This document shows positions 1-64,000 of a DNA stretch of 64,000 bases, piece by piece. The notes under the pieces were generated by a model. It searched no databases and was not told the origin of the DNA. It saw only the letters and a list, made by a program, of their open reading frames with translations. Within the stretch, counting starts at the first letter, position 1. Each line of letters starts with the position of its first letter. Where the stretch lies: the NCBI GenBank assembly GCA_025463135.1, contig JAOAPY010000053.1:1-64000 (forward strand), given 5' to 3'. Made by a program: the position numbers and the translations under genes. The DNA is from Acidobacteriota bacterium (GTDB taxonomy: Bacteria > Acidobacteriota > Blastocatellia > Pyrinomonadales > Pyrinomonadaceae).

Positions 1-134
1 AATGAGGTCAGTTCCACCTGCGGTTGCGGGTGGGTTGTCGTTGGAGCAGCAATACCGCCGAGAGGTTCTGGTTTGCCCTGCGTTCTTGTTCGGGAGCAGT
101 CCCACCCGCTACCGCAGGTGGTTCTGACCTCATT
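1..134. repeat. MITE-like element A, copy 1
   Basis: A 134-bp element has 34-bp terminal inverted repeats: 1-34 reads AATGAGGTCAG, two bases, then a CCACCTGCGG block, and 101-134 is its reverse complement apart from one clear mismatch. The 66-bp core has no ORF of note. A second copy lies at 46645-46765 with its core in the opposite orientation. Fifteen further bases (135-149) are also shared with the second copy. The window begins at the first base, so the left boundary is not certain. Confidence 0.8.
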
Positions 135-219
135 GCCTCGCAGTAACTCGTCGTCCGGCCGTCCTTTCTTTCTCAGCAACACGCTAACGGAGCACTACTC
201 GGAAACGCCTACACAAAAC

Positions 220-2760
220 TCAGGGCATGGCGCATTCCCAGTTGGAGTCCAACTGGCCCCACCAATCAGTGCCGATCGGTTGGCCGTCGGGCGGATCGTT
301 GGGCCGCGTGAGATTCATTTTCTTTGGGTCTGCCTGGAAACGCTTGATTTGCTCAGCGGCATAGTAGAGAAATGCCTTTTGATTCTCATCCTGCGCGAAG
401 CGTCGTTGGGCAATCAGCCAGCTTTTCAATTCGTCAAGCTTTAGTTCTGAAACTGCGCGCACCTGATTCGAGGCACGTTCACCGGAAGCGAGCGACATCA
501 AATCAAACAGCACCACCATATTCACCGTGTGTTGAATCTCACCGTGATAACCATTGCCGGCGGGCGCTTTCCAGGTTGCGGCGATGATCTTGTCGAGGAC
601 TTCAGCCAGGCCCGGATAACGCGCGTCTCTTGAATGAAATTCAACTAGCCGTGCTGCGCGTTCCTGATTGAGCAGAAAGTCGCATACATGATCGGCAACC
701 GCTTCGGCCGGCGCGAGTGCGTCAAAGTTCGGCGCCGTGCGGATGCGAAAGTCTTCGCGCGTGCGCGCGTAACCGGGCGGGCGCGGTGGGATCAAACGAA
801 TCAAAGATTCAGGCAGTGCCAATGCTTCTGGTTTGAGAGTATCCAGCACCGCAGCGAGCGCCCGTCGCTGCTCTTCCGGCGCAACGATCTGCGGATTGCG
901 ATCCCCCTTGCCGCGCAAGCTAAACGTGTAATCCTGGCCGCCAATCAATTTCGAAACGGCTTCGACCTGATAGCGGTGGCCCATGTAAAGCGGCACTAGC
1001 ACGTCTTCAAGCGTCGCCATCGGCGCGCCTTCGCGAATATTGTTTTCGCCAAATCGTTTCAACGCGGCAGCCCGCACTTTCATTAAATTGGCGAGACCGT
1101 CCAGCACATTGCTGCCGTTGTCCCACAGGTGCGCTACCGAGCTGGAGCTGCCGGCGGGCCGCGCATCCTGATCGGTGAGATACAACAAACCGCGCGCAAA
1201 CGCCTGGCCCAGGATTCCATCGAGCGCCGCATTCTCATCTGTTCCCGCTGGAAAATCCTGATAGCCGTATGCGATAGCGACTTTATCCCACTCACCAATC
1301 CCGCGCGCGTAGGCTTCCGAAAGATCGGGTACGCCATCAGCGCCAAGTTTGGCGAAAGGCGCCGGATAATCCATCACCGAAGCGCGGTTGGTGATACTCG
1401 CCGCATAGTTGTGTTGCAGTCCGAGTGTGTGACCGACTTCATGAGCAGCCAGTTGTCGCAGGCGCGCTATGACGACCTGCTCCATGATCTTCGCAGTTTG
1501 TGCCTTGCCTTTTTCATAAGGCGCCAACCAGCCTTCGGCAATCAAAAAATCCTGACGGTCGCGCAGTGAACCGAGACTGACTCGGCCCTGAATGATTTCG
1601 CCGGTGCGAGGATCGTCAAGCGATGCGCCGTAAGACCAGCCGCGAGTTGAGCGGTGCACCCATTGTATGACGTTGTAGCGAACGTCCATCGGGTCTGCTT
1701 CTGCCGGCATCAGCTCGACACGAAAAGCGTCCCTGTAACCGATAGCCTCAAAGGCCTGGTTCCACCAGCGCGCCCCTTCCAACAATGCTGAGCGCACCGG
1801 TACCGGCGCGCCGCGATCGACGTAATAGACAATTGGCTTTACGGCCTCGCTCACCGCCGCGTTAGGATCCTTTTTCTGCAGGCGATGGTGGGAGATATAG
1901 CGCCTGTTGATTGGCTCGCTAATCGGCGTGGCAAAATCCAGGTAGCTGATACCGGAATAGCCGGCACGCGGATCGAAAGCCCTGGGTTTGAACCCTGGTG
2001 GCGGCAGCTCAACGAACGAATGGTGCTCGCGCACGGTAATGGACTGGGGTGCGGGTACGACTTGTCGCACATACGGTCCCGGCTCGTCGCCGGCAAAGGT
2101 CAGAGTTGTTTCGACTTCGGTGTTCCGCGGAAAATTTTTCGTGTTAGCGAGGTAGAACGCACAGCGTGTCGGGTCAAGTCGGAAAGTACCTTGTTGGGCA
2201 CGCTGCAGGGTGCCGGGAACCTGATGAGCATCGCGCAGATAAAACGAAGTGGCATCGACCAGGGCCCGGCCTCCTTCTTCGGCGGCCACATCAAATCCCC
2301 AGAGGGTCGATTCGGCAAAGGCATCTTTGACGGCGCGCCGCTCGTCAACATTTTCTGTGTTCGCACGAAAGGCGTTGTTGGCCGCGATTAACAGAACGCG
2401 TGGTCCAATGCGCTCGAAACGCACTACGAAACTGCTGCCCAGCTGTCCGCGATCCAGACCGATGTCGTTCGAGCCGATGCCGGCGGGCAAAGATTCGACA
2501 TAAAGAAACTCAGTATTCCATTTGTCGATCTCGAGCCAGATCTTTCCACCCTTCGCGTCCCAGTAGAAAGGGAAATAGCCGGGGAATTTCTGCATGCCGG
2601 TGATTTTTTCGGCGATAGTGGGCAGACCTTTGGCGGTGTCGGGAGTTGGTCGAACCTGCGCACTCACTGCAGTACTTATGAGTAACAAGAATAAGCATGA
2701 TATGCCGACCCATTTTCCATTTCTCATTTGGCATTTCCCATCGTTCATTTCTGTTGGCAC
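220..2760 (-). CDS. Secreted zinc-dependent metalloprotease (DUF5117/DUF4953-type)
   Basis: A large exported metalloprotease of the metzincin type, with an N-terminal hydrophobic signal segment (GISCLFLLLISTAVSAQ) ending near residue 34. The zinc site AAHEVGHTLGLQHNY fits HExxHxxGxxH, and a downstream SVMDY resembles the metzincin Met-turn. Family members carry DUF5117/DUF5118 domains around such a site; substrates are unknown. The GTG start at 2760 is the longest choice. The ATG at 2727 places the signal peptide better, and the DNA between them is a low-complexity GGGAAATG-type stretch that looks like spacer. It lies 59 bp downstream of the VPS10-like gene 2820-6254 on the same strand, so the two are probably cotranscribed. 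The protease class is confident; the biological role is not. Confidence 0.85.
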   Translation of the reverse strand: MPTEMNDGKCQMRNGKWVGISCLFLLLISTAVSAQVRPTPDTAKGLPTIAEKITGMQKFPGYFPFYWDAKGGKIWLEIDKWNTEFLYVESLPAGIGSNDIGLDRGQLGSSFVVRFERIGPRVLLIAANNAFRANTENVDERRAVKDAFAESTLWGFDVAAEEGGRALVDATSFYLRDAHQVPGTLQRAQQGTFRLDPTRCAFYLANTKNFPRNTEVETTLTFAGDEPGPYVRQVVPAPQSITVREHHSFVELPPPGFKPRAFDPRAGYSGISYLDFATPISEPINRRYISHHRLQKKDPNAAVSEAVKPIVYYVDRGAPVPVRSALLEGARWWNQAFEAIGYRDAFRVELMPAEADPMDVRYNVIQWVHRSTRGWSYGASLDDPRTGEIIQGRVSLGSLRDRQDFLIAEGWLAPYEKGKAQTAKIMEQVVIARLRQLAAHEVGHTLGLQHNYAASITNRASVMDYPAPFAKLGADGVPDLSEAYARGIGEWDKVAIAYGYQDFPAGTDENAALDGILGQAFARGLLYLTDQDARPAGSSSSVAHLWDNGSNVLDGLANLMKVRAAALKRFGENNIREGAPMATLEDVLVPLYMGHRYQVEAVSKLIGGQDYTFSLRGKGDRNPQIVAPEEQRRALAAVLDTLKPEALALPESLIRLIPPRPPGYARTREDFRIRTAPNFDALAPAEAVADHVCDFLLNQERAARLVEFHSRDARYPGLAEVLDKIIAATWKAPAGNGYHGEIQHTVNMVVLFDLMSLASGERASNQVRAVSELKLDELKSWLIAQRRFAQDENQKAFLYYAAEQIKRFQADPKKMNLTRPNDPPDGQPIGTDWWGQLDSNWECAMP

Positions 2761-2819
2761 CTTGCCCTGCCGACGAGACCTTTATTGTTAAAGGCAACTT
2801 CTGTCCATCTGATCTCGAA

Positions 2820-5800
2820 TCATTGGTCTTTCCATTCGGGAATCCGCCCGGGTGTCCAGGGTGCGCCCGCGGCTTCCATCTGCTTTTCGAGTCTCGCCAG
2901 ATCGACTTCGATCAATTGCCGTAATTGCGACAGCGTCGCTTCAAACTCCTGCGCCGCTGCTGCGTACTGAGTCGTCTGCGTTTGCGTGGGACGGGCTGTC
3001 GACATTCGCTGCGAGCCGACAATATCGCCGACGCGCTCGCTAATCGAAGGCGGCAGGTTTATGTTGCGTGCGCGTAGGGCATTGTCGCCGCGCAGTGCAC
3101 GCAGGATTTCGTTCGTGCGTTTGTCGAGTGCCGCCGCATCGTCCAATAACTTGTCGCCTGCCGAAGGCGTCTCGAGCAGCGCGCGCCTGATCAATACCAG
3201 CCGCGGCTTCAGCGAGTTGGCGGCTTCGAGCGAACCCTGCACGGCGCGTTGCAGGCGCGCGACCTTTTGCTGGAAATCTACCAGCGCGACGCGATCGGTA
3301 GCGGACATGCCGGCTTGTCCGTCGACGACGATCTGAAACTCCTGTGGCTGCGCCAGCGGTGTCATTACGCCATCGACTCGCTTCGCCACGCTAACTTTAT
3401 AAGTGCCGGGCATGACCAACGGCCCTGCCGGACCATCATTGAACGGATCTTCATTTTCCGGATTCGGCGGTGGCGGCAAAGTGGTGGGCGGGTAACGCAA
3501 ATCCCAGGAAACGCGTTGCATTCCGGCCGTTACCGCTCCGGTTAGGCGACGAACGACGCGGCCACTCGAGTCCGTGATGGTGAAGATGACGGCCGGGGCT
3601 TCCTCTTCTTCTTCAGCGCGCAAATCTGAAAAGGGAGGAAGGACAACGGCGGCATTCTTCTTCGCGGCCTCTTTCTCTGCTTCCTGGCGCCGCGCTTTTT
3701 TCGTCTTCAGCTCATCTTTCAGATAGTAGGTGAAGGTTGCGCCGAAAGGCGGATTGTCGGCGGTGTAAAATGATTCGCCCTGGAAACTCTTGCCGCGTCC
3801 GCCGAGTGGCTGCGCCTGGATGTACATCAAAGCGTCCTTGACCGGAAACAGCAGGCTATCCTGTTTAAGCATCTCAGGTTTCAGCAGCCGCAGCGGCGCA
3901 TAGTTATCCAGGATGTAAATGCCGCGGCCAAATGTTCCCAGGACCAAATCGTTCTCGCGTCGCTGCACGGCAATGTCGCGCACCTGAATGGTCGGCAAAC
4001 CGCCTTTCAACTGCACCCATTTCTTGCCGCCGTCGACCGTGAAGAAGAGACCATACTCAGTGCCTGCGAAAAGCAAATTCGGATTTACGTGATCTTCGGC
4101 GATGGCCCAAACCGGCCAGTTCTTAGGCAGATTGCTGCTAATGGATATCCACGTTCGGCCGGCGTCCGCGCTCTTCAGTAGATATGGTTTGAAATCCGCG
4201 TTCTGCCGATTTTCAAACGCAGCGTATACCGTGTTCGTATCATGATTGGAAGCCGTGATGCGGCTGACGTAAGACGTATCAGCCACGCCGGGAAACTTTT
4301 CGATCTTGCGCCAGCTCTTGCCGCCGTCTTCTGTAACCTGAATCAATCCGTCATCCGTGCCGACATAGATCAATCCGTCTTTCTTTGGCGATTCAGCCAG
4401 TGCCGAAGCGTTGCCGAAGAAAGCCGTCGAGGCGTTCTTGGCAACGGCATCCATACTCCAGACCTTGCCCATCACGGACAGCTTGTCACGATCAAGCCCG
4501 CGCGAAAGTTGTCCGCTGATCACCTGCCAGGTGTCCCCGCGATCATCGCTGCGGAAGAGTTTGTCGGCGGCAAAGTAGAGGCGCGTGTGCGAGTGCGGGC
4601 TGATGATGAACGGCGAGTCCCAGTTCCAACGCAAAGGTTCTTCACCGCGGCCCACCTGTGGCTGGATACCCATGCGCTCGCCCGTGCGTTTGTCAAAGCG
4701 GGCCAGGGTGCCGTTCTGTAGTTCCGCATAGATTGTGTTCGGATCTTCCGGATCAACCTGACTGCGGAAACCGTCGCCGCCGTTGGTGACAAACCAATCG
4801 CTGTTTGTGATGCCGGAAACATTGCGTGTGCGTGATGGACCACCAAAACTGAAATTGTCCTGCGCGCCGCCATAGACATTATAGAAAGGCGCGGCATTAT
4901 CGGTGGTGATGTCGTAAAACTGAGTCACAGGCAGGTTGCTTTTGAAATTCCAATTCGCGCCGCGGTCATGACTTTCATAGACTCCGCCGTCACAGCCGAC
5001 CAGGTAATGATCTGTGTTGACCGGATTGATCCAGATATCGTGATTGTCGACGTGCTTGGACTTTTCACCGAGCCGCCGCAAGCTCCGGCCGCCATCGTCT
5101 GAGACCATCAGAAAGACATTCATGATGTAAATGCGGTCGACGTCTTTCGGATCGGTGACGATGCGCGCGTAGTACATCCCGGTCGCTTCGAATTCATTGC
5201 GACGTTCCCAACTGCCGCCCCGGTCGTTCGAGCGAAAGATTCCACCTTTCCGGTCAGCGGCTTCCACGGTGGCGTAGATAACATTCGAATCAACCGGAGA
5301 GATTGCCAGCCCCACGCGTCCCAACTCCGTGGTGGGCAATCCAGCCTTCAACTTGTTCCAGGTCGCGCCGGCATCTGTCGATTTGTAGATCGCGCTTTCC
5401 GGTCCGCCATCGATCAGGGTCCACATGTGGCGCCGGCGTTGATAAGACGCCGCATAAAGTGTTTCCGGATTTTGAGGATCTATGACGATCTCCGTGACGC
5501 CTGTGTTTTCACTGACGTTCAGAATGTTTTTCCAGGTCTTGCCGCCGTCCGTCGTCTTGAAGAGTCCACGATCGCCGCCCGGGCCCCACAGTGGACCCTG
5601 TGCTGCCACGTAAACCGTATTCGAATCCCTGGGATCGATGGCAATGCGGCCGATATGTTCAGAGGTCTTGAGCCCGACATTTTTCCAGGTCTTCCCACCA
5701 TCATCCGAGCGATAAAGTCCGCTGCCGTACGAGACACTGCGCTGGCTGTTATTCTCACCGGTGCCGACCCAAACGGTCAGAGGATTTTTCGGATCCAAAG

Positions 5801-6254
5801 CGATAGCGCCAATCGAATACGAGCCTTCCTTGTCGAACACCGGTGTCCAGGTCGCACCGTCGTTCACGGTTTTCCAGACACCGCCTGAGGCCGAAGCGAC
5901 AAAGTAATGGGCCGGATTGTCCGGCTCGACCGCGAAACCGATTACGCGCCCGGAAGTAAACGCTGGACCAATGGAACGCAACTTCAAACCGTTGAAGGTC
6001 GCGGTCGACATCGGATCGGCAGGTTTTGCCTCGTCTGCCGGCTTCTCTTCATCGGGTTTCTTCGGCTCGTCCGGTTTTGGTGAAGCCTGCTCTTTGGCAG
6101 CAGCCTCCTGACGTGCTTTCTGTACCGCGGCTTTCTCGGCCGCCTTTTCCTCCTGCGCCAGGGCAACCGGTCGCGATGTTACGAGGAGTACGAGGGCGCA
6201 CAGAGTAAGAAAGAAGGGAAGTGGTTTTGTAATCCCAGCGATACAGGAACGCAT
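2820..6254 (-). CDS. Secreted VPS10/sortilin-like Asp-box propeller protein (paralog 1)
   Basis: A signal peptide (residues 1-34, ending VALAQ) is followed by a Lys/Glu/Ala/Pro-rich linker to about residue 80. A long beta-propeller region (about 85-800) carries many Asp-box (BNR) motifs such as RSDDGGKTWKNVG, KTTDGGKTWKN, KSTDAGATWNK and RSDDRGDTWQVIS. Next comes a FlgD-like segment with RVSWDLRYPP (about 910-990) and a helical, coiled-coil-prone C-terminus. Such proteins are annotated as VPS10-domain or sialidase-like, but no sialidase catalytic set is evident. It probably acts in the periplasm or on the cell surface, binding or processing polypeptides or glycans. Two shorter paralogs lie at 10590 and 13862. 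It is transcribed toward the metalloprotease gene 59 bp downstream. Confidence 0.85.
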   Translation of the reverse strand: MRSCIAGITKPLPFFLTLCALVLLVTSRPVALAQEEKAAEKAAVQKARQEAAAKEQASPKPDEPKKPDEEKPADEAKPADPMSTATFNGLKLRSIGPAFTSGRVIGFAVEPDNPAHYFVASASGGVWKTVNDGATWTPVFDKEGSYSIGAIALDPKNPLTVWVGTGENNSQRSVSYGSGLYRSDDGGKTWKNVGLKTSEHIGRIAIDPRDSNTVYVAAQGPLWGPGGDRGLFKTTDGGKTWKNILNVSENTGVTEIVIDPQNPETLYAASYQRRRHMWTLIDGGPESAIYKSTDAGATWNKLKAGLPTTELGRVGLAISPVDSNVIYATVEAADRKGGIFRSNDRGGSWERRNEFEATGMYYARIVTDPKDVDRIYIMNVFLMVSDDGGRSLRRLGEKSKHVDNHDIWINPVNTDHYLVGCDGGVYESHDRGANWNFKSNLPVTQFYDITTDNAAPFYNVYGGAQDNFSFGGPSRTRNVSGITNSDWFVTNGGDGFRSQVDPEDPNTIYAELQNGTLARFDKRTGERMGIQPQVGRGEEPLRWNWDSPFIISPHSHTRLYFAADKLFRSDDRGDTWQVISGQLSRGLDRDKLSVMGKVWSMDAVAKNASTAFFGNASALAESPKKDGLIYVGTDDGLIQVTEDGGKSWRKIEKFPGVADTSYVSRITASNHDTNTVYAAFENRQNADFKPYLLKSADAGRTWISISSNLPKNWPVWAIAEDHVNPNLLFAGTEYGLFFTVDGGKKWVQLKGGLPTIQVRDIAVQRRENDLVLGTFGRGIYILDNYAPLRLLKPEMLKQDSLLFPVKDALMYIQAQPLGGRGKSFQGESFYTADNPPFGATFTYYLKDELKTKKARRQEAEKEAAKKNAAVVLPPFSDLRAEEEEEAPAVIFTITDSSGRVVRRLTGAVTAGMQRVSWDLRYPPTTLPPPPNPENEDPFNDGPAGPLVMPGTYKVSVAKRVDGVMTPLAQPQEFQIVVDGQAGMSATDRVALVDFQQKVARLQRAVQGSLEAANSLKPRLVLIRRALLETPSAGDKLLDDAAALDKRTNEILRALRGDNALRARNINLPPSISERVGDIVGSQRMSTARPTQTQTTQYAAAAQEFEATLSQLRQLIEVDLARLEKQMEAAGAPWTPGRIPEWKDQ

Positions 6255-6409
6255 TAGAACGATCTCCTCTTTGGATAATAGGAAGTTGGCAACGCTGCCC
6301 GGAAAGAAAACCTGAAATCAAACGGCGAGTAAAACTAGCATTACTGAGATGCGCCGGTAAAGGAAGCCAAGGGCTTCTCACGATAACGTTGCTGTCCAAC
6401 CTTTGCACC

Positions 6410-6485
6410 TTTGCGTCTTGGCGCCTTTGCGGGACAGGCTTGTAGCCATTCAGAAGTTTCTCGCTGAGGCGCAAAGGTGCAAAGG
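6410..6485. repeat. Imperfect inverted repeat in divergent intergenic region
   Basis: Position 6410-6427 (CCTTTGCACCTTTGCG core) is repeated inverted at 6466-6485 around a 38-bp centre. It lies in the 418-bp gap (6255-6672) between the divergent VPS10-like and M16 genes, where promoters for both must sit. No convincing sigma-70 boxes were found. The rest of the gap shows nothing recognisable. Confidence 0.55.
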
Positions 6486-6684
6486 ATAAACCTAAAGCTT
6501 GGCATTCCTGTGAACCAAAAAGTTTTCATTGTCACTCCTATCGATTATCCATCTTCATGCATCAAACTGCCTTGTTCGTTGCCCCACGAAATCATAAACG
6601 GCATAATTGCGAACCCCTTCTGGGTAGAAAGCCGCTGAGCAGAAGCCTCTGGGTATAAAAGTAAGACACGTTATGGGAGATTTG

Positions 6685-9543
6685 ATGATAACTCACATCC
6701 GGACACGAAAGTTTCTCTTGATCTTAGGCATCCTGGCCGCTGTTTGCTTCGCTGGAGCGCGTCAGCAGGCGGCCGTGCAGTCGGCCATCATCGCCCCGCA
6801 GGCCGCCGCGCCCGCGCAGCAGATGCCCGTCGATCCGCAAATCACCATGGGCACATTCCCGAATGGCCTTCGCTACTACATTCGCGCCAACAAGCAGCCC
6901 GCTCGGCGCGCGGAACTGCGGCTCGTGGTCAAGGCCGGTTCGATTCTGGAAGACGACGACCAACAGGGCCTGGCCCACTTTGTCGAGCACATGGCGTTCA
7001 ACGGTACCCAGCACTTTCCCAAACACGATCTCATTGAATTCATCGAATCGCTGGGGATGCGTTTTGGTGCGGACCTGAATGCCTATACCAGCTTTGATGA
7101 AACGGTCTACATGCTACAGGTCCCTACCGACAAGCCCGAGACAATGGATCGCGCGCTGCTCATCCTCGAAGACTGGGCCCACAACGTCACCTTTGCTCCC
7201 GAAGAGATTGAGAAAGAGCGCGGAGTCGTAATGGAGGAATGGCGACTTGGGCGCGGCGCCGGTTCGCGCACGCGCGACAAATTATTTCCCATCATGTTCA
7301 AGGGATCGCGTTATGCCGATCGCCTGCCCATTGGCAAACCGGAAATTATCCAGGGCGGCAAGCCCGAACGCTTGAAGAAGTTTTATGCGGACTGGTACCG
7401 CCCGGACTTGATGGCCGTGGTTGCTGTCGGCGATTTTGATAAGGCCGCGATTGAGAAGCTGGTAACCGCGCACTTCGCCTCGATTCCGGCGGCGACCACA
7501 CCGCGGCCGCGACCTACTTACGATATTCCGGATCATGCCGGCACGGTCTATGCGATCACGACAGACAAGGAAACGACGAACACGACTGTTGAAGTCGATA
7601 ACCTCATGCCCGCCCGCGTCCAGGGCTCCATCGCCGAGTACCGGCAAAAGACTGTTGACCGTCTCTTTTCCGGTATGCTTTCGGCCCGATTTTCAGAGCT
7701 GGCCCAGAAGCCGGATGCGCCCTTCGTTTTTGCGGGAGCGGGCCGCGGCAGTTTCCTGGCGCGCTCGAAAGAGAGTGCGTCGCTGTTCGCCATGGTCAGA
7801 GACGATGGGGTTGAGCGCGGGCTGGATGCGGTGCTGGGCGAAGCGGAACGGGTGGCGCGCTTCGGTTTCACGGCAACGGAACTGGAGCGACAGAAACAAA
7901 GTGTGCTGGTGGCCTATCAGCGCATGGTCGCGGAAAAGGAAAATCGTCTTTCGGGCAGCCGGGCTGACGAGTACATTCGAAACTTTCTCGAGAACGAAAC
8001 GCTGCCGAGCGCCGACGATGAAAACGCTTTGCACCAGCGCTTCGTGCCTGAGATCACGCTCGATGAAATCAACAAAATTGCCAGGCAGTGGTTCCATGAC
8101 GGGAACAGGCTAGTCGTTGTCACGGCGCCGCAGAAAAGCGGGCTGGTAATTCCAGATGAAACCCAGCTGGCCGCTGTCGTCAAGTCGGCGTCTGCGAAAG
8201 AGTTGAAGGCGTATGTGGATTCGGCCGGGGCCGGTGCGCTTCTCGACCCTCTCCCCGCACCGGGCGCGGTTGCTAAAACCGTCACGAAGGAAGCGCTCGG
8301 CATTACAGAATGGGAGCTTTCCAATGGCGTGAAGGTTGTGCTCAAGCCGACGAGGTATCGGGCCGATGAAATTGTTTTTCGCGCCACCAGTCCCGGCGGC
8401 ACGTCGCTCGCTAGTGACAAAGAATACATTCCGGCTTCCACCGCGGCGCAGCTCATCGCAGCGGGCGGTATCGGTAAGTTCAATGCTATTGACCTGCGCA
8501 AATTCATGACCGCGAAAGTTGCGTCAGCTTCGCCTTATATCGGCGAGCTTGAGGAGGGAATGGTCGGCGGTAGTTCCCGAAAGGACCTGGAGACGATGTT
8601 CCAGCTGATCTATCTGGGATTCACACAGCCGCGCGCTGATGCCAATGCTTTCAACGTGCAGTCGAACCAGACCAGAACGCTGCTGGCGAACCAGACCGCG
8701 GTCCCGGAATTTTCATTCTATGATGCGCTCACGACAGCGAGATATCAGAACCACTTGAGGAGGCGATTGTCGACCCCGGCGATCATTGATGAGTGGAACC
8801 TCGACAAGTCACTGGCCTTCTACAAAGATCGTTTCGCGGACGCGAGTGACTTTACGTTCTTCTTTGTCGGCAGCTTTGACCTGGACACAATTAAACCCCT
8901 CGTGGAGCGCTATCTCGGGTCCCTGCCTTCGATTCATCGAAAAGAGACCTGGAAAGATGTTGGGGTGCGCGCCGCCACGGGCGTCATTGAGAAGAAAGTG
9001 GAGAAGGGCATCGAGCCCAAGAGCGAAGCCGTAATTGTCTTCAGCGGCCCCTTTGAGTACGACCCGGATCATCGCGCGGCCATTCGGGCCATGTCGGAGA
9101 TTCTGCAAACCAGATTGCTGGTCACGATTCGCGAGGAGTTGGGCGGGACCTATAGTATCAGTGCGAATGCGGGTTATCAGAAGTTACCTAATCCGGAATA
9201 TACCCTGACGATTCAGTTTGGATCTGCTCCTGACCGTACTGAGGCTTTGATCAAACGCGTTTTTGAAGAGATCGAAAAGTTCAAGACGAGCGGGCCCACT
9301 GAAAAGCAGCTTACTGACGAAAAGGAAGCGCTGGTAAGAGAGTTCGAGACAAGTATCAACCTGAATAATTACCTGCTGAGCCAGCTGACGTACAGATATC
9401 AGTTTGGCGAAGACCCGGCCGGAATATGGACGATCCCCGAGCGTTACAAGAAGCTCGATGCGGCAACAATTCAGGAGGCCGCGAAGACTTATCTGAATCC
9501 TAAAAATTATGTGAAGGTGACGCTGTTTCCGGAGAAGAAATAG
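6685..9543 (+). CDS. Exported M16 family zinc peptidase (two-half, insulinase/PqqL-type)
   Basis: A single chain carrying two M16 halves. The N-terminal half has the inverted zinc motif HFVEH (H98, E101, H102) and the downstream acidic helix ERGVVMEEW, expected to supply the third ligand. The second half (about 530-950) lacks the motif, as in PqqL-like members. A signal segment (KFLLILGILAAVCFAGA) precedes it, so the enzyme should act in the periplasm or outer envelope, degrading short peptides. An ATG at 6673 is in frame, but the ATG at 6685 has GGGAG five bases upstream and is preferred. It is divergent from the VPS10-like gene at 2820-6254 and convergent with the EF-P-family gene. The family assignment is strong; the substrate is unknown. 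Confidence 0.9.
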   Translation: MITHIRTRKFLLILGILAAVCFAGARQQAAVQSAIIAPQAAAPAQQMPVDPQITMGTFPNGLRYYIRANKQPARRAELRLVVKAGSILEDDDQQGLAHFVEHMAFNGTQHFPKHDLIEFIESLGMRFGADLNAYTSFDETVYMLQVPTDKPETMDRALLILEDWAHNVTFAPEEIEKERGVVMEEWRLGRGAGSRTRDKLFPIMFKGSRYADRLPIGKPEIIQGGKPERLKKFYADWYRPDLMAVVAVGDFDKAAIEKLVTAHFASIPAATTPRPRPTYDIPDHAGTVYAITTDKETTNTTVEVDNLMPARVQGSIAEYRQKTVDRLFSGMLSARFSELAQKPDAPFVFAGAGRGSFLARSKESASLFAMVRDDGVERGLDAVLGEAERVARFGFTATELERQKQSVLVAYQRMVAEKENRLSGSRADEYIRNFLENETLPSADDENALHQRFVPEITLDEINKIARQWFHDGNRLVVVTAPQKSGLVIPDETQLAAVVKSASAKELKAYVDSAGAGALLDPLPAPGAVAKTVTKEALGITEWELSNGVKVVLKPTRYRADEIVFRATSPGGTSLASDKEYIPASTAAQLIAAGGIGKFNAIDLRKFMTAKVASASPYIGELEEGMVGGSSRKDLETMFQLIYLGFTQPRADANAFNVQSNQTRTLLANQTAVPEFSFYDALTTARYQNHLRRRLSTPAIIDEWNLDKSLAFYKDRFADASDFTFFFVGSFDLDTIKPLVERYLGSLPSIHRKETWKDVGVRAATGVIEKKVEKGIEPKSEAVIVFSGPFEYDPDHRAAIRAMSEILQTRLLVTIREELGGTYSISANAGYQKLPNPEYTLTIQFGSAPDRTEALIKRVFEEIEKFKTSGPTEKQLTDEKEALVREFETSINLNNYLLSQLTYRYQFGEDPAGIWTIPERYKKLDAATIQEAAKTYLNPKNYVKVTLFPEKK

Positions 9544-9548
9544 CGATG

Positions 9549-9567
9549 CCACGGCCTTGTGCCGTGG
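9549..9567. other. Hairpin between convergent genes
   Basis: CCACGGC and GCCGTGG form a 7-bp stem with a 5-base loop, six bases after the M16 stop codon and upstream of the convergent EF-P-family gene end. No T-run follows, so it is either a weak or bidirectional terminator or another palindromic repeat. A second small palindrome with a CACTCGGTTGAAACC motif lies near 9627-9650. Confidence 0.45.
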
Positions 9568-9665
9568 AGAGTCACGGTCGCGGCTATAAAGAGTCCGCAG
9601 GACTTTCTTGATTTGGTTCTTTCACTCGGTTGAAACCAAGTGAGAGTAAGAGCAAGCAAGGATCG

Positions 9666-10238
9666 CTACGCCCGGCCGGCAACTTCGCCGGTCTGGGTGT
9701 TGACGCGGACAAGTTCGCCTTCCTTGATAAAAAGCGGGACCCGTACTTCGATGCCCGTCTCCAGGGTCGCTACTTTGGTTGCGCCTCCTGCGGCGGTGTC
9801 GCCGCGCAAACCCAGTTCCGTCGCGGTAACCGCAAGCTCCACATATTGCGGGAACTGCAGCGACACCGGAGCACCGTTGTATTTCAAAACCTGAAGTGAA
9901 ACGCCTTCCTTCAAGTAGCCGCGATCGGTGTCGACCGCGTCGGCTGAAAAGGTGAACTGCTCGAAACTCTTTTCATCCATAAAGTGAAAGCCGTGCGCGT
10001 CGCTGTAAAGAAAGGACGCGGGCGCCAGTTCCACGTCGGGTTCGGCAAATTTCTCGCTCGAGCGAAAGCTCTTTTCCAGGACGGCGCCATTCAGAAGATG
10101 ACGCAACCTGGTTCGCACCATCGTCGCGCCTCCTCTGGCCGTCGGCGAAGCGAAGAAGACGTCCAACACCAGGTAAGGCTGACCTTCAACCGCGATCAGC
10201 AATTTTCGTTTTAGCTCATTAGCCCCAATCAACGCCAT
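9666..10238 (-). CDS. efp: Elongation factor P family protein with EfpL/YeiP-type loop
   Basis: A 190-residue, three-domain EF-P-type translation factor that should bind between the P and E sites and relieve ribosome stalling on proline-rich motifs. The N-terminal KOW-like domain reads NELKRKLLIAVEGQPYLVLD. The central and C-terminal OB domains follow, ending TLETGIEVRVPLFIKEGELV. The functional loop is SPTARGGAT with Arg35 at the tip. Canonical EF-P has a shorter PGKG loop with a modified Lys. The SPTARG loop matches the EfpL (YeiP) subgroup known from enterobacteria. No EpmA or EarP modification gene is nearby. The start follows a GGAGGA site 11 bases upstream. It stands alone, convergent with the M16 gene. 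Confidence 0.85.
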   Translation of the reverse strand: MALIGANELKRKLLIAVEGQPYLVLDVFFASPTARGGATMVRTRLRHLLNGAVLEKSFRSSEKFAEPDVELAPASFLYSDAHGFHFMDEKSFEQFTFSADAVDTDRGYLKEGVSLQVLKYNGAPVSLQFPQYVELAVTATELGLRGDTAAGGATKVATLETGIEVRVPLFIKEGELVRVNTQTGEVAGRA

Positions 10239-10589
10239 TCAGTTCTAATCCTCCGAAAGGTCATCGCACTCCTTACAGAACCGGGAGCGGTAGCGACCGG
10301 ACCCTGCTCTCAATCAAATTTTGACAGATTTCTCTGAGAGATTGGCTTGGTTGAATGTAGGTCCCCAGTCACATCCACCACCCCAGCCAAGCTGCCCGGC
10401 TCGGGACCCAGGTCCGCTCGCGATCCTTTAACTACTCTTCCCTGAAAGTCCCCAAACTGACCAGTACCCCAAAAGCCCAAGTCTAGCTGCGAGGATACGA
10501 CATTCGGGTATACTTCCGCACTAACACAAAATAGCTTTACCATTCCTGAACCGCTGGATGCGCTTTGATCCGCCCTGGAGGTTGACCCT
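10239..10589. other. Divergent intergenic region, no gene seen
   Basis: A 351-bp gap between the start of the EF-P-family gene (minus) and the VPS10-like paralog 2 (plus). It must hold promoters for both. A TTGACA occurs at 10320-10325, but no matching -10 box is found at the usual spacing. No convincing ORF or repeat was seen. Confidence 0.4.
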
Positions 10590-13500
10590 TTGCTTCGACT
10601 AATCGCTTTCCCCTTTATTGTTCTGGTAGTGCTCACATCGCCACTCGCGCAGGCCCAGCGGCCGACGCCAATGCCCGGCGCCGATCCGGTCTTCTTCAAC
10701 AACCTTCGTTATCGCCTGGTTGGTCCATCGCGCGGCGGGCGGGTCACAACCGTGACAGGTGTCGCTTCGCAGCCCAGGACATTTTACATGGGTGTCGCCA
10801 GTGGCGGACTGTTTCGCACGACGGACAGCGGCGCGAGTTGGATTTCGATCACCGATGGCAAGGTGCCCCTGGGATCGACTGGATGTGTCGCCGTGGCTGA
10901 GTCGGATCCCAACGTCATCTATCTGGGCACCGGATCCGATGGCGTGCGCAGTAACGTCTCAACCGGACGCGGCATTTACAAAACCAGTGACGCCGGCCAG
11001 ACGTGGAAGTTCGTTGGTCTCTATGACGCCGGCCAGATTGGCGCTGTGCGCATTCATCCCACGAACCCGGACATCGTCTGGGTATCAGTGATGGGAGATG
11101 CCTTTAAGCCGAATACCGAGCGCGGCGTCTTCAAGACAACCGATGGCGGACAAACATGGCGGAAAGTATTGTTTATCTCTGACAACGTGGGGGCGATGGA
11201 TGTTGAAGTGCGGCCGGGAAATCCGCGTGTGGTTTATGCCTGGCTCTCTCATCTCGAACGCAAACCCTGGACGATCATCAGCGGCTCGCGCCTGGGAGGC
11301 TTTTACAAAAGCACCGACGGCGGCGAGCACTTTACGAAAATTACCAACGGTCTGCCCACTGAGCTGATCGGCAAAGCAAACCTCGCGGTCACGGCGGCAA
11401 ATCCAGATCGTATTTATGCACTGGTCGAAGCTAAGCCAGGCAGCGGACTCTATGTCTCCAACGACGCCGGACAGACGTGGAAGCTGGTCAACACGCAGGC
11501 GTCACTGATACAGCGTCCCTTTTATTACACGACGCTGGGCGCCGATCCGACCAACGCCAATGTAGTCTATGCCGGAGCGGAGAGTTTTTTTAAGTCCACC
11601 GATGGCGGCCAGACCTTTGCGCTTCTGCGGACACCCCACGGAGACAATCACGATATCTGGATCAATCCGACTAATGGCCAAATCATGATTCAGTCGAACG
11701 ACGGCGGCGCCAATGTCTCTACCGATGGCGGCCGCACCTGGTCCACACAGATGAACCAGCCAACCGCGGAGATCTATGGCGTTTGGTTGGACCATCAGTT
11801 CCCTTACAAGCTGTACGGCGCGCAACAGGACAACAGCACGATCATTATTTCGAGCCAGGCGGATCCTGGGGCCCGTGATGATTGGCGCACCGGCCCCGGT
11901 TGCGAGACCGGCCCCATCATGCCGCATCCGCGCAATCCCGACATTGTCTATGGCTCGTGCAAAGGGCAGTACGGCGTGATGAACCTCGAGACCGGACAGG
12001 AAAAGAGTTACTGGATTGGCGGGCAGTCGCTTTACGGAAACGCGGCGAGTGATTTGATCCTGCGTTTTCAGCGTGTTTCACCCATGGCCACATCGCCGCA
12101 TGACCCAGACGTTCTTTACTATGGCTCACAGTACCTGCATCGCACCCGCGACAAGGGAGTGACCTGGGAAAAGATTTCACCTGATCTGACGGCTAAACCG
12201 GATTGTTGTCAGGGCGTAAGTGGCGAGCCGATTACACGCGACATCACCGGAGAAGAGTTTTACAGCACGCTTTATGCGATTGCGGAATCGCCTCTGGAGA
12301 AAGGCGTGATTTGGACCGGCGCCAATGATGGTCCCTTTCATGTCACTCGTAACAACGGCATGACCTGGACCGATGTTACGCCGAAAGATCTGCCCGCGGG
12401 AGGCCGCGTGCAATACATCGAGCCCTCGCCGCATCGCAAAGGGTCGGCTTATTTTGCCGTGTATCGTTGGCTGCTGGGTGATTACCAGCCCTACCTTTAT
12501 CGCACCGACGATTATGGAAAAACCTGGACGCGACTAACCGACGGCAAGAATGGCATTCCGGCTGATTGGCCCACGCGCGTAGTGCGCGAAGATCCCAATC
12601 GCGCAGGCTTGCTCTATGCCGGGACGGAATTTGGCATCTTCATTTCGTTTGACAATGGTGGGCACTGGCAGTCGTTGCAGTTGAATCTGCCCAATGTACC
12701 GGTGGCCGATATCAAAGTGTACCGCGACGACTTGATAGTCGCGACACAAGGGCGGGCGTTTTGGATTCTGGATAATATCAGCTCGCTCCGTCAGCTTACC
12801 GCGCAGGTAAAGAGTTCGGACTTACAACTCTTCAAACCACGCGATGGCTATCGAACGCGAGTTAGTCCAAATATCCTGGCGCCTAACATCGAATACTATC
12901 TGCCGGCGGTCCCCAGTGGGGCCGTGGCCATCGAGATCCTCGATGCGCAAGGAACTTCGGTGAATACCTATAGCAGCGACGCGCCGGCCGGCGGAAGTAA
13001 TCGCGGAGCGCGCGGTAGTGGAAGCACGACGGGAGCCGGCGGCCCGGAACCTCAGCAGGAAGATCCCGACGCGGCACCCGCCGGTGGACGACGCTCGACA
13101 CCACCGCCGCGGCCAACCAGGGTTACCGGATTGAATCGCTTTGTGTGGGATGTGCGGCATAAAGAGGGACCGACCCTTCCCCCCGGAAGGTATCAGGCAC
13201 GACTCAAGGTGGGCGAGTTGACGCTGACGGAGAGCTTCAACCTCCTTATCGATCCACGCGTCGCGGAAGATGGAGTTACGCTTGCCGACCTGCGGCAGCA
13301 GTTCGAACACAACCTGCGCCTGCGCCGGTTGCTGAGTGACGTTAACCAGCTTGTGACGCGCGTTCGCGAGGCCCAAACCAAACTGCGCGCCGCAGCAGAT
13401 GCTGACAGTGCCAGGGCGAAGAGTGTGGCGGCGATCGCGGCCAGACTCTTGACTGAACCGGTGCGTTATGGCAAGCCCGGCCTGCAGGCACACATCACTT

Positions 13501-13628
13501 ACCTTGCCGGGATGACCAGCAACGTCGATCAAAAGATCGGGCGCGATGCGATCGAAAGGTACGAAGTGCTGAAAAGGGAATTTGAAGCCCTGCGCACCGA
13601 GGTTAACCGCGTGCTGGGAAATTTGTAA
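10590..13628 (+). CDS. Secreted VPS10/sortilin-like Asp-box propeller protein (paralog 2)
   Basis: A 1012-residue exported protein. It starts at TTG with a CTGGAGG ribosome site about nine bases upstream. The signal peptide is residues 1-22 (FPFIVLVVLTSPLAQA). The region 30-730 is an Asp-box propeller with motifs such as RTTDSGASWISI, KTSDAGQTWKFVG, KTTDGGQTWRKV, KSTDGGEHFTKI and RTDDYGKTWTRL. A Gly/Pro/Ala-rich linker (about 800-840) leads to a FlgD-like segment ([15 protein letters not shown]) and a helical C-terminus (890-1010). The order matches paralogs 1 and 3 of this window. No catalytic residues can be assigned. It is followed by paralog 3 in the same direction after a 206-233 bp gap, so the two probably share a role in handling extracellular polymers. 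Confidence 0.85.
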   Translation: MLRLIAFPFIVLVVLTSPLAQAQRPTPMPGADPVFFNNLRYRLVGPSRGGRVTTVTGVASQPRTFYMGVASGGLFRTTDSGASWISITDGKVPLGSTGCVAVAESDPNVIYLGTGSDGVRSNVSTGRGIYKTSDAGQTWKFVGLYDAGQIGAVRIHPTNPDIVWVSVMGDAFKPNTERGVFKTTDGGQTWRKVLFISDNVGAMDVEVRPGNPRVVYAWLSHLERKPWTIISGSRLGGFYKSTDGGEHFTKITNGLPTELIGKANLAVTAANPDRIYALVEAKPGSGLYVSNDAGQTWKLVNTQASLIQRPFYYTTLGADPTNANVVYAGAESFFKSTDGGQTFALLRTPHGDNHDIWINPTNGQIMIQSNDGGANVSTDGGRTWSTQMNQPTAEIYGVWLDHQFPYKLYGAQQDNSTIIISSQADPGARDDWRTGPGCETGPIMPHPRNPDIVYGSCKGQYGVMNLETGQEKSYWIGGQSLYGNAASDLILRFQRVSPMATSPHDPDVLYYGSQYLHRTRDKGVTWEKISPDLTAKPDCCQGVSGEPITRDITGEEFYSTLYAIAESPLEKGVIWTGANDGPFHVTRNNGMTWTDVTPKDLPAGGRVQYIEPSPHRKGSAYFAVYRWLLGDYQPYLYRTDDYGKTWTRLTDGKNGIPADWPTRVVREDPNRAGLLYAGTEFGIFISFDNGGHWQSLQLNLPNVPVADIKVYRDDLIVATQGRAFWILDNISSLRQLTAQVKSSDLQLFKPRDGYRTRVSPNILAPNIEYYLPAVPSGAVAIEILDAQGTSVNTYSSDAPAGGSNRGARGSGSTTGAGGPEPQQEDPDAAPAGGRRSTPPPRPTRVTGLNRFVWDVRHKEGPTLPPGRYQARLKVGELTLTESFNLLIDPRVAEDGVTLADLRQQFEHNLRLRRLLSDVNQLVTRVREAQTKLRAAADADSARAKSVAAIAARLLTEPVRYGKPGLQAHITYLAGMTSNVDQKIGRDAIERYEVLKREFEALRTEVNRVLGNL

Positions 13629-13861
13629 CGCAAACTTAGATCGTCAGCAACTCGCTGAGTGCTCCATTGACAGAGACCAGGGTGTTGTCTTGATTACGTT
13701 CTGGGGCAAGCCGCAAATTTCTTAGAGCGAGATGCTTCATTCCGTGCAACGGCACCGGATCGCGAAAGCCGTCGCAAAATCTTTCGTGCTATTATTCGCG
13801 GCCGTCGCAGAAATATGCTCGCCCGTTTCGTGGAATGTCAAAATTAGAGGAGTCTATCCGA

Positions 13862-16800
13862 ATGTTCAAGAACTTTCGTGCGTCTTGCCTTCGTTTGATC
13901 GTGTTTTCTCTTGTGGTCGTTGTCCTCGCTGCCGGTTTCGTAAACGCTCAACGACGTCCCGCCGCCAGCGAGACCCCGTCGCCGGCAAAGGAATCCGATC
14001 CACTTAAGGCTCTGCAATGGCGCTCCATCGGACCATTTCGTGGTGGACGCTCGACAGCCGTGGCCGGCGTTGCTTCGCAACCAATGGTCTACTATTTCGG
14101 CGGCACCGGAGGCGGAGTCTGGAAGACAACCGATGGCGGTATTAATTGGGAACCAATCACTGATGGTTCGGTGTTTGGGACGGGCTCGGTAGGCGCGATT
14201 GGATTGTCGGATTCGGACCCAAACACTATCTATGTGGGCATGGGCGAGTCGGCGATTCGCGGCAATGTTTCGCACGGCGATGGCGTTTACAAATCAATCG
14301 ATGCCGGCAAGACCTGGAAGCGCCTCGGACTCGAGGACACGCGCCAGATCTCGCGCATAAGAGTTCATCCAAAAAATCCGGACATCGTTTACGTAGCGGC
14401 GCAGGGGCACGTTTGGGGACCAAACGAACAGCGTGGTGTGTTTCGCTCGAAAGATGGCGGCAAGACCTGGGAGAAAGTCTTGTATCGCAGTGATAAAGCC
14501 GGTGCTTGCGATCTGATTATCGATCCCAGCAACTCCAACAATCTATACGCGGGTTTTTGGGAAGTTTACCGCAAGCCCTGGACGCTGGAGAGCGGCGGTG
14601 CAGGAAGCGGCATCTTCAAATCCAGCGACGGTGGAGACACCTGGACCGAGATCACGCGCAATCCAGGCTTACCAAAAGGCACGATCGGAATTGTCGGCAT
14701 CACGGTCTCAGCGGCTAACTCTGATCGCTTGTGGGCCATCGTCGAGGCGGAAGATGGCGGTGTCTTTCGCTCCGAAAATGGCGGCAAGAATTGGACAAGG
14801 GTTAATGAGGAGAGGCGGCTAAGACAACGGGCCTGGTACTACTCGCGCATTTATGCCGACCCGAAGAGTGCCGACACCGTCTATGTTCTAAACACGGGTT
14901 TCTACAAATCGAACGATGGCGGCAAGACGTTCACTGGTATCGGCGTGCCGCATGGTGACAATCACGATCTTTGGATTGCCCCCGACGACTCGAATCGAAT
15001 GATCAATAGCAACGACGGCGGCGCCAACGTTTCCTTCAATGGCGGTAAGAGTTGGAGCGAACAAGACCAGCCCACCGCGCAATTTTATCGCGTCGCGCTC
15101 GACAACGATTTTCCCTATCACATCTATGGCGCGCAGCAGGACAACTCGACGGTGCGTATTGCCAGCCGCACAACTGAAGGCGGCATCACTACCGGCGATT
15201 GGTACGACGTCGGCGGTGGAGAGTCCGGCTGGATCGCGCCGTTACCTCGCGATTCAGAAATCGTCTTTGCGGGTTCATATGGCGGACTGATTACTCGCTA
15301 TGATCACCATACGGGCCAGCAGCGCGATATCAATCCTTACCCGAACAACCCGATGGGCGCCGGCGCCGATGTTTTGAAGTATCGCTTCCAATGGAATTTT
15401 CCGATCGTGTTCTCAACGCACGATAGCTCGCCATCCGGCACTCTTTATGCCGGAGCGAACGTACTATTCAAATCTCGGAACGAAGGTCAGAGCTGGGAAG
15501 TCATTAGCCCTGATCTGACACGTGACGACAAGTCCAAACAGGCATCGTCGGGTGGACCAATAACCAAAGACAACACCAGCATCGAGTACTACGACACGAT
15601 TTTTACGGTGATGGAATCCCCGGTGCAGGCGGGCACAATCTGGTCCGGATCGGACGACGGCCTGGTTTACCTTACCCGCGATGCCGGCCAGAGTTGGACC
15701 AAAGTTACGCCGCCAAAGGAAATCATGCCGGAGTGGATTCAAATCAATTCGATCGAAGCTTCGCCTTTTGATGCGGCTACGGCCTATGTCGCAGCTACGA
15801 TGTACAAGTCGGACGACAACAGACCTTATCTCTACAAGACCGCAGACTATGGCAAGACCTGGAAGAAGATTACGAACGGAATCCCGGATGGCGCGTTCAC
15901 CCGCGTGATTCGCGAGGATCCAAACAAGCGGGGGCTGCTGTTTGCGGGAACCGAAACCGGTTTGTACGTTTCGTTTGACGACGGGGCAGAGTGGCAGCCG
16001 TTTCAGTCAAATCTTCCAATTGTACCCATCGCCGATCTGGCAATTCACAAACGAGAGCAGGAACTGGTAGCCGCAACCCAGGGCCGATCGTTTTGGATCT
16101 TTGACGATCTGCCTCTGCTCCATCAGTTGATGGACGCGGGACGTAACGGGCGCAAGGAAACCCGTCTCTTCAAACCAAAGGACAGTTTACGCATGCCGGG
16201 CGGCGGGGGTTTTCCCTTGCCGGCGACAGCGACTGTCGGCAAAAATCCGGCGGGCGGCGCAGTCGTCTACTATTACTTGAAAGCCAAACCAACCTCTGAA
16301 GTAGTGTTGGAGATCCTCGATGCGAACGGCAAGTCAATTCGCAAATACACTGCACCGGCGCCGCCGAAACCTGGCCCTGCCGCAGGTGCAGCGCCTGGGC
16401 CAACACCTGCGACGACACCGGCGCCGGCTGCGGAGGAAGGGGATTTCTTCGGAGGCGGCGCGGCCGCCAGGGTGCCGACGGAGGTTGGCTTGAATCGGTT
16501 TGTCTGGGACCTGCGTTATGCCGACGCGGTGCGTTTCCCGGGAATGATTCTTTGGGCCGGCGAAACCCGCGGACCACGGATCGTACCGGGCAATTACCAG
16601 GTGAAGCTGACAGTTGACGGTCAGACCATGACTGAAGGGTTCACGGTAAATCCTGATCCGCGTTTGCAGACTACGGCGGCTGATTACGCAAAGCAGCTCG
16701 AGTTGGGATTGAAGATTCGCAACAAGTTGACGGAAACGCACAATGCGATCATTGAGATTCGCGACGTGCGGAAGCAGGTTGACGATCTCATGAAGCGAGT

Positions 16801-17164
16801 CAAAGATCAGCCGGGCGCCAAAGTGATCAATGATGTCGGTACAACTTTGAATAAGAGTCTTACTACAATAGAAGAAGCGCTCTATCAAACAAAGAACCAG
16901 AGCAGCCAGGATCCACTGAACTTTCCCATACGACTGAACAATAAACTCGCGGCCCTGGGCGGCGTGGTTTACGCAGCTGAATATGCGCCCAGCGATCAGT
17001 CATACGTAGTTTATGATGAACTGGTGGCGCAGATTGACGCCCAACTGCTAAAGCTGGCGCGGCTCATGAAGACAGATGTTCCGTCATTCAATCAGCTGGT
17101 GCGGGATCAGAATATTCCGGCAGTGCTGGTCAAACCGCCGGCGGTGGAAAGCCATTCGCCTTAA
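13862..17164 (+). CDS. Secreted VPS10/sortilin-like Asp-box propeller protein (paralog 3)
   Basis: About 1100 residues. The ATG at 13862 is chosen over the in-frame ATG at 13835 because GAGGAG (13847-13852) lies nine bases upstream and the protein then begins directly with a signal peptide ([20 protein letters not shown]). The propeller opens [17 protein letters not shown] and contains [60 protein letters not shown] and [13 protein letters not shown] Pro/Ala-rich spacer precedes [15 protein letters not shown] (about 876) and an alpha-helical C-terminal region. It is much closer to paralog 2 than to paralog 1. It is a probable surface or periplasmic protein; the family name does not establish enzymatic activity. 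Confidence 0.87.
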
Positions 17165-17180
17165 AGTAAGTACTAACACT

Positions 17181-17311
17181 TTGGAGTGCGCTGACTTGTT
17201 AGCGCCTGTGTCCGGTCGCGACTCGTCGCGGCCACGTTTAGCCAGACTCTATTAAAGAGGTCGGCGGCAAGCCGCCTTAGACCAAAGCGCTGCCAACTCC
17301 GAGCACTCCAA
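17181..17311. repeat. MITE-like element B, copy 1
   Basis: A 131-bp element with imperfect terminal inverted repeats (17181-17205 beginning TTGGAGTGCGCTGAC, against 17287-17311). Its interior has a GGTCGCGACTCGTCGCGGCC palindrome and a CGGCGGCAAGCCGCC hairpin. A second copy at 26291-26420 shares the ends and both internal palindromes. It lies directly after the VPS10-like gene 3 and before the end of the minus-strand membrane-protein gene. Confidence 0.75.
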
Positions 17312-17430
17312 AAGTTCGACCGATTTAATACGGTGAATTCCCTGGTTTCATAGGGCACCTCGAATTTCGGGAACGAACATGTAGTTGGTCGCGCCTGACG
17401 TCGAAGTCGATCGGGACGAGACGGCGACAC

Positions 17431-18498
17431 CTAGTCCTTCTGCTTGTTCCCTAGAAACTTGCGATTCAGATATTCAGATGCTCTCAAGAACCCTGCAGCA
17501 CTGACGATAAGGACAATTATCTGACTACCGGTTTTTACACTAGCCGAACTAAACCGCCATAGTTCAACGCCAACCACGCACCCTCCGACTAATAGAAATA
17601 TTCGCGGAAACGACGGCCACCATAGATCATGTTTTTCGGCATTTGGCTTTTCCTCCTCTATATGCACCAAATTTCTGCCGTCTGTTGGCTGGATGCCCAA
17701 GTAATAAACCACAGACAAAGCAAACACCACTTTAAGTGCAGCGAGAAGCGTAAGGACTAGCGCGCTGTCCGTACTCTTGAGCTCTCCATACAATGCCTCA
17801 TAGGCTGGTGGTTGCATGATAGCGTAAAGAAAACCAACGATAAGTACGTTCATAGTGCCATAGCGAACTTTGAAGCCCCATCCAATTACAAGGGATGCGA
17901 ACATACCAATTGCCAAAGACCATCTTTCCTGCAATCTTTCCGCAACTGCAACCGTCGGTTGTGGAGATGAAACTTGCGAACATAAGTCTTTAAAGACATC
18001 GAACGCCCCCCTGGCAGCGCCGGCGGTTTGTTGAGTAGCTTGTGAACACGCCTCTCGAAGCGGTTGTATTAATAACACCTTTTCTTGTGAGGTTTGCCCC
18101 GGAAAAAAATGAATAAAAACGGCGGCAGTCACAACAAAAGCAAGCATCATTGCGGCGAATGCCCCGTACTCTTTTCCCTTGAAACGACTTCCTTGAATTA
18201 AGCCAACGCAAAACAAGAGCTGCAACATCGTGTTGACGTCACTCAACGCGAGTGAAAGCCAATGCCAATTTCCTGTTGGAACGCCTACTCTCCAGGTTAT
18301 TGCCCAAAGACCGATCCAGACCACCCACGCGGCAGTCCAGCAGAGCGTGGCTCGAAACACAAAATCGTATACAGTTTTTCGGCATTGTGTAAGCCGCCAC
18401 AAAGTTATTGCGCTTGCGAAAGCGACCACTACGCAAACAAGGAAGTTCAGTTCGCCCACCTTGCTGATTTGAACTTCAGCGCCTTGAACTATATTCAT
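17431..18498 (-). CDS. Multi-span membrane protein of unknown function
   Basis: I do not recognise this 355-residue protein. It has about nine hydrophobic segments, including 18-36, 50-69, 80-101, 112-131, a group between about 195 and 270, and two near 296-312 and 322-338. A hydrophilic loop (about 135-190) contains two cysteines. The N-terminus is probably extracytoplasmic or a short cytoplasmic tail; the C-terminus is basic (RKFLGNKQKD). The ATG has GAGG eight bases upstream. Its codons are visibly richer in A/T third positions than the flanking genes, which suggests different ancestry. The neighbours give no functional clue: MITE B lies on one side and a 476-bp gap on the other. Confidence 0.7.
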   Translation of the reverse strand: MNIVQGAEVQISKVGELNFLVCVVVAFASAITLWRLTQCRKTVYDFVFRATLCWTAAWVVWIGLWAITWRVGVPTGNWHWLSLALSDVNTMLQLLFCVGLIQGSRFKGKEYGAFAAMMLAFVVTAAVFIHFFPGQTSQEKVLLIQPLREACSQATQQTAGAARGAFDVFKDLCSQVSSPQPTVAVAERLQERWSLAIGMFASLVIGWGFKVRYGTMNVLIVGFLYAIMQPPAYEALYGELKSTDSALVLTLLAALKVVFALSVVYYLGIQPTDGRNLVHIEEEKPNAEKHDLWWPSFPRIFLLVGGCVVGVELWRFSSASVKTGSQIIVLIVSAAGFLRASEYLNRKFLGNKQKD

Positions 18499-18974
18499 CT
18501 CGACTTCCTCATCGTGATGTAACGTGAAGCCATAATAGTTGATTTGCCAGCGGGGCGATCACCCTAGCCCTGAAGTTACGAAGGCGCTCCCCGCGCTTCA
18601 TTCCAACGATATGTTGACCGCATTGACGAGAGTGAACGCTTGCTCGGAGTACTCGAGCACTTTGGTTTCGCGCTTCCTTGGGCCCTCCACGGATGAAAGG
18701 GTAGTAGGATCGTGAGCGCCTAGCCTTATACAATCAAGTGATGAGGAATACAAGGTTATCCAGGAGAGATTATCGCGGGCGGTCTATCGAAGGGCCACTG
18801 TCGCTAGCCTGGCTTCCCATAGCTGCTACTGCTGCTGGACCATATGTCGCAAATCGGGACTCGGCCTGCTAATAAATTCTCGGACTTTTCATTTGCTAAC
18901 AACGCTCGGGCGCAAAAGGGTAATTCAAGAGGTACTGATCTAAATATCCTCACCGTTTTACTGCCGACGAACTT
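18499..18974. other. Long intergenic stretch, no gene supported
   Basis: A 476-bp gap between the membrane-protein start and the end of the RNB ribonuclease gene. Short ORFs exist on both strands but lack ribosome sites and recognisable content. The left part (18545-18720) is AT-poorer and may be a remnant; I cannot identify it. Confidence 0.4.
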
Positions 18975-20465
18975 TCAGGCGCCGACGCGACCAAAGTCGA
19001 TAAAACCGCGGGCCGGATCTGTCGACAATAATTTCACATGTATTTTTTCACCGATCCGCAGACCATGCTCACCATGCATAACGCGGCCATCCACCGGCGG
19101 GTTGATCAGCCGCGCAAATGTTCCTTTGGGAGTCACGCCGGTAACGATTGCCTCAAACTGTTCTCCCACTTTGTCGCGCAGCAATAACGCGGCGCCCACT
19201 TTGCGCATCTTGCGTTCGATCTTGCGCGCGGCGTCTTCGCGCTCCGTACAATGCGCGGCGATGGCCTCCAGCTCGGAATCCGTGTAAGGCATTGGCGCGT
19301 TTTTGAGCGCCGCCTTAACCAGCCGCTGCGTCACCAGATCCGCGTACCTGCGATTGGGAGCAGTCGAGTGTGTGTAGTCATGCACCGCTAAGCCGAAGTG
19401 CCCGGTTGCTTCGGGCGAGTTCTTTTCGCCGGGCCGTTGCACTGTGTATTCGCCCGGTCCCATGAGTTTTACGATAGCCAGCGAAAGATCGGGAAAATGC
19501 TCCGGGTCCGCGGTTTTCTGACGGCCCAGGAAATCGGCCAGGGCGCGCGAATCCGGTTGTGCAGGCAAGTCGTCTTTAAGATCGCGCGCTATTTCAACAA
19601 TGCGCGGCCAATGTTCCGGCGTACGGACCACGCGACGTATAGAGGTTACGCCTCTGGCATTCAGAAACTCGGCCATTGCCACATTCGCTGAGACCATAAA
19701 ATTCTCGATCAGTTCCCGCGCGCTGTTCCGTTCCGTCACCGACAATTCTGTGATCTGGCCTTCGTTATTCACGACCGGAGTGGCCTGGATCGTATCTAAT
19801 TCCAGCGCTCCGTGCTCCTTGCGAAAATTGTGCAGTCTTTCGGCGGCCGTCAGCTGCAAATGAATCTGGGCTTCCATGCCCGGCACGTTGGCAACCTCGA
19901 CAGGCGTCGATCCATGGTCGTCGATCCAGGCAGCCACGGCCTCGTACGAAAGTTTCGCGTAGTTGTGAAGCAACGCCGAATAGACATCGCTTGATTTCAC
20001 TGTGCCATCGGCGGCCACAATTAATTCCGTCACAATGGCCGCTCGGTCCGCACCGCCGTTGAGCGATGTCTTGTCGGTCGATAGCTCTTCGGGCAACATC
20101 GGAAAGGTCCTGAATCCCGTGTAGAGCGAAGTAGTGTTTTCCGCGGCGTGGCTGTCAATGGCGGAACCTTGCTTTACCAGCCCGGCAACGTCGGCAATTC
20201 CTACCAGCACGCGAATGTCGCCGTTGGGTCGACTCTCCGCATACTCGACCTGGTCGAGATCGCGAGACTTGCGATCGTCAATAGACGACCACAAAAGAGA
20301 ACGCAGATCTCGATCATCAGAGGGAGAAGTGGCTGCCGGCGATTCCGACCCCAACGTTCGCAGCTCTTCCTGCACCGCAGCCGGCAGATCAGGGTTAAAA
20401 CCGGCATCAATTACCGCCTGGCGCGCGATTGCATTCAAGTCAAAAGAACCATGATGGTTTGTCAT
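18975..20465 (-). CDS. RNB-domain ribonuclease (RNase II/R family, short form)
   Basis: A 496-residue hydrolytic 3'-5' exoribonuclease. The RNB domain starts at about residue 58 with the metal-binding cluster SIDDRKSRDLD (61-71), and the conserved HSTAPNRRYADLVTQRL follows near residue 360. A C-terminal S1-like beta-barrel spans about 430-490 (EAIVTGVTPKGTFARL). N-terminal cold-shock domains typical of full RNase R are absent, so this is a compact member. The expected role is RNA turnover in the cytoplasm. The gene has no close same-strand partner. The family is certain; assignment to RNase II rather than RNase R is not made. Confidence 0.88.
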   Translation of the reverse strand: MTNHHGSFDLNAIARQAVIDAGFNPDLPAAVQEELRTLGSESPAATSPSDDRDLRSLLWSSIDDRKSRDLDQVEYAESRPNGDIRVLVGIADVAGLVKQGSAIDSHAAENTTSLYTGFRTFPMLPEELSTDKTSLNGGADRAAIVTELIVAADGTVKSSDVYSALLHNYAKLSYEAVAAWIDDHGSTPVEVANVPGMEAQIHLQLTAAERLHNFRKEHGALELDTIQATPVVNNEGQITELSVTERNSARELIENFMVSANVAMAEFLNARGVTSIRRVVRTPEHWPRIVEIARDLKDDLPAQPDSRALADFLGRQKTADPEHFPDLSLAIVKLMGPGEYTVQRPGEKNSPEATGHFGLAVHDYTHSTAPNRRYADLVTQRLVKAALKNAPMPYTDSELEAIAAHCTEREDAARKIERKMRKVGAALLLRDKVGEQFEAIVTGVTPKGTFARLINPPVDGRVMHGEHGLRIGEKIHVKLLSTDPARGFIDFGRVGA

Positions 20466-20556
20466 TGAATATTTGTTACGCCAAAGGCGAAGAAAAATCC
20501 AGCGGCGTTGAAGAGATTGTGGAGCTCCATAATAATTCCTGGATGCTTTTCCTCTC

Positions 20557-20639
20557 CGGTTTCAACCGGGTGATAGAGTTCTCACCTACTTTCCGGGTTA
20601 GAATCTCAAAGAGGTAACCAAATCACCCGGTTGAAACGG
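20557..20639. repeat. REPIN-like inverted pair, GGTTGAAAC family
   Basis: GTTTCAACCGGGTGAT (20559-20574) is followed after 47 bp by its exact reverse complement ATCACCCGGTTGAAAC (20622-20637). Related CGGTTGAAACC motifs recur near 9627, 38184 and 38228, and a shorter CACCCG...CGGGTG palindrome near 36570. The element lies between the divergent RNB ribonuclease and lipid-kinase genes. Confidence 0.75.
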
Positions 20640-20755
20640 CATGATCAATTTACTTCTTGATAAAGCTCTTTGGGATCTAAGGTTGTCACGCACTCCAGAC
20701 CGCCGCCCCTGAGCATGATGCGAACACCACATTCAGACTGTACACTCACCCAACG

Positions 20756-21670
20756 ATGCCGCCCATAATTTCAGTCGAGGTGATCATTAATTACGGTTCG
20801 GGAGTATCCGATAAAGAAGAAGTACGCCGAAGTTTGCAACAGCTATTCGGTGAAAGCGGAGTGAATGCGCGAATCTCCATCGCTCACTCAGGCAGGGAAG
20901 TCGATGAGTTTGCCAAAGCCGCTGTGCGGAGCGACTGCCAGGTCATCGTTGCCGGAGGCGGCGATGGGACCATGAATGCGGTGGCCGCGGCTATTATTGA
21001 AAGCAGCAGCGACAAAATCCTGGGAGTGCTGCCGCTGGGAACGCTCAATCATTTCGCTCAGGACCTCAGGATTCCGCTGACAGTCGAAGATGCCGCGCGC
21101 GTGATCATCGCCGGTCGGGCCCGCAACATTGATGTTGGTCGGGTCAATGGTCATATCTTTCTCAACAATTCCAGTCTGGGTCTTTATCCGATCATCGTAC
21201 GTGAGCGATTGAAGCAACAGCGTTTGGGCCATGGCAAATGGCCCGCCTTTGCTTGGGCGGCGCTCAGCGCATTTCGCCGCTATCCGTTTCTTGATGTCCG
21301 CCTGATTGTGGCTGGAGAAAAGATCAATTGCCGTACGCCATTTGTCTTTGTGGGCAACAATGAGTACGCAATGGAGGGATTTCAGATCGGCCGTCGCGGA
21401 CGTTTGGACGAGGGCAAATTGAGTTTGTACATAACCAACGGCATCGGCCGCCTGGGATTAGTCAGGCTGGCCTTGCGGGCGCTCTTTAGACGGTTACGCA
21501 GCGAGAAGGACTTTGTGGCCATGTCCACCGAAGAGGTGAGGATAGAAACACGTCGCCGTCGCCTGCGCGTCGCGTTTGACGGCGAAATCGATGTCCTTGA
21601 CACGCCACTTCACTATCAGGCACAGGCGTGTGTACTGCGAGTTATGGTGCCGGCACGGGAGCCTGAATAG
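20756..21670 (+). CDS. Diacylglycerol/lipid kinase family protein (YegS/BmrU type)
   Basis: A 304-residue ATP-dependent lipid kinase of the DAGK catalytic family. The nucleotide-binding motif VAGGGDGTMNAVA lies at about 66-77 and the second conserved motif LGVLPLGTLNHFAQDL near 94-109. The C-terminal beta-sandwich contains GNNEYAMEGFQIG and FDGEIDVLDTPLHYQ. It is likely to phosphorylate diacylglycerol or a related lipid at the inner face of the membrane. Two bases separate it from the following metallophosphoesterase gene, so the pair is an operon. The substrate cannot be read from sequence. Confidence 0.88.
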   Translation: MPPIISVEVIINYGSGVSDKEEVRRSLQQLFGESGVNARISIAHSGREVDEFAKAAVRSDCQVIVAGGGDGTMNAVAAAIIESSSDKILGVLPLGTLNHFAQDLRIPLTVEDAARVIIAGRARNIDVGRVNGHIFLNNSSLGLYPIIVRERLKQQRLGHGKWPAFAWAALSAFRRYPFLDVRLIVAGEKINCRTPFVFVGNNEYAMEGFQIGRRGRLDEGKLSLYITNGIGRLGLVRLALRALFRRLRSEKDFVAMSTEEVRIETRRRRLRVAFDGEIDVLDTPLHYQAQACVLRVMVPAREPE

Positions 21671-21672
21671 GA

Positions 21673-22482
21673 ATGCGCACTCTGGTCCATCTTTCAGATC
21701 TACACTTTGGCCGAGTCGATCAGGCGTTGATCGATCCTTTGACTAAGGCTATCGCAGCGATCGATCCCGACCTGGTTGCAGTGTCGGGCGATCTCACTCA
21801 ACGGGCTCGCTCGCGCGAGTTTCGCGCCGCCCGCATGTTTCTCGATTCATTGCCGCAACCGCAAATTGTCGTGCCGGGCAATCACGATGTGCCCCTGCAT
21901 AACGTGTTCACTCGCTTACTCCAGCCGTTGGAAAAATATCGTCGCTATATTACCGACAACCTGGAGCCGTTCTTTGCGGATGACGAGATCGCGGTTGTCG
22001 GCGTCAACACCGCGCGGTCGCTGGTAATAAAGGGCGGACGCATCAATAAGATTCAGGTGATGCGCATACGTGGACAGCTTTGTCCTTTCCGCGACGAAGT
22101 GGTGAAAGTCGTGGTCACGCATCACCCGTTCGATTTGCCGGAAGGCTATCACCAGCGCGACTTGGTGGGCCGAGCGCGGATGGCGATGGCTGGTTTGGCC
22201 GAGTGTGGCGCTGACATTTTCCTGGCGGGGCATTTGCACGTCAGCCATACGGGGCACACCGCGAAGCGCTACAAGATTCGCGGCCACTCGGCGCTGGTGG
22301 TGCAGGCGGGCACGGCATCCTCGACACGGGGACGTGGGGAAGTCAATTCTTTCAACGTGCTTAGAACGGACCATCCCGAAATTGCGGTCGAACGTTTTGA
22401 ATGGCAGCCTGACAACCGCGTCTTTGCAGTGGCGAGCCGGGAAGAGTTCCGCCACTCAAGTGAAGGCTGGCTCCGGGTTTGA
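21673..22482 (+). CDS. Calcineurin-like metallophosphoesterase
   Basis: A 269-residue binuclear metallophosphoesterase with all five family motifs: DLHFGR (D9, H11), SGDLTQ (D40), PGNHDVP (N70, H71), THHPF (H150, H151) and GHLHVS (H187, H189). It starts two bases after the lipid-kinase stop, implying translational coupling and possibly linked phospholipid or signalling-nucleotide chemistry. Its length fits the cyclic nucleotide phosphodiesterase/Icc-like branch, but the substrate is open. The stop codon is followed almost at once by a REPIN array. Confidence 0.9.
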   Translation: MRTLVHLSDLHFGRVDQALIDPLTKAIAAIDPDLVAVSGDLTQRARSREFRAARMFLDSLPQPQIVVPGNHDVPLHNVFTRLLQPLEKYRRYITDNLEPFFADDEIAVVGVNTARSLVIKGGRINKIQVMRIRGQLCPFRDEVVKVVVTHHPFDLPEGYHQRDLVGRARMAMAGLAECGADIFLAGHLHVSHTGHTAKRYKIRGHSALVVQAGTASSTRGRGEVNSFNVLRTDHPEIAVERFEWQPDNRVFAVASREEFRHSSEGWLRV

Positions 22483-22483
22483 T

Positions 22484-23049
22484 GTCCGACAAGCTTCAGC
22501 TTGTCGATGAGTAGGGATGAACGGGTTTTTAACGGAAACTGAGAACTAAAGGCGACAGAGTTTTTTAGGAGAGACAGCGACAAACTGAAGTTTGTCGGAC
22601 TGGTGAGGTCCGACGAGCTTCAGCTTGTCGATGAATAGGGATGAACGAATTTCTATTGGAACTGAGAACTAAAGGCGCAAGAATTTTTTAGGAGAGACAA
22701 CGACAAGTTTGTCGGACAGTTGAAGTCCGACGAGCTTCAGCTTGTCGATGAGTGGGGATGAACGAATTTCTATTGGAACTGAGAACTAAAGGCGCAAGAG
22801 TTTTTTAGGAGAGACAACGACAAACTGAAGTTTGTCGGACAGTTGAAGGTCCGACGAGCTTCAGCTTGTCGAAGAGTAGGGATGAACGGGTTTCTAATGG
22901 AACCTGAGAACTAAAGGCGCAAGAGTTTTTTAGGAGAGACAGCTTCAGCTTGTCGATGAGTAGGGATGAACGAATTTCTATTGGAACTGAGAACTAAAGG
23001 CGAAAGAGTTTTTTTAGGAGAGACAGCGACAAACTGAAGTTTGTCGGAC
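22484..23049. repeat. Tandem REPIN array (five units)
   Basis: Alternating palindromes in opposite orientation enclose five near-identical ~70-bp spacers at about 22507, 22631, 22748, 22872 and 22957. The forward palindromes (CGACAAGCTTCAGCTTGTCG or CGACGAGC variants) are at 22484, 22608, 22725 and 22849. The inverse palindromes (CGACAAACTGAAGTTTGTCG) are at 22578, 22818 and 23027, with a shortened form at 22701. The last forward copy (about 22940) is truncated. The period is about 115-125 bp. Each unit is a REP-spacer-REP (REPIN). The array fills the gap between the phosphoesterase and PAP2 genes. Confidence 0.9.
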
Positions 23050-23077
23050 ATCAAGCAGCGGACTCTCTCTAGAGGTT

Positions 23078-23836
23078 ATGGGATTACGTTCCGGATCGGA
23101 CTTTCTTAACCAGTTCCTGCGCGCGCGTTTGTCGCGCGAGGGGTTTCTGGGGCTTCATCTGACGCTGGGGGTCCTTTTTCTGAGCGTGGCGACGTGGATC
23201 TTCGCGGACCTCGCGGAAGACGTCGCGACGGGCGATCCCTTGACGATTACCGACGCGCACTTTAGCAATTGGCTTCATGCGCACGCGACCCATCCATTGA
23301 CGTCATTCTTGTTAGTGGTTACGAATCTGCATTCGACCTTGGGTGTGACGGTAATGACATTGGTCGTATGCGTTTACTTGTGGCGTCGGGGCCTGTGCCA
23401 ATGGGTGTTTACTTTAGTAGTGACTGTTTACGGAGGGATGCTCTTGAACTTTTGGCTCAAAGGTGTATTCCAGCGAGCGCGCCCACACTTTGATGATCCA
23501 ATACTGACGTTGACAAGTTATAGCTTTCCCAGTGGTCACACGATGATGGCGACAGTTCTGTACGGGGCTTTAAGTGCGGTCATCGTATCGCAGGTGCGGG
23601 ATTGGCGTTGGCGCGTGCTGACCATCGTGGTGGCAATACTTCTAATTGCGCTGGTTGGCTTCAGCCGGATCTACCTCGGTGCACATTATCTGAGCGATGT
23701 GTTGGGAGCTATTGCCGAAGGCGCCGCATGGCTTGCGCTCTGTCTGACAGCGATGGATACGTGGCGGCGCGGGCGGGGAAGGAGGAAGGCAGGAGCAGGA
23801 GCAGGAGCAGGAGGCAGGAGCAGGAGCGGACTTTGA
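23078..23836 (+). CDS. PAP2 superfamily membrane phosphatase
   Basis: A 252-residue membrane phosphatase of the lipid phosphate or undecaprenyl-diphosphate type. The three-part active site is intact: K128...RARP (135-136), PSGH (151-154) and SRIYLGAHYLSD (S196, R197, H203, D207). About five to six membrane segments surround it (for example 22-42, 64-84 and 91-110). The catalytic face should be extracytoplasmic. The C-terminus is a Gly/Ala/Arg/Ser tail (from about 226) encoded by a GGAGCA-type microsatellite and is probably not functional. Its position after a lipid kinase and a phosphoesterase fits phospholipid turnover. Confidence 0.88.
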   Translation: MGLRSGSDFLNQFLRARLSREGFLGLHLTLGVLFLSVATWIFADLAEDVATGDPLTITDAHFSNWLHAHATHPLTSFLLVVTNLHSTLGVTVMTLVVCVYLWRRGLCQWVFTLVVTVYGGMLLNFWLKGVFQRARPHFDDPILTLTSYSFPSGHTMMATVLYGALSAVIVSQVRDWRWRVLTIVVAILLIALVGFSRIYLGAHYLSDVLGAIAEGAAWLALCLTAMDTWRRGRGRRKAGAGAGAGGRSRSGL

Positions 23837-23878
23837 CACACTGACGCACCGACGAGACCGAAAACTGATTCCCCGAGA

Positions 23879-23993
23879 ACTAACAACTAACAACTAACAA
23901 CTGACAACTGACAACTGACAACTGACAACTGACAACTGGCAACTGATTACTGACAACTGGCAACCGATTACTGATTACTGATCGCTGATAACT
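23879..23993. repeat. ACAACTG minisatellite
   Basis: About a dozen degenerate 7-base units (ACAACTA, ACAACTG, GCAACTG, then ATTACTG) run continuously up to three bases before the next start codon. The unit changes progressively along the tract, as expected from slippage and point decay. It leaves no ordinary ribosome site for the downstream gene. Confidence 0.85.
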
Positions 23994-23995
23994 TT

Positions 23996-24730
23996 ATGAC
24001 CAAATCCACCTTAATTGATCTTTCCCATACGATCGAAGACGGCATGATCACTTATAAGGGACTGCCGCCTCCGGTTATAAGCGACTATCTCAGCCGCGCT
24101 GCTTCGCGTGGCCGTTACGAGGCCGGCACTGAGTTTCAAATTGGCAGGATTGAGATGGTAGCCAACACCGGAACTTACCTGGACAGTCCCTTTCATCGCT
24201 ATCCCGACGGCCGCGATTTGGCGGCGCTCGAGTTAGAGTCGATTGCTAACCTCGAAGGTTTGGTTGTGCGACACGTGGGCGTTGCTGAACGCGAGCGGGA
24301 ACTGGCGCAGTTCAAAGAGTCAGCGCTCTGGTCAATGGATTCGCCTGCGAGGAGTGAACGATCAATTACGCCGGATGACTTTGCACACGTGGATGTGAAA
24401 GGTAAGGCAGTACTCTTTCACACCGGCTGGGACATGCGCTGGCGAACTGAAGCCTACGCCGACGGCAGCCATCCATTTCTTACTGCCGCAGCGGCGGAAT
24501 ACCTGGCGAGCGCGGGGGTCGCACTTGTCGGTATCGATTCCTTCAACATCGACGACACCGCCGGCGGCGGTCGTCCGGTCCATTCGATCCTGCTGGCAAA
24601 GGGAATACCAATCGTCGAGCACTTATGTGGCTTGCGAGAGTTGCCGAACGAGGGCTTTCGTTTCTTTGCCGTCCCGCCCAGGATCAAGGAGTTTGGATCC
24701 TTCCCCGTGCGCGCCTTCGCACTGGTTTAG
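23996..24730 (+). CDS. Cyclase family protein (kynurenine formamidase-like fold)
   Basis: A 244-residue member of the cyclase/arylformamidase family (DLSHTIEDGM at the N-terminus, GIDSFNIDDTAGGGRPVH and KGIPIVEHLCGL toward the C-terminus). In KynB-type enzymes the metal motif is HxGTHxDxPxH. Here residues 57-67 read NTGTYLDSPFH, so two of the metal-ligand histidines are Asn57 and Tyr61 while Asp63 and His67 remain. Either it uses a different metal geometry or it belongs to a non-formamidase branch. It has no clear ribosome site because a minisatellite abuts the ATG. The function is not assigned beyond hydrolase-like. Confidence 0.8.
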   Translation: MTKSTLIDLSHTIEDGMITYKGLPPPVISDYLSRAASRGRYEAGTEFQIGRIEMVANTGTYLDSPFHRYPDGRDLAALELESIANLEGLVVRHVGVAERERELAQFKESALWSMDSPARSERSITPDDFAHVDVKGKAVLFHTGWDMRWRTEAYADGSHPFLTAAAAEYLASAGVALVGIDSFNIDDTAGGGRPVHSILLAKGIPIVEHLCGLRELPNEGFRFFAVPPRIKEFGSFPVRAFALV

Positions 24731-25123
24731 GGTGTGGAGGGTAGGGTGTAGGTTGAGCCAGACTAACTTTGTGCTCGCAATAGTGAGGTTGGGGTACTGG
24801 TGCAGTTTGATTTAGCTTGATGGCAACCTGAAGGTTTTTTTGAGGATCCGATAAAGTCAAACCGCATGAGCAGCGAAGTCGGTTAGTGTGCGGCCACGGC
24901 TCAAGTGATAAATGTGATCTTTCTGGCGATCACCTCGTCCGCGGATGACCTTTGTACACTTTGCTGTAATGAACGATGAACCTCTACACTCTGCCACCTT
25001 CGCCGTACCCCCCACACCCCAATTCCCCTTAAGCCAAATTCACAGGGCAGAGGCCGAAAAGTCTTAGTACAAAAAGGTTTTTCGTGACGGGCAGGTTGGC
25101 TGCGTGATAATATTGCGCGCATT
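24731..25123. other. Intergenic stretch without a gene
   Basis: A 393-bp gap between the cyclase-family gene and the PIN/TRAM gene. No ORF with a ribosome site, tRNA or strong hairpin was seen. The right-hand 100 bp probably holds the promoter of the PIN/TRAM-ispD-ispF group, but no confident boxes were found. Confidence 0.4.
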
Positions 25124-26239
25124 ATGCGATCGGATGTCATCATCATTCGGCTGGTTTTTACCGTCATTCTAATCGCCGCGGGTTTTATCCTCCGGCCTAT
25201 CAAGGGTGACGCGTGGATGTCGGCTGGTGTCGGTGCCCTGGTGGCGGCTTGCATAATCCTCTTTGAGCTCAGAATTCGACGCGCCACATTGAAGACCCTG
25301 ATAGGCGCCGCGGTGGGCTCGATTCTGGGTATCGTGGGCGCCTTTCTGATAGGCGAGCTGATCATGCGGCAGGAATCAATGGCCCATGAAGTCAGAACCT
25401 TCCTTACTCTCGCGCTCGTCTTCTTTATGGCCTACGTCGGTTTGATGGTAGGCGGGGCGAAAGGCGACTACATCGAGCTTTCGGCGCTGGGCGGAATTTT
25501 CTCCGACAAGGCCGCTAAGCGCGACCTGAAGATCCTGGACACGTCGGTGATTATCGATGGCCGGATCGCTGATGTGGCTGAGACCGGATTTCTGACTGGG
25601 ACTCTGATTATTCCGCAATTTATTCTGCGCGAACTACAGCAGGTCGCCGACTCACCCGATTCGTCAAAGCGCCAGCGTGGCCGGCGCGGCCTGGACATGT
25701 TGCATCGGCTCCAGAACAACAGCTCGCTCGATATTCAAATTGTGGAGACGGATTTTCCCGCCGTTCGCGAGGTTGATCTAAAGTTGATCGAGCTCGGCAA
25801 GCAGCTTGATGCGGTGATCGTGACCAACGACTTTAATCTCAACAAAGTTTCTCAGTTGCGTGGTGTGAATGTTCTGAACATTAATGAACTCGCTAATGCG
25901 CTGAAGCCCGTCGTGCTGCCAGGCGAGGCAATGCGCGTGTTCATTTTGAAGGAAGGCAAGGAACACAATCAGGGTGTGGCCTATCTTGATGACGGTACGA
26001 TGGTGGTTGTCGACAATGCGCGGCGCTTGATTGGACGCAACACGGATATCGCGGTCACCAGCGTGCTACAGACCACTGCCGGCAAGATGATTTTCGGTCG
26101 CCTGTGGGAAGAGGCAGAGAATGGCGGCGGCAACGGTGAGCATCGCACTAATGGCGCCACCAGGCGTCCGCCGCGTGAGATTCGAAGTTCAGTGACCCCC
26201 ATCAGGATCACAGATCAAACCGATCCCATAATTGATTAA
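25124..26239 (+). CDS. Membrane-anchored PIN/TRAM domain protein (YacL-like)
   Basis: Four N-terminal membrane helices (about 6-24, 31-47, 60-78, 88-108) precede a PIN-type nuclease fold starting KILDTSVIIDGRIADV (Asp139 first acidic residue; later TNDFNLNKV). A TRAM domain lies at about 275-345 (RVFILKEGKEHNQGVAYL). The tail is low in complexity. This architecture is that of Bacillus YacL, which also sits directly upstream of ispD-ispF; the order is conserved here. PIN domains are usually metal-dependent RNases and TRAM binds RNA, so a membrane-associated RNA-processing or RNA-binding role is inferred. Confidence 0.9.
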   Translation: MRSDVIIIRLVFTVILIAAGFILRPIKGDAWMSAGVGALVAACIILFELRIRRATLKTLIGAAVGSILGIVGAFLIGELIMRQESMAHEVRTFLTLALVFFMAYVGLMVGGAKGDYIELSALGGIFSDKAAKRDLKILDTSVIIDGRIADVAETGFLTGTLIIPQFILRELQQVADSPDSSKRQRGRRGLDMLHRLQNNSSLDIQIVETDFPAVREVDLKLIELGKQLDAVIVTNDFNLNKVSQLRGVNVLNINELANALKPVVLPGEAMRVFILKEGKEHNQGVAYLDDGTMVVVDNARRLIGRNTDIAVTSVLQTTAGKMIFGRLWEEAENGGGNGEHRTNGATRRPPREIRSSVTPIRITDQTDPIID

Positions 26240-26290
26240 GGCTGTTGTTCGGCGGACTTCAGAAAGCTCTGAGTGATTCATAGGGCAAAT

Positions 26291-26420
26291 TTGGAGTGCG
26301 CTAACCTGTTAGCACTTTGGCCGGTCGCGACTCGTCGCGGCCTGCGCTCGCGAGGGTTTACGCAAAAGATCGGCGTCAAGCCGCCTTAGATCAAAGCGCT
26401 GACAGGTCAGCGCACTCCAA
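26291..26420. repeat. MITE-like element B, copy 2
   Basis: A 130-bp element bounded by TTGGAGTGCGCTAACCTG at the left and its near reverse complement (about 26395-26420) at the right. The interior shares the GGTCGCGACTCGTCGCGGCC palindrome and the AAGCCGCCTTAGA stretch with copy 1 at 17181. It is inserted between the PIN/TRAM gene and ispD, so it may separate or reshape their cotranscription. Confidence 0.8.
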
Positions 26421-26441
26421 GAGCGGTGCCGACTGATCCTT

Positions 26442-27131
26442 ATGAACGTCGCCATTATCGTCGCCGCCGGACAGGGCACGCGGATGGGCGGCGAGCGCGC
26501 CAAACAGTTTCTGGAACTCGCGGGCATTCCCATCATCATTCATACGCTCAGAGCTTTTGAGCGGTGCGCAATCATTCAGGAAATCATCGTGGTGTTGGCG
26601 GCTGCGGAAGCGGCCGGCTTTCTGTCGCTCGCCGGCCAATACAGCTTGCAAAAACTGACAAAGGTCGTCCCGGGTGGCGCTACGCGGAGCGAGTCTGTCC
26701 TGCATGGATTGAAAGCGGTCCGCGCAGCGACCGCGGAGGTGATAGCCGTACACGATGGCGTGCGTCCCTTTGTCACCGCCGATGAGATCGCTCGTACTGT
26801 TGCAGCGGCTGCGATGCACGAAGCAGCTGTGCTGGTCGCGCCCGTAACAGACACCGTCAAAGAAGTAGTCGATGATCGAATTGTGCGAACCCCGGACCGC
26901 AGATCCCTGCGCCGAGCTCTGACACCGCAGTGCTTTAGCTATGCATTGTTGCGCCGCGCTTATGAAGAGGCCGATGTTTTGGATCCCGAACTGACTGACG
27001 ACAGCGCGCTGGTCGAACGTCTGGGACATAGTGTGGCCATAGTCGAAGGCAATTCACGGAATATTAAGATCACTACGCCGCAAGACATTGTGATAGCGGA
27101 AGCAATGATTAAAGAGGGTCTTTGGTCTTAG
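26442..27131 (+). CDS. ispD: 2-C-methyl-D-erythritol 4-phosphate cytidylyltransferase
   Basis: The third step of the MEP isoprenoid pathway: CTP plus methylerythritol phosphate gives CDP-methylerythritol. The 229-residue protein has the nucleotidyltransferase signature IIVAAGQGTRMGG at the N-terminus followed by Lys in RAKQF. The conserved VHDGVRPFVTADEI and VTDTVKEV segments follow, with ITTPQDIVIAEA at the end. Its length is standard. The last codons (KEGLWS) are encoded by the left arm of a 12-bp inverted repeat of the GGTCTTTGGTC family, so the C-terminus may have been altered by the repeat. ispF follows 34 bp on. Both are cytoplasmic. Confidence 0.95.
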   Translation: MNVAIIVAAGQGTRMGGERAKQFLELAGIPIIIHTLRAFERCAIIQEIIVVLAAAEAAGFLSLAGQYSLQKLTKVVPGGATRSESVLHGLKAVRAATAEVIAVHDGVRPFVTADEIARTVAAAAMHEAAVLVAPVTDTVKEVVDDRIVRTPDRRSLRRALTPQCFSYALLRRAYEEADVLDPELTDDSALVERLGHSVAIVEGNSRNIKITTPQDIVIAEAMIKEGLWS

Positions 27132-27156
27132 GACTTTGGTCTTTGACCAAAGACCC
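27116..27156. repeat. CCAAAGACC-family spacer, ispD/ispF junction
   Basis: GGGTCTTTGGTC (27116-27127) and GACCAAAGACCC (27145-27156) form a perfect 12-bp inverted repeat around 17 bases that are themselves GGACTTTGGTC-like. The left arm overlaps the last codons of ispD. Similar sequence occurs at 30109, 30613, 32164, 32237 and 48061. Confidence 0.7.
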
Positions 27157-27165
27157 GCAAATTTT

Positions 27166-27663
27166 ATGTTCCGCATCGGCATCGGTCACGACACGCACCG
27201 TTTGGTTGAGGGGCGTCCGCTTGTTCTGGCTGGTGTAACCATTCCCGCGGAGCGCGGCGGTGAAGGCCATTCGGACGCCGACGCGCTGTCGCATGCGATT
27301 GCGGATGCCATTCTCGGCGCTTTGTGCGAAGGCGATCTGGGGTTGCATTTTCCCGATCAGGATCCCCAGTGGAAAGATTCCGAAAGCCTGCAGCTGCTTT
27401 CCCGGGTCGTTTGGCTGGCGGGCGAGCGAGGCTTCCACATTGTCAATGTCGACGCCACTGTGATGCTGGAGACGCCGAAGCTGCGGCCGCACGTCATAGC
27501 GATGCGAGAGAATATCGCTGAAGTCCTGGGGATCGAAGTAGGTCGCGTCAGCGTGAAAGCGAAGACAAACGAAGGCCTCGACGCCATCGGCAGAGGTGAA
27601 GCTGTGGCGGCGCAGGCCATTGTGCTGCTGCAGAATACTGGACCTTCAGAAGGCCGGGGTTAA
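27166..27663 (+). CDS. ispF: 2-C-methyl-D-erythritol 2,4-cyclodiphosphate synthase
   Basis: The MEP-pathway cyclase, converting CDP-methylerythritol 2-phosphate to the 2,4-cyclodiphosphate. A 165-residue protein beginning RIGIGHDTHRL (metal ligands Asp and His in GHDTH), with GHSDADALSHAI and LGLHFPDQDPQWKDSES, and ending in KAKTNEGLDAIGRGE. An upstream in-frame TTG at 27136 would add ten residues translated from repeat DNA. The ATG at 27166 matches the usual IspF N-terminus and is chosen. It is cotranscribed with ispD. The active trimer is cytoplasmic. Confidence 0.96.
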   Translation: MFRIGIGHDTHRLVEGRPLVLAGVTIPAERGGEGHSDADALSHAIADAILGALCEGDLGLHFPDQDPQWKDSESLQLLSRVVWLAGERGFHIVNVDATVMLETPKLRPHVIAMRENIAEVLGIEVGRVSVKAKTNEGLDAIGRGEAVAAQAIVLLQNTGPSEGRG

Positions 27664-27713
27664 CCGTTCTCTGGACGATGGGAAAGCGGATGGGCTATAA
27701 GCTTATTCACTAA

Positions 27714-29036
27714 ATGCGACCACAAGACATCATTCGCAAGAAGCGTGATGGCGAACATCTTACGCGTGAAGAGATCGAGTTCTTCATCGAGGGCGTCACA
27801 CGCGAACGGATAGCTGACTATCAAATCAGTGCTTTGTTGATGGCCATTTATCTGAATGGGATGAATCAGGCAGAGCAACAGACGCTCACTGAAGCGATGT
27901 TGAATTCGGGCATCATCCTTGACTTCACCGACATTGCGAAACCCAAAGCGGACAAGCATTCCACCGGCGGAGTTGGCGATAAGACGTCTTTGATAATCGC
28001 GCCGCTGGTCGCGGCCTGCGGAGTTTGCGTGCCTATGATCTCGGGTCGTGGCCTGGGCCACACGGGTGGCACGCTCGACAAGCTGGAGTCGATCCCGGGC
28101 TATCGGGTGAATCTTTCGACCAGTGAGTTTCGCGATGTTCTGGAGCGCATTGGTTATGTGATGAATGGCCAGACCGGAGAAATCGCGCCCGCTGATAGAA
28201 AACTCTACGCCTTACGTGATGCGACCGCCACCGTCGAATCCATTCCCTTGATTGTAGCCTCGATAATTTCAAAGAAAGGCGCCGCGGGTTTGGACGCGAT
28301 GGTGATTGACGTCAAGGTGGGCAACGGCGCCTTCATGCGCAACGAAGCGCGCGCCGAAAGCCTGGCCCATGCACTGGTTGGCACGGGCAACTCCTGCGGC
28401 ATTCGCACGCGAGCGCTGTTGACGGATATGAACCAGCCGTTGGGCCGGGCCGTGGGCAATGCAAATGAAGTGCGCGAATGTTTGGAGTTACTTCGCGGTG
28501 AGGTCAATGACAAAGCGCGCCCCGTGCTCGATCTTTCGGTCGAGTTATCCGCTCACATGCTCGTACTTTCGGGTCTCGAGAATTCACTGGCGAGCGCGCA
28601 CACCCGTTTGCAGCGGACCTTGGATTCCGGCGCCGCGCTCGAATGCTTTCAGCGCAATGTCGAAGCGCAAGGCGGCGAGCCACGCGTTTTTGATGATCCC
28701 GATCGCTTTCTTCCTTTGGCGCGAGAATCGGTTAAGGTAGAATCCCCGCGCCCCGGATTCATTACCAGAGTCAACACCACGGAAGTAGGCCACGCCATAG
28801 CAGCCATCGGGGGCGGTCGCGTGCGCATCGAAGATACGATCGATGCGTCGGTTGGTTTTATGGCGGAAGCCAGGATTGGTGACGCGGTTGGGCCCGCACA
28901 GATCATCGGTACAGTGTTGTGCAACGATCTCTTGAAAGGCCGTGAAGCCGCAGCGCGAATTCAGGCGGCGTACGAGGTTGGCGAGGAACCGCCCTCTGAA
29001 GTTCCAAGACTTATCAGGGAAGTAATAAACGAATGA
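27714..29036 (+). CDS. deoA: Thymidine / pyrimidine-nucleoside phosphorylase
   Basis: Phosphorolysis of pyrimidine nucleosides to base and (deoxy)ribose-1-phosphate. The 440-residue protein begins with the helical domain (DGEHLTREEIEFFIEG) and carries the glycine-rich phosphate motif KHSTGGVGDKTS, then SGRGLGHTGGTLDKLESIPG and RKLYALRDATATVESIPL. The length fits DeoA and Pdp. Its stop overlaps the ATG of the next gene (ATGA at 29033-29036), so translation is coupled to the nucleoside-binding protein. It is the first gene of the nucleoside import and salvage cluster. Substrate breadth (thymidine only or also uridine) cannot be decided here. Confidence 0.94.
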   Translation: MRPQDIIRKKRDGEHLTREEIEFFIEGVTRERIADYQISALLMAIYLNGMNQAEQQTLTEAMLNSGIILDFTDIAKPKADKHSTGGVGDKTSLIIAPLVAACGVCVPMISGRGLGHTGGTLDKLESIPGYRVNLSTSEFRDVLERIGYVMNGQTGEIAPADRKLYALRDATATVESIPLIVASIISKKGAAGLDAMVIDVKVGNGAFMRNEARAESLAHALVGTGNSCGIRTRALLTDMNQPLGRAVGNANEVRECLELLRGEVNDKARPVLDLSVELSAHMLVLSGLENSLASAHTRLQRTLDSGAALECFQRNVEAQGGEPRVFDDPDRFLPLARESVKVESPRPGFITRVNTTEVGHAIAAIGGGRVRIEDTIDASVGFMAEARIGDAVGPAQIIGTVLCNDLLKGREAAARIQAAYEVGEEPPSEVPRLIREVINE

Positions 29037-30103
29037 CGTCCAAATCAATACTTTCTTTGTTGGCGCTTGGTCTGCTGGCGCTTGCCGGCGCAGCCTGTCA
29101 TAACCAGAGCTATGCCGCCGACGATAAATCCAAGATTCATGTGGGGATTGTCTTTGACATAGGTGGCAAGGACGATCGTTCGTTCAACGCCGCGGCCTGG
29201 GCTGGTGTGAAGTGCGCCGAATCAGGGAAGTGGCCCAATGGCGAACCTTGTGGGAAAGCGGCGTTGAACATCGTGCTGCGCGACATCGAACCAGGGAATC
29301 CGACTTCCATTGAGCCGGCGATGCGCGCGTTCGCGGAACGTGGTTACGATCTGATCATCGGCGTGGGTTTTGCCCAGGCGCCGATCATGGAAATGGTCGC
29401 CAAAGATTATCCAAACATTCATTTCGCCATTGTCGATGGCATTAGCGAGCTGCCGAATGTCGCCTCGCTGATCTTTAAGGAACACGAAGGTTCATATCTG
29501 GTTGGCATGTTGGCAGCGGAAACTTCGAAGAGCGGCACCATTGGTTTTCTCGGAGGCATGGATATTGGTTTGATCCATCGCTTCGAAAAAGGTTACGAGG
29601 AAGGCGCGAAGTCAGTCAATCCAAACATCAGGATTATCCAGAATTATGTCGGCGTAACCGACGGCGCCTGGAACAACCCGGGAAAGGGCAAGGAGCTCTC
29701 GCTGGCCCAGATTGGCAAAGGCGCTGATGTGATTTTCACCGCCGCTGGAAACTCCGGACTGGGCGCTTTTGACGCGGTCGAACAGGCCGGAAAAGTAAAC
29801 GGCCGCGCCACACATTTCGTTATTGGCGTTGATTCCAATCAGAACATGGTCAAGCCCGGCTTTGTCCTGACAAGTATGGTCAAGCGCGTCGACAACGCCG
29901 TCTATTCAATAGTTGAAGACGTTGTAAACAAGAAATTTCAGGCAGGCTTTCACGTTTATGGGCTCGACAAGGATGGCGTCGGCTACTCAATGGACCAGTT
30001 CAATAAGGATCTGATCACACCCGAAATGATCAAGTCGGCTGAAGAAGCGAAAAGAAAGATTATTGCTGGGGAGATTAAGGTGACGGATGCGATGCTCAAA
30101 TGA
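29033..30103 (+). CDS. BMP-family nucleoside-binding lipoprotein (ABC transporter)
   Basis: The substrate-binding component of a nucleoside ABC importer (PnrA/BmpA/NupN type). The N-terminus is a signal segment ending ALAGAAC, with Cys23 as the likely lipid anchor. The mature part starts with the family motif VGIVFDIGGKDDRSFN and contains GVGFAQAPIMEMVA, GMLAAETSKSGTIGFLGGMD and AAGNSGLGAFDAVEQAG, which in PnrA contacts the ribose and base. It overlaps the phosphorylase stop by four bases. It is separated from the cognate ATPase gene by the four-helix-bundle gene and its flanking repeats. Confidence 0.92.
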   Translation: MTSKSILSLLALGLLALAGAACHNQSYAADDKSKIHVGIVFDIGGKDDRSFNAAAWAGVKCAESGKWPNGEPCGKAALNIVLRDIEPGNPTSIEPAMRAFAERGYDLIIGVGFAQAPIMEMVAKDYPNIHFAIVDGISELPNVASLIFKEHEGSYLVGMLAAETSKSGTIGFLGGMDIGLIHRFEKGYEEGAKSVNPNIRIIQNYVGVTDGAWNNPGKGKELSLAQIGKGADVIFTAAGNSGLGAFDAVEQAGKVNGRATHFVIGVDSNQNMVKPGFVLTSMVKRVDNAVYSIVEDVVNKKFQAGFHVYGLDKDGVGYSMDQFNKDLITPEMIKSAEEAKRKIIAGEIKVTDAMLK

Positions 30104-30108
30104 TATTA

Positions 30109-30138
30109 GGTCTTGGGTTTTTGGCTTTTGGTCTTTGG
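30109..30138. repeat. CCAAAGACC-family spacer, left of the four-helix-bundle gene
   Basis: A GGTCTTGGG, TTTTTGG, CTTTTGG, TCTTTGG run starts five bases after the binding-protein stop codon. It is the reverse-complement type of the run at 30613-30646 on the other side of the inserted small gene. Confidence 0.6.
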
Positions 30139-30200
30139 AAGAAACACATTGCTCGGCTCGCGTTTGAATGCTGGGAGGCCAGTAAAAGAGGAGCCGAACC

Positions 30201-30590
30201 ATGCCTAGAGCGAACTTTGAAAATCTCCGAATCTATAAGCTTTCAGAGAATCTGGCGGATAAAATCTGGAACGCTGTAGTTGGATGGGACGACTTCTCAA
30301 AAGATACTGTCGGTAAGCAGCTTGTCCGTGCGGCGGACAGCATCGGTGCGAATATCTCGGAAGGAAGCGGCAGAGGAAGTGCTCAGGACTACCGGAGATT
30401 CTTGCGAATATCCAGGGGATCTCTATACGAGACTCTGCACTGGTTGCGCCGCGCCTACGTGCGAAAGCTTTTGACTGCGAAAGAGACAAGGGAACTCAGG
30501 TCGATAATTGTCGAGCTTTCACCAACTCTCAATGCTTATTTAAGGTCCCTATCGAAATCCGTAATAAAGCAGAAGTCGGCAGTTGTCTAA
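30201..30590 (+). CDS. Four-helix bundle protein (S23/23S rRNA-IVP family)
   Basis: A 129-residue all-helical protein of the S23/IVP family: [18 protein letters not shown], then [38 protein letters not shown] and [20 protein letters not shown]. Members occur inside 23S rRNA intervening sequences and, more often, as isolated genes in Acidobacteria and Bacteroidetes; a role in reverse transcription or retron-like systems has been noted for relatives, but none is evident here. A strong GAGGAG site lies eight bases before the ATG. It is a lone intruder in a nucleoside transport operon, between the binding protein and the ATPase, and is bracketed by oppositely oriented CCAAAGACC runs. Confidence 0.85.
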
Positions 30591-30612
30591 AGCCGGACCA
30601 AATTGGGGTTTT

Positions 30613-30646
30613 CCAAAGACCAAAGTCCTAAGACCAAAGACCAAAG
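30613..30646. repeat. CCAAAGACC-family spacer, right of the four-helix-bundle gene
   Basis: Four consecutive CCAAAG(A/T)CC-like units run to three bases before the ATG of the ABC ATPase. With 30109-30138 it brackets the inserted small gene in inverted orientation. The repeat leaves the ATPase gene without a normal ribosome site. Confidence 0.65.
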
Positions 30647-30648
30647 TA

Positions 30649-32160
30649 ATGATTGAACTTCGGAACATAAGCAAACGCTTTGGCGCGGTATTGGCCAATG
30701 ATCAAATCAACATCAAGGTTGAGACGGGGACTATTCATGCAATCGTGGGTGAGAACGGCGCGGGCAAGTCAACTGCGATGCGCATCGCCTACGGATTCTA
30801 TACGCCGGACTCGGGCGAGATCCTCATCGACGGCCAGGTCCATCAGATTCGCACGCCGCATGACGCGATCGCCCTGGGGATCGGAATGGTCCATCAGCAC
30901 TTCATGCTGGTCGACACCATGTCGGTCGCGGAGAATATCGTTCTGGGAGCTGAGCCGGGTTCCGCGCTCGCTTTGGATCTGGCAACAGCTTCGTCGCAGA
31001 TTCGCAAGCTATCGGAAGAATTCAAACTCTCTGTCGATCCCGGCGCCTTAATTGAGAGCTTGTCGGTGGGCCAACAGCAGCGTGTCGAACTACTCAAAGC
31101 GCTTTATCGCAAAGCCCAACTCCTGATCCTGGATGAACCCACCGCGGTATTGACGCCGCAGGAAGTTGAAGAGTTCTTTGCCATCCTTCGCAGTATGCGC
31201 GAGCAGGGCAAAACCATTGTCATTATTACGCACAAATTGTCCGAGGTGCTGGCCATCTCTGACGATGTCACAGTCATGCGCGATGGCAAGGTGGTGGGCC
31301 GCGTAAAGACAAAGGAGACCAACGCTGCTGAATTGGCGCGGTTGATGGTGGGACGCGAAGTGCTCCTGCGCGTGGAAAAAACCGACGCGAAACCTGGTGT
31401 GCCGAGGCTCGAGGTCGTCGATCTATCGGTAAACGTGAAAGGCAGTACGCCTCGCGTGGATAAGGTCTCGTTCAAGGTGCGCGCCGGTGAGATTGTGGGT
31501 ATTGCGGGTGTCGAGGGTAATGGCCAAACCGAATTGATTGAAGCGCTCGCCGGTCTGGTTGAATCTTCTCAGCTTTCGGGCAGCATCAACTTTGAAGGCC
31601 GGGACATAACCCGTCAGAGTGCGCGCGCGCGGCGCGAACAGGGCATTGCGCACATTCCGGAGGATCGACATCGACGCGGTTTATTATTGGAATTCAGTCT
31701 CGCAGAGAATTCAATTCTGGGTGTTCACTATCGGCCGCCGGTAACGGCTTATGCCGGCAATGTCTTCCTCGATAACGCAGCCATTCAACAGCGTGCCAAT
31801 GAAATCATCCAGGGCTTTGATGTGCGTCCGGCCAATGCCGCGCTTCCCGCCCGCGCGCTTTCGGGAGGCAACCAGCAAAAGTTAATCATCGGTCGCGAGT
31901 TCAAGGTCGATCCTCGTTTGCTGCTCGTGTCGCAACCCACCAGAGGAGTGGATATCGGCGCCATCGAGTTCATTCATCGCAAGTTGGTTGCGTTGCGCGA
32001 CGGCGGTTGTGCAATCTTGTTGGTATCGGCTGAACTAGAAGAAGTCACGTCGTTATCAGATCGTTTACTGATTATTCACAAGGGACGAATTGTTGGAGAG
32101 GTCGACCCAAAAGTTACGACGGTGGAAGAGATTGGGCTGTTGATGACGCGCGGGCATTAA
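30649..32160 (+). CDS. Nucleoside ABC transporter ATP-binding protein (two NBDs)
   Basis: A duplicated ATPase (503 residues) of the NupO/YufO, RbsA-like class that drives nucleoside import. The first domain has Walker [10 protein letters not shown] (34-42), signature SVGQQQRVE and Walker [13 protein letters not shown]. The second has a degenerate Walker A ([10 protein letters not shown]), signature [10 protein letters not shown] and [12 protein letters not shown], the usual form in this class. An upstream in-frame start at 30583 would translate the repeat. The ATG at 30649 gives the standard N-terminus [12 protein letters not shown]. It is followed by two permease genes. Confidence 0.94.
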
Positions 32161-32163
32161 GAA

Positions 32164-32268
32164 GGTCTTTGGTCTTTGGTTTTTGGCCTTTGAAATCTTT
32201 TCCGCTGATATTCATGAGTCATGCTCCGTTAATCAACCAAAGACCAAAACCAAAGCCCCAAGACCCAA
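32164..32268. repeat. CCAAAGACC-family inverted pair, ATPase/permease junction
   Basis: GGTCTTTGGTCTTTGG-type sequence at 32164-32191 and CCAAAGACCAAAACC-type sequence at 32237-32268 are inverted relative to each other and enclose about 45 bp without a gene. The whole 111-bp gap between the ATPase and the first permease is this element. Confidence 0.7.
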
Positions 32269-32271
32269 ATC

Positions 32272-33339
32272 ATGAAACTCTTACGCGAACTAGTCTTCCC
32301 CTTGCTTGCCGTGCTGGCGGCCTTTGTCGTCGGTGGCATTTTGATTTTGCTGATTGGCGACAACCCGATTCAGGCTTACAAACTGCTTATCGGCAGTGCT
32401 CTTTCCTGGCCGGACGGTATCGGTTACACACTCTTCTACGCGACCCCTTTGATCTTCACGGGACTGGCGGTGCTGGTGGCCTTTCGCTGTGGCCTGCTGA
32501 ACATCGGCGCTGAGGGTCAACTTTATGTGGCGGCGTTTGCCACGGCGTGGGTTGGTATTACCTTGGCGCAACGCTCGGCGTGGATCCTCATACCGCTCTG
32601 TTTCCTGGCGGCCGTCCTGGCGGGCGGCGTCTGGGGCGCCATTCCCGGTATCTTGAAAGCGCGGTTTGGATCGCATGAAGTAATCAACACGATCATGTTG
32701 AATTTCATCGGCATCGCGCTGGTCAGTTATTTCACGCAGTATCATTACAAGGTCCCTGGCGATCCGATCATGGAAAGTTCTGAGATTGGCCAGGGCGCTC
32801 ATATTGCTCGGCTGGGACATTTCATTCATGGTTTGCCGGAGCGCATTCCTCTCAATCTGGCGTTTGTGCTGGCCCTCATCTGTTGTGTACTTGTCTACCT
32901 GTTTTTGTGGCGCACGAAGTGGGGTTATGAGTTGCGCGCTACGGGGGCAAGCCCTACCGCGGCCGAGTACGGCGGCATCTCGATTCGGAAACAGATCATC
33001 ATCGCCATGACCATCTCGGGCTCATTGGCCGGCATGGTCGGGATCAATGAAGTGCTTGGGTATCGTCATCGTTACTACGATGGCTTTTCAGATAATTATG
33101 GCTTCACTGGAATCGCCGTGGCATTGTTGGGTCGCAATCATCCCTTCGGAGTGGTCATCGCCGCGCTGCTGTTTGGAGTGCTGCAACGCGGCGGCATTTA
33201 TGTCGATGGCTTTTCCGAGCACGTGACCAAAGACATCGTTCAGGTACTACAGGGAGTGATCATTCTCTTTGTCGCCGCGGAAGCGTTCTTTCGTGGTCAA
33301 TTCGGCAGCTTTGGTTTATTGAAACGCTCAAAGGTGTGA
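32272..33339 (+). CDS. Nucleoside ABC transporter permease 1
   Basis: A 355-residue inner-membrane permease of the BPD_transp_2 family (NupP/YufP type). About nine to ten hydrophobic helices, starting LVFPLLAVLAAFVVGGILIL. The conserved cytoplasmic loop region ELRATGASPTAAEYGGISIR corresponds to the ABC coupling motif, and GFTGIAVALLGRNHPFGVV is typical of the family. It should pair with permease 2 to form the translocation channel for nucleosides. Its stop overlaps the GTG start of permease 2, so the two are translationally coupled. Confidence 0.92.
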   Translation: MKLLRELVFPLLAVLAAFVVGGILILLIGDNPIQAYKLLIGSALSWPDGIGYTLFYATPLIFTGLAVLVAFRCGLLNIGAEGQLYVAAFATAWVGITLAQRSAWILIPLCFLAAVLAGGVWGAIPGILKARFGSHEVINTIMLNFIGIALVSYFTQYHYKVPGDPIMESSEIGQGAHIARLGHFIHGLPERIPLNLAFVLALICCVLVYLFLWRTKWGYELRATGASPTAAEYGGISIRKQIIIAMTISGSLAGMVGINEVLGYRHRYYDGFSDNYGFTGIAVALLGRNHPFGVVIAALLFGVLQRGGIYVDGFSEHVTKDIVQVLQGVIILFVAAEAFFRGQFGSFGLLKRSKV

Positions 33340-34232
33340 ATCGAATGAAGGACCTTTTCACCATCGCGCTTTTCTGGTCAACCATACGCACCGCCACGCC
33401 TTTGCTGCTGGCAGCGATGGGCGGACTGTTTTCTGAGCGTTCCGGCGTCATCAATATCGCGCTCGAGGGAATGATGCTCGCGGGAGCTTTCACCGCGGCG
33501 GCGGTGACCTACGCGGCCGGTAATCCTTTTGCTGGTTTGGCTGCGGGTATGGCTGCCGGGCTCTTGATCGCAGCGATTCACGCGGTGGTCAGCATTCGCT
33601 ACCGTGCTGATCAGGTTGTAACGGGAACCGCAATAAATATTTTGATGTTTGGCATGCCTGCGTTTCTGAGCGGCGCTTTTTTTCTCTCGTCCGGTTCGAC
33701 ACCGCAGATTCCCAGGGAGCACCTGGTCCCATGGCTTCCCATCGTGATTGCTTTCGGTTTAGTGCCAACGATCTGGTACGTACTTTACAAAACCCCCTTT
33801 GGCCTGCGCCTGAGATCGGTGGGAGAGAATCCGGAGGCGGCCGATGCCGCGGGCGTTCCCGTGGCGCGCATGCGATATGCGGGTGTGCTGTTGTCTGGTG
33901 TGCTGGCCGGACTGGGCGGCGCCTATCTTTCCATCGGCCAGTCTTCGTTGTTTACGCGCAATATGACTTCGGGCAGAGGTTTTATTGCGTTGGCGGCGCT
34001 AATTTTCGGGAAATGGCGTCCGGTACAGACGATGCTTGCGTGTTTGCTCTTTGGCTTTACCGAAGCCGTGTCTTATCAGATGCAGGGTGTGTTTAAGTTT
34101 TCAGGCGAAGACATTCCGGTTCAATTCATCCAGATGGTTCCGTATGTGTTGACCATCATCGTACTCGCGGGGTTCATTGGTCATTCCCGCCCACCACGCG
34201 CACTGGGTATGCCGTATCAGAAAGAACGGTAG
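33336..34232 (+). CDS. Nucleoside ABC transporter permease 2
   Basis: A 298-residue permease of the NupQ/YufQ type with about eight membrane helices. Family segments are FSERSGVINIALEGMMLAGA at the N-terminus and LRSVGENPEAADAAGVPVAR as the coupling loop. GTG at 33336 overlaps the preceding stop (GTGA). The ATG at 33345 gives MKDLFTIALF, has AAAGG about ten bases upstream, and is an equally good start. It completes a full importer with the BMP binding protein and the double ATPase. The purine-nucleoside phosphorylase gene follows 87 bp later. Confidence 0.92.
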   Translation: MNRMKDLFTIALFWSTIRTATPLLLAAMGGLFSERSGVINIALEGMMLAGAFTAAAVTYAAGNPFAGLAAGMAAGLLIAAIHAVVSIRYRADQVVTGTAINILMFGMPAFLSGAFFLSSGSTPQIPREHLVPWLPIVIAFGLVPTIWYVLYKTPFGLRLRSVGENPEAADAAGVPVARMRYAGVLLSGVLAGLGGAYLSIGQSSLFTRNMTSGRGFIALAALIFGKWRPVQTMLACLLFGFTEAVSYQMQGVFKFSGEDIPVQFIQMVPYVLTIIVLAGFIGHSRPPRALGMPYQKER

Positions 34233-34319
34233 GTTGAGATCGGCGTGCTCGGGGCGCCAATCTTCGCAGGCTTGGGGATGCTGGGGGGCAGAAGGACGTT
34301 GAAAACAGAGGGATGATAT

Positions 34320-35165
34320 ATGGCTGATCAAACTGAACCGGGAAGTCTTTACTCGCGCGCTGAACACGCGGCCCGGATCATCCGCGCGCGCACCAATCTT
34401 CGGCCGCGTATTGCCCTGGTGCTCGGGAGTGGTCTGGGCGACTTCGGTGATGAGTTTCAGGATGCGGTGGCGATTCCTTACGAGGAGATCCCCGGCTTTC
34501 CCGTCTCGACCGTTGAAGGGCACGCGGGACGTTTGGTGATCGGCAAAATCGAAAACGTGCCGGTCCTCGCAATGCAGGGCCGCGTACACTTCTATGAAGG
34601 CTATGCGCTCGAGGAAGTCACTTTTCCTATCAGGACGTTTAAGCTACTGGACATCAAGACGCTGGTGCTGACCAATGCCGCCGGCGGGGTCGACGTGCAA
34701 CTCAGTCAGGGAGCGCTGATGTTGATTAGCGACCACTTGAACCTGATGGGAGTAAATCCATTGCGTGGACCAAACGATGGGCGTTTCGGACCACGCTTCC
34801 CGGACATGAGCGCGGTCTATTCGCAGGAACTTCAGCATCAGGCAATCGAAGAGGCGCGGGCCATGGGCCTTGAGTTGCGACGGGGAGTATATGCCGGCCT
34901 CTCCGGTCCCAGTTATGAAACGCCCGCTGAGATTCGTTTGCTCCGCGGTTTAGGCGCGGACGCAGTCGGTATGAGCACGGTGCCGGAAGCCATCGTCGCT
35001 CGGCACATGGGCCTCGAAGTCCTGGGTATTTCCTGCATTACCAACATGGCCGCCGGTCTCGGTAACGAACCGATCAATCATCAGGAAGTCGTGGAGACTG
35101 GTAAGCAGGTCCGCGAAACTTTTGCCGCATTGTTGCGGCGGCTGGTGGTGAGATTGGCTGTTTGA
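34320..35165 (+). CDS. punA: Purine-nucleoside phosphorylase
   Basis: Trimeric (class I) PNP, converting (deoxy)guanosine or inosine plus phosphate to base and pentose-1-phosphate. The 281-residue protein has the phosphate loop VLGSGLGDFGDE, the GHAGRLVIGK motif, GRVHFYEGYALEEVTFPIR, TNAAGGVD, and GPSYETPAEIR near the base-binding site. A GAGGG site precedes the ATG. It sits downstream of the nucleoside importer and upstream of uridine kinase and cytidine deaminase, so imported nucleosides can be split or phosphorylated at once. Cytoplasmic. Confidence 0.94.
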   Translation: MADQTEPGSLYSRAEHAARIIRARTNLRPRIALVLGSGLGDFGDEFQDAVAIPYEEIPGFPVSTVEGHAGRLVIGKIENVPVLAMQGRVHFYEGYALEEVTFPIRTFKLLDIKTLVLTNAAGGVDVQLSQGALMLISDHLNLMGVNPLRGPNDGRFGPRFPDMSAVYSQELQHQAIEEARAMGLELRRGVYAGLSGPSYETPAEIRLLRGLGADAVGMSTVPEAIVARHMGLEVLGISCITNMAAGLGNEPINHQEVVETGKQVRETFAALLRRLVVRLAV

Positions 35166-35476
35166 AAGACGGGCTGCCGGGTACGATTATTTTTTAGCGG
35201 GCAGCGTCTGAACCTAAAGGATTTTCTTTTTATGCTTTGCGTCTTCGCGGGAAGATCCTCAAAGGCGACAAAGAATTTCCCGCCAAGAAGCGTGCCCAGA
35301 AAGTTCGATTCAAAACCTGACTCATTTGCATCAAGTCTTGCGCTATCAGGATTCCAGAGCTCGGTAACTGCGAAAAACGCGAACTGGCTGGTTTCCACAT
35401 TTCGCTCCTGCAGAGCTTGTGTTGTATGGTTAACCATAACCTATAAACATTCGGCTCCTGCGGAGCTGAGCAAACT
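35166..35476. other. Intergenic stretch with small palindromes
   Basis: A 311-bp gap between punA and udk. It contains GCTGCC...GGCAGC around 35170-35204 and two TTCG-GCTCCTGC(A/G)GAGCT palindromes (about 35401 and 35451). The second lies just ahead of the udk start and supplies GGAG as a distant ribosome site. No gene is supported. Confidence 0.45.
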
Positions 35477-36130
35477 ATGAGTGACTCAGTGAACTTAGTC
35501 ATCGGTATCTGCGGCGGCACGGGATCAGGCAAGACCACAGTAGCCAAGAGCATCCTGGATAAAGTCAGTGCCAAAGATGTTGTCTTCATCCAGCAGGATT
35601 CTTATTACCGTAACCTCAAGGACCTCCCGCGCGATTATCGCCAGCTCGCGAATTTCGATCATCCGGACGCGCTCGATAACGATCTGCTGGTCCACCATAT
35701 CCGCAAGTTAAAGGCCGGCGAGGCGGTGGAGCTCCCCATCTACGACTTTAGAACGCATACGCGTTTGCACGATACGCTGAAAATCGAACCACAGCCGATT
35801 GTAATTGTCGAAGGCATCCTGATCTTCGCGGATCCACGCCTGCTGGAGCAGTTGGACATCAAAGTTTTCGTCGATACGCCTGACGACATTCGCTTTATTC
35901 GCCGGCTGCGCCGTGATATTGACGAGCGCGGTCGCACCATCGAGTCGGTAATCGAACAATACCTGGCCACAGTGCGGCCAATGCACATGCAATTTGTCGA
36001 ATCATCAAAACGTTATGCAGATGTAATCATTCCTGAAGGCGGCCATAACCTCGTGAGCATCGATTTGATCAGTGGGAAAATACGCGAAAAATTGGCTGAC
36101 ACTTTAACAACCGTCGGAGGTCAAGCTTGA
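35477..36130 (+). CDS. udk: Uridine kinase
   Basis: Phosphorylates uridine and cytidine to the monophosphates in pyrimidine salvage. The 217-residue P-loop kinase has Walker A GGTGSGKTT (13-21), IQQDSYYRNLKDLPRDYR, FDHPDALDNDLL (the nucleoside-binding stretch) and VEGILIFADPRL. RRLRRDIDERGRT forms the lid. The start ATG lies after a GGAGCTGAG sequence. Its stop overlaps the TTG start of cdd, indicating coupling. The length fits the family. Confidence 0.95.
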   Translation: MSDSVNLVIGICGGTGSGKTTVAKSILDKVSAKDVVFIQQDSYYRNLKDLPRDYRQLANFDHPDALDNDLLVHHIRKLKAGEAVELPIYDFRTHTRLHDTLKIEPQPIVIVEGILIFADPRLLEQLDIKVFVDTPDDIRFIRRLRRDIDERGRTIESVIEQYLATVRPMHMQFVESSKRYADVIIPEGGHNLVSIDLISGKIREKLADTLTTVGGQA

Positions 36131-36549
36131 GCGAAGTGGAACAAGAGGAAGTAATAGCGGCGGCCCTGGCTGCGCGCGAGCAGTCCGTGGCTCCGTTTTC
36201 GAATTTTCTGGTAGGCGCCGCAGTGCGCACTGACACCGGCAAAATATTTACTGGTTGTAACATCGAGAGCGCCAGTTACGGTCTGACAGTTTGCGCTGAG
36301 CGAGTGGCGATTTGGAAGGCGCTTTCTGAAGGCGAGCGAAACTTTACTAATCTGGCGGTTGCCGCCGACACGCAAACACTGACTCCGCCCTGTGGCACCT
36401 GTCGCCAAATCATCTGGGAGTTTGCCAAGCATGCGGACATCGTGATGGTGAATCTGCACGGCGACCGCGAAGGCGTGCACATCGAGAACCTTTTGCCGCG
36501 CGCTTTTGACGCGAGGTTTTTGAAAGAATTTAACGCGCACAAGAAGTAA
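36127..36549 (+). CDS. cdd: Cytidine deaminase
   Basis: Hydrolytic deamination of cytidine and deoxycytidine to uridine. A 140-residue, tetrameric-type enzyme. The zinc site is complete: TVCAERVA (Cys56, catalytic Glu58) and PPCGTCRQ (Cys89, Cys92), preceded by the substrate motif CNIES. The start is TTG, overlapping the udk stop (TTGA at 36127-36130), with GGAGG about six bases upstream. It is the last gene of the salvage cluster. A REPIN follows within 50 bp of the stop. Confidence 0.95.
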   Translation: MSEVEQEEVIAAALAAREQSVAPFSNFLVGAAVRTDTGKIFTGCNIESASYGLTVCAERVAIWKALSEGERNFTNLAVAADTQTLTPPCGTCRQIIWEFAKHADIVMVNLHGDREGVHIENLLPRAFDARFLKEFNAHKK

Positions 36550-36595
36550 ACAGTTGCGAGTCTCATTCTCACCCGACTTTTAACCGGGTGACTGG

Positions 36596-36675
36596 GTCCG
36601 ACAAACTTCAGTTTGTCGTTTGAGGGGCTAAGAAAGTTTTGATGCGAGATAACGACAAACTGAAGTTTGTCGGAC
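36596..36675. repeat. REPIN, CGACAAACT family
   Basis: A forward copy (36596-36618, GTC plus CGACAAACTTCAGTTTGTCG) and an inverse copy (36653-36675) enclose a 34-bp spacer. Thirteen bases after it the MtaD-like gene begins, so the element occupies that gene's leader. A CACCCGACTTTTAACCGGGTG palindrome lies immediately to its left. Confidence 0.88.
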
Positions 36676-36688
36676 TAAGACCCACCCA

Positions 36689-38122
36689 ATGCGCTCGAAT
36701 ATGCCAAAGCAATTTCTGTCGTTCATCCTTCTCGCGGTCATGGTTATTAACACGTCATCACCCAGCGTCGCGGCCCAATCGGGTAAGGCGAGGGCCGATC
36801 TGATCGTGCTTGGCGGCACCATCGTCACGATGGACCAGGCGCGCCGCATCATCGATGACGGGGCCATCGCAATCGCACACGGGCGAGTGGTAGCGGTGGG
36901 AGCGCGCGCCGATATTCAAAAGAGCTACTTTGCGCGGGAGACTATCGACGCCGGCGGCCGGATGATAATTCCGGGACTGGTCAACGGGCACACTCATATT
37001 CCCATGACCCTGTTCCGCGGCCTGGCTGACGATCTTGATCTGCAGGAGTGGCTGACCAAATACATCTTTCCGGCTGAGGCGAAAAATGTGACGGAGGACT
37101 TCGTGCGCGCGGGCACGCGGCTCGGCCTGGCGGAAATGATTCGCGGCGGGACCACTACCTACTGCGACATGTACTACTTCGAAGACGCCATCGCCGACGA
37201 AACCTCCAAAGCAGGTGTGCGCGCCGTGCTGGGCGAAACAGTGATCGATTTCCCGGTTGCCGACAACAAGACGAACGCCGAAGCAATGGCTTATGTGGAA
37301 AAGTTCGTCAAGCGCTGGCAGGGAGACGAGCTGATAACTCCCGCGATCGCGCCGCATGCGCCTTACACTGTTTCGGAAGAACATCTCAAAGCCGTGCGCG
37401 CTTTTTCTGATCGCACCGGAGCGCCGATAGTCACGCACATCTCGGAAACAAAGAGGGAAGTCGAAGACAGCCTCAAAGCGAAAAATGCTAGTCCAATCGA
37501 CTATCTGGAACGTATCGGCTTTCTCAACGAGCGAGTGATTGCCGCTCACGTTGTCTGGCCCACAGCAACGGAAATCGAAGTGCTCAAGCGCCTGAAGGTC
37601 GGCGTGGTCCATAACCCACAGTCGAACATGAAGCTCGCGGCGGGTGTTGCGCCCGTGCCCAGGATGCTGAGTGAAGGTTTGCGTGTGGGACTGGGCACTG
37701 ACGGCGCAGCGTCAAACAACGACCTGAACATGTGGGAAGAGATGGATACCGCCGCTAAGCTGCACAAGGTTTTCTCGGGCGACCCCAAGGTGATTACCGC
37801 GCAAGAGGCTTTTGAGATGGCAACGATTCGCGGCGCCCAGGCCCTGCACCTGGATCGCGAAATCGGCTCAATCGAAGTCGGCAAGCGGGCGGATCTCGTG
37901 ATTATTGATCGCGACGATCTACACCAGATCCCTGTTTACGGCGTTTATTCCGACCTGGTCTATGCCACCAAAGCGTCTGACGTTCTCACCGTCTTGATTA
38001 ATGGCCGCGTTGTAATGCGCGACCGGAAGCTCTTAACTCTGGACGAGACTGCTATCAAAAAAGGCGCCCGCCTGTATCGTGAGCGAGTGCTGAAGAGTTT
38101 GGCTCCGACCTCACCGAAATAA
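36689..38122 (+). CDS. Exported amidohydrolase, MtaD-like (methylthioadenosine/SAH deaminase family)
   Basis: A 477-residue metal-dependent amidohydrolase. NGHTHIPMTLFRGLADDL carries the HxH metal pair. Further conserved segments are TTYCDMYYFEDAI, APHAPYTVSEEHL, VTHISET (His), VVHNPQSNMKLAAG and GLGTDGAASNNDLNMWEEM (Asp). These match MtaD-type adenosine-derivative deaminases. A hydrophobic signal segment (FLSFILLAVMVINTSSPSVAA, residues 9-29) precedes the catalytic domain, which is unusual because MtaD enzymes are normally cytoplasmic. An alternative start is the ATG at 36701. It lies next to the nucleoside salvage genes, so an extracytoplasmic deaminase feeding the importer is plausible but inferred. 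Confidence 0.82.
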   Translation: MRSNMPKQFLSFILLAVMVINTSSPSVAAQSGKARADLIVLGGTIVTMDQARRIIDDGAIAIAHGRVVAVGARADIQKSYFARETIDAGGRMIIPGLVNGHTHIPMTLFRGLADDLDLQEWLTKYIFPAEAKNVTEDFVRAGTRLGLAEMIRGGTTTYCDMYYFEDAIADETSKAGVRAVLGETVIDFPVADNKTNAEAMAYVEKFVKRWQGDELITPAIAPHAPYTVSEEHLKAVRAFSDRTGAPIVTHISETKREVEDSLKAKNASPIDYLERIGFLNERVIAAHVVWPTATEIEVLKRLKVGVVHNPQSNMKLAAGVAPVPRMLSEGLRVGLGTDGAASNNDLNMWEEMDTAAKLHKVFSGDPKVITAQEAFEMATIRGAQALHLDREIGSIEVGKRADLVIIDRDDLHQIPVYGVYSDLVYATKASDVLTVLINGRVVMRDRKLLTLDETAIKKGARLYRERVLKSLAPTSPK

Positions 38123-38280
38123 CCGCCGTTGCAGCCGCGATTATTTTTGACGCCTTCGGCGTGACCGATTGGAACGAGGATAAACCGTTGAAACGGTTGG
38201 TGGGGAGATTCGACAGAAGGTGATCCCCCGGTTGAAACCGAGGGTGAATGAGACAAAACCTTCGATGATTCGCTTAACCT
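38123..38280. repeat. Cluster of short palindromes
   Basis: Three hairpins in series follow the amidohydrolase stop: ACGCCTTCGGCGT near 38150, AACCGTTGAAACGGTT at 38184-38199, and CCCGGTTGAAACCGAGGG near 38227-38244. The last two share the GGTTGAAAC core with the pair at 20557-20639. One may act as terminator for the upstream gene, though none has a T-run. Confidence 0.55.
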
Positions 38281-38363
38281 CATTTTCCAGGTCGCGGCGT
38301 TTCTACTTGCCAGATCACGTTGATATGTAGATAATAAAGTCCACCAATAACGGTACCAACCCT

Positions 38364-38395
38364 AAGCGAGCATTTATGCTCGCTTTTCTCTTTTT
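38364..38395 (+). terminator. Terminator-like hairpin in the tonB leader
   Basis: AAGCGAGCAT and ATGCTCGCTT form a 10-bp stem with a 2-base loop (38364-38385), followed by TTCTCTTTTT. It lies only 16 bases before the GTG start of the TonB gene. It therefore either ends transcription from upstream or attenuates tonB expression. Confidence 0.65.
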
Positions 38396-38410
38396 AATGG
38401 AGTTTTTATA

Positions 38411-39619
38411 GTGAAGAAAAAAGAGACGACTAGTCTGTTCCCCCATTCCGAAAAATTTATCCTCGCTTTCATCATTCAGGTATTAATCGCGGGCGCCGTC
38501 TGTGCGCAGTCCTTACCCGGCACTGCTACTCCGACTCCGGTGGTGGCGTCTTCTGCACCAGCGGTGGCTACGGCTGCAGTCGCAGAGGCGGACAACATAT
38601 CTCGGCGGATGGAGCGTGCCCGAGCCCTGGCCGCAGCGCACCAGTTAGTGCCAGCCGCGACCGAGCTTGAATCGCTGCGCGCCTCAGTCAAAGACGAGGT
38701 GGTGCGTAATAACTCTTCGCTGATGTTGATGGGTATCTATCTCGAAGATGGCAATTATGCCCGCGCGGAAGCCTTGCTCGAAGAGACGTTTAAAGGGCGA
38801 TCGTCAAAGAACGAGGCATCGGTGCGAACCTATTTTGCCTTGGCGGGGCAGGCTGTGAACGGAGCGCGCGCACACGTGGGGCGCTATCGTACTTTCGGCA
38901 TTGACGTATCCAGTTCAAGCCTGCCGCCTGAGGCGGTCACGGATCTCGATCGCCTGCGCTCTCTGCTGGAGCGCATGAGCGCGCAGGGCAGAGAGCTCAT
39001 TAAGGAGAATGCCAAGGCAAACGATGCCTTCGCCTTGTTGGAAGATATTTCCGGCATCCGCACGGCGTTAGCGCGCGATACCACTGATCGTGCCAAATGG
39101 GACACGGAACATAGTGCGGCTCGGGCCAGACTGGTGACAATGCCGACAGAAACCCAGTCGAGCAGTAACGTTCCCGCGGCGTCGGCGGAAACTTTGGATT
39201 CAGAGACCAGGAACGCGCATCCGACCGGTCCTGTCCCCGCCGCCGTCACCGATCAGCGTACCAGCGCCCAGACCGCTATGGTTTCCGCCGGGTCAACCGG
39301 CACCGCTACTACTGAGGCGCCAAAAACCGGTAGCGGAAACGCGCCGCTTGAAGCGGGTTCACTGACTGAAAAGGCGATCAGCAAGGTCATGCCTGTTTAT
39401 CCACAGATGGCCAGGAATTCCGGCGTCTCCGGCCTGGTCAGAATTAAGATAGTCGTGGACGAAGGCGGCTCAGTCACTGGCATAGTTTGGGCTGAAGGAC
39501 CGACGCTGTTAAGACAGGCCGCCCAGGACGCCTTGCGGCAGTGGAAGTTCCAACCGGTGTTGGTGGATGGAAAGCCGGTAAGGGCAACCGGTTACGTGGA
39601 TTTTGGCTTTTCGCGATAA
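38411..39619 (+). CDS. TonB C-terminal domain protein (energy transducer TonB)
   Basis: A 402-residue protein with an N-terminal membrane or signal segment (FILAFIIQVLIAGAVCAQ, about 17-34). An Ala/Thr/Ser-rich helical middle has TPR-like spacing (about 60-230). A Thr/Ser/Pro/Ala linker follows, and the C-terminal TonB domain (about 312-402) reads ISKVMPVYPQMARNSGVSG, GLVRIKIVVDEGGSVTGI and AAQDALRQWKFQPVLVDGKP. It probably couples inner-membrane energy to an outer-membrane receptor, or is a standalone periplasmic TonB-fold protein. The start is GTG with TGGAG eight bases upstream. No ExbB/ExbD or receptor gene is nearby. Confidence 0.85.
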   Translation: MKKKETTSLFPHSEKFILAFIIQVLIAGAVCAQSLPGTATPTPVVASSAPAVATAAVAEADNISRRMERARALAAAHQLVPAATELESLRASVKDEVVRNNSSLMLMGIYLEDGNYARAEALLEETFKGRSSKNEASVRTYFALAGQAVNGARAHVGRYRTFGIDVSSSSLPPEAVTDLDRLRSLLERMSAQGRELIKENAKANDAFALLEDISGIRTALARDTTDRAKWDTEHSAARARLVTMPTETQSSSNVPAASAETLDSETRNAHPTGPVPAAVTDQRTSAQTAMVSAGSTGTATTEAPKTGSGNAPLEAGSLTEKAISKVMPVYPQMARNSGVSGLVRIKIVVDEGGSVTGIVWAEGPTLLRQAAQDALRQWKFQPVLVDGKPVRATGYVDFGFSR

Positions 39620-39640
39620 CGCTTCATCCTAAATAGAAAT

Positions 39641-39715
39641 TGTAGGGGCGGACCAGAGTGTCCGCCCTTTTTGTTAGTGGCGATGGTTCGGCGGACACAC
39701 GGGTCCGCCCCTACA
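39641..39715. repeat. TGTAGGGGCGGAC inverted-repeat element
   Basis: TGTAGGGGCGGAC (39641-39653) and its exact reverse complement (39703-39715) bound a 75-bp element. Its left half folds as GGGCGGAC, a 6-base loop, GTCCGCCC, then TTTTT. It lies 21 bases after the tonB stop and before the rrf2 leader. Confidence 0.8.
39646..39672 (+). terminator. Rho-independent terminator after tonB
   Basis: An 8-bp GC-rich stem (39646-39653 with 39660-39667) with loop CAGAGT is followed directly by TTTTT, 26 bases past the tonB stop. This is the clearest intrinsic terminator in the window. It is built from the left arm of the larger inverted-repeat element. Confidence 0.75.
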
Positions 39716-39795
39716 AGAACCTCGCTCTAATGTTGACTAAAAAGTAAGGTATCGGTAGAATCACGCCGTCGCTTGGATTTTTGGGGAAAATAGCA

Positions 39796-39818
39796 CGACA
39801 ACCTGAAGTTTGTCGGAC
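39796..39818. repeat. Solitary REP, CGACAAACT family
   Basis: CGACAACCTGAAGTTTGTCG plus GAC, one mismatch from the inverse consensus of the family. Unlike the other loci no partner lies nearby. It ends seven bases before the rrf2 ATG, so it replaces the normal ribosome-site region. Confidence 0.75.
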
Positions 39819-39825
39819 TGGCTTT

Positions 39826-40311
39826 ATGAAGATTTCCGCACAAGAAGAATATGGGCTCCGCTGCTTGTTGCAGTTAGCGCGCGCCGAGGTTGAGGGCGAG
39901 TCCCTGACGCTCTCGCAGATTGCGCGACGCGAAGGCATTTCCGCGGCGAATGCCGGCAAGCTGATGTGGATTTTGAATAAGGCCGGTCTGGTCCAGTCTC
40001 AGCGCGGCACCAAAGGCGGCTATCACTTGGCGCGTCCAGCGTCGGAGATTCACTTGAATGAAGTGATTCGAGTTTTGGACGAGCGGGTGGAATCGCATTG
40101 CCGCAGCTATACAGGTGTCCTGGACGCCTGTGTGCATACAGGTGACTGCGGCATCCGCCCGGTCATCGTGGAATTGCATCAGATCGTCGATAGCGCCATG
40201 GCGGGAATCACCCTGTCACAGCTGGTTGGCAGCGAGGCGAACGTCGATGCGACCCTGCATCGCATCCATGGTTTGAAACAACGTTCGGACGAGCCGCTTT
40301 TGCGAGCTTAA
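39826..40311 (+). CDS. Rrf2-family transcriptional regulator of the suf cluster
   Basis: A 161-residue winged-helix regulator ([51 protein letters not shown]). Cys92, Cys102 and Cys108 are candidate ligands for a Fe-S cluster. IscR uses a tighter C-x5-C-x5-C; here the first gap is nine residues. A longer ORF begins at 39781, but its extra 15 residues are translated from the REP, and ATG 39826 gives the usual Rrf2 N-terminus. It sits 44 bp ahead of sufB, so it probably represses or tunes the suf operon according to cluster supply. Confidence 0.9.
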
Positions 40312-40355
40312 GAAAACATACGCGGGCGCCCTGGCTAAGGGCTGGAGAGGAAAAG

Positions 40356-41795
40356 ATGAGCAGTGGTATCGAGATCCTGGCGAACCAGGAATATAAGTAC
40401 GGTTTCGTAACTGACATCGAGTCGGACATGATCCCCCGTGGTTTGTCGGAAGACACGGTCCGATTAATTGTCGCCAAGAAAAACGAACCGGAGTGGATGT
40501 TGGAGTTTCGTCTCAAGGCCTACCGCAACTGGCTCAAGATGACGGAACCGCGGCATTGGCCCAACGTCACTTTTCCGCCCATCGATTATCAAGACATCAT
40601 TTATTACAGCGCGCCTAAACAAAAGACCCTGAAGAAGAGTCTCGACGAAGTCGATCCGGAATTGCTTAAGACGTTTGAAAAACTGGGCATTCCGATTACC
40701 GAGCAGAAGCAACTCGCCAATGTTGCCGTCGATGCGGTGTTTGATTCGGTGTCAGTGGCGACCACTTACAAAGAAAAGCTGCGCAAGCACGGCGTGATTT
40801 TCTGCTCTTTTACGGAAGCCATTCGCGAGCATCCGGACCTCGTAAAGAAATATCTGGGCTCAGTCGTGCCGACCAACGACAATTTTTACGCCGCCTTGAA
40901 CAGCGCGGTTTTCTCGGATGGAAGTTTCTGCTTCATACCCAAGGGCGTGAAGTGTCCAATGGAACTTTCGACCTACTTCCGCATCAACAACTCCGAATCG
41001 GGCCAATTCGAACGTACGCTCATCGTAGCCGAAGAAGGCGCCTCGGTTTCTTATCTTGAAGGATGTACGGCGCCCAAGTTCGATAAGAACCAGTTGCACG
41101 CCGCGGTGGTCGAACTGGTAGCGCTGGACGATGCGCAAATCAAATATTCTACAGTGCAAAACTGGTACGCCGGCGATGAACAGGGTGTCGGCGGTATCTA
41201 TAATTTTGTGACCAAGCGCGGCAAGTGCGCCGGCCGCAACTCAAAAATTTCCTGGACGCAGGTCGAAACCGGCTCGGCCATCACCTGGAAATATCCATCC
41301 TGCATCCTGCAGGGCGATAACTCGATCGGCGAGTTTTATTCAGTCGCGCTGACTAATCACGCGCAGCAGGCGGACACCGGAACCAAGATGATTCATCTGG
41401 GCAAGAACACGAAGTCGACCATCATCTCCAAAGGGATTGCTGCCGGCCGTTCCAACAACAGCTATCGCGGGTTGGTGAAGGTAATGCCAAAGGCGGAGAA
41501 CGCCCGTAACTATACGCAATGCGATTCGATGCTTATCGGATCCGAGTGTGGCGCCAACACTTTTCCCTATATCGAAGTGATGAACAACAGCTCGCGCGTG
41601 GAACATGAAGCATCTACTTCCAAGATTAGTGAAGAACAGTTGTTCTATCTACAACAGCGTGGTATTCCGCAGGAAGACGCAGTCTCTCTGATCATCAACG
41701 GCTTTTGTAAAGACGTCTTCCTGCACCTGCCGATGGAGTTTGCGGTGGAAGCACAGAAACTGCTCGGTATGAAGTTGGAAGGCAGCGTGGGTTAA
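40356..41795 (+). CDS. sufB: Fe-S cluster assembly scaffold SufB
   Basis: A 479-residue beta-helix scaffold subunit of the SufBCD complex, which assembles and transfers Fe-S clusters in the cytoplasm. It starts [20 protein letters not shown] and has [20 protein letters not shown] (containing the conserved scaffold Cys), [37 protein letters not shown] and ATTSKIS-type ending [18 protein letters not shown]. The ATG follows GAGAGGAAAAG, a strong site. It is the first structural gene after the Rrf2 regulator. Its length is standard. Confidence 0.96.
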
Positions 41796-41915
41796 GAACG
41801 GACGCGGCGAGCGGAGACGTGGCGACGTGGAGAAGTAAGCTCGCCGTCATCAACCTCTCTCCGCATTTCTTTTGTTGAGAGGATTTTGCTCAATGATTTG
41901 TTCGAAACGTTTTTT

Positions 41916-41985
41916 GTAAGGCATGCTGTCAGCTTACGCTGCGTTGAATGCCGTTCGACGATCGCAGACTGATAGTCTGCGTTAC
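41916..41985. repeat. Imperfect palindromic element between sufB and sufC
   Basis: GTAAGGCATGCTGTCAGC (41916-41933) is loosely the reverse complement of the right end, which is itself a clean hairpin GCAGACT-GAT-AGTCTGC (41964-41980) followed by GTTAC. It occupies most of the 216-bp sufB-sufC gap and could lower or stabilise the downstream message. Confidence 0.5.
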
Positions 41986-42011
41986 AAATCGAAACGAGGA
42001 GAAAGTAATTC

Positions 42012-42800
42012 GTGTTAGAGATTCGAAATTTACATGCCAGCGTTGCCGGCAATGAGATTCTGAGAGGCATCAACCTGGTCATCAACAAAGGCGAAATGCA
42101 CGCCATCATGGGACCCAACGGCTCAGGCAAGTCCACCCTGGCCAAAGTTCTCGCCGGCCATCCGGCTTATGAGGTCACACAGGGCGAAGTGATTTATGAA
42201 GGCAAGAACCTGCTGGAAATGCCTACGGACGAACGTGCCAGGGCCGGCATCTTCATGGCTTTTCAATATCCAATCGAGGTGCCGGGCGTTTCAAATGCAC
42301 AGTTTCTTCGTCTGGCTTACAACGAAAGGCAAAAGCACAGGGGCGAGGAAGAGTTGGATCCCCTGGAGTTCAAGGATCTGTTGAAAGAGCGCGCGAAATT
42401 GGTGCAGATGGATGCCAGTTTCATGTCGCGTTCGGTTAACGAAGGTTTCTCAGGCGGCGAGAAGAAACGCAACGAGATTCTGCAGATGGCGGTGCTGGAA
42501 CCCAGGCTCGCAATTTTGGACGAGACGGATTCGGGCCTGGACATTGATGCGCTGCGCATAGTCGCCGATGGTGTGAACAAGCTGCACACCGCGGAAAACG
42601 CGACCATCGTGGTAACCCACTATCAACGCCTGCTCAACTACATCGTGCCTGACTTTGTGCACGTGCTCGCTGCCGGTCGCATTGCACGCGAAGGTGGCAA
42701 GGAGCTGGCGCTGGAGTTGGAGGAAAAGGGTTATGACTGGATTACCAAGGCCTCGACCGCTAACGCGTCGACCAATGGAACGAGCATAGCTGTCGGTTAA
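42012..42800 (+). CDS. sufC: Fe-S cluster assembly ATPase SufC
   Basis: The 262-residue ABC-type ATPase of SufBCD. It begins [20 protein letters not shown]. Walker A is GPNGSGKST, the signature stretch is [14 protein letters not shown] and Walker B is [17 protein letters not shown], all in the SufC-specific form. ATP hydrolysis drives rearrangement of SufB-SufD during cluster formation. The start is GTG preceded by GAGGAGAAAGTAATTC. A short Ser/Thr/Asn-rich tail follows the domain. Confidence 0.96.
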
Positions 42801-42815
42801 ATCATGATGCCTCCC

Positions 42816-42876
42816 GTTTAGAGAGGCCACTGTGCCGGATTAATTCCGGCTCGTTTAGAAAAGGCACCTGTGCCCG
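42816..42876. repeat. Direct repeat between sufC and sufD
   Basis: CGTTTAGAGAGGCCACTGTG (42816-42835) and CGTTTAGAAAAGGCACCTGT (42853-42872) are diverged direct copies about 37 bp apart. The CGTTTAGAG and GGCCAC words also occur in the element at 49293-49381. No gene is present in the 134-bp gap. Confidence 0.45.
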
Positions 42877-42934
42877 TTGGCGGCGGACAAGTTCGCATTT
42901 CTAATCGGACGATCATAAGAGAAGAAACGAACAG

Positions 42935-44287
42935 ATGATTTCAGAAGCGACTAAATCACAAGGCAGTTATCAGAATGCGTTTCAGACGCTGCAAGCGAAC
43001 GGAGCCGGCCCGCAGAGAGTCCCGTGGATCGAGCGACTCCGCGAGAGCGCGATGGAGCGATTCGAGCAGCTTGGTTTTCCTGCCGTACAAGAGGAAGAGT
43101 GGAAGTATACGAATGTAGCGCAAATCGTGCGGGCGGGCTTTCTTCCTCTCACGGCGACCGGCGAGGTGAGTGCGGCTGTTGGCGAACAGCAGTTGGCCGC
43201 GTTTACTTATCCGGAGGCCAGGGCCAGTCAATTGGTTTTTGTCGATGGCCTGTTGCGTTCCGAGCTTTCCTCGTTGACCGGCTTGCCGGAAGGAATTAAG
43301 GCTGTCGATTTTGCCACAGCGCTCGCCAGTGACCCGTTTAGCGAGCTGTTGCGAGAATATTTAGGCCGGATCGTCGACTACGGCGACAATGGTTTTACCG
43401 CGCTGAATACAGCCTTTATTGGAAGCGGCGCCCTGGTGGTAATACCAAAAGGCCTCGCAGTCGAGACACCGCTGCAGCTGTTGTTCCTCTCCAGCTCCAC
43501 AAAAGCCAACCTCGCGGCCTTCCCACGCGTGCTGGTAATCGCGGAAGAAAACAGCAGCGCAACGATCATCGAGAGCTATAACAGTGTCGGTGCCGACTCG
43601 TACTTCACCAATGCGGTGGTTGAGATTGTCTTGAAGGACGGAGCGCGGCTGGAACACTATCGCGTGCAGGATGAAAGCACCGAGAGTTTTCATATCGCAA
43701 ACACCCGCGCCGACCTGGGCCGCAACAGCAGCTACGAAACGACCAGCATTAATCTCGGCGCCAAGCTGTCGCGTCACGACCTGAGCGTGGTGATGGACCA
43801 TGAAGGCGCCGAATGCCGGGTTGATGGTTTGTACATCATCGGTGAGGGCCAGCACACGGACACGCATTCGGTCATTGACCACAAACAACCACACTGCACC
43901 AGTCATCAACTCTACAAGGGAATTCTTGACGGCAAATCACGCGCGGTTTTCAACGGCAAGGTATTCGTGCGCCACGGCGCGCTGGGTACGGATGCCAATC
44001 AAACGAACAAGAATCTGCTGCTGTCCAACGAAGCGCACGTCGATACCAAACCGCAGCTCGAGATTTTTGCCGACGACGTAAAGTGCGCGCACGGCGCGGC
44101 CATTGGGCAGTTGGATGAAGATGAACTGTTTTACCTGGAGAGCCGCGGCATTCATTCCGATCTGGCGCGCAACCTTTTGACTTATGGATTTGCCGAGGAA
44201 GTCATCGTCAGAATAAAAGTTGAATCGATTAAGACACAGCTTGATGAAGCAGTGCTTAACCGGCTGCACGCGCGCCTGGAAGCATGA
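42935..44287 (+). CDS. sufD: Fe-S cluster assembly protein SufD
   Basis: A 450-residue partner of SufB in the SufBCD complex. The N-terminal helical region has EEEWKYTNVAQIVRAGF, the central beta-helix contains EENSSATIIESYNSVG and NLGAKLSRHDLSVVMDHEGA, and the C-terminus has NGKVFVRHGALGTDANQTNK, NEAHVDTKPQLEIFADDVKC and GQLDEDELFYLESRGI. The conserved His and Cys residues of the SufB-SufD interface are present. It is the fourth gene of the rrf2-suf cluster and ends 28 bp before sufS. Confidence 0.95.
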   Translation: MISEATKSQGSYQNAFQTLQANGAGPQRVPWIERLRESAMERFEQLGFPAVQEEEWKYTNVAQIVRAGFLPLTATGEVSAAVGEQQLAAFTYPEARASQLVFVDGLLRSELSSLTGLPEGIKAVDFATALASDPFSELLREYLGRIVDYGDNGFTALNTAFIGSGALVVIPKGLAVETPLQLLFLSSSTKANLAAFPRVLVIAEENSSATIIESYNSVGADSYFTNAVVEIVLKDGARLEHYRVQDESTESFHIANTRADLGRNSSYETTSINLGAKLSRHDLSVVMDHEGAECRVDGLYIIGEGQHTDTHSVIDHKQPHCTSHQLYKGILDGKSRAVFNGKVFVRHGALGTDANQTNKNLLLSNEAHVDTKPQLEIFADDVKCAHGAAIGQLDEDELFYLESRGIHSDLARNLLTYGFAEEVIVRIKVESIKTQLDEAVLNRLHARLEA

Positions 44288-44315
44288 TTTACGACACGTT
44301 GTAACGGATCAAGTT

Positions 44316-45581
44316 ATGGCTACCATCGCAAGATCACTTAAAGAAGAGCAGAAGTCGGGGAACACCTGGGATGTCGAGCGCATTCGCGCCGACTTTCCGG
44401 TGCTGCACCAAACCGTTAACGGCAAGCCGCTGGTCTATCTCGACAACGGCGCGTCTTCTCAGGTGCCGCAAATCGTTATTGACCGCGGCAGCGCTTATCT
44501 CGAACAGGAACATTCCAACATTCATCGGGGCGTTCACTACCTGAGCCAGCGGGCCACTACTGCCTATGAAGGCGCGCGCGAGAAGGTGAAGCGGTTTATC
44601 AATGCTCGCGATGTTAAGGAATGCATCTTCGTGCGTGGCGCCACCGAAGGGATTAATTTGGTGATGCACGGCTACGGCCGAAAGTTCATCGGCGCCGGCG
44701 ATGAGATCGTCATCTCGGCCATGGAGCACCATGCGAACATCGTGCCCTGGCAAATGCTTTGTGAAGAGAAGGGAGCTCGTTTGCGCGTAATTCCCATGAA
44801 CGACGCGGGCGAGTTGCTGTTGGACGATTATGACGCGCTGTTGAATGAACGTACGAAGTTCGTAGCGGTCACCCACGTCTCCAATGCCCTGGGAACTATT
44901 AATCCCATCAAGGAGATTACAGAGCGTGCTCATAAATATGGCGTGCCGGTATTGATTGATGGCGCGCAGAGCGCGCCGCACATGCCCATCGACGTGCAGG
45001 ATCTGGACTGCGATTTCTTTACCTTCTCAGGTCACAAATTGTACGCACCCACCGGCAGCGGCATTGTCTACGGAAAAGCTGAACTGCTGGATCGGATGAA
45101 TCCGTTTCAGGGTGGCGGCGACATGATCAAGAGCGTGACGTTTGAGAAGACCACCTATGCCGACCTTCCCAATAAGTTCGAAGCGGGAACGCCGGCCATC
45201 GCCTCGCAGATCGGACTGGGCGCCTCAATCGATTACTTGGATAGTATCGGTCGCGAGGAGGCAGCCGCGCACGAGCACGAACTGTTGCGCTATGCGACCG
45301 AGAAAATTACCGCCATCGAAGGGGTGCGGATAATCGGCACCGCTCGGGAAAAGGCGAGCGTGCTTTCGTTCGTGATCGACGAAATTCATCCGCACGACAT
45401 CGGCACGATTCTGGATCAGGAAGGGATTGCCGTGCGTGCCGGCCATCACTGTGCCCAGCCGGTGATGCAGCGGTTCAATATTCCCGCGACGGCCCGCGCC
45501 TCTTTCGCTTTTTACAACACGAAAGAGGAAGTGGACGTTTTGGCCCACACGATCGAAAAAGTGATTGAGATTTTCAGCTGA
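44316..45581 (+). CDS. sufS: Cysteine desulfurase SufS
   Basis: A 421-residue PLP-dependent class II desulfurase that takes sulfur from cysteine for Fe-S assembly. The PLP lysine is in FSGHKLYAPTGSG (Lys241). The catalytic cysteine is in AGHHCAQPVMQRF (Cys379), the short-loop form typical of SufS. The N-terminus is VERIRADFPVLHQTVNGK. The reading frame is open from 44220, but that extension overlaps sufD; ATG 44316 gives the usual start. Its sulfur acceptor is expected to be the SufU protein encoded next. Confidence 0.95.
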   Translation: MATIARSLKEEQKSGNTWDVERIRADFPVLHQTVNGKPLVYLDNGASSQVPQIVIDRGSAYLEQEHSNIHRGVHYLSQRATTAYEGAREKVKRFINARDVKECIFVRGATEGINLVMHGYGRKFIGAGDEIVISAMEHHANIVPWQMLCEEKGARLRVIPMNDAGELLLDDYDALLNERTKFVAVTHVSNALGTINPIKEITERAHKYGVPVLIDGAQSAPHMPIDVQDLDCDFFTFSGHKLYAPTGSGIVYGKAELLDRMNPFQGGGDMIKSVTFEKTTYADLPNKFEAGTPAIASQIGLGASIDYLDSIGREEAAAHEHELLRYATEKITAIEGVRIIGTAREKASVLSFVIDEIHPHDIGTILDQEGIAVRAGHHCAQPVMQRFNIPATARASFAFYNTKEEVDVLAHTIEKVIEIFS

Positions 45582-45641
45582 AGCTTGGTAGCTCGGCGTT
45601 TGAAAGATTGGCGATTGGCAACTGGAAATTGACAATGACTT

Positions 45642-46091
45642 ATGTCTGAATTAAGCGAACTTTACCAACAGGTCATTCTCGACCACAACAAGAAGCCCCG
45701 CAATTTTCACAAGATTGATTCGGCTAATCACAGCGCGGAAGGATTCAATCCACTCTGCGGCGATCAGCTGACGGTTTATGCGCAACTTGAGGACGGCCTG
45801 CTCAAAGACGTGAGCTTCGAGGGTTCAGGTTGTGCGATTTCCAAAGCGGCGGCGAGCATGATGACCGTGGCGGTGAAAGGCAAAACCAGACAAGACGCGG
45901 AAACGCTCTTTGAAGAATTTCATCGCATGGTTACCGGTGAACTTGATGAAGAGAACGAGCCCAACGATCTCGGTCGCTTGAAAATCTTTTCGGGCGTGCG
46001 CGAATTTCCCGTGCGCGTCAAGTGCGCCAGTCTCGCCTGGCATACGCTAAAGGCTGCGCTGAACGACGAATCGCTTGTCTCAACCGAATAA
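45642..46091 (+). CDS. sufU: SufU, zinc-dependent sulfurtransferase partner of SufS
   Basis: A 149-residue IscU-like protein of the SufU branch. It has SELYQQVILDHNKKPRNF at the N-terminus, then PLCGD (Cys39, Asp41), GSGCAIS (Cys64) and VKCASLAW (Cys128), the zinc-ligand set. The long insertion between Cys64 and Cys128 and the lack of the IscU LPPVK motif favour SufU over IscU. It accepts persulfide sulfur from SufS and passes it to SufBCD. It is the last gene of the cluster; strong hairpins follow the stop. Confidence 0.94.
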   Translation: MSELSELYQQVILDHNKKPRNFHKIDSANHSAEGFNPLCGDQLTVYAQLEDGLLKDVSFEGSGCAISKAAASMMTVAVKGKTRQDAETLFEEFHRMVTGELDEENEPNDLGRLKIFSGVREFPVRVKCASLAWHTLKAALNDESLVSTE

Positions 46092-46111
46092 CTCCGCAGC
46101 TAAAGCTGCCT

Positions 46112-46136
46112 CTCATTCACACCGGGTGTGAATGAG
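46112..46136. other. Strong hairpin after the suf cluster
   Basis: CTCATTCACAC and GTGTGAATGAG pair as an 11-bp stem with a CGG loop, preceded by a smaller GCAGCTAAAGCTGC hairpin (about 46096-46109). On the plus strand it is followed by AAAAAA, so it is not a canonical plus-strand terminator. It could protect the suf mRNA 3' end or terminate minus-strand transcription. Confidence 0.6.
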
Positions 46137-46453
46137 AAAAAAGATACCACCACGAGTCCTCGCCCCCGCAAGGTTGACTGCGGCTAAATACCCGGACTCG
46201 TATCCTTCGCCATCAATACTGCCGATCAAGCGGGTTCAGCAACCAAGTCAAAGTTGTTGTGGGAATTCGTAATCAGTCACACTCAAGCTCTATCCATCCG
46301 AATCGAGGTCCGGAGCCGCTGAACCCGTAATACTTAAGCGCACCATTATCATTTCGAATTATCGTTTTCTGCGTTACTGGCCCAACCCAAAAGCCGCCGA
46401 ACCGCAATTATATGGCAATCCGCTGGCCGGCTTACCGCACCCTGATCTGCCAA
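46137..46453. other. Intergenic stretch, nothing recognised
   Basis: About 320 bp between the post-suf hairpin and a REPIN. No ORF with a ribosome site, no tRNA and no repeat family of this window was found. The full gene-free gap runs from 46092 to 46911 and is otherwise made of repeats and a gene remnant. Confidence 0.4.
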
Positions 46454-46536
46454 GTCCCACAAACTTCAGTTTGTCGTTGAGTAACTTAGACAGGCAGCCT
46501 GTGGTACGCCGATCGACAAACTGAAGTTTGTCGGAC
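46454..46536. repeat. REPIN, CGACAAACT family
   Basis: A forward copy (46454-46476, with one substitution in its CGAC start) and an exact inverse copy (46514-46536) surround a 37-bp spacer. It ends immediately before the ribosome site of the gene remnant at 46552. Confidence 0.85.
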
Positions 46537-46551
46537 ATTTGCGGAGGATCG

Positions 46552-46638
46552 ATGAAGAAACTCGCTGCCCTGATTCTGGTGGTTGCTCTCCTCTACCCTG
46601 GAGTGGCTCCTCCAACTGTCAAAGGCCGCGCCTCGTAA
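46552..46638 (+). pseudogene. Truncated start of a secreted-protein gene
   Basis: A perfect GGAGG site four bases before ATG is followed by 28 codons reading MKKLAALILVVALLYPGVAP and then TVKGRAS and a stop. This looks like a signal peptide or membrane anchor with almost no mature part. MITE A copy 2 begins six bases after the stop. I infer a gene beheaded by the element. It could instead be a genuine tiny membrane peptide. Confidence 0.5.
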
Positions 46639-46644
46639 TCCGGG

Positions 46645-46780
46645 CCACCTGCGGTAGCGGGTGGTTCTGCTCCCGAACAAGATCGCTGGGCAAACCACAT
46701 CCTCTCGGCGTTATTGCTGCTCCAACGACAACCCACCCGCTACCGCAGGTGGTACTGACCTCATTGCCTCGCAGTAACTC
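46645..46780. repeat. MITE-like element A, copy 2 (core inverted)
   Basis: The left inverted repeat is 46645-46664 (CCACCTGCGGTAGCGGGTGG) and the right one is 46732-46752, followed by CTGACCTCATT and GCCTCGCAGTAACTC as in copy 1. The outer AATGAGGTCAG arm is missing at the left. The 67-bp core is the reverse complement of copy 1's core while the right flank keeps the same orientation, so the core is inverted relative to its flank. Confidence 0.8.
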
Positions 46781-46911
46781 TCGCCGCCTACGGAGAGGGG
46801 AATAAAACTCAAATACAGGCACTACATCGCTTAAGCTCGGCTGACAAAGTCGCGAGCGGCAGGGCATAATGCTCGCAGGCTTTATTCAGCCAAATTCCCC
46901 GGAGCTAATTG

Positions 46912-48033
46912 GTGATCATCTCTTCAATAGAACTGCGCGAAATCCGTCTACCGTTGATTCATTTTTTCGAAACCAGCTTTGGCCGCACCACGGAACGACG
47001 GATCGTGCTGGCCCGAGTAATTGATCGCGACGGGGTTGAAGGGTGGGGCGAGTGCACTGCCGGTGAAGGCCCTTTTTACAGCGACGAATGGACCGATGGA
47101 GCCTGGTCCACGCTCGAGAAATTTCTCGCGCCAATGGTTGTCGGCAAAAAGATTGAGGACGCTAGCGGCACTTGGTTAGCGATGAAACCGGTCCGTGGTC
47201 ACCGCATGGCCAAGGCCACAATTGAGACCGCTTGCTGGGACTTGGCGGCAAAACGCGCTGGCGTGCCGCTCTGGCAATATCTTGGCGGTGTTCAGACAGA
47301 GATCCCCTGCGGCGTTTCAATTGGCATCCAGGATTCACCCGCGATACTAATAGAGAAGATCGAAAGAGAGTTGGCGGCCGGCTATCAGCGAATCAAGATC
47401 AAGATCAAGCCGGGCTGGGACCTGAGCATCATCGAACAGGTACGGCAACGATTTGGCAATATTCGTCTGATGGGTGACGCGAACTCGGCTTACAGTCTTG
47501 CCGATACGCCGCTGTTTCAGGAACTTGATCGGTTTGACTTGATGATGATCGAACAGCCGCTGGCGCATGACGATATTTTCGATCATGCGAAGTTGCAGCA
47601 GCAGATTAAGACGCCGGTATGTCTCGACGAATCGATTCACTCCGCGGAAGATGCGACGCATGCGATTGAGCTTGGTTCGGGCCGGATCATTAACGTCAAA
47701 CTCGGTCGCGTGGGAGGCCACGCCGAAGCGCAACGCGTCGAGAAGGTCTGTCGTGAGAATGGCATTCCTGTCTGGTGTGGCGGCATGTTGGAATCCGGCG
47801 TCGGCCGGGCCCACAACATCGCCATGGCCACCCTGGCCGGGTTTACGTTGCCGGGAGATATATCGGCGAGTGCTCGTTACTGGGCGGAAGATATTATTGA
47901 ACCCGCGGTGACCGTCACTCCGCGTGGCACTATCACCGCGCCGCAAAAGCCAGGCATTGGGTATGACGTCAATCTGGAACGGATCGAGGAGTTGACCGCG
48001 CGGAAAGAGATCATCGGCCGATCGCAGATTTGA
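46912..48033 (+). CDS. menC: o-Succinylbenzoate synthase / N-acylamino acid racemase
   Basis: A 373-residue enolase-superfamily enzyme of the OSBS/NAAAR branch. Catalytic and metal residues are present: KIKIKPGWD (Lys pair), [26 protein letters not shown] and [10 protein letters not shown] (second Lys), followed by [15 protein letters not shown]. Members either make o-succinylbenzoate for menaquinone or racemise N-acyl (N-succinyl) amino acids. No other men gene is nearby, and an M20 peptidase follows, which favours the racemase role. GTG 46912 has GGAG eight bases upstream; TTG 46909 is the longest start. Confidence 0.88.
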
Positions 48034-48118
48034 GATTTCAAATCTGAGATCTGAAATCTGAAATCCAAAGACCAAAGCCCAAAGCCCAAAACCCAAGACC
48101 AAGCCCAAAGCCAAAGAC
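48034..48118. repeat. CCAAAGACC-family low-complexity spacer
   Basis: The left half alternates TTTGAGATTTCAAATCTGAG-like words and can fold on itself (GATTTCAAATC). The right half is a run of CCAAAG, CCCAAAG and CCAAGACC units up to the start codon of the M20 peptidase. It has the same character as the spacers in the nucleoside cluster. Confidence 0.65.
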
Positions 48119-49291
48119 ATGCCACGCACCATCCCCAACACCGCCGCAACCATCTTTCACGACTATTTCGTGAAGCGCCAACGCGAGATGCTCGCGCTGA
48201 CGCGCGCGTTGGTGGAAACCGAATCACCATCTGGTGACGAAGAAGGAAGCAAGGCCGTTGTATCAATGCTGGCGGCTGCGGCTCGAACCATAAATGCAAT
48301 AACCACTATTGATCGAATTCCGACTGAGAACTATGGCGAAAACCTGCGCCTGCACGCGTTCGGCAACGGGCGAAACGGTGCCCGGACCATTCTGATTCTT
48401 GGCCACACGGACACAGTTCACCCGGTCGGATCTCTGCAAAAGCGCCCCTGGAGGGTCGAGGGAAATCGCGCTTACGGACCAGGCGTATTCGACATGAAAG
48501 CCAATTGCGCCCTGGCAGTTGAGGCGGTTCGCGCTTGTGCCACATTGAATATCACACCCCACAGTCCGCTCGTAGTGTTGCTCACCTGCGATGAAGAGAC
48601 AGGGAGCTTTACCGGTCGCGGGTTGGTAGAAGCAGAGGCCAAGCGCGCCCGATCAGTTCTGGTGCTGGAACCGCCGGCCTCAGGCGGAAGAGTGAAGACA
48701 GGACGAAAGGGCACCGGCATGTTCACGATCGAGGCGCGCGGCAAAGCTGCCCACGCAGGTCTCGAGCCGGAAAAAGGCGCCAGCGCTATCCTGGAAATCG
48801 CTCGGCAGATCGAGTACTTGCACCGGATGAACAATCAGTCTAACGGCATCACTGTCAATGTCGGTGTCGTTCGCGGCGGAACAGTTTCTAACGTTGTGCC
48901 CGCCGAAGCCTTTGCCGAAGTCGATTTGCGCTTCGGCTCGAACGAAGATGGCGCGCGCGCTGAAGCCGCCATACTTGCACTTAGGTCATATGATTCACGA
49001 GTTGAACTGGTGGTGAGCGGCGGGATCAATCGGCCACCGCTCGAGCGCACCGACCAGGTGCTGGCCCTCTATGAGCAAGCGCGGCAGATCGCCGCCGGTA
49101 TTGGCTATGAACTTGGTGAAGCGCAGGTTGGTGGTGCTTCTGACGGGAATTTTGCGGCGGCTGTCGGCGCCACGGTACTTGATGGGCTGGGGATTGATGG
49201 CGATGGCGCCCATGCGACGCATGAACACATTCTGGTCGATGACATCGCGCGCCGCGGTACAATGCTGGCGGGATTGATGGCCACGTTGTAA
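48119..49291 (+). CDS. M20 family metallopeptidase (CPG2/aminoacylase-like)
   Basis: A 390-residue di-zinc hydrolase. Conserved sites are LGHTDTVHP (His, Asp), GPGVFDMKA (bridging Asp), TCDEETGS (catalytic Glu pair), and ATHEHI near the C-terminus (His). The dimerisation insert starts around RKGTGMFTIEARGKAAHAG. This is the glutamate-carboxypeptidase/ArgE/aminoacylase group. Paired with the N-acylamino acid racemase gene it could deacylate the L-N-acyl product, a two-step conversion known for NAAAR gene pairs. No signal peptide is present. The start follows a low-complexity spacer without a clear ribosome site. Confidence 0.88.
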   Translation: MPRTIPNTAATIFHDYFVKRQREMLALTRALVETESPSGDEEGSKAVVSMLAAAARTINAITTIDRIPTENYGENLRLHAFGNGRNGARTILILGHTDTVHPVGSLQKRPWRVEGNRAYGPGVFDMKANCALAVEAVRACATLNITPHSPLVVLLTCDEETGSFTGRGLVEAEAKRARSVLVLEPPASGGRVKTGRKGTGMFTIEARGKAAHAGLEPEKGASAILEIARQIEYLHRMNNQSNGITVNVGVVRGGTVSNVVPAEAFAEVDLRFGSNEDGARAEAAILALRSYDSRVELVVSGGINRPPLERTDQVLALYEQARQIAAGIGYELGEAQVGGASDGNFAAAVGATVLDGLGIDGDGAHATHEHILVDDIARRGTMLAGLMATL

Positions 49292-49292
49292 G

Positions 49293-49381
49293 GGCCACAG
49301 GTGTTTAGAGTACCGACTTCAGTCGGGTTCTTCTCGCCACCAACCGCCCGACTAAAGTCGATACTCTAAACGCCTCTGGCC
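49293..49381. repeat. Long inverted-repeat element before xthA
   Basis: GGCCACAGGTGTTTAGAGTA at 49293 is matched by a near reverse complement ending at 49381. The arms extend about 34 bases (to GTCGGG on the left and CCCGAC on the right) with a 20-base centre. The element begins two bases after the M20 stop and ends 25 bases before the xthA ATG. Confidence 0.75.
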
Positions 49382-49406
49382 AGCGCGGTCTTTCCGCCCC
49401 TACATA

Positions 49407-50174
49407 ATGAAAATTGCCACCTGGAACGTTAACTCAATCCTCGCTCGGCTGCCGAATGTGACCCGTTGGCTCGACGAAAATCGTCCCGACGTACTTTGCA
49501 TGCAGGAGATCAAATGCACCGACGATAAGTTTCCCGCAGATGTATTCCGCGAGCGTGGCTATTACTGCGTCACGTTTGGACAACAAACTTATAACGGTGT
49601 GGCTATTCTTACTCGGACAGAATGTTACCGGGAACAGCGTGGCTATCCGGATGATGTTGAGGGCGCGCACGCGCGGTTGGTCTCTACACAGTTTGGCGGC
49701 ATTCACATCGTAAACGTCTACGTGCCCAACGGCCAGATGGTGGGCTCCGAAAAATATCAGTTTAAGTTGGAATGGTTGGCACGCCTGCGTGCGTTCTTCG
49801 ACACCCATTATGATCCGCTTAAGCCGGTCTTGCTGTGTGGTGATTTTAACGTTGCTCCGGAAGAGCGCGATGTGCACGACGTTCGCCTCTGGCAGGGACG
49901 CATACTCTTCAGCGATCCCGAACGCGCAGCCATGCAAAAGGTCAAGGACTGGGGATTCACTGACGCCTTTCGACTTCATACAGAGGATGCCGGTCACTAT
50001 TCATGGTGGGATTATCGGGCCGGTGCTTTCCGGCGTAACCAGGGCTTGCGCATTGACCATGTCTGGATCAGCAAACCGCTGGTTGCGAGAAATACGAATA
50101 CCTGGATCGATATGAACCCCCGCACCTGGGAACGGCCTTCCGATCACGCCCCCGTGGTGGCCGAGTTTGAGTAG
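49407..50174 (+). CDS. xthA: Exodeoxyribonuclease III
   Basis: A 255-residue Mg-dependent AP endonuclease/3'-5' exonuclease for base-excision repair. Family sites: MKIATWNVNSI (Asn), VLCMQEIKCTDDKFP (catalytic Glu), NVYVPNGQMVGSEKY, LCGDFNVAPEERDVHD (Asp, Asn), GLRIDHVWIS and SDHAPVVAEFE (Asp-His pair). The length is typical. It is cytoplasmic and likely monocistronic, flanked on each side by palindromic elements. Confidence 0.95.
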   Translation: MKIATWNVNSILARLPNVTRWLDENRPDVLCMQEIKCTDDKFPADVFRERGYYCVTFGQQTYNGVAILTRTECYREQRGYPDDVEGAHARLVSTQFGGIHIVNVYVPNGQMVGSEKYQFKLEWLARLRAFFDTHYDPLKPVLLCGDFNVAPEERDVHDVRLWQGRILFSDPERAAMQKVKDWGFTDAFRLHTEDAGHYSWWDYRAGAFRRNQGLRIDHVWISKPLVARNTNTWIDMNPRTWERPSDHAPVVAEFE

Positions 50175-50175
50175 C

Positions 50176-50256
50176 GTGGCACGAGCATCCTGCTCGTGTG
50201 CGTGTGGCCAGAAGCATCATGGCGGTAGCGAATCACGGGCGGGACGCCCGTGCCAC
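50176..50256. repeat. GTGGCACG paired-hairpin element after xthA
   Basis: GTGGCACG (50176-50183) and CGTGCCAC (50249-50256) bound two hairpins in opposite halves: CACGAGCA-TCC-TGCTCGTG (50180-50198) and CACGGGCG-GGA-CGCCCGTG (50234-50252). The arrangement is REPIN-like. It starts two bases after the xthA stop and ends 12 bases before the next start. Confidence 0.78.
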
Positions 50257-50267
50257 TTGATTTGAGA

Positions 50268-53030
50268 ATGGAACAACCAACTTTTTGCCAAAGGCTAATT
50301 GATGCGGCCAATCAGCGGCCTGCTCAGATGGCTATGACGCTGCTGGGCGCAGGCGCTGCGGAGACGACGACTTTCGGGTCGATGCTCTCGCAGATTCGCA
50401 GCCTTGCCTATCGGCTTAGCCTTGAGCAAATTGACTTTGGCGATCGGGTTGCGATTATCGGCGAAAACCATCCGCACTGGGCCGTCGCCTACCTGGGAAT
50501 CATCTATCGCGGCGCCGTCGTTGTACCGCTCGATCCTTCCGCCACAGTGGAAACCCTGGCGAGTTTCCTGAAAAACTCCGAAACGAAGCTGGCCTTTGTG
50601 TCTGAGTCATCGCTGGAGAAATTCCGCGCGGTTTCCGAAAAATTGGGTTATCCGATTCGCGTAATTTCTCTCCAGCCGGCAGCGGAAGGGAATGGCGCGG
50701 CCTCGTTCGGCAACTGGACGCAAACACCAAGGCCGGCAGATTTTGATGCGACTTCGCCGCCGGCTAAACCGGCTGATATGGCGGTTCTGATTTACACCTC
50801 GGGCACCACCGGCACTCCCAAGGCAGTGCCGTTGACGCACGGTAATATCTACGCCGAAGTTGACGGCGTTCAGGAAGTGATGCGGCTCACCGATCGTGAG
50901 GTGATCCTCAGCCTGTTGCCGCTGTTTCACGCCTACTCGCAAATCGTCAACCTTTGGCTGGCCACGGTTATTGGCGCGTGCGTGGTCTATATCAGCGAGG
51001 TGAACAGCGAAGAGATCGTGCGCGGTTTGAAAGAGGGCGGGGTGACGGCCATAACCGGAGTCCCTCGCCTGTGGTATCTATTTCACAAAAAGATCTTTGA
51101 TGGCGTTCGCGCGCAGCCGCGCACGGTGCGCTGGCTTTTTCGATCGCTGTTGTCGTTCAACGGATGGCTGCGTGATTCTCTGGGGACAAACGCGGGCCGT
51201 CTTTTTTTCCGCAAGGTCCACAAAGGATTCGGAGGCAGGCTGCGCCTGGCCGTATCGGCCGGTTCCAGTTTCGATGCCAGTGTAGCCCGTGATTATCACC
51301 GCCTGGGATTCACTATTCTGCAGGGTTATGGCTTGACGGAGACCTCAGGTGCGGCCACGGTCACTCGCTTTGAAGATAACAAAGTGGGTTCGGTCGGAAA
51401 GCCGCTGAATCACGTACAGGTCAAGATTGACGGACCCAACCACGAAGGCATCGGCGAAGTGCTGATTCGCGGAGACATCGTGATGTCCGGTTACTATCGG
51501 AACCCGGAAGCTAACCGCGAAGCCTTCACCACCGACGGCTGGTTTCGCTCCGGAGATTTAGGACACTTTGATGCGCAGGGTCATCTCTATATCGTCGGTC
51601 GCAAGAAGGACGTCATCATCCTGCCTTCAGGAAAGAACGTCTATCCCGAGGACGTCGAAGCGCACTATGCCCGCTCACCACTGGTCGGTGAAATTTGCGT
51701 GCTCGGGGTGCCCGACGAAGCTCATGACTTTGCCCAGGCGGAAAAGCTTTGTTGTGTGATCGTCCCCGACTTTGAATATTTGAAGTTGCAGGGTATTGCC
51801 AATGCACGCGAAGCGCTTAGATTTGCGTTGGATAATCTGGGACGCGATTTGCCGGAGTATCAGCGAGTTAGAGACTATGTCGTCCGCTCTGAGGCCTTGC
51901 CGCGGACGGCGACTCGCAAGGTGCGTCGCTTTGAGTTGCTGAAGCAGATTGAGTCACTGGGGTTGGCTGGTGGTCAGCGGCGAGCGACTGACGAACTTAT
52001 TTTCAGCAGCGACGACCGCCGGTTGATGGATTCAGCGGCGGGCCGTGCGCTCAGGGTCGCCATTCAGCATCACACTGTGGCCACGACACCGGAGATTCAT
52101 CCAAAGATGAATCTCGAACTCGACCTCGGGCTTGATTCATTGGCTCGCGCGGAATGCATTAGCAGTGTCGAGGAAGCGTTGGGCATAGAAATGGACTCGA
52201 CCGCATTGGCGACAGCCCTGACAGTTGGCGATGTGATCGGGTTGGTAAACGGGAATAATTCTCACGCTGCTTCTAAACCGCAGATTTCCGCGGAGAGAAT
52301 TGCAAAGAGAACTGACTGGTCCCACATTCTTAACCGGGCGAACGAAGATGGTTCGGAGATCGAACAAATCCTGAAGCGGCGTCCGCTGGCCGCGTTGGTT
52401 GCGTATCTCTTGCTGCGGCCGGTCTATTTTGGTTCGCGTCTGTTCCTGCGAATGGAAGTACGCGGTCTGGAACATCTGAAAAATCTTGAGACGCCTTTCC
52501 TGATTTGCCCAAATCATCAGAGCTTTCTTGATCCCATCCTTGTTTGCTCAGTGTATCCACACGGTATTCTCAAAAACATTTTTCACGTCGGCGCCAGCGA
52601 GTACTGGCGGAACTTTTTCACCGCACAGATTGCGCGACTCCTTAACATCGTTCCCGTCGATCCGGATACGAACCTCATGAAGGCTATGCGCGCCGGCGCT
52701 GCCGGTTTGCAGGCCGGTAAGATTCTGAATATTTATCCGGAGGGCGAGCGCTCTTTTGACGGTTTGTTGCATCCGTTCAAGAAGGGGGCGGCGATCCTGG
52801 CGAGTGAACTGGATTTGCCGATCGTACCGGTTGCTTTGGATGGTGTTTACAAAGTCTGGCCGCGGAAGTCGCGTAGGATTCGCCTGGCGCGAGTGAAGAT
52901 TCATTTTGGCGAACCTATCATGCCGGATGAACTGGCACGAACCAGCGTTCAGGATGACGGCTACCGAAAATTAACCGACCTGCTGACGTCGCGAATCCAG
53001 GCAATGTTGGATGAAATGCGCCGCCATTAG
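50268..53030 (+). CDS. Fused acyl-activating enzyme, acyl carrier domain and PlsC-type acyltransferase
   Basis: A 920-residue three-module protein. Residues 1-560 are an AMP-binding ligase (LIYTSGTTGTPKAVPLTHGN, GYGLTETSGAATVTR, GWFRSGDLGHFDAQGHLY, GRKKDVIILPSGKNVYPED). A phosphopantetheine carrier domain follows with LGLDSLARAE (Ser624 as the attachment site). The C-terminal acyltransferase (about 690-920) has NHQSFLD (His750, Asp755) and YPEGERSF (about 823). It can in principle load a fatty acid on its own carrier and pass it to a lysophospholipid, like Aas with a built-in ACP. ATG 50268 is preferred because the GTG at 50250 lies in the repeat. No signal peptide is seen; it is expected at the inner membrane. 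Confidence 0.88.
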   Translation: MEQPTFCQRLIDAANQRPAQMAMTLLGAGAAETTTFGSMLSQIRSLAYRLSLEQIDFGDRVAIIGENHPHWAVAYLGIIYRGAVVVPLDPSATVETLASFLKNSETKLAFVSESSLEKFRAVSEKLGYPIRVISLQPAAEGNGAASFGNWTQTPRPADFDATSPPAKPADMAVLIYTSGTTGTPKAVPLTHGNIYAEVDGVQEVMRLTDREVILSLLPLFHAYSQIVNLWLATVIGACVVYISEVNSEEIVRGLKEGGVTAITGVPRLWYLFHKKIFDGVRAQPRTVRWLFRSLLSFNGWLRDSLGTNAGRLFFRKVHKGFGGRLRLAVSAGSSFDASVARDYHRLGFTILQGYGLTETSGAATVTRFEDNKVGSVGKPLNHVQVKIDGPNHEGIGEVLIRGDIVMSGYYRNPEANREAFTTDGWFRSGDLGHFDAQGHLYIVGRKKDVIILPSGKNVYPEDVEAHYARSPLVGEICVLGVPDEAHDFAQAEKLCCVIVPDFEYLKLQGIANAREALRFALDNLGRDLPEYQRVRDYVVRSEALPRTATRKVRRFELLKQIESLGLAGGQRRATDELIFSSDDRRLMDSAAGRALRVAIQHHTVATTPEIHPKMNLELDLGLDSLARAECISSVEEALGIEMDSTALATALTVGDVIGLVNGNNSHAASKPQISAERIAKRTDWSHILNRANEDGSEIEQILKRRPLAALVAYLLLRPVYFGSRLFLRMEVRGLEHLKNLETPFLICPNHQSFLDPILVCSVYPHGILKNIFHVGASEYWRNFFTAQIARLLNIVPVDPDTNLMKAMRAGAAGLQAGKILNIYPEGERSFDGLLHPFKKGAAILASELDLPIVPVALDGVYKVWPRKSRRIRLARVKIHFGEPIMPDELARTSVQDDGYRKLTDLLTSRIQAMLDEMRRH

Positions 53031-53250
53031 ACAAGACTAGCTGGACTGCAAATATCCTAATTTAGGTGTAATTATGTACTCGACGCTCAAGCATATAATT
53101 ACCCAAATCAAGTCCCCAAAGATTTGTATTGAGACTCGTTTAGATGGTTAAGTGCGCGGCCAAGCTTGCCAGAAATAGCAGCTTGAGCCGCGCACCGCGG
53201 TTTATTCCAACGTTCGCTTTTGCGACCCGCAGATCTTTCTACCGTCGTAC

Positions 53251-53547
53251 TTAAGGAGTAGCAGTCGGCGTCATGCCCGGGTAGGCCATGCCGGCGCCGA
53301 ACGCGAACTGCAGAACAAGCCTGACAATGATGAGAAGTGTCCAAACCATCATGATCGTCTTGATGTTAAGGCGAGTCGCATTCATCCAGCCCCAAATAAA
53401 GGTCCAAATTCCGCAGGTGATGATCCCGATAATCCCGTGCACAGCTCCGGCGTCCTGAAATTGCTTGATAAGCACGATGATCCAACATATCAGGCAACCG
53501 ATACCTACTAAGATCCCGAGTATACCTATTGCACCTAAAGCAGCCAT
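53251..53547 (-). CDS. Small three-helix membrane protein, unknown function
   Basis: 98 residues with three hydrophobic stretches (about 4-27, 38-55, 63-88). It begins MAALGAIGILGILVGIGCLI and ends in a short Pro/Thr tail. I recognise no domain beyond membrane-spanning segments. The start is well supported: AAGGAG lies seven bases upstream of the ATG on the minus strand. It stands alone in an otherwise gene-poor 830-bp stretch between two lipid-metabolism genes, so a role in the envelope is only a guess. Confidence 0.65.
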   Translation of the reverse strand: MAALGAIGILGILVGIGCLICWIIVLIKQFQDAGAVHGIIGIITCGIWTFIWGWMNATRLNIKTIMMVWTLLIIVRLVLQFAFGAGMAYPGMTPTATP

Positions 53548-53866
53548 TTCGTTTCTCCTTCGTTAATTGTTTGGTTGACGAGCGAGCGCGTTAAGATTGA
53601 ATGAGTCTCACGACTGAGACTGCTCACCGGGCAGCCCGCCGGCCAATAAAGAATAGGCCGATAGAGTCAGCTGGCAGTGGCAGCGCCTGTGTTACGAAAA
53701 ACTACCGTTGCGATCGGGCAGAAGTGCCGTCCGATTTGGACCAAAGACTTTGCGTTGATTATCGCGCGCCATTCTATAGCAGGTTTCCCCATGTACCTAA
53801 TAATTTTTGCCAGACTTTTCCATGATTATTTGGCTGCTGGTCAAATGTCGCTGAGGCGACAAGGTT
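53548..53866. other. Intergenic stretch upstream of the small membrane protein
   Basis: A 319-bp gap. It contains an AGTCTC-ACGACT-GAGACT hairpin near 53603 and the ribosome site of the minus-strand gene. No other gene or repeat was recognised. The gap 53031-53250 on the other side likewise holds nothing supported. Confidence 0.4.
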
Positions 53867-55414
53867 TCACTCAGAGGAGTTGCGAAGATGTTGAGCCAAT
53901 TCGCGCTTCAGAAGCTTTCCGGTAGGACCTTTGGGAATGTCGGCGACGAGCCGAATGGACTTGGGACACTTGTAATCGGCGAGTTTCTCACGACAAAAGT
54001 TGATCAAATCCGCCTCATCCACGCTCTGACCATTTTTTAGAACCACGAATGCTGCTACCTCTTCACCGTAGAGCGGATCGGGTACGCCAATCGTAGCAGC
54101 GGCCGCGACTCCGGGATGCTGGTAAAGAACTTCGTCAATTTCACGGGGATAGATATTTTCTCCGCCGCGAATGATCATGTCGCTCTTGCGATCGACGATG
54201 TAGTAGAAGCCTGACGCGTCTCGATAGCCAATATCGCCGGTGTGGAACCAGCCGTTGCGAAAGGCAACTTCATTAGCTGACGGGTTCTTGTAATAACCCT
54301 TCAGGATGTTTTCGCCGCGCAGAACTATCTCGCCAAGCGAACCATCGGGGACATCATTGTCGTCGTCGTCAACAACTTTCATTTCGTTACCAATGGGCAT
54401 ACCACATGAACCCGCGCGTCGCCGTTCGTCGGGAGGATTGAAGGTCGAGCGGCAGGTGGATTCCGAAAGTCCGTATCCTTCGATAACCAGGCAATGAAAG
54501 GTCTCTTCAAAACGCTTGAGCACTTCAGCAGGTACAGGTGCGGAACCACACATAGCAAAGCGCAGTTGCTCGGTCTTCAGTCCCGCAGGCACGCCATTTG
54601 GATAATTGCTGAGCAGCATCGAAAGCATCGTGGCGACCGAACCAAAGGACGTCACCTCATAGTGGGAAATAATTTTCCAAAAACGCGACACAGAGAATTT
54701 TGGACTGACCACCGACGAGCCTCCCGCATAAAGCGCGGACATGGTCGTAACCGATACGGCGTTCATGTGGAACAGAGGCATCACAGTCAGCAGTCGATCC
54801 GTTTCCGTGAAACCAAGCCACTCGCTTATCTGACGGGCATTCGCGATCAGGTTGCCGTGCGTCAGCAGGCAGCCCTTCGGCTTGCCGGTAGTGCCGGAGG
54901 TATAAATGATGATGGCTTCGTCGTCGGTGTCGAGACTGGGAAATGCGGGCGCTGTGGCATTGCTGAAGCCCCGGGTCGCCTCCGCTTGGTCGTCGAACTG
55001 GATTACTGCGCGCAGGTTGGAGAGTTCTGTCTGAATGCTATCCACGAGCGGTTGAAATTCAGAGTGTAAAATCAAGGCCCTGGCTTCTGAGTTCGAGATT
55101 ACGTAGGAGATCTCCTGCGCTTTCAGAAGAGAATTTATCGGTCCCGCGAGTGCCCCTAACTTCCAACAGGCGAAGTAGGCGATGATGTACTCGGCGCCGT
55201 TGGGCATTAACAAGCTGACGACGTCGCCTTTCCCGATTCCTTGAGAGACGAGCAAGGCGGCTACGCGGTTGACGGCCTTATCAAACTCGGCATAAGTAAA
55301 CTGGCGGCCATCCGCTTCCGAAAAAAGAAAGGGTGCATCCGCAGCGGCGGATGCCCTTTGCTCCAGGAGTTCGCGCAGGTTGATCGGGGCCTTTTTTTGG
55401 TCCGTGGTGGTCAT
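53867..55414 (-). CDS. Acyl-CoA synthetase (class I adenylate-forming, FadD-like)
   Basis: A 515-residue ATP-dependent acyl-CoA ligase. The P-loop-like core is IIIYTSGTTGKPKGCLLTHG. Further motifs are GYGLSESTCRSTFNPP, GWFHTGDIGYRDASGFYYIV, the hinge DRKSDMIIRGGENIYP and the C-terminal catalytic lysine in IPKGPTGKLLKREL. The family includes long-chain fatty-acid and aryl-acid ligases; the substrate is not evident. It is cytoplasmic, with no signal peptide, and divergent from the aldehyde dehydrogenase gene, with a REPIN in the shared upstream region. Confidence 0.9.
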   Translation of the reverse strand: MTTTDQKKAPINLRELLEQRASAAADAPFLFSEADGRQFTYAEFDKAVNRVAALLVSQGIGKGDVVSLLMPNGAEYIIAYFACWKLGALAGPINSLLKAQEISYVISNSEARALILHSEFQPLVDSIQTELSNLRAVIQFDDQAEATRGFSNATAPAFPSLDTDDEAIIIYTSGTTGKPKGCLLTHGNLIANARQISEWLGFTETDRLLTVMPLFHMNAVSVTTMSALYAGGSSVVSPKFSVSRFWKIISHYEVTSFGSVATMLSMLLSNYPNGVPAGLKTEQLRFAMCGSAPVPAEVLKRFEETFHCLVIEGYGLSESTCRSTFNPPDERRRAGSCGMPIGNEMKVVDDDDNDVPDGSLGEIVLRGENILKGYYKNPSANEVAFRNGWFHTGDIGYRDASGFYYIVDRKSDMIIRGGENIYPREIDEVLYQHPGVAAAATIGVPDPLYGEEVAAFVVLKNGQSVDEADLINFCREKLADYKCPKSIRLVADIPKGPTGKLLKRELAQHLRNSSE

Positions 55415-55477
55415 GGTTTTCGTTGCTATAACTTTGAACTAATCTGGATTGCGGGGCAAGCGCCGCAACCGCTTTAT

Positions 55478-55600
55478 GTCCGACAAACTTCAGTTTGTCG
55501 CCGCTTGCTCAAAAATCGCCTTCTGAGACAAAATTTTACCCAAACGATCACAGACTGACGTCTATGCTGCTTCAAATCGACAAACTGAAGTTTGTCGGAC
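55478..55600. repeat. REPIN, CGACAAACT family
   Basis: A forward copy (55478-55500) and an inverse copy (55578-55600), both exact to consensus, surround a 77-bp spacer unlike those of the other loci. It sits in the 299-bp divergent region between the acyl-CoA ligase and aldehyde dehydrogenase genes, where promoters for both should lie. Confidence 0.88.
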
Positions 55601-55713
55601 ATTTTAGAACTGCAGCTTGCGTCCAGGCCTCCCGGGGCGCTCCAAAAAGGATTGTGATATATTGCTGGGCACAACGATTCCGGAACACTTTGACTGTACT
55701 GCCGAATAATTCT

Positions 55714-57192
55714 ATGGATACCTATCGCAATTTCATAGGCGGGGAATGGGTCGAGTCGACTTCCTCCCGCATGGTCCAAAATCTTAACCCGGCGAATACT
55801 GATGACGTCATCGGCAGCGTGCGACAGGCCACCCGCGACGAGGCGAAACGCGCTGTCGATGCGGCCGCTGAAGCCTTTCGCGGTTGGCGTGCTACGCCTG
55901 CTCCAGCGCGCGGTAGAATCGTGGCGCGCGCTGCGCGTTTGCTGGAGGACCACAAGGAAGAACTCGCCCAAATCCTGACTCGCGAAGAAGGCAAGACCAT
56001 TGCTGAGTCGCGCGGCGAACTCCAGCGCTCGATCAATGTCGCGGAATTTTGTGCCGGCGAATCGCGCCGCATGAATGGCGAGACGATTCAGTCCGAACTA
56101 TCTTCGAACTTTGCGTATACGATCAAACAGCCGCTGGGAGTGGTTGCCTGTGTGACGCCATGGAATTTTCCGGTGGCCATCCCGGTATGGAAGGTCGCGC
56201 CGGCGCTGGTGGCCGGCAACACGGTCGTATTCAAACCGGCAACGCTGACTCCGGCAACGGGCGTACGCATAGTTGAACTCTTTCAAGAGGCGGGCATCCC
56301 GCCCGGCGTGCTCAACCTGATTATCGGATCCGGCTCAGAAGCGGGCGATGCGATTATCAACCATCCCGCAGTCAAGGCAGTTTCTTTTACCGGCTCGAAC
56401 CAGGTCGGCATTCGCCTTTATGAGGAAGTGTCGAGGCGCGGCGCCAAGGTGCAGTGCGAGATGGGTGGCAAGAATCCGGTGCTGGTCATGGAGGACGCCG
56501 ATATGGAGCTGGCGGTTGAATCCACGGCGCAGGGCGCGTTCGGTTCTTCAGGCCAACGCTGCACCGCCACCAGTCGGGTCGTCGTGGTTAACGACGTCGC
56601 CGATGAATTTGTTGAGCGCATTGCGAAACGCGCCGGTTCAATGCGTATCGGCGCGGGAAATGATCCAGCCACCGAGATGGGGCCAACTGTCGACGAGGAC
56701 CAGTTCAAAACTGTCTTGAGTTATATCGACATCGGACGCGACGATGGCGCGACGTTGGTTTGCGGCGGCTCACGCGCGATGGGCGATGGCCTGGACAAGG
56801 GATACTTCGTCAACCCTACGGTGTTCGATCACGTGACCGCGGATATGCGTATTGCGCGCGAAGAGATCTTTGGTCCGGTGCTTTCAGTTTTGCGAGTCAA
56901 GGATTTCGACGAAGCGATGCAGGTAGCAAACGATTGCGAATATGGCTTGTCGTCCTCGATTTTTACGACCGACGCAGTGCGCGTCTTTCGCTTTGTCGAT
57001 GAGATTGAGACGGGCATGACCCACATAAATTCGCCCACCACCGGCGGCGAAGCGCACATTCCGTTTGGCGGTATCAAAGGAACCGGCATTGGTGATCGTG
57101 AACAGGGCTCGACAGCGCTGGATTTCTACACAGACTTGAAGGTTGTGTACGTCGACTACACTGGTCGCAAGCGGGAAGGGAATCTGTACTAG
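55714..57192 (+). CDS. NAD(P)-dependent aldehyde dehydrogenase
   Basis: A 492-residue ALDH superfamily enzyme. The cofactor stretch is [20 protein letters not shown], then SFTGSNQVG, general base Glu249 in [10 protein letters not shown] and nucleophile Cys283 in [11 protein letters not shown]. The C-terminal [17 protein letters not shown] resembles 2,5-dioxovalerate (alpha-ketoglutaric semialdehyde) or aminoadipate-semialdehyde dehydrogenases. An open frame from 55495 would add 73 residues translated partly from the REPIN; ATG 55714 gives the normal N-terminus. With the class III aminotransferase 680 bp downstream it could oxidise the semialdehyde made by transamination. Confidence 0.9.
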
Positions 57193-57218
57193 GGCGATTG
57201 AACTTCAGGAGGGGAAAA

Positions 57219-57410
57219 GTGAGATCAATAAAGTACACATTTTGGCAAGACGGCGAATTCTTTCTGGGTTATCTAAATGAATACCCTGAGTACTGGACAC
57301 AGGGATACTCGAAAGATGAGTTATTGGACAACCTTAAGGATCTACTGATTGATCTTGAGTCGGAAGGAATTCCCTTTGTCAGAAAAGTTGAAGAGATGGC
57401 GGTCGCCTGA
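57219..57410 (+). CDS. hicB: HicB-family antitoxin
   Basis: A 63-residue protein with the HicB fold: IKYTFWQDGEFFLGYLNEYP and ELLDNLKDLLIDLESEGIP. HicB proteins neutralise the HicA RNase and often repress their own promoter. GTG 57219 is chosen because GGAGG lies directly upstream (57208-57212). The stop overlaps the ATG of the toxin remnant by one base (TGATG), the usual coupled layout, here with antitoxin first. The toxin frame downstream is broken, so the antitoxin is an orphan unless sequence errors are involved. Confidence 0.8.
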   Translation: MRSIKYTFWQDGEFFLGYLNEYPEYWTQGYSKDELLDNLKDLLIDLESEGIPFVRKVEEMAVA

Positions 57411-57595
57411 TGAAGAGACGCGACCTCGTGAAGACATTGGAGGATGGGGTGTGTGCTGGTGCGTCATGGCGGTAACCATGTGGTACACGAACCCATTGAC
57501 CAAACAATCTCAGCCGGTTCCTCGCCATAACGAGATTAATGAGCCTCGCCAAGGGCATTATCAAGAAGCTAATAAAGGATGAACCTGCAAACTGA
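57410..57595 (+). pseudogene. hicA: hicA toxin remnant, multiple frameshifts
   Basis: HicA sequence can be followed across three frames. MKRRDLVKTLED (57410-57445) comes first; after a GGGG run the next frame gives GCVLVRHGGNHVVHEP; the third gives NPLTKQSQPVPRHNEINEP; the last gives LAKGIIKKLIKDEPAN with a stop at 57593-57595. The catalytic histidine of the HGGNH motif is still recognisable. At least three frame changes are needed, so no functional toxin can be made as written. Real decay is likely; clustered sequencing errors are the alternative. Confidence 0.75.
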
Positions 57596-57617
57596 TCGCT
57601 AACCCAGTGAGAGATCC

Positions 57618-57851
57618 ATGTCAAGCAACATTCCCATCGCCAGCCAGATGTCTATTCGAGAAGCGGGATTCGATGAGTCGCCGCCCATGCATGACGACGC
57701 AGTTGCACTGCTTGACAGCGCTGGTGTCGGCTACATCAAAAAGCCCGAATCCTTCCGCATTACCATTGACAAGAAGATCATCGAGTCAAAGTCAGAGGTG
57801 TTCGACAAATTGGTTGAATTAGTGAAACGAGGTGTGGATGGAAGGGGTTAA
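57618..57851 (+). CDS. Small hypothetical protein
   Basis: 77 residues, acidic N-terminus and Lys-rich C-terminus (ITIDKKIIESKSEVFDKLVE). No domain is recognised. The ATG follows GAGAGATCC, a weak ribosome site, and the gene ends 20 bp before the aminotransferase ATG in the same direction. It might be a small DNA-binding or antitoxin-like protein given its neighbours, but nothing in the sequence proves it. It could also be spurious. Confidence 0.4.
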   Translation: MSSNIPIASQMSIREAGFDESPPMHDDAVALLDSAGVGYIKKPESFRITIDKKIIESKSEVFDKLVELVKRGVDGRG

Positions 57852-57871
57852 CAAAAGGTCGAGAGAACACG

Positions 57872-59185
57872 ATGAGCACAGTCGAAGCCAAAACCACGCC
57901 ATCAGAAATCATTCGCAAGCACAAAGAATTTCTTTTTCCGGCCGTGGCCATGTATTACCAGGAGCCCATTGCGCTGGTGCGAGGCGAAGGCCACCATGTC
58001 TGGGATGATCAGGACAACAAATATCTTGATTGCTTTGGCGGCGTGCTCACGGTCAGCGTGGGCCATGCACATCCAAAAGTCACGGAAGCGATTATCAATC
58101 AGGTCAAGACTCTGCAGCACACATCAACGCTTTACGCCAACAAACCGCAATCAGACCTGGCGGAAAAGCTTTATCAGATCACTCCCGGACCTCTCAAGAA
58201 ATCATTCTTTACGAATAGCGGCACTGAGGCTGACGACACAGCTATTCATGCGGCCAAGTTGGCGACCGGCCGGCATGAGATCGTGGTGCTGCGACACAGT
58301 TACAGCGGACGCTCAGCCACCGCCTTATCGGCGATGGGCCATGCGCCCTGGCGTCCCCTGCTGCCACAGGTCGCCGGTTTTGTTCACGCGCGCGCGCCTT
58401 ACTGCTATCGCTGCCCTTTCAAACTAACTTATCCGGAATGTGGTCTCGCCTGCGCCGACGACATGGAAGAGTTGATCATGACGACGACCACCGGTGAAAT
58501 CGCTGCTTTTATGGCCGAGCCGATTCTCGGTGTGGGCGGTTTTATCGTGCCGCCTCCGGGTTATTTTGAGCGCGCCGTCGAAATAACACGCAAGCATGGC
58601 GGCCTCTTCATCGCCGATGAAGTGCAGACCGCGTGGGGGCGTACCGGCGATAAGTGGTTCGGCATCGAGCATTGGGACGTACAGCCCGACATCATCACTT
58701 CAGCCAAAGGACTGGGTAACGGTGTGCCCATCGGCATCACCGTGGCGACCGAGGATGTGGCGAACAAATATCCAGGCCTAACTTTCTCCACCTTCGGTGG
58801 GAATCCGGTTTCCATGACGGCGGCGCTGGCCGTCATCAAAGTCATTGAAGATGAGAACCTCAGACACAATGCGACCGAGGTTGGCGGTTACCTGCGCCAG
58901 CGGCTGGAAGAACTGAAAGAAAAATACGCCGCCATCGGGGACGTGCGCGGTATGGGCTTGATGCAGGGTCTCGAGTTGGTGAAAGATCGCGAGACGAAGG
59001 AACCAGCGCCGGAAACGGTGGCGAAGGTCTTTGAAGAAACCAGGCGCCGGCGAGTGCTGATTGGGAAAGGTGGACTGTACGGCAACGTCATTCGCACCGG
59101 TTTGATGCTGAATTCGACCAGGGACCACGTAGACGAATTGATTCAGGCGCTCGATGCAGGGTTCAGTTCCTTGAGTGCCAACTGA
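57872..59185 (+). CDS. Class III aminotransferase (alanine-glyoxylate / beta-alanine type)
   Basis: A 437-residue PLP enzyme. The PLP lysine is in TSAKGLGNGVPIG (Lys279). Other conserved features are FFTNSGTEADDTAIHAAK, the cofactor Asp in LFIADEVQTAWGRTG, and STFGGNPVSMTAALAV. A cysteine-rich stretch (APYCYRCPFKLTYPECGLAC, about 176-195) matches AGXT2-like members. It likely moves the amino group of an omega-amino acid such as beta-alanine to pyruvate or glyoxylate. Dihydropyrimidinase and an aldehyde dehydrogenase nearby fit pyrimidine or beta-alanine breakdown. Confidence 0.9.
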   Translation: MSTVEAKTTPSEIIRKHKEFLFPAVAMYYQEPIALVRGEGHHVWDDQDNKYLDCFGGVLTVSVGHAHPKVTEAIINQVKTLQHTSTLYANKPQSDLAEKLYQITPGPLKKSFFTNSGTEADDTAIHAAKLATGRHEIVVLRHSYSGRSATALSAMGHAPWRPLLPQVAGFVHARAPYCYRCPFKLTYPECGLACADDMEELIMTTTTGEIAAFMAEPILGVGGFIVPPPGYFERAVEITRKHGGLFIADEVQTAWGRTGDKWFGIEHWDVQPDIITSAKGLGNGVPIGITVATEDVANKYPGLTFSTFGGNPVSMTAALAVIKVIEDENLRHNATEVGGYLRQRLEELKEKYAAIGDVRGMGLMQGLELVKDRETKEPAPETVAKVFEETRRRRVLIGKGGLYGNVIRTGLMLNSTRDHVDELIQALDAGFSSLSAN

Positions 59186-59221
59186 AGTCCAACCATTGTG
59201 TCGGCGTGAAAACCTGCTCAC

Positions 59222-60262
59222 ATGAATACCAATCAAAGGAGTCCACCTGTAGTCATGGCCATACTTTTCCTGTTTGTGTTTTCGTTGCTCTTCCAGACAA
59301 CGATTTCGGCGCAAGACCCGCCGCAAAATGCTAACCCACGAGCGGTGCCGCTGGATGCTACCAGTGACGTTGGTGCTTATCGGAAGGGTGAAAAAATCTC
59401 GCATGACTTTCTGATTAAAAACGAGGGCAAGTCCCCGCTGCTGATCACGGAAGCACGACCATCATGCGGATGTACAGTGGCGGAGTTTGATAAGACGATC
59501 GGCCCCGGGGCAGTGGGCAAGGTTCGCGTTGTGGTTGATACGTCCGCACTTTTCGGTGCGATCGCTAAAGGGGTCACGGTCCTTACCAATGATCCGTTGC
59601 TTCCTCAATTCCAACTCATCCTGCGCGCCAACGTTGCCCCTCTCATAACCGTCAAGCCAGGCTATGCGCGGTTTCTGATTGTGCAAGACGACAGTGCACC
59701 AAGCGAAAGCATTCAGGTCTTATCCGCAGCCGACGGCACACCGTTCGACGTGCTGCGCGCGGAAACCGGCGTTGCGGGACTGAAGGTGACCTACCACGAG
59801 GCTACCGCGGCTGAGCGACTGCCGAACTTAGCGGGCAAACAGTGGGTGTTGCGCCTGGTGCTTGCGAGTGACGCGCCGGTGGGTTCGCTGTCTGATTATG
59901 TGCATGTCACCACGAACCATCCACAACAGAGACAGGTGGATATTCCCGTCTCCGGTTTTGTGCGGCCGTTATTCACGTCGACACCGTCCGAAGCACAGTT
60001 TGGATCGGCGAATGTTCCCATTGGGCAAATCCTTATCCTGCGCAATTTTTCCACCCAATCGATTGCGCTAACCAGCGTTGAGAGCGATACAAAGGGAATC
60101 GACGTTCTCCTGGAACCAGTTGAGCAGGGCCGGGAATACAACCTCAAGATCGCGCTCCAAACCAACGTCGCCAAAGGACCACTCAACGGCAAGATAACCA
60201 TTCACACCGACAGCAAGAAGGTGCCCGTGCTGGTGATTCCGGTGAAGGGAACGATCCGGTGA
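59222..60262 (+). CDS. Secreted DUF1573 domain protein
   Basis: A 346-residue exported protein with an N-terminal signal (VVMAILFLFVFSLLFQTTISA, 11-31). A DUF1573 domain follows, with HDFLIKNEGKSPLLITEARP and the hallmark SCGCTVAEF. Two more Ig-like beta-sandwich repeats follow (about 145-245 and 250-346; VHVTTNHPQQRQVDIPVSGF is typical). Such domains resemble ASPM/SPD-2/Hydin Ig folds and are thought to act in protein-protein contacts in the periplasm. The function is unknown. It lies 36 bp after the aminotransferase and just upstream of the RAYT element. Confidence 0.85.
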   Translation: MNTNQRSPPVVMAILFLFVFSLLFQTTISAQDPPQNANPRAVPLDATSDVGAYRKGEKISHDFLIKNEGKSPLLITEARPSCGCTVAEFDKTIGPGAVGKVRVVVDTSALFGAIAKGVTVLTNDPLLPQFQLILRANVAPLITVKPGYARFLIVQDDSAPSESIQVLSAADGTPFDVLRAETGVAGLKVTYHEATAAERLPNLAGKQWVLRLVLASDAPVGSLSDYVHVTTNHPQQRQVDIPVSGFVRPLFTSTPSEAQFGSANVPIGQILILRNFSTQSIALTSVESDTKGIDVLLEPVEQGREYNLKIALQTNVAKGPLNGKITIHTDSKKVPVLVIPVKGTIR

Positions 60263-60314
60263 GGAGATGCGAGCGCCTGATTGCGCGATTGAGGGGACCA
60301 GAAAATCTGAAAGG

Positions 60315-60359
60315 TTTGCGGCTCTGCCGCACGATGTGCGGAAAGGCTCTGCCTTTCCG
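60315..60359. repeat. RAYT element, left inverted repeat
   Basis: Two palindromes are spaced by seven bases: TGCGGC-TCT-GCCGCA (60317-60331) and CGGAAAGGC-TCT-GCCTTTCCG (60339-60359). The whole block is repeated inverted at 60968-61012 with only a few changes. A third small palindrome GAGGC-TAC-GCCTC (60381-60393) lies just before the transposase start and reappears inverted at 60934-60946. Confidence 0.88.
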
Positions 60360-60395
60360 TAAGTATTGTTTTTGAATCAAGAGGCTACGCCTCCA

Positions 60396-60959
60396 ATGCC
60401 GACAATTTCCAAAGACACGCCCAGTCTTTATCTCACAGCCGTGGCAAAGGACCGTCTGCCCGTTTTTCGTACTGATGCAATAAAGATTGTTGCTTGCAAT
60501 GCTCTTGCGGAGGCTCGTAAATCCTGCCGCTTCCAGCTCTACGCCTATGTCATCATGCCGGACCACTTGCACGCAATAACCGATAGCGTTCAGAAGCCTT
60601 CAAAGGTCTTGCGCTATATCAACGGGATCATCAGCCGACGCGTGATTGATCATCTGAAGGAGGGCGGCCATAATACTTCGCTCCAGAAACTAAGGCATGA
60701 AACCAGGGAACGAGGCTATCAGTATTCACTCTGGGAGCACCACAATAACGCGTTCCTGATTACGAGTGAGAGCATGTTTATGGAGAAGGTAAATTACATT
60801 CATCAGAATCCTGTAAAGGCCGGATTGGTTGAGCGACTTGAGGATTATCGCTGGTCAAGTATTCGATGGTGGAACGGCTGTCCGCTCGAGGATGAACCGC
60901 TGACGGTAGATATTGAAGAGATTTCATGGAGAAGAGGCGTAGCCTCGAAAAGACATTGA
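60396..60959 (+). mobile_element. REP-associated tyrosine transposase (RAYT, Y1/HUH)
   Basis: A 187-residue single-strand nuclease of the TnpA/REP family. The HUH motif is in MPDHLHAI (His57, His59) and the catalytic tyrosine is in YIHQNPVKAGL (Tyr134). The C-terminal EDYRWSSIRWW is characteristic of RAYTs. Such proteins cut and join REP-type hairpins. The gene is bracketed by nested inverted palindromes on both sides, the form expected of a REP-RAYT unit. TTG 60366 would be a longer start; ATG 60396 is chosen. Its hairpins differ from the CGACAAACT REP family elsewhere in the window. Inserted between the DUF1573 and dihydropyrimidinase genes. Confidence 0.9.
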
Positions 60960-60967
60960 AGGCTGAT

Positions 60968-61012
60968 CGGAAAGGCATAGCCTTTCCGCACATCGGGCGG
61001 CAAAGCCGCAAA
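60968..61012. repeat. RAYT element, right inverted repeat
   Basis: CGGAAAGGC-ATA-GCCTTTCCG (60968-60988) followed by GCGGC-AAA-GCCGC (60997-61009), the reverse complement in order and sequence of the left block at 60315-60359. It begins nine bases after the transposase stop and ends about 70 bp before the dihydropyrimidinase ATG. Confidence 0.88.
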
Positions 61013-61080
61013 CTCGACCCAAATCGATGATGAGAAAGTCCGTGCGCACGAACTATTAATTCAACACTGAGCAAAACAAA

Positions 61081-62460
61081 ATGAAAACACTAATCAAAAA
61101 CGGTCGCGTTATCACGGCGGTTGACGACTACCGCGCCGACATTCTGATCGAAGACGAGGTTGTGACCGTGATCGGCGCGCACCTGGATATGGAGGTCGAC
61201 AAAACGATCGACGCGGCCGGCAAGCTAGTGATTCCCGGTGGTATCGATCCACATACGCATATGGAGCTCCCGTTTGGTGGTACGCAGGCGTCGGATGACT
61301 TTCGCACCGGCACTATCGCGGCCGCGCACGGCGGCACCACCTGCATCATCGACTTCGCCGTGCAGAACAAAGGTCAGTCATTAATTGCAGGCCTGGATAA
61401 CTGGCACCAGAAGGCGGAAGGGAAGTGCGCCATCGATTACGGCTTTCATCTGATCACCACCGACTTTGAAGACAACCAGATTGAAGAGATGCATACGCTG
61501 ATGGATGAAGGCGTAACCAGCTTCAAAATGTTCATGGCTTATCCGGGCGTTTTTCTGGTGGACGATGCAACGATTTTTCGCGCCATGTCCGCCGCCGGCG
61601 AGCGCGGCGGCCTGATCTGCATGCACGCCGAAAACGGCATAGTCATCAACGAGATCATCAAACACGCTTTGGCGAAAGGCCATACCGCGCCCAAGTATCA
61701 CGCGCTGACTCGGCCGACGGTGGCCGAGGCCGAAGGCGTCCATCGCGCCATCGCCATCGCGGAAATGGCCGAGACCCCGGTTTATATCGTCCATCTTTCC
61801 TGTGCTGATGCGCTCAATCAGGTGCGTCAGGCGCGCGACCGCGGTATAGCCGCCTTCGCCGAAACCTGCCCGCAGTATCTGTTTCTGTCTCTCGATGATT
61901 ACGGTGATGACTTTGAAGGCGCGAAGTATGTGATGACCCCACCGCTGCGCGAAAAGGCGAACCAGGCCGAGCTTTGGAAAGGCCTGAAGATGGATGACCT
62001 GCAAGTAATCTCCACTGATCACTGTCCTTTCTGCATGAAGGAACAGAAGGAACTGGGTCGCAATGACTTCACAAAAATTCCCAACGGAGCGCCGGGAGTG
62101 GAGCATCGCGTGCCGCTGATCTATAACGGCGGCGTAGTTGAGAATCGCATCTCTCTGAACCGCTTTGTGGAACTAACCTCGACCGCCGCGGCGAAAATGT
62201 TTGGAATGTTTCCGAAGAAGGGGACCATAGCAGTGGGCTCAGACGCCGACATCGTGATCTTCGATGCCAATAAAGAACAGACGCTCGGCGTTGCGACTCA
62301 CCATATGAATGTCGACTACAGCGCGTACGAAGGCCGTACTATTCGCGGCGTGGTGGAGACCGTCCTCTCGCGCGGCAAAGTCGTGATTGAAGAGGGCGAG
62401 TTCAAAGGCAAAGCGGGCGACGGCCAGTTTGTGAAGCGCGGCACCTGTGTGGCGATCTAG
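61081..62460 (+). CDS. hydA: Dihydropyrimidinase (D-hydantoinase)
   Basis: A 459-residue cyclic amidohydrolase that opens dihydrouracil or dihydrothymine to N-carbamoyl-beta-amino acids. The metal site is GGIDPHTHMELPFGGT (HxH), carboxylated Lys149 in SFKMFMAYPG, His in YIVHLSC, and Asp in ISTDHCPF. The length fits the family. It is step two of reductive pyrimidine catabolism. The NCS1 nucleobase transporter starts 1.1 kb downstream and a beta-alanine-type aminotransferase lies upstream. Dihydropyrimidine dehydrogenase and ureidopropionase are not in the window and may lie beyond its right edge. Confidence 0.94.
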   Translation: MKTLIKNGRVITAVDDYRADILIEDEVVTVIGAHLDMEVDKTIDAAGKLVIPGGIDPHTHMELPFGGTQASDDFRTGTIAAAHGGTTCIIDFAVQNKGQSLIAGLDNWHQKAEGKCAIDYGFHLITTDFEDNQIEEMHTLMDEGVTSFKMFMAYPGVFLVDDATIFRAMSAAGERGGLICMHAENGIVINEIIKHALAKGHTAPKYHALTRPTVAEAEGVHRAIAIAEMAETPVYIVHLSCADALNQVRQARDRGIAAFAETCPQYLFLSLDDYGDDFEGAKYVMTPPLREKANQAELWKGLKMDDLQVISTDHCPFCMKEQKELGRNDFTKIPNGAPGVEHRVPLIYNGGVVENRISLNRFVELTSTAAAKMFGMFPKKGTIAVGSDADIVIFDANKEQTLGVATHHMNVDYSAYEGRTIRGVVETVLSRGKVVIEEGEFKGKAGDGQFVKRGTCVAI

Positions 62461-62484
62461 TGGAGTTCCAGACGCGGACCTCGC

Positions 62485-63174
62485 ATGAATAGAAGCAAGT
62501 GTACCCAGTGCGGCCTGGTCAATCTTCCCAGCGATGAAAGTTGCCGTCGCTGCGGGGCATCGTTAGTGGAAGCGACTCAGACAACCAGTGAGCCGGTTCA
62601 GGCGTCTGCCGAACCAACCGAACCGCCGGCGCACAAGCGCAGAAATGCGCTGCGAATGGGCTGGATTTTGGGAACGACTTTGATCCTGCTGTTTGCCGCC
62701 TACATGTCGCTGCTGCTGACCTCGCAGGAGTTGGAATACGATCAGCGTCAGACAGTGAAGGCTGCGACTGCGATTTTGGAACAGAAGGGGTTTTCACGCC
62801 AGGCGTTCGTACTGAATCATCTGGTCCAATACCGAAACACGGATAACTGGTGGAATAATTACCTGGGCCACCATACGGCCTATGCCGCTACTAACTTTCC
62901 GTTTGAAGTCATGACGCTCTACCCGGAGTTTTTTGATACCACGGTCGACGATACTGAGAGGGCCGCTATTCTCCTGCACGAGTCGTATCATCTTTTCGGA
63001 TCCGGAGAAGCAGCGGCGCTCGAGGGGGCCTGGCGTAACAAAGCGAAACTCGGCTGGACCGCTGACAAGTACGAGCATACTAAAGTGTGGATCAATACGC
63101 GCGACCTGACCTCCAGCAGTGTGCCCAAATTGTTCAGTTGTGGAACAGATGGGCATTCAGATTGTCTTCCCTAA
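62485..63174 (+). CDS. Zinc-ribbon membrane protein with HExxH motif
   Basis: A 229-residue protein I cannot name. An N-terminal zinc ribbon (Cys6, Cys9, Cys20, Cys23) is followed by a Glu/Pro/Thr linker, one membrane helix (about 58-78) and an extracytoplasmic domain. That domain carries AAILLHESYHLFGSGEAAA, a HExxH zincin-like site (His165, Glu166, His169) with two downstream glutamates that could be the third ligand. Two late cysteines (FSCGTDGHSDC) may form a disulfide. A membrane-anchored metallopeptidase with a cytoplasmic metal-binding head is the simplest reading. It starts 25 bp after hydA. Confidence 0.75.
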   Translation: MNRSKCTQCGLVNLPSDESCRRCGASLVEATQTTSEPVQASAEPTEPPAHKRRNALRMGWILGTTLILLFAAYMSLLLTSQELEYDQRQTVKAATAILEQKGFSRQAFVLNHLVQYRNTDNWWNNYLGHHTAYAATNFPFEVMTLYPEFFDTTVDDTERAAILLHESYHLFGSGEAAALEGAWRNKAKLGWTADKYEHTKVWINTRDLTSSSVPKLFSCGTDGHSDCLP

Positions 63175-63231
63175 TGGGCCAGGCAATTCGGTTGCTGCGA
63201 ATAATTTCGCGAACTGATAATATCCGCCACC

Positions 63232-63444
63232 ATGGAGCAGAGAGACTGGTTAACCGACTTTAAGGATCAGTGCAGGCGTAGTATCCAACGCACCGTTGAG
63301 CAGCGCCTGCTCTATGGTTTCTGCTATGTCTACAAGCCGGTACTGGACGATGCACCCTGGCGATCTTTCAACTCCACGGCGGAGTACCGGCAATGGTGCC
63401 AGGAAAACTTGCCGGCGTATCTGGGTTACGGTCTGGTCTCCTGA
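63232..63444 (+). CDS. Small hypothetical protein
   Basis: 70 residues rich in aromatic and charged residues (RLLYGFCYVYKPVLDDAPW, FNSTAEYRQWCQENLPAYLG), with no signal peptide or known domain. The composition looks like a real folded protein, and codon use matches the neighbours. No strong ribosome site precedes the ATG. It lies between the HExxH protein and the transporter in the same direction. Function unknown. Confidence 0.5.
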   Translation: MEQRDWLTDFKDQCRRSIQRTVEQRLLYGFCYVYKPVLDDAPWRSFNSTAEYRQWCQENLPAYLGYGLVS

Positions 63445-63580
63445 ATTCAGCCTAATACCAAACTGCATTAGTACCTATACCCTAACCTGCGAATGCCCTC
63501 CAGTACGTAGAGAAGTTCATTAGGATGCATCAGGTCCGAATGCAAGGCCCTAATCAGGATACATAAGGTGGAACCAAACA

Positions 63581-64000
63581 TTGGCAGCAAAATTTTCGGC
63601 GGAAGCGATCCAACATGCGGATGGCCGGGTTGAATTAAAGCCCGAGGCGGCGCAAGAGATCAGCGCCAGCCCGCTTTACAACGAAGACCTGGCGCCGGTG
63701 CCGGTGGCGCGGCGCAATTGGACCACCTACAACTATGCGGCCCTCTGGATCAGCATGGCCCATTGCATTCCCACCTACATGCTTTCTTCGGGATTAATCA
63801 GGTTAGGCATGAATTGGTGGCAAGCTCTTATTACGATCTTGCTGGGCAACACGATCGTCTTGATTCCGATTCTGCTCAACTCGCACCCCGGAACTAAATA
63901 CGGAATTCCTTTCCCGGTATTCGCGCGCGCGGCCTACGGGACTTACGGATCGAATTTGCCGGCATTGATGCGGGCGATCGTCGCGTGTGGCTGGTTCGGG
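63581..64000 (+). CDS. NCS1 family nucleobase:cation symporter (N-terminal part)
   Basis: The first 140 codons of an NCS1 (PF02133-type) transporter, cut by the window end. A polar N-terminus precedes SPLYNEDLAPVPVARRNWTT and YNYAALWISMAHCIPTYML, the conserved entry to helix 1. The stretch GLIRLGMNWWQALITILLGN then gives helix 2, and LLNSHPGTKYGIPFPVFARA is a family hallmark. It probably imports uracil, allantoin or hydantoin-like compounds for the dihydropyrimidinase encoded upstream. TTG at 63581 has AAGGTGG nine bases upstream and is the best start; no ATG in frame fits the N-terminus. Confidence 0.88.
   Translation, partial: MAAKFSAEAIQHADGRVELKPEAAQEISASPLYNEDLAPVPVARRNWTTYNYAALWISMAHCIPTYMLSSGLIRLGMNWWQALITILLGNTIVLIPILLNSHPGTKYGIPFPVFARAAYGTYGSNLPALMRAIVACGWFG

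Follow-up and report, generated by a model that had tools for sequence, protein, structure and literature searches.

The 64,000-nucleotide stretch of DNA analysed here (hereafter the window) carries, at positions 22484-23049, a 566-bp array of alternating palindromes wedged between two genes, which raises the question of what kind of repeat this is and how it came to hold five copies of one unit. Each unit is made up of a forward REP palindrome, a spacer of about 71 bp and an inverse REP palindrome, and the five stand head to tail, reading GTC-CGAC(R)AGCTTCAGCTTGTCG, the spacer, then CGACAAACTGAAGTTTGTCG-GAC, with 7-8 bp junctions separating units. The reading of all five forward copies is AGCTTCAGCTT, and that of the three full inverse copies is AAACTGAAGTTT. 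An array of REPINs with this position, length, alternating orientation and five spacers had been proposed in the original prediction, together with a shortened inverse copy near 22701 and a cut forward copy near 22940, and all of these are present in the sequence. The locus is laid out as follows:

Upstream gene, 21673..22482, + strand: calcineurin-like metallophosphoesterase, stop codon 1 base before the array
Unit 1, 22484..22600, + strand: forward REP 22484-22506, spacer 22507-22577, inverse REP 22578-22600
Junction of units 1 and 2, 22601..22607, no strand: 7 bp
Unit 2, 22608..22717, + strand: forward REP 22608-22630, spacer, shortened inverse REP at about 22701-22717, its hairpin tip 6 bases shorter
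Junction of units 2 and 3, 22718-22724, no strand: 7 bp
Unit 3, 22725..22840, + strand: forward REP 22725-22747, 70-bp spacer, inverse REP 22818-22840
Junction of units 3 and 4, 22841-22848, no strand: 8 bp
Unit 4, 22849..22940, + strand: forward REP 22849-22871, spacer; inverse REP deleted
Unit 5, 22941..23049, + strand: forward REP truncated by 8 bases at its start, spacer, inverse REP 23027-23049
Downstream gene, 23078..23836, + strand: PAP2-superfamily phosphatase, start codon 28 bases after the array

The periodicity is recovered by Tandem Repeats Finder as a period of 117 (score 716) over 22484-22941 and a period of 84 (score 291) over 22857-23027, and the five-unit copy number is that of one draft assembly in 56 contigs. 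When the 20-base palindrome is allowed up to three mismatches, 18 matches are found in the window, counting both strands and the dispersed REPs, where dinucleotide shuffles predict 0.01, and a gap-free spacer pattern matches two of the five array spacers, the others differing in length, against 0.00 expected from the same kind of shuffle. The array also folds strongly, with z-scores of -7.1 as DNA and -11.1 as RNA. Ten palindromes would be expected from five units; seven are complete, one inverse copy is missing, one forward copy lacks its first 8 bases and one inverse copy lacks 6 internal bases. Since units 4 and 5 are spaced by 84 instead of 125, the absent inverse copy and the truncated forward copy are the outcome of a single deletion of about 41 bp (its ends read by eye), which fused the two units and took with it unit 4's inverse palindrome, the adjoining junction and the 8 bases that would open unit 5's forward palindrome. 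The suggestion that the internal lesions are scars is thus borne out by two distinct deletions at palindromes, and the position of both at hairpins would fit replication across folded DNA.

The palindrome belongs to an abundant family. In the 6.48-Mb genome from which the window comes (G000), it has 242 forward and 238 reverse matches at up to three mismatches (about 480, a few palindromes possibly being counted on both strands), compared with none for a reversed-pattern control, in agreement with the prediction that the array is composed of REPINs of one family. Exact 13-base halves number 244 for the TTT type and 41 for the CTT type. A foot, GTC (often TGTC), faces outward before CGAC and is present on at least one outer side in each of 29 sampled two-REP elements, and the bases preceding it are A, A and T in 31, 32 and 33 of 58 sampled REPIN ends, respectively; complementarity between the flanks of REPIN ends is near the chance quarter at most positions, reaching 12 of 29 at the best. 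Short, palindromic, present in many mostly scattered copies and provided with a conserved foot, the repeat is therefore a REP, and the array units and sampled elements are REPINs in consisting of two inverted, foot-outward REPs around a spacer. Elsewhere in the window the family is represented by:

Single REPIN, a homodimer, 36596..36675, no strand
Further REPs, 39796-39818, 46454-46536 and 55478-55600

Fifty-nine relatives, all from other genera, were compared. At least one REP match occurs in 24 of them; low counts often reflect weak matches, and the control itself scores one or two matches in 13 genomes. The top counts are 133 (G029), 101 (G017), 74 (G009), 46 (G044), 37 (G033), 37 (G052) and 18 (G023).

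The two arms of each unit are not the same palindrome. The two types differ jointly at stem positions 7 and 14, with an A-T pair in one and a G-C pair in the other, and a third type with T-A exists. Among 116 distinct REP instances, drawn from the window genome and from loci fetched in relatives, this pair is A-T in 64, G-C in 43 and T-A in 3 (110 of 116 paired), and 340 of 348 cells are paired over the three free stem pairs, where shuffles average 302 and never exceed 312, a statistic that is inflated by related copies. The compensatory change bears on the single palindrome and not on the long hairpin between arms, which in the heterodimer carries 3 mismatches in 20 positions (2 for unit 1) against 0 in the homodimer, the local hairpins remaining intact. 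Given the paired stem changes and the weakened long hairpin, the single-palindrome hairpin appears to be the constrained structure. The original prediction had contrasted AGCTT in the forward copies with AAACT in the inverse copies and had taken the two arms to evolve separately; the difference is real, but it is not private to this array, since 41 exact AGCTT-type halves occur genome-wide, and the sampled pairs with a C-type arm and both arms scored as C or T comprise 13 heterodimers, with an AAACT-type partner, and 2 homodimers. These figures leave out 3 of the 29 pairs, in which one arm is of neither type, and come from a biased sample of loci fetched for REPs, many picked for the AGCTT type. 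Judging from the sequences compared, the asymmetry is that of a REP variant spread over the genome, which keeps each local hairpin paired.

It had been argued that local amplification would be in doubt were the spacer to be found nowhere else. A search of the genome, in which 40 of 282 first-look candidates were scored, located it in a second array, of four units, on another contig (C37:240888-241466). Pairwise identity is 88.0-97.4% within the window array and 91.3-97.9% within the C37 array, yet 70.3-80.6% between the two, a contrast (88-98% against 70-81%) that speaks for the local amplification originally suggested. Junctions are likewise different, at 7-8 bp in the window array and 28, 41 and 41 bp in the C37 array, so that each array was amplified or homogenised on its own once a REPIN had been shared between them. 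At C40:199071-199186 lies a single REPIN that can be aligned with a whole array unit at 70%; it is possibly a distant relation with a dispersed, diverged copy of the spacer. Seven more ordered clusters with other spacers were uncovered by searching for pairs of exact 13-mers that point the same way and lie 25-85 or 86-146 bases apart, which brings the genome to at least nine in all, both numbers being lower bounds. The seven, of which the three ladders are loci L084, L085 and L109, are:

C53:2041-2330, four units, fused at the foot
C42:154618-154959, ordered cluster
C40:223353-223537, two units, with about 20 bp beyond the unit duplicated
C42:168838-169100, ladder in which four spacers separate five palindromes and a foot is kept at the two ends only
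C45:59811-60118, ladder built like the preceding one, except that its left foot reads GTT
C49:123257-123454, ladder with three palindromes scored and a fourth, with an inserted base, by eye; foot only at the outer ends
C33:60318-60545, mixed ordered cluster

Two further candidates were rejected as tandem clusters, that at C42:103.6k being a REP beside a REPIN and that at C54:87.6k a REPIN with a 197-bp gap. In the cluster at C40:223353-223537, nearly identical DNA of about 20 bp follows each unit, the second copy forming the outer flank (by eye); duplication of this outer flank along with the unit fits local duplication rather than repeated insertion.

The clusters differ in how they are built, and we offer, tentatively and as an idea that we think somewhat doubtful, that arm symmetry sets the mode of expansion, homodimers giving palindrome-spacer ladders and heterodimers whole units only. 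The arms of homodimeric REPINs show 0 of 20 mismatches when compared inverted and 2 of 20 when compared directly, those of heterodimeric REPINs 3 and 5. Homodimer arms, being perfect inverted and near-perfect direct repeats, could slip on each other and so produce a ladder with a foot only at its outer ends, and a heterodimeric REPIN, in which slippage between arms would not be easy, might expand as whole units, as at 22484-23049. All three ladders are homodimeric and three of five whole-unit clusters are heterodimeric, a contrast over eight clusters that is not significant (hand calculation, about 0.18) and from which the mixed ninth, C33:60318-60545, was left out. No account of ladders with a foot only at their ends was found in a narrow literature search.

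Of the 60 genomes, the window genome alone contains pairs of exact 13-base halves that share an orientation and are 40-100 apart, a result that does not demonstrate uniqueness, because this 13-mer pattern misses tandem clusters in the relative G017, whose same-orientation REP neighbours lie just outside that gap or carry mismatches. The notion that arrays are confined to the window genome was accordingly dropped, as G017 possesses tandem clusters of a related REP; the case for local amplification does not depend on that notion. Seven such places in G017 were read, yielding three tandem arrays, one two-copy repeat and three places without a tandem repeat holding REPs; the arrays (loci L260, L261 and L263) and the two-copy repeat are:

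G017 C52, tandem array, period 120, 2.2 copies
G017 C87, tandem array, period 107, 2.4 copies
G017 C76:32.3k, tandem array, period 28, 3.8 copies
G017 C88:46.9k, two-copy repeat, period 31

The G017 clusters resemble the window array in being made of related palindromes, GTACGATAGGCTTCAGCCTGTCG and GTCCGATAAGCTTCAGCTTGTCG, arranged as tandem arrays that either adjoin a RAYT-like gene (L237) or stand alone. A pattern built on the array's junctions, run over the 60 genomes, matched beyond its own genome once in each of four relatives; its reversed control also matched once in each of four genomes, so the relatives' matches look like chance.

The history of the locus was followed through its upstream gene. 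The best 25 protein matches of the phosphoesterase in named genomes share 64-71% identity and are labelled Pyrinomonadaceae, Blastocatellia, Chloracidobacterium or Acidobacteria, and those that come after are mostly from Betaproteobacteria; the window would accordingly derive from a Pyrinomonadaceae-like acidobacterium. The order kinase, phosphoesterase, PAP2-type gene was found in 11 of the 80 loci fetched with the upstream gene, some of which stop short of the downstream gap, with 33-60% identity in the PAP2 protein, and in none of these 11 does the array's REP family lie between phosphoesterase and PAP2-type gene. Four-mismatch matches inside the phosphoesterase frame (L141, L144, L149) were discounted as noise, as were single weak matches at other places in L141 and L154. 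A short REPIN of the array's family stands before the phosphoesterase gene in L141 (by eye). As far as these upstream-gene loci go, the array would be lineage-specific. In the same related MAG the gap before the PAP2-type gene (L141 3807-4449) is filled by palindromes of other families, again by eye. A terminator scan gave 2 hits, both of them minus-strand and no more than the 1.9 to be expected, a promoter scan found no promoter-like site, and Rfam returned two weak microRNA matches, far below the gathering scores, which we take as chance. Two other repeats occur nearby in the window, namely a GCAGGA hexamer repeat encoding alanine-glycine repeats at the end of the PAP2 gene (23789-23827), and, at 23878-23993 directly before a gene start at 23996, a 7-bp motif (AACTGAC or a variant of it) repeated about 12 times.

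A mobiliser for the family was sought among RAYTs. The array's REP is absent from the 1.5-2 kb flanks of all six Y1-transposase matches in the genome, and of the genome's RAYT matches, two above the cut-off and one just below it, none is flanked by this REP. One of them lies in the window itself (60366-60959; REP-associated tyrosine transposase, NCBIfam, 94.8 bits, cut-off 80), between two copies of CGGAAAGGC-NNN-GCCTTTCCG (60339-60988), a palindrome found nowhere else in the window and also near several homologues of this RAYT in relatives. Near the other two RAYTs, one on C16 that passes the cut-off and one on C32 that falls short of it at 76 bits, no perfect 8-bp palindrome occurs. Seven REP-bearing relatives together have 53 RAYT matches, and in the 32 of these regions that were fetched no GTCCGAC-type REP immediately flanks the gene; one REP of a related variant lies about 230 bp from the RAYT frame in G017:C109, and REPINs lie more than 1 kb from the RAYT in G029:C9:518k and G009:C9:94k. 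In G017:C25 (L237 1479-3275), long tandem arrays of the REP GTACGATAGGCTTCAGCCTGTCG stand on both sides of a RAYT-like gene, which supports a link between this type of REP and RAYTs. The protein of that gene is not closely matched by any in the window genome, where its best counterpart shares 22% identity. The fetched frames closest to the C32 RAYT come from G052 (71%) and G044 (61%), both REP-bearing, making it a candidate link to the array's family, although this is a lead only.

Given these observations, the array, which is composed of near-identical REPINs with flanks placed head to tail, is very probably a tandem REPIN cluster, amplified locally from one REPIN and subsequently pared by small hairpin-caused deletions. 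A founding REPIN, two head-to-head REP palindromes around a 71-bp spacer, would have entered the gap between the metallophosphoesterase and PAP2 genes, presumably delivered in trans by a RAYT-type transposase. Slippage, or unequal recombination between direct repeats, would then have raised the number of units, each with a few junction bases, to five on the spot, before the hairpins caused the small deletions. The 7-8 bp junctions are likely copied flank; the left flank and the junctions are alike only loosely by eye, and the ends of the duplicated segment are therefore not proven. The cluster might alternatively have been assembled by serial insertion, with REPINs transposing repeatedly into or beside an existing REPIN under the guidance of its foot or hairpin. 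The biased bases outside the foot would suit a transposase-recognised end, the RAYT-like gene of G017 has arrays of a related REP family to either side of it, and clusters formed by insertion beside existing REPINs are described for SBW25 in the available part of PMC3116915. All five units, however, carry one spacer despite some 480 REP matches that could have served as donors, that spacer recurs at good identity in one other place, itself an array, among the candidates scored, and DNA beyond the unit was co-duplicated in the C40 cluster, and we regard serial insertion as improbable.

Selection for function is about equally improbable in our estimation. A transcribed multi-hairpin spacer might stabilise the upstream message or separate expression of the two genes, as might be read from their shared strand, from the position of the array 1 base after one gene and 28 bases before the next, and from the RNA fold. 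E. coli BIMEs bind gyrase and IHF, and the roles proposed for them include message stabilisation or separating expression. Yet the array is absent at 11 loci with the same gene order, it shows neither an excess of terminators nor a promoter-like site, its spacer differs by 19-30% between the window and C37 arrays, and hairpin folding is common to REPs in general; on the main reading the array would have no dedicated function beyond that of a strongly folding spacer. An assembly artefact or collapsed repeat is a possibility in any draft of 56 contigs, but we consider it very unlikely here, given that the units differ by substitutions and two distinct deletions, that genes lie on both sides, and that collapse would imply a higher true copy number and not a lower one. 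The regular palindromes at regular spacing superficially recall a CRISPR, a reading to which we attach next to no probability: CRISPR arrays have unique spacers and a single repeat orientation, and are ruled out by the near-identical spacers and alternating orientation seen here, and the same palindrome is dispersed some 480 times in the genome.

We therefore return to local amplification of a REPIN, and the array is most likely a known kind of repeat cluster, so formed, in a new lineage. In E. coli, BIMEs, including BIME-2, alternate in orientation and combine two REP variants, Y and Z, in one element. The BIMEs with Y and Z2 REPs, in the accessible part of PMC6006769, share both traits with the window array, but their palindrome is unrelated to it. 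The original prediction had viewed tandem arrays of REPINs as exceptional; this is not supported, as the available part of Bertels and Rainey (2011, PMC3116915) reports 16 ordered clusters of tandem, near-identical REPINs with their flanks in Pseudomonas fluorescens SBW25, the largest comprising four REPINs and one REP over more than 700 bp. As far as that text goes, the SBW25 clusters match ours in head-to-tail arrangement of near-identical REPINs with flanks and in total size, and differ in REP sequence, in phylum and in that the window arms are two REP variants; three of them adjoin RAYTs, whereas the window cluster does not. Di Nocera et al. (2013, PMC3733652), in the portion available, describe heterodimers, as well as dimers and singletons reiterated in tandem with their flanks, and name Koribacter and Acidobacter- once each. 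Their HH heterodimers of the GTAG/CGTC super-families are, like the array units, head-to-head dimers with the foot outside, and the array's REP fits the 8-bp stem, 4-base loop and 3-base tail of the CGTC column in their table; its foot, GTC (often TGTC), is however neither GTAG nor CGTC, placing it outside these super-families as that portion presents them. In literature of which our coverage was partial, we found no title or abstract on this REP family for Acidobacteria or Pyrinomonadaceae.

These results extend tandem REPIN clusters to the Acidobacteriota, and provide a single genome in which one REP family forms nine or more ordered clusters, which should be useful for understanding how such arrays grow. 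Moreover, the paired changes in the stem point to the hairpin of the single palindrome, and not to the long hairpin between arms, as the structure that appears to be under constraint.
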